A stretch of DNA of 9,791 nucleotides, from NCBI GenBank assembly GCA_002084985.1, contig MZGO01000014.1, positions 1 to 9,791 on the forward strand, read 5' to 3'. Both the position numbers and the translations under genes were made by a program. The notes beneath the pieces were generated by a model. The model made no database searches, was not told the DNA's origin, and was given only the letters and a program-made list of their open reading frames with translations. The first letter of the stretch is position 1. Each line of letters starts with the position of its first letter. Of this stretch, positions 1-9,791 are shown piece by piece. This DNA is from Thermotoga sp. 4484_232 (GTDB taxonomy: Bacteria > Thermotogota > Thermotogae > Thermotogales > Thermotogaceae).

Positions 1-1
1 G

Positions 2-79
2 TTTGGTTTCAAACCTTATCCATTTTTCGAGCTACCGGAGGAGGAAAAAGAGGCTCCAAAGGTGGATCTGTCATTCTGA
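2..79 (+). CDS. lemA: LemA family protein, C-terminal end (partial, 5' end outside window)
   Basis: Only the last 25 codons and the TGA stop are visible. The readable end begins FGFKPYPFFELPEEE and finishes APKVDLSF. A (F)GFKPxxFFE motif followed by an acidic stretch and a terminal APKVDF-like end is the usual C-terminus of LemA proteins, which are membrane-anchored helical-bundle proteins of unknown molecular role. The other two forward frames have no comparable protein-like end. No hairpin terminator is visible after the stop, and the trpB2 promoter begins about 9 nt downstream, so some readthrough into the trpB2 leader is possible and would still be controlled by the attenuator. The family call rests on a short C-terminal motif only. 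Confidence 0.72.
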   Translation, partial: FGFKPYPFFELPEEEKEAPKVDLSF

Positions 80-87
80 GATTTTAT

Positions 88-115
88 TTGGAAAAAAGTC
101 TGGATGTGATAAAAT
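88..115 (+). promoter_or_regulatory. Probable sigma-A promoter of the trpB2 leader transcript
   Basis: The -35 candidate is TTGGAA at 88-93 and the -10 candidate is TAAAAT at 110-115, with a 16-nt spacer. TGA directly before the -10 gives an extended -10 (TGN) element. The predicted transcript start is near 121-123. This places the leader peptide's Shine-Dalgarno site (131-137) and the whole attenuator inside the transcript. The assignment is by consensus match only. Confidence 0.6.
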
Positions 116-142
116 TTATGAAACACGTTCGAGGTGAAACAC

Positions 143-223
143 ATGTGTGGAATTTCTCTTAAGGGATCAAAAGTGTTCTTCAGAAGTGAATGGTGGTGGC
201 GGTACCCCGATTCGGTGGGGTAA
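143..223 (+). CDS. trpL: trp leader peptide, 26 codons with Trp-Trp-Trp
   Basis: This is a short ORF with an ATG start, a strong Shine-Dalgarno site GAGGTGA at 131-137 (5-nt spacing) and a TAA stop. It ends SEWWWRYPDSVG, with TGG TGG TGG at 191-199. Three consecutive Trp codons in a 26-residue peptide, just before overlapping RNA helices and a Rho-independent terminator, are the signature of a ribosome-mediated transcription attenuator. The peptide itself is expected to have no function beyond sensing charged tRNA-Trp. A ribosome stalled at 191-199 would leave 205-215 mostly free, so the antiterminator can form. A ribosome that reaches the stop at 221-223 would cover 205-215, so the terminator forms. 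The first part (MCGISLKGSKVFF) shows no recognisable feature. Confidence 0.88.
   Translation: MCGISLKGSKVFFRSEWWWRYPDSVG
203..222 (+). promoter_or_regulatory. Protector (1:2-type) hairpin of the trp attenuator
   Basis: TACCCC at 203-208 pairs with GGGGTA at 217-222, with an 8-nt loop. The hairpin sequesters most of the antiterminator's 5' arm (205-215) and overlaps the leader stop codon. It is the counterpart of the 1:2 helix in classical trp leaders and would favour termination when the leader is not being translated. Confidence 0.6.
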
Positions 224-258
224 TCGTCACTGTTTTGTTGTATTACGCCGAATCGGGG
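205..258 (+). promoter_or_regulatory. Antiterminator helix of the trpB2 attenuator
   Basis: CCCCGATTCGG at 205-215 is perfectly complementary to CCGAATCGGGG at 248-258 (11 bp). An inner helix, GTAAT 220-224 with ATTAC 242-246, extends the stem beyond an internal loop. The 3' arm uses 255-258 (GGGG), the first four bases of the terminator's 5' arm, so the two structures are mutually exclusive. Its 5' arm starts 5 nt after the third Trp codon, the geometry needed for stalling at Trp codons to permit antitermination. Confidence 0.85.
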
Positions 259-293
259 CTCTCCTTAAAAGTGGAGAGCCCCTTTATTTTTAT
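255..293 (+). terminator. Regulated intrinsic terminator of the trpB2 leader
   Basis: GGGGCTCTCC at 255-264 pairs perfectly with GGAGAGCCCC at 273-282 (10 bp, loop TTAAAAGT), followed by the T-rich run TTTATTTTTAT. It lies between the leader peptide and the trpB2 ribosome-binding site, so termination here prevents trpB2 transcription. It competes with the antiterminator for 255-258. Confidence 0.9.
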
Positions 294-309
294 AAGGAGG
301 TGGTTTTTT

Positions 310-1578
310 ATGAGAATCAGGGTTAATCTATCAGTAGAGGACATGCCAAAGAGCTGGTACAACGTTGTAGCCGATCTTCCTTTTAATCTCGATCCACCAT
401 TGGATCCAGGAACCAGAGAACCTCTGAACCCAGAAAAGCTCTCTCCTATATTTCCTCAATCCCTCATAGAGCAGGAAATATCTGACGAGAGATTCATCGA
501 AATTCCCGAAGAAGTAATCAGAGAATACGCAGTCTACAGACCGACTCCGCTCATAAGAGCAATGTATCTTGAGGAGTATTTGGGAACACCTGCAAGGATC
601 TACTACAAATACGAAGGAGTCAGCCCAACAGGGAGTCATAAAACGAACACATCGATACCGCAGGCTTATTACAACGCTAGAGAAGGGGTGAAACGGCTGG
701 TGACGGAAACAGGAGCGGGACAGTGGGGAAGCGCTTTAACCTATGCTGGAAGAAAATTTGGATTGGAAGTGGGAGTCTTCATGGTTAAAGTGAGTTACTT
801 TCAGAAACCCATGAGGAAAAACCTGATGCAACTGTACGGTGGAAATGTTACACCCAGTCCAAGCGAGAAGACAAAATTTGGGAAGAGACTACTCAAGGAG
901 AATCCAGAAAATCCTGGAAGCCTTGGTATAGCGATAAGTGAAGCAATGGAGGCTGCTCTGGAAGATTCAAAAACCAAGTATTCCCTTGGAAGTGTCCTGA
1001 ACCATGTTCTTCTTCATCAGACTGTCATAGGCCTTGAGTTGAAGAAACAACTCGAAATGATCGGCGAAAGGCCAACGATCATAATGGGATGTCATGGAGG
1101 AGGTTCTAACTTTGGGGGAACGATCCTTCCCTTCATACCGGATAAGCTGGAAGGAAAGGATATAAGGTTCGTGGCCTGCGAGCCAACTGCATGCCCGTCT
1201 CTTACCAAGGGGAGGTACGATTACGATCATGGAGACACAGCTGGTATAACGCCTCTTCTGAAGATGTACACACTGGGAAAGGATTTCATACCACCCAAGA
1301 TACATGCGGGAGGTTTGAGATACCATGGCTCTGCTCCCATAATAGCTAGACTGGTTCATGAAGGAATAGTGGAGGCTCAGGCATTCGATCAAGATGAGAT
1401 ATTTAAATGGGCGAAGGTTTTCTCAAACATTGAAGGGATAGTCCCGGCTCCAGAGAGTGCACACGCTATTGCAGGTGTGGTTAAGGAAGCTTTGAGGGCA
1501 AAAGAGGAGAAAAGGGAGGAAGTCATCGTCTTCAATCTGAGTGGACATGGCCTTTTCGATCTCACTGCTTACACTTGA
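310..1578 (+). CDS. trpB2: Tryptophan synthase beta chain, TrpB2 type (long form)
   Basis: 422 residues; a PLP enzyme that condenses L-serine (or O-phosphoserine in some TrpB2 enzymes) with indole to give tryptophan. The ATG at 310 is chosen because AAGGAGGTG at 294-302 precedes it and the protein then starts MRIRVNLSVEDMPKSWYN, typical of TrpB2. The frame is open back to 190 but that stretch is the attenuator. The PLP-binding lysine is K111 in EGVSPTGSHKTNTS. The catalytic glutamate is E133 in ETGAGQWG, the phosphate-binding loop is HGGGSN (262-267), and EGIVPAPESAHA (375-386) and SGHG (411-414) complete the active site. The long N-terminus and HKTN rather than HKIN mark the TrpB2 subgroup, which typically does not form the TrpA complex. 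No trpA or other trp gene is adjacent. It is preceded by its own Trp attenuator and ends at a bidirectional terminator. Length and sequence match the T. maritima TrpB2 as I recall it. Confidence 0.95.
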   Translation: MRIRVNLSVEDMPKSWYNVVADLPFNLDPPLDPGTREPLNPEKLSPIFPQSLIEQEISDERFIEIPEEVIREYAVYRPTPLIRAMYLEEYLGTPARIYYKYEGVSPTGSHKTNTSIPQAYYNAREGVKRLVTETGAGQWGSALTYAGRKFGLEVGVFMVKVSYFQKPMRKNLMQLYGGNVTPSPSEKTKFGKRLLKENPENPGSLGIAISEAMEAALEDSKTKYSLGSVLNHVLLHQTVIGLELKKQLEMIGERPTIIMGCHGGGSNFGGTILPFIPDKLEGKDIRFVACEPTACPSLTKGRYDYDHGDTAGITPLLKMYTLGKDFIPPKIHAGGLRYHGSAPIIARLVHEGIVEAQAFDQDEIFKWAKVFSNIEGIVPAPESAHAIAGVVKEALRAKEEKREEVIVFNLSGHGLFDLTAYT

Positions 1579-1607
1579 AAAGAGCCCGCGATAATAGCGG
1601 GCTCTTT
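1579..1607. terminator. Bidirectional terminator between trpB2 and the FGGY kinase gene
   Basis: AAAGAGCCCGC at 1579-1589 pairs with GCGGGCTCTTT at 1597-1607 (11 bp, 7-nt loop). It starts on the base after the trpB2 stop and its last base is the final base of the kinase stop codon on the other strand, so it fills the whole gap between the convergent genes. The A/T ends of the stem provide a short T tract in either direction (TTT on +, TTTT on -). Confidence 0.85.
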
Positions 1608-3055
1608 CATTGAAGATCTATCAACTCTTTCTTCAATTCCTTGTATCTCTGGTACTTCTCTTCGTAGTAATCTAAATTTCTATCGGGATACACGATCTTG
1701 GATATTCTGTGCCCTCTTTCGAAGGCATCACGATGATCTTTATAGAGGCCCGCGGAAAGTCCTGCAAGAAGTGCCGCTCCCAGAGTCGTGGCCTCCGATG
1801 TTTGAAGAAGATGTATGGGAATACCGAGTACGTTCGATCTTATTTTAACTACGAGTTCACTGAGGGATTCTCCTCCAACCATGATCAGTTTGTAATCCTT
1901 TTCAAGGCCTAAATTTCTCAGATTCTCTATCATGGATCTCACTTCGAACGAGAGACTCTCTATTATAGAGATCAACATTTCATCGGAATCCGTCTCATCC
2001 GATAGATTCAGAAAGCTGGCTCCTGCTCTCATATTGGAGAAAATTCCCCTCAGGAATGGGAAGAAATAAACCGTGTTCGTTTTCATCTTCACGTTTTCAA
2101 GATGCTCGAAATCCTTTCTCAGAACTTTCCTCAGGAACCATTCAATACAGTATCCTCCCGTTGGTAAACCATCGACAAGGTAATAACGATGCGGGACAAC
2201 GTGAAAACCTGCGTTGAAGTCATATATGATGTTTTTCAGAAAGATGTTCAGTACATCATCATCTACTCCCCACAGTACGGCTTCCGTTGTACCAGTTGAA
2301 TTCAGCACTTTATCAAGGTCGAAAACGCCCGCTGGAAAAGAAGCCGTCATATGATCCTGACCAGCTGTCGTTACGATCACATCCCTTGGAAGGCCAAGGT
2401 CGAGAGCAATATCGGATTTCACAGTTCCTCTTGGTATTCCACTGTCCGCTATGCCTGGGAGGTGTTTTTTTGGAATGTTCGCTATATCCAGAATTTCCTC
2501 ACACCAATCCCCTGTTTTTAGATCGATCAGCATGGTTCTGGAAGCTAAGCATCTGTCCATCCTTTTGTCACCTGTTAGGATGTATGCGATGTAGCTTGAA
2601 ACGTCGAGCCATGTTTCAATCCCTTCCATTTCCTCTTTGAAAGAGTGATAATAATACATCATCTTGAAGATTGAAAAGATCCAAGACGCTCTGAGCCCTG
2701 TTCTTCCGAATATCCATTCTGGATCGACACGGGAGAAGAACTCCTCGTATGTTTCCCTGGTTATTGTGTTGTACCAGATCAATCCTGCCATACTGGATCC
2801 ATCTTTCCTCACCGGGAAAACCGTCTCTCCCAAAGATGAAATACCGATTGCTCTGATTTTCTTTTTCACATCATCCGGTATACTGTAAAGGAGTTTTGAA
2901 ACAGTTTTCCAAAGTTTTTCAGGATGGAGGATCTCCTTCAAACTCTCGTGAAATTCGAGCGGTGTTCTGGCTCTGGTCCCCCATATGGGTTTTCCTTCTT
3001 CGTCGTACACCCAGAGTTTTATATTCGTTGTGCCTATATCCAATCCCACAAGCAT
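1607..3055 (-). CDS. FGGY-family carbohydrate kinase, substrate unknown
   Basis: 482 residues, the usual length for the FGGY sugar kinase family (xylulokinase, gluconokinase, glycerol kinase), which phosphorylates sugars or polyols with ATP. The N-terminal actin-like domain starts GLDIGTTNIKLWVYD (4-18), holding the phosphate-1 loop. IWYNTITRE (93-101) occupies the place of the substrate-loop motif. The probable catalytic base is D234 in AGQDHMTASFPAGV, followed by STGTTE (253-258). The C-terminal nucleotide-binding domain has VGGES (393-397) and the family-typical TTLGAALLAG. The end, with Tyr-rich helices after YPD, is also standard. The ATG is preceded by AAAGGGTGG, and the gene begins 12 nt after the nagA stop, so the two are co-transcribed. 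I cannot assign the substrate. The GQDH motif and the YNTIT loop differ from the xylulokinase and glycerol kinase versions I know. The nagA neighbour suggests an amino-sugar-related substrate, but that is inference. Confidence 0.85.
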   Translation of the reverse strand: MLVGLDIGTTNIKLWVYDEEGKPIWGTRARTPLEFHESLKEILHPEKLWKTVSKLLYSIPDDVKKKIRAIGISSLGETVFPVRKDGSSMAGLIWYNTITRETYEEFFSRVDPEWIFGRTGLRASWIFSIFKMMYYYHSFKEEMEGIETWLDVSSYIAYILTGDKRMDRCLASRTMLIDLKTGDWCEEILDIANIPKKHLPGIADSGIPRGTVKSDIALDLGLPRDVIVTTAGQDHMTASFPAGVFDLDKVLNSTGTTEAVLWGVDDDVLNIFLKNIIYDFNAGFHVVPHRYYLVDGLPTGGYCIEWFLRKVLRKDFEHLENVKMKTNTVYFFPFLRGIFSNMRAGASFLNLSDETDSDEMLISIIESLSFEVRSMIENLRNLGLEKDYKLIMVGGESLSELVVKIRSNVLGIPIHLLQTSEATTLGAALLAGLSAGLYKDHRDAFERGHRISKIVYPDRNLDYYEEKYQRYKELKKELIDLQ

Positions 3056-3067
3056 CCAACCACCCTT

Positions 3068-4183
3068 TCAAGATATTTTTCCATAAACCACCTCTCCTTT
3101 TTTCACAGTGGCGATCAGGTTGAGATCCCTATCTAAAATCACCAGATCCGCTATATAACCTTCTTTTATCCTTCCCAAATCCTCTATGGAAAGATTCGAT
3201 ATAGCGTTGTAAGATGAAACGTGCGTCAATTCCTTCAAGGATGCTCTTGTGAATTTTCGGAAGTTTCTAACGGCATTTATGAAAGTGAGAGTACTTCCTG
3301 CAAGGCTACCGTTTGAAAGCCTCGCTACACCGTTTTCCACGAATACCTTCAATCCTCCCAGCTCGTAAACGCCATCTTTCAAACCCGCTGCGGATATCGC
3401 ATCGGTTATGAGAATTATTCTACTTGCACCTTTTGTTTTATATATAAGTTCCACCATCTGGGGAGAAAGATGAACACCGTCACAGATGAGCTCAAGGACG
3501 ATATCATCAAAGTAGAGTCCAGCTCCAGTTATTCCGATTTCCCTGTGATGCAAAGGTCTCAAAGCATTTGGAAAATGTGTGATTCTCTTGACTCCCATAT
3601 CGTGCGCTTTTTTCACATGTTCAAATTTCGCATTCGAATGTCCCATGGATATTACAACACCCTTGTTCATAAGCGCTTTAGAATACTTGCTGAACCCTTC
3701 TATCTCCGGTGCCATCGTTATCAGTCTCAACACATCCTTTTCTGAGATGGCGTTTATCTCTTTCTCGCTTGGTTTCCTTACGTATTCAGGATTCTGTGCT
3801 CCCACTTTCTCAGGCGATATGTAGGGACCTTCAAGATGAATTCCCAAAACCGATGTTACATCCCTTCCATTCATGTATTCTTCAACGACATCTAAAGCTT
3901 TTAGCATATCCTCCAAAGAGCACGAAACTGTTGTTGGAAGAAATGAGGTTACACCCTGTGCGTAGAAGAACTCTTCCATCTTTTCAAGGGATTTTTTGGA
4001 AAGATCCATTGTATCCACTCCGAAACTTCCGTGAACATGGGGGTCAAAGAATCCAGGAATCACTATGAAAGACCAGGATCTTTTCTTTTTGGATACCTTT
4101 GATATCTTTCCATCTTCTATCTCCAGTGAACCTGTGAATTCCCCTTCCAGAGGATCGACCATAAGAATATTGTCCAGAATCAA
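3068..4183 (-). CDS. nagA: N-acetylglucosamine-6-phosphate deacetylase
   Basis: 371 residues, cytoplasmic, metal-dependent amidohydrolase fold; removes acetate from N-acetylglucosamine 6-phosphate to give glucosamine 6-phosphate. Visible motifs, numbered from the TTG start: FDPHVHG (H49, H51), metal ligand E118 in HLEGPY, H182 in MGHS, H203 in THFPNA, CDGVH (D235, H238) for substrate contact, and catalytic D261 in ITDAISAAGL. LHHREIGITGAG is also typical of NagA. I choose TTG at 4183-4181 because the Shine-Dalgarno site AGGAGG (revcomp of 4193-4198) then has 8-nt spacing and the protein starts MILDNILMVDP, aligning with the recalled T. maritima start MIVEKVLIVDP. An in-frame GTG at 4192 lies against the Shine-Dalgarno site and is unlikely. 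It is first in an operon with the downstream FGGY kinase. No nagB is visible. Deacetylation of another N-acetyl sugar phosphate cannot be excluded. Confidence 0.92.
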   Translation of the reverse strand: MILDNILMVDPLEGEFTGSLEIEDGKISKVSKKKRSWSFIVIPGFFDPHVHGSFGVDTMDLSKKSLEKMEEFFYAQGVTSFLPTTVSCSLEDMLKALDVVEEYMNGRDVTSVLGIHLEGPYISPEKVGAQNPEYVRKPSEKEINAISEKDVLRLITMAPEIEGFSKYSKALMNKGVVISMGHSNAKFEHVKKAHDMGVKRITHFPNALRPLHHREIGITGAGLYFDDIVLELICDGVHLSPQMVELIYKTKGASRIILITDAISAAGLKDGVYELGGLKVFVENGVARLSNGSLAGSTLTFINAVRNFRKFTRASLKELTHVSSYNAISNLSIEDLGRIKEGYIADLVILDRDLNLIATVKKGEVVYGKIS

Positions 4184-4229
4184 CCTTATCACCTCCTGTG
4201 TTTGCTGTTAAAATTTTAAAACGGGAGGG
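4184..4229. promoter_or_regulatory. Compact divergent promoter region, nagA (-) / LemA-like gene (+)
   Basis: Only 46 bp separates the chosen nagA start from the LemA-like start, and it holds the nagA Shine-Dalgarno site. For the + strand, TTATCA (4186-4191) and TAAAAT (4209-4214) form a -35/-10 pair with 17-nt spacing and a start near 4221. TAAAATTTTA at 4209-4218 is a perfect palindrome, so the same 10 bp also offers TAAAAT as a -10 on the - strand. No good -35 is visible for that direction. If both are used, the two polymerases would compete for the same DNA. Confidence 0.45.
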
Positions 4230-4727
4230 ATGATTCTGATTTGGATCTTCGTTCTCTCATCCGTAACGACATCTATTTTCCTATGGATCTCCATACCTTA
4301 TCTTATAATGAATTACCTGAGAAAGAAGAAGGAGATCTTCAGGGAAAAGATAGAGGAGAACATTGAGAAGAAGATGGAGGTCATCAGGGAGTTCTGCGAT
4401 CTTGTGGATGAAGGTCCAAGAGAAGAGATGCAAAATATGCTGGATGACTTCAAGTTCGCTCTCTCTCAGGCCGATAGATCGGATATGGAAAAAAAGATCG
4501 TGAGGAGATTTTTTGAGATACTGGACAATTTGCGAAATCTTGATGAATGGAGAAGTAGAGTTAAACTCTGGGAACTGGAAGATGAAATGAAAAGGTTGAA
4601 CGATGAAATGAAGGAGTTGAGGAAATTCCACAACGATGTTGTGGAGAGTCACAACAGAAAATGCAGGAAACTGATCTTTCTGCCTGCGGTGAAGATGTTC
4701 AACATCAAACCCATGGATACTTTGTGA
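4230..4727 (+). CDS. LemA-like membrane-anchored coiled-coil protein, divergent
   Basis: 165 residues. An N-terminal hydrophobic segment (about 2-29) is followed by the basic cluster RKKK (31-34), so one membrane anchor is likely. The rest is almost entirely charged helix with coiled-coil character (about 35-60 and 105-145). The C-terminus, FHNDVVESHNRKC then LIFLPAVKMFNIKP, resembles the LemA ending (YNDAVxxYN, then FP, then FGFKP), and length and topology also fit a short LemA relative. It lacks the acidic tail after the GFKP-like motif, ending at PMDTL. The molecular function of LemA proteins is unknown. The start is uncertain: GGGAGG at 4223-4228 is only 1 nt from the ATG at 4230, so initiation at the in-frame CTG at 4236 (7-nt spacing) is possible. 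queA begins 14 nt after the stop, so they form one transcription unit. The family link is a motif-level inference. Confidence 0.6.
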   Translation: MILIWIFVLSSVTTSIFLWISIPYLIMNYLRKKKEIFREKIEENIEKKMEVIREFCDLVDEGPREEMQNMLDDFKFALSQADRSDMEKKIVRRFFEILDNLRNLDEWRSRVKLWELEDEMKRLNDEMKELRKFHNDVVESHNRKCRKLIFLPAVKMFNIKPMDTL

Positions 4728-4741
4728 AAGGAGGTTCTTGG

Positions 4742-5749
4742 GTGACTGAGGTTTCGGAATTCGATTACTACCTTCCCAAAGAGCTGATCGCTCAAGAGCC
4801 GGTGGAGCCGAGAGACTCATCTCGTCTGATGGTTATACACAGGAAAACTGGAGAAATCGAGCACAGAATATTCAGGGACATCGTTAACTATCTCGAAGAA
4901 GGGGATCTTCTCGTTCTGAATACAACTAAAGTTATACCGGCAAGACTCTTGGGAAAAAAAGAGACAGGAGCAAAGGTTGAGATCTTTCTGCTTGAAAAAA
5001 TGAAAGAAGGCGTTTGGAAATGCCTCGTAAAGCCTGGATCTAAAGTGAAAATTGGAGCGAAAGTATTGATAGGAGATCTGATAGCAAGATGTTTAGAAAG
5101 ATTTCCCGATGGGGCAAGACTCATGGAATTTGAGCCAGGGGATGACTCCGTCATATTCTCCCATGGGAAGACCCCTTTACCTCCTTACATAAAAAAGGAT
5201 GTTCCTTCCGATAGATACCAAACTGTTTATGCCAAAGAGGAAGGAGCGGTCGCTGCTCCAACAGCTGGGCTTCATTTCACAGAGGAACTTTTAAAAAAAT
5301 TGGAAAATAATGGTGTTAAATTTGCAGAGGTTATCCTTCATGTGAGCCTTGGCACTTTCAGACCGGTTAAGGCAGAAAGAGTGGAGGATCATAAAATGGA
5401 GGAAGAGTATTACAAAGTGCCAGAAGCAACTGTCAAAGCGATCGAAGAAACTTTAAAAAGAGGAAGAAGAATAGTAGCAGTTGGAACGACTGTCGTCAGA
5501 ACTTTGGAAACCATAGTGAGACTTCCCAAAAGAAAAGAGTACGAAGGTAAGACGGATCTTTTCATATACCCTCCATTCGAGTTCAAACTCGTCTCTGCCC
5601 TGATAACGAACTTTCATCTTCCAAAATCAACTCTTCTGATGCTTGTCAGTGCATTTGCGGGGAAAGACCTCATAATGAAAGCTTACAAAATAGCGATTGA
5701 GAAAAGATACAGATTCTTTTCCTTTGGGGACGCTTGTTTGATACTATGA
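4742..5749 (+). CDS. queA: S-adenosylmethionine:tRNA ribosyltransferase-isomerase
   Basis: 335 residues; transfers and isomerises the ribosyl moiety of S-adenosylmethionine onto 7-aminomethyl-7-deazaguanine at the tRNA wobble position, giving epoxyqueuosine in queuosine synthesis. Conserved blocks are all present: IAQEPVEPRDSSRLMV (17-32), VLNTTKVIPARL (58-69), LPPYI (146-150), DRYQTVYA (157-164), GAVAAPTAGLHFT (168-180), HVSLGTFRPV (200-209), GTTVVRTLE (248-256), ITNFHLPKSTLLMLVSAF and the terminal FSFGDACLI. The GTG at 4742 is chosen because AAAGGAGG (4727-4734) lies 7 nt upstream. The frame is open back to 4661 but that overlaps the preceding gene and has no ribosome-binding site. The length equals that recalled for the T. 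maritima protein. It is second in the operon after the LemA-like gene and ends 62 nt before a bidirectional terminator. No other queuosine gene is in the window. Confidence 0.96.
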   Translation: MTEVSEFDYYLPKELIAQEPVEPRDSSRLMVIHRKTGEIEHRIFRDIVNYLEEGDLLVLNTTKVIPARLLGKKETGAKVEIFLLEKMKEGVWKCLVKPGSKVKIGAKVLIGDLIARCLERFPDGARLMEFEPGDDSVIFSHGKTPLPPYIKKDVPSDRYQTVYAKEEGAVAAPTAGLHFTEELLKKLENNGVKFAEVILHVSLGTFRPVKAERVEDHKMEEEYYKVPEATVKAIEETLKRGRRIVAVGTTVVRTLETIVRLPKRKEYEGKTDLFIYPPFEFKLVSALITNFHLPKSTLLMLVSAFAGKDLIMKAYKIAIEKRYRFFSFGDACLIL

Positions 5750-5810
5750 AACCATCTGTTTTTTCTCTATGCTAGCTGGTAGAAGAGGTCTATGAATAAC
5801 GATAAATTCA

Positions 5811-5840
5811 AAAAAATGCCCACCAGAGGTGGGCATTTTT
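5811..5840. terminator. Bidirectional terminator between queA and the repeat-protein gene
   Basis: AAAAATGCCCACC at 5812-5824 pairs with GGTGGGCATTTTT at 5828-5840 (13 bp including the A/T ends, loop AGA). A GC core flanked by A and T runs makes it functional in both directions, fitting the convergence of queA (+) and the repeat-protein gene (-, stop at 5856-5858). The rest of the gap, 5750-5810, shows no gene or other signal. Confidence 0.9.
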
Positions 5841-5855
5841 AGAAGAATTACATGA

Positions 5856-8435
5856 TCACCATTCGATCTTGAAATCCGAGAAAGTGACCTTCACAGAATT
5901 CAAAAACCAAGCTTTTGCTATCAAACCAACTTTCGTGAACTCGTGTGGATTTGTCACGATCTTTCCAAGGAATTCCCAATCCTCGGATCCAGGTTCTCTG
6001 TAGAAGAACGAGTATTCATTCTCTACAGCTTTTATCTTCAACCAGCCTGTCTTGTAAGGATAATTCCTTATGAAATCGCCTTCCGTATCTGGTATCAGGA
6101 TCATGAAAGGTGCCCATCCGCCGCATATTCTTGAGTAGCTTCCCTCTATGGCTATATTGTTCTGATCCTTTGGCCCAAAGTAAACAGCGTAAACCTTTCC
6201 CGATTCTTTTCCATTCCAAAGAACCAAACCAACATGAGTATTGAGGACCCTCTTTGGCATCTCAAAATGAACGCTCACTTCCCATCTGTCTTTATCCGGG
6301 ATATCAACCACAAGCATTGGAGCTTTTCTTCTCTCGCAGTTCCAGATATCGGATCCAGGGACCGCATAGATCGTTATCTTATTCCCCTCGATCCTGTACC
6401 AGTTGTTTGGCTCTGGAGAACTCCATTTCCAATTGTAAGTTACAGTCTTCTTGACCGGACGAGGCTTTGGAAGAACGGCTACTCCTTCCTTTTTGTATCC
6501 TATCCATTTCAGAAATCCTGGATGCTCGTACGTGTCCAGATATATGTTCATGGGTATCTTTATCCTGAGCGTGCTTTCATAGACTTTTTCATCGTTCACG
6601 TAGAATACAGCGGAACCATCGCTGTTCCACACTATCTTGAATGTACCATCCACATACCCATTGTAGTCCAGATTGGTAACTTCTTTCACTTCGCTTTTAC
6701 CCTCTTCTCCGTAGACGTACACGTATATCTTCCTCTCTGTTGGATCTGTGATGAAGCCTATGAAGAATCCTTTTTCTGTGGACATCAGTCCCATATTTTG
6801 ATATTCCTTCTCACTTGTAGGCCATCTTGCGTTCCATATCACCGTTATAGGTGGTGTGAACTCCTCATTGGATACGATGGCATCGAAATCTTTCCCCTCA
6901 GAGATGGTATTTCCATCGCCATCGGTATCGTTTGGATCGTCTCCTATATCATCTCCAACGACTATTCCCACAGCTTCGAAGCTAACCGTTCCTATAGGTA
7001 TCCAGTTGTTTTCTGCTGTGATATCTGTAAATCCTTTGGGAAGTTCTGTGACAGGTTTTGGTTTTATAGGTTTCAAGGGTTTCGGGCGTGGTAGAGCTTG
7101 AGCTTTCGGACCGTAGATGTGAAGCTTGTACGCACCATAACCGCTTGATCTGTTGATCTCGATGTAATACGTTCCTGGTTTTAGGGTTACCTTATCGCTT
7201 GTTTTTGCCTCTTTCCCAACGTAAATGGATTTGTAATAGCTGCTAGCTCTCGAATCATACAGGTAACAGTAACTCAATGATAGATCATCCAAGGGTTCCA
7301 CCCTGAAGCTCACTTCTCCTTCTGCTCCGATCTCGAATTTCCACCAATCCTTTTCATCGGTTTCGTATCCATCCGTGTATCCGAGGTGTCCATATACCGT
7401 TTCGTTCACAGGAGCGATCGAAGCGTTCACCGGCTCATCGTTAGGCTCAGGATCGTTACCATACGGATTTTCCTCAAAGTCGATCGTGAGGTAGTATCCT
7501 CCGTATCCATTGCTTCTGTTGACTTCTATCAAGTACTCTCCCGCCTTCAAACCAACAGGACCAAATTTTTCACCTTTTTGCCCGATGTACCAGCTGCTTA
7601 TGTAAGAATCTCCACCTTTTCTGTAAAGGTATACGTAGGATAGAGAAAGTGTCTCATCCATATCGAATTGGATCCAGAATTTTCCGTCCTTTTTCACGCT
7701 GAACTTCCACCAATCTTTTCCATCGGTTTCATATCCATCTGTGTATCCAAGGTGCCCTTCGTTAGTACCAATCACAGCTTTTGTGGCTTTTGCAAAATCT
7801 TCATTGGGTTCTGTATCGTTACTCATCTTTTGTGGTTTGTAAATTATGTTCAATTTGTATCCTCCATACCCACTACCCCTGTTGATTTCTATCAAGTACT
7901 CTCCTGCCTTCAAACCAACAGGACCAAATTCCTTATCCTTCTGCTCAACGTACCAACTGCTTATGTAGGAATCTCCATCCTTTCTGTAGAGGTATACGTA
8001 CGACATGGAAAGCGTCTTGTCCATCTCGAATTGGATGGAAACTTCTCCGTCCTCGTCGATTTTGAATCTCCACCAATCTTTTTCATCTGTTTCATATCCA
8101 TCCGTGTATCCAAGGTGCCCTTCGTTGTATCCGATTTTTCCTATAATGGCTTTTTCAACGGAATCGTTGTTTTCTTTTTCACCAGAAAAGCTCGGGTAAA
8201 CCACGGTGGGACGTATCGAAAAGCTTCCAGAACCACTGCTCCTGTTCACTTCTAACCAGTAAGTGCCTCTTTTCAATCCAACAGGTCCTAGGTCTTTTCC
8301 CTGTCCAACGTATACGGACGATATGTAAGAGGTTTTGTCGGATCTGTAGAGGTACACGTAACCTAAAGAAAGCCGCATCCTGTGATAAATCGTATCTGAG
8401 CCATACTTTGTCCTTCTGGGAATCCAGATATCCAC
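5856..8435 (-). CDS. PPC-repeat protein with two C-terminal ConA-like domains, 3' part of a disrupted gene
   Basis: 859 codons from a GTG at 8435-8433. It holds four PPC-like beta-sandwich repeats of about 121 residues. The first is incomplete (about 22-95); the others start at GHLGY 106, 227 and 349, each with TDGYETDxKDWWxF, a YVYLYR strand, GPVGLKAGEYLIE and GYGGY. Then follow a Pro/Lys linker (449-463), a beta-rich concanavalin-A/laminin-G-like domain (about 475-648) with the Asp-rich loop DPNDTDGDGN, a second linker (656-663), and a second ConA/DUF1349-like domain (about 665-859). No catalytic domain or own signal peptide is visible. The first 21 residues (DIWIPRRTK...) look out of frame: the -1 frame there reads GYLDSQKDKVWLRYDLSQDA, the true start of the first repeat. 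The GTG has AGGAGG 5 nt upstream, so translation could still begin there, giving a protein without an export signal. The role may be surface glycan binding, which is inference. Confidence 0.75.
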   Translation of the reverse strand: MDIWIPRRTKYGSDTIYHRMRLSLGYVYLYRSDKTSYISSVYVGQGKDLGPVGLKRGTYWLEVNRSSGSGSFSIRPTVVYPSFSGEKENNDSVEKAIIGKIGYNEGHLGYTDGYETDEKDWWRFKIDEDGEVSIQFEMDKTLSMSYVYLYRKDGDSYISSWYVEQKDKEFGPVGLKAGEYLIEINRGSGYGGYKLNIIYKPQKMSNDTEPNEDFAKATKAVIGTNEGHLGYTDGYETDGKDWWKFSVKKDGKFWIQFDMDETLSLSYVYLYRKGGDSYISSWYIGQKGEKFGPVGLKAGEYLIEVNRSNGYGGYYLTIDFEENPYGNDPEPNDEPVNASIAPVNETVYGHLGYTDGYETDEKDWWKFEIGAEGEVSFRVEPLDDLSLSYCYLYDSRASSYYKSIYVGKEAKTSDKVTLKPGTYYIEINRSSGYGAYKLHIYGPKAQALPRPKPLKPIKPKPVTELPKGFTDITAENNWIPIGTVSFEAVGIVVGDDIGDDPNDTDGDGNTISEGKDFDAIVSNEEFTPPITVIWNARWPTSEKEYQNMGLMSTEKGFFIGFITDPTERKIYVYVYGEEGKSEVKEVTNLDYNGYVDGTFKIVWNSDGSAVFYVNDEKVYESTLRIKIPMNIYLDTYEHPGFLKWIGYKKEGVAVLPKPRPVKKTVTYNWKWSSPEPNNWYRIEGNKITIYAVPGSDIWNCERRKAPMLVVDIPDKDRWEVSVHFEMPKRVLNTHVGLVLWNGKESGKVYAVYFGPKDQNNIAIEGSYSRICGGWAPFMILIPDTEGDFIRNYPYKTGWLKIKAVENEYSFFYREPGSEDWEFLGKIVTNPHEFTKVGLIAKAWFLNSVKVTFSDFKIEW
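7110..8433 (-). repeat. PPC repeat block B (repeats 5-8), paralogous to block A
   Basis: Repeat 5 starts at GYLDSQKDKVWL (8433, one frame off) and carries the EKENNDSVE linker found otherwise only after repeat 1. Repeats 6 and 7 (8120, 7757) are the near-identical middle pair. Repeat 8 (7391) has the SYYKSIYVGKEAK form found otherwise only in repeat 4. The same internal order as block A shows duplication of a four-unit cassette. Confidence 0.75.
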
Positions 8436-8446
8436 TCAGTCCTCCT
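8433..8446 (-). promoter_or_regulatory. Shine-Dalgarno plus GTG start at the frame break
   Basis: On the - strand, AGGAGG (8446-8441), a 5-nt spacer and GTG (8435-8433). The spacer contains the TGA stop of the out-of-frame remnant, giving TGAGTG. The site lies between the broken halves and could restart translation of the 859-codon 3' part. It may equally be chance, since the AGGAGG falls in coding sequence. Confidence 0.4.
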
Positions 8447-8580
8447 GAAGCTCGTATCCTCCGTATCCACCATCTCTTGTAACCTTCACAAGATAGGTTC
8501 CAGGTTCTAATTCTTTGACCTCACTTTCTTTCTCTTTATCTCCAACGTACATGGAGTAGTAATAGCTGCCTAACAACGAA
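8436..8580 (-). pseudogene. Out-of-frame remnant of the fourth PPC repeat
   Basis: From 8579 the frame shifted by one base reads SLLGSYYYSMYVGDKEKE, then ELEPGTYLVKVTRDGGYGGYELQED and TGA at 8438-8436. It matches the second half of the last repeat of the downstream block (SYYKSIYVGKEAK..., LKPGTYYIEINRSSGYGAYKLHIYG). The frame is open up to 8750, but above 8580 it is only the shadow of the main frame, and no start or ribosome-binding site precedes the remnant. It is best read as part of the disrupted large gene rather than as a separate gene. Confidence 0.7.
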
Positions 8581-9791
8581 ACTGACCTTGCCTTTGGATG
8601 ATATCTGGAATCTCCACCAATCGGTGTTATCAGTTTTATATCCGTTTGTGTATCCCAGATGTCCTTCAAGCCATGTGTTGACGTACCCCTGAGACGCTTT
8701 AGAAGAATTGTCGTTGGGTTCACTATCGTTTTCGTAAGAATCCGCTTCAAATATCGGTTTCATCCTGTATCCACCGTAGCCACTATCCTTTGTGACCTTT
8801 ATCAGGTATTCCCCAGCCATGAGGCCAACGGGTCCCAGCTTTTTCAAATCGCTTCCAACGAATTGACTGGTTATATAGTAATCTCCTTCTTTCCTGTACA
8901 AATAAACCCAGCCAATAGCCAAGTTTTTATCGGATGAGAACTGAAGATAAAATTCCCCATCTTCATCCAATTTCATCTTCCACCAGTCGACATTATCCGT
9001 CTTGTAACCATCTGTGTATCCAAGATGCCCATCGTTCCATTCATTAACGGTGCACAATTTAGCATCCTTCACTTCCTCGTTCGGTTCGTTGTCGTTACCT
9101 ATTTCTTGCTCTTCATGGACTATGTTTAACTGATATCCACCGTAGCCACTATCCTTTGTGACCTTTATCAGGTATTCCCCAGCCATGAGACCGACAGGTC
9201 CCAGTTTTTTCAAATCACTTCCAACGAATTGACTGGCTATATAGTAATCCCCATCTCTTCTGTACAAATAAACCCAACCGATCGCCAGGGTACTATCTGC
9301 AGAAAATTGCAGATAAACTTTTCCATCCTTTTCTAATGAGAATTTCCACCAATCAACATTATCGGTTTCATATCCGTCTGTGTATCCAAGATGCCCCTCG
9401 TTCGAACCAACGTATCCAAGGGTGGGAGTTTCCAGGCTGTCGTTTTTCTCGCGATCGTTCCTGTAAGAAGTTGGATTAACTATAGGATCTATCTTGACGC
9501 TACCAGAGCCGCTGTCTCTGCTTACCTTTAACCAATAGGTTCCCTTTCTCAACCCAAAAGGCCCAAAATCTTTGCCTCGTCCGACATACACTGAGCTTAT
9601 GTAGGAACTCTTATCCGATCTGTAGAGATAAACCCAGCCTATGTTTAAGCTTCCCGACGCGCTTATCCTGAAAGTGACCTCTGCATCCTGTGATAGAGAG
9701 AATTTAAGCCATTTTGATGTGTTGTTCTCATCAAGCTGAGCGTAAATGGAAGGGAAGTAGACGATGGGAATAAGGATCAACGCAAAAATAA
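8536..9791 (-). CDS. Exported PPC-repeat protein, N-terminal part (start outside window, frame broken at 3' end)
   Basis: It runs in from the right edge. The first visible residues, IFALILIPIVYFPSIYA-QL, are the hydrophobic core and cleavage region of a signal peptide, so the true start lies just outside the window; the TTG at 9780 would leave too short an export signal. The mature part has an N-terminal repeat beginning QLDENNTSKWLKFSLSQDAE, then PPC-like repeats starting at GHLGY at 9396, 9030 and 8664 (exactly 366-nt periodicity). Each has TDGYxTDNxDWWxx, GWVYLYR, GPVGLMAGEYLIKVTKDSGYGGY and an acidic NDxEPN linker. The frame ends with RQLLLLHVRWR at a TAA (8536-8538), unlike any repeat. 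The proper continuation, SYYYSMYVGDKEKE...GYGGYELQ, is in the next frame at 8579-8445. The last repeat is therefore broken by a frame-changing deletion. If translated, it would give a secreted fragment of about 410 residues. Confidence 0.7.
   Translation of the reverse strand, partial: IFALILIPIVYFPSIYAQLDENNTSKWLKFSLSQDAEVTFRISASGSLNIGWVYLYRSDKSSYISSVYVGRGKDFGPFGLRKGTYWLKVSRDSGSGSVKIDPIVNPTSYRNDREKNDSLETPTLGYVGSNEGHLGYTDGYETDNVDWWKFSLEKDGKVYLQFSADSTLAIGWVYLYRRDGDYYIASQFVGSDLKKLGPVGLMAGEYLIKVTKDSGYGGYQLNIVHEEQEIGNDNEPNEEVKDAKLCTVNEWNDGHLGYTDGYKTDNVDWWKMKLDEDGEFYLQFSSDKNLAIGWVYLYRKEGDYYITSQFVGSDLKKLGPVGLMAGEYLIKVTKDSGYGGYRMKPIFEADSYENDSEPNDNSSKASQGYVNTWLEGHLGYTNGYKTDNTDWWRFQISSKGKVSFVVRQLLLLHVRWR
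8768..8823. repeat. 56-bp direct repeat, copy 1
   Basis: Identical base for base to 9134-9189, exactly 366 bp (one repeat unit) away. It encodes MAGEYLIKVTKDSGYGGY in repeat 3. Identity continues with few mismatches to about 8885. Identity at third codon positions suggests recent duplication or gene conversion. Confidence 0.9.
9134..9189. repeat. 56-bp direct repeat, copy 2
   Basis: Second copy of the 8768-8823 sequence, lying in repeat 2 of the same gene at the same phase of the repeat unit. Confidence 0.9.

Follow-up and report, generated by a model that had tools for sequence, protein, structure and literature searches.

A putative tryptophan attenuator upstream of trpB2 in Thermotoga sp. 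4484_232 and similar leaders in the Thermotogota

Architecture of the trpB2 leader

The stretch of DNA analysed here (9,791 nt, called the window) raises the question whether a short open reading frame with three adjacent tryptophan codons controls the stand-alone gene trpB2 situated downstream of it. The gene (310..1578, forward strand, as are all features of the window described below) encodes a TrpB-like PLP enzyme of 422 aa, for which hmmscan gave matches over cut-off to TIGR01415 and NF009057. With TIGR01415 the protein reaches 694.1 bits against a curated cut-off of 518.85, whereas it stays far under the cut-off of the trpB model TIGR00263 (149.6 vs. 392.45); judged by these sequence scores it belongs to TrpB2 (TIGR01415) rather than to TrpB1, the partner of TrpA. 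The closest protein cluster shares 92% identity with it. A perfect 11-bp hairpin, read from the sequence, follows directly 3' of the trpB2 stop (1579..1607) between convergent genes, hence trpB2 is probably transcribed alone. This hairpin is absent from the list of the terminator scan.

The preliminary description had interpreted the region in front of trpB2 as a classical attenuator, and its leader elements were all found where they had been placed when sequence, scan and fold were consulted. The putative promoter consists of TTGGAA (88-93), a gap of 16 nt and an extended-TG TAAAAT (110-115); the scan retrieved this match at 88..115, but it has no significance in the window alone, since 14 promoter-like matches were found there vs. 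16.2 expected. A TATAAT-like box (at least 5/6) occurs 5' of the leader in 40/56 loci, a count that stands without a usable control. The Shine-Dalgarno sequence GAGGTG (131..136) is followed by the leader peptide ORF (143..223), which comprises 26 codons for MCGISLKGSKVFFRSEWWWRYPDSVG and the stop codon at 221-223, with TGG TGG TGG at 191..199 as presumed stall site; relatives also speak for the ORF and for the codon run. The protector (1:2) hairpin is present as claimed, but its formerly given extent of 203-222 is too small, because the predicted fold yields 15 bp with one bulge at 195..231; its pairing includes part of the second and the whole third Trp codon. The antiterminator pairs its 5' strand (segment 2, 205..217) with its 3' strand (segment 3, 246..258) over 13 bp including one G-U, and 205-215 x 248-258 are 11 perfect bp. 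Scan and fold both recover the intrinsic terminator hairpin (3:4; 255..282) with 10 perfect bp (255-264 x 273-282), which is the first among 15 terminator-like sites listed in the window (8.3 expected) and is followed by the U-tract TTTATTTTT (283..291) and the Shine-Dalgarno sequence AAGGAGGT of trpB2 (294..301). In their contiguous form, antiterminator and terminator have only the four bases 255-258 in common, and segment 2 begins 14 nt past position 191, where the Trp codons start. The whole region 122-310 folds with -63.6 kcal/mol vs. a shuffle mean of -49.1 (z -3.32), and 0/200 shuffles were as good.

Very probably, trpB2 is controlled by classical ribosome-mediated transcription attenuation sensing the charging of Trp-tRNA. 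With ample charged tRNA-Trp, the ribosome would pass 191-199 and reach the stop codon at 221-223, thereby covering 205-217, and after its release the protector 195-231 would sequester the same segment. In both situations 205-217 would be occupied, the terminator 255-282 could form, and transcription would stop near 285-291. With uncharged tRNA-Trp, the ribosome would stall on the Trp codons, the protector would stay open, and the free segment 205-217 could pair with 246-258, which would remove 255-258 from the foot of the terminator stem. The terminator would thus be disrupted and the RNA polymerase could continue into trpB2, so that low Trp would switch on trpB2 and, judging from the gene content of leader-bearing genomes (see below), most likely the formation of Trp from indole. 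Ribosome stalling, induction by starvation and the indole reaction in the living cell are inferences. A weak point of the window is the small overlap of the two contiguous helices. When the RNA left accessible by a ribosome stalled on the first Trp codon is folded at equilibrium, a complete terminator is predicted beside a shortened antiterminator of 9 bp, hence antitermination would have to be kinetic. The antiterminator would be present before the 3' arm of the terminator is made and would hold four G-C pairs at the stem foot beside the U-tract, so that the order of formation may decide the outcome.

In the trpL attenuator of the E. coli trp operon, the leader peptide contains Trp codons in tandem, the 1:2, 2:3 and 3:4 hairpins exclude one another and an intrinsic terminator is present; in all of these points the window leader is alike. 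It differs from trpL by its three adjacent Trp codons, by the single gene trpB2 as target, by the only four bases that contiguous antiterminator and terminator have in common, and by the lack of a match to the Rfam family Trp_leader, be it at gathering score or at E<=10. The Rfam comparison also bears on the idea that a T-box or another known Trp riboswitch operates here, for which a Trp gene with a leader terminator could be quoted. No Rfam family was found in the window at gathering score, and neither T-box nor Trp_leader is among the six weak matches with E<=10 in 60-330, so that such a riboswitch has next to no probability in our estimate. The best of the weak matches, to the alphaproteobacterial sRNA ar45 (166-308; E 0.024, 20.1 bits vs. 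a gathering score of 40), was taken as chance.

Conservation of the leader and of its helices

If the attenuator is functional, its codon run and its helices should recur in front of trpB2 in relatives. A search at E<=1e-100 identified trpB2 in 74/103 Thermotogota genomes, and the upstream DNA was covered in 71/74, G006 and G010 (too little upstream DNA on the contig) as well as G094 being left out. In G094 the trpB2 match is split in two, with the parts about 1.3 kb apart and foreign sequence separating them. A Trp-rich leader (WWW, WWWW or WYWW) is situated upstream of trpB2 in 62/71 of these other Thermotogota genomes, comprising 60 WWW short ORFs near the gene, one WWWW further out (L131) and one WYWW (L151); G032 (locus L224) also has a leader, but its trpB2 contains a masked stretch and missed the threshold, and this genome is counted outside the 62. 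The remaining nine genomes (G001, G093, G095-G099, G071 and G073) have no TGG run in the 330 nt upstream of trpB2. The preliminary description had stated that absence of the TGG run from close relatives would refute the attenuator; such absence does occur in these nine genomes. The leader is kept in 62/71, in agreement with the conserved Trp codon runs that the description had named as support.

Chance hardly accounts for this frequency. A WWW short ORF is found in 59/70 Thermotogota trpB2 upstream regions (window included) vs. 11/4910 windows elsewhere in the same loci, and it arose in 17/5000 cases when the 260 nt preceding the trpB2 of the window were shuffled with a first-order Markov model. 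Moreover, a start codon with Shine-Dalgarno sequence (match of at least 4) is found for the Trp frame in 56/60 loci vs. 2 and 0 loci for the remaining frames, which suggests that the leader ORF is translated. These data have to be set against the view that the terminator is constitutive or otherwise controlled and that the Trp-rich ORF is there by accident or does no more than enhance translation through coupling. Such a view can refer to the strength that the terminator has by itself in the scan and to the fact that the attenuator has so far been read from sequence. However, it leaves the Trp leaders in 62/71 loci vs. 0.22% of windows elsewhere without explanation, and likewise the start codons and Shine-Dalgarno sequences in the Trp frame and the covariation of the antiterminator; we give it only a very slight chance.

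This covariation was analysed in an alignment of 19 leaders from the clades nearest to the window, which had been aligned without regard to structure. In the antiterminator 92.7% of the cells are paired vs. 31-53% when it is slid by 1-3 columns, and 10/13 pairs carry two-sided changes, a number reached by 0/500 shuffles. Covariation of terminator and protector is weak in the same alignment, and these counts were not taken as support, because the alignment shifts the terminator arm by one base between clades. Hence, the compensatory changes proposed for both helices were found in the antiterminator, whereas the terminator contributed only a weak signal. The second line of evidence is the exchange of strands among 60 loci, which include the window and six non-Thermotogota loci, leave out the loci of G002-G005, and are also without L137, L146 and L041, where the script found no terminator. 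The own segment 2 x segment 3 pairing had a mean of -24.6 kcal/mol vs. -13.8 with the strands of other loci. The discrimination was poor in the Thermotogota loci L114, L112, L126 and L113, in which 40%, 22%, 21% and 18% of the foreign strands, respectively, pair as well, and in L007, L009, L010, L025, L075 and L151 the own strands were not or little better than foreign ones; in these last six loci segment 2 is elsewhere or not evident. Third, the antiterminator exceeded dinucleotide shuffles with p<0.01 in 56/59 Thermotogota WWW loci, the exceptions being L117, L126 and L128. This set corresponds to 59/60 Thermotogota WWW loci, includes the window and G002-G005, and lacks L146, since the script found a terminator in 59/60 of the loci. 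The terminator of L146, though dropped by the script, is readable by eye. With internal loops allowed, the antiterminator helix has at least 3 bases in common with the terminator arm in 59/59 loci; such loops widen the helices, and for this reason start and overlap of the window amount to 9 and 9 in this analysis vs. 14 and 4 for the contiguous helices. Collectively, the leader is an attenuator by every sequence-based test except the covariation of terminator and protector, and the earlier reading as a Trp attenuator is supported by anatomy, by conservation in relatives and by the covariation of the antiterminator.

The spacing of the elements is also in agreement with the proposed switch. Segment 2 starts at a median of 12 nt past the first nucleotide of the Trp codon run (59 loci; 10th-90th percentile 9.8-14), in a search whose design makes values below 9 nt impossible. 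This distance agrees with the position of the leading edge of a ribosome halted on the Trp codons and would leave segment 2 free, as had been claimed for the window, in which the contiguous helix starts at 14 nt. The opposite state seems to be less uniform. In 34/59 loci a ribosome that has reached the stop codon would hide half or more of segment 2, in 25/59 loci less than half, hence the off-step varies between families. Many of the 25 loci have longer leader tails, the Marinitoga locus L005 among them, and in several of them the protector hairpin includes the Trp codons in its paired region, so that the off-state is probably reached there via the 1:2 hairpin.

The composition of the leader peptides invites comparison with TnaC, in which case the nascent leader itself would sense free tryptophan and stall the ribosome in Trp excess. 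A Trp-containing leader before a gene of indole/Trp metabolism and the Pro residues that follow the Trp run in many leaders would suit such an arrest peptide. A TnaC-type arrest peptide has a fixed arrest motif and acts together with Rho-dependent termination; the present leaders place 3-4 adjacent Trp codons into otherwise variable peptides, which fits codon-dependent stalling better, and in several families (L115, L118 and L123) the Pro codons belong to the protector strand complementary to the Trp codons. In addition, the target is biosynthetic, namely a TrpB-like enzyme according to hmmscan and not a Trp-degrading tryptophanase operon, and an intrinsic terminator together with a covarying antiterminator is present. 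An arrest peptide of this kind thus appears highly unlikely, and the codon-dependent attenuator remains the preferred explanation.

Similar leaders on other genes and in other phyla

A covariance model built from the 19 trpB2 leaders only was run on the 103 Thermotogota genomes, and 25 further places were inspected among the matches listed, up to about E 0.05. Leaders with WWWHL were found before trpE in 9/30 trpE loci, which come from 34 genomes (L170, L174-L176, L179, L180, L182, L184 and L185); the one of L182 lies several hundred nt upstream of trpE. Two more leaders before trpE have TTG starts (CWWH in L218 and WWWLW in L225). WWW also precedes trpD in L220-L223, the gene being confirmed in L220 and assigned by likeness in the rest, and leaders occur before stand-alone trpB1 genes in three genomes in which no trpA was found (L226-L228). 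Transporter proteins that resemble TrpX, all scoring below the TrpX cut-off, are preceded by WWWHL (L229), YFYFWYWKDT (L231) and YAYWWF (L235); L230 and L232 resemble these loci by sequence. The leaders before DAHP synthase are of a different composition, with FFYAYWF in L234, YAYHYYYYH in L236 and YNYGYY in L301, where the leader was recognized by eye and the gene by likeness to L236. Furthermore, L217 has a WWW leader before a TIGR04076-ferredoxin protein. Nothing worth keeping as Trp leader was found before the next ORF in L300 and L302, and L304 turned out to be the reverse strand of the L170 trpE leader. In the Thermotoga clade, trpE has no Trp leader (L163-L169 and L171), and none of the matches listed for this clade falls under E 0.75.

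Outside the phylum, a contig search gave at least 80 trpB2 loci, five of them Thermotogota by title and 75 not, and 6 among these 75 listed loci have a WWW leader (L007, L009, L010, L025, L041 and L075). Four of these six genomes have trpA, hence TrpB2 is not the only tryptophan synthase there. In the Calditrichota, the phylum of L007 by title, trpB2 is present in 32/40 genomes, and four of 30 inspected loci have a leader (L237, L238, L241 and L243); L237 and L238 come from the same genomes as L007 and L010, and L239, L244 and L262 had too little upstream DNA. Between L241 and L243 the antiterminator changes from GGCAGTGGGT x ACCCGCTGCC to GGCGACGGGT x ACCCGTTGCC, in which one fully compensated pair was recognized by eye. 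In the class of G108, which the title of L041 gives as Ignavibacteriae, trpB2 is present in 43/149 sampled genomes, and the 30 loci inspected contain WWW in eight cases and WRWW in one, one locus having 99 nt upstream; L267 comes from the same genome as L041, and L268 is 99% identical. The leaders of Ignavibacteria and Calditrichota appear similar in type to those of the Thermotogota as far as their sequences tell.

Candidates for related attenuators have been described. A putative trp attenuator lies upstream of an operon called trpB2A in Corynebacterium diphtheriae, and actinobacterial trp attenuators share with the window leader the Trp-codon leader peptide and the terminator; however, the corynebacterial gene is mentioned as part of an operon with trpA, and its TIGR01415 membership is not evident from the consulted part of that paper, whereas the Thermotogota gene is a stand-alone TIGR01415 gene (PMC1262725). 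The uORFC-13-1 motif of Acholeplasma aroF is likewise a case of proposed leader-peptide attenuation of an aromatic amino-acid gene in an unusual phylum, but it differs by its Phe codon, the gene aroF and the phylum; the search that found it took in Thermotogae genomes, according to the consulted sections (PMC8632094). Leader genes were treated in general elsewhere, with Thermotogae among the groups with too few genomes in the part consulted (PMC4833913). A description of a Trp attenuator in Thermotogota was not found in the consulted parts of the open literature, most subscription journals being outside this scope, and within the same limits the statement of the preliminary description that it knew of no such case holds. 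As far as open papers were searched, the mechanism is known (trpL type), while phylum, target and regulon are new. A gamma-proteobacterial origin has been suggested for attenuator motifs in the consulted part of PMC3766115. A conserved Trp attenuator in Thermotogota and similar leaders in other groups run counter to the earlier published view as far as attenuation in general is concerned.

Probable losses in the Thermotoga clade and the probable role of TrpB2

The nine leaderless genomes comprise seven of the Thermotoga clade as well as G071 and G073. When species names were assigned through TrpB2 protein identities of 99.5-100%, the leaderless loci corresponded to T. maritima MSB8 (L092), T. 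petrophila (L091), Thermotoga sp. SG1 (L095) and KOL6 (L096), and leader-bearing ones to P. hypogea (L103), P. thermarum (L104), P. elfii (L105), T. caldifontis (L097), T. profunda (L109) and K. olearia (L101). The Thermotoga clade including T. maritima is nearest to the window TrpB2 among the genomes examined and is without leader, which argues against a universal occurrence. In a TrpB2 tree of 78 rows, made with a quick method, the window forms a separate branch within the set that holds Thermotoga and Pseudothermotoga and belongs to no starred set. The leader state requires four changes on this tree, of which one falls on the outgroup row L245, with L119 and L154, whose upstream DNA was not covered, scored as leader. 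The leaderless Thermotogota would accordingly read as a few losses from a leader-bearing ancestor.

The distribution of the leader can be compared with the gene content. Among the 103 Thermotogota genomes, trpA was detected in 32, trpB1 in 34 and a trpE-like gene in 34. No trpA match was found in 53/62 leader-bearing genomes, and in these 53 genomes trpB1 matched in 0/53 and a trpE-like gene in two (G044 and G045). The seven leaderless genomes of the Thermotoga clade have trpA in 7/7 cases, and in G071 and G073 no trpA was found. Genome completeness is not given, hence single gene absences are unsafe, which applies less to a pattern over 53 genomes; the genome of the window presumably resembles its relatives in gene content. 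Since 53/62 leader-bearing genomes are without trpA match and TrpB2 is the sole beta chain found there, TrpB2 probably makes Trp from indole in these bacteria. What TrpB2 does in vivo has been a matter of debate. Earlier work, as far as the consulted parts of the papers go, proposed a role of TrpB2 as serine deaminase and found poor activity (PMC1854888), and cited its high affinity for indole (PMC11917138); T. maritima was a TrpB2 source in both studies. TrpB2 as the only beta chain would fit the formation of Trp from indole better than a mainly serine-deaminating role.

On balance, we consider it more likely than not that leader-peptide attenuation is an old, phylum-wide control of aromatic amino-acid genes in Thermotogota, with Trp leaders on trpB2, the trp operon, stand-alone trpB1 and TrpX-like uptake genes, Tyr- or Phe/Tyr/Trp-rich leaders on DAHP synthase, and perhaps Met/Cys leaders on a homocysteine gene. 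On trpB2 it would extend to Calditrichota and Ignavibacteria, and its age may be close to that of bacterial TrpB2 itself; it would mark TrpB2 as a Trp synthase that uses indole and is induced by Trp starvation, and it would have been lost in the Thermotoga clade. T. maritima, the TrpB2 source of earlier studies, would thus be the regulatory exception. A switch with Trp codons on trpB2 in genomes in which no trpA was found would make the role of TrpB2 in forming Trp from indole directly testable in culturable species.

Trp leaders on trpB1 and the protector hairpin

A Trp leader was also found upstream of stand-alone trpB1, the gene of the beta chain that partners TrpA, at three loci (L226-L228), and no trpA was found in the genomes concerned. 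This arrangement matches that of the TrpB-like gene trpB2 in other genomes. In the leaders of L115, L118, L123 and their kin, the Pro codons of the peptide are situated in that strand of the protector hairpin (the 1:2 hairpin of the leader RNA) to which the Trp codons pair; hence, RNA pairing shapes the peptide sequence.

Candidate attenuators of other amino acid genes

Genes for DAHP synthase are preceded by a leader ORF and a terminator at L234 (1754-2764; FFYAYWF, rich in Phe, Tyr and Trp codons) and L236 (502-1521; YAYHYYYYH, rich in Tyr codons), as is the gene at L301, assigned by likeness to L236, with a Tyr-rich ORF read by eye (YNYGYY). These leaders are likely aromatic attenuators. 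Leaders with terminators also precede homocysteine-synthesis-like (HcyBio) genes at L219 (match at 1629) and L303 (match near 2388, minus strand), the gene family having been checked for L219 only. Short ORFs seen there by eye start with MIMC and MMMC, which points to a possible Met/Cys attenuator.

Disrupted reading frames

In G094, a genome of the Thermotoga clade, trpB2 (L299) is broken into two pieces approximately 1.3 kb apart, and the sequence separating them resembles, by eye, a transposon TnpB-type protein. In the window, the minus strand at 5856-9789 encodes a long protein that is rich in repeats and matches a PPC domain; around 8430-8760 its coding sequence is spread across several frames, so it is frameshifted or mis-sequenced.

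A WWW leader outside trpB

At L217, a leader with three adjacent Trp codons (AWWWHRSLFFEG) and a terminator precede a gene encoding a TIGR04076 plus ferredoxin protein (505-1361), which may have a role in Trp or indole metabolism.
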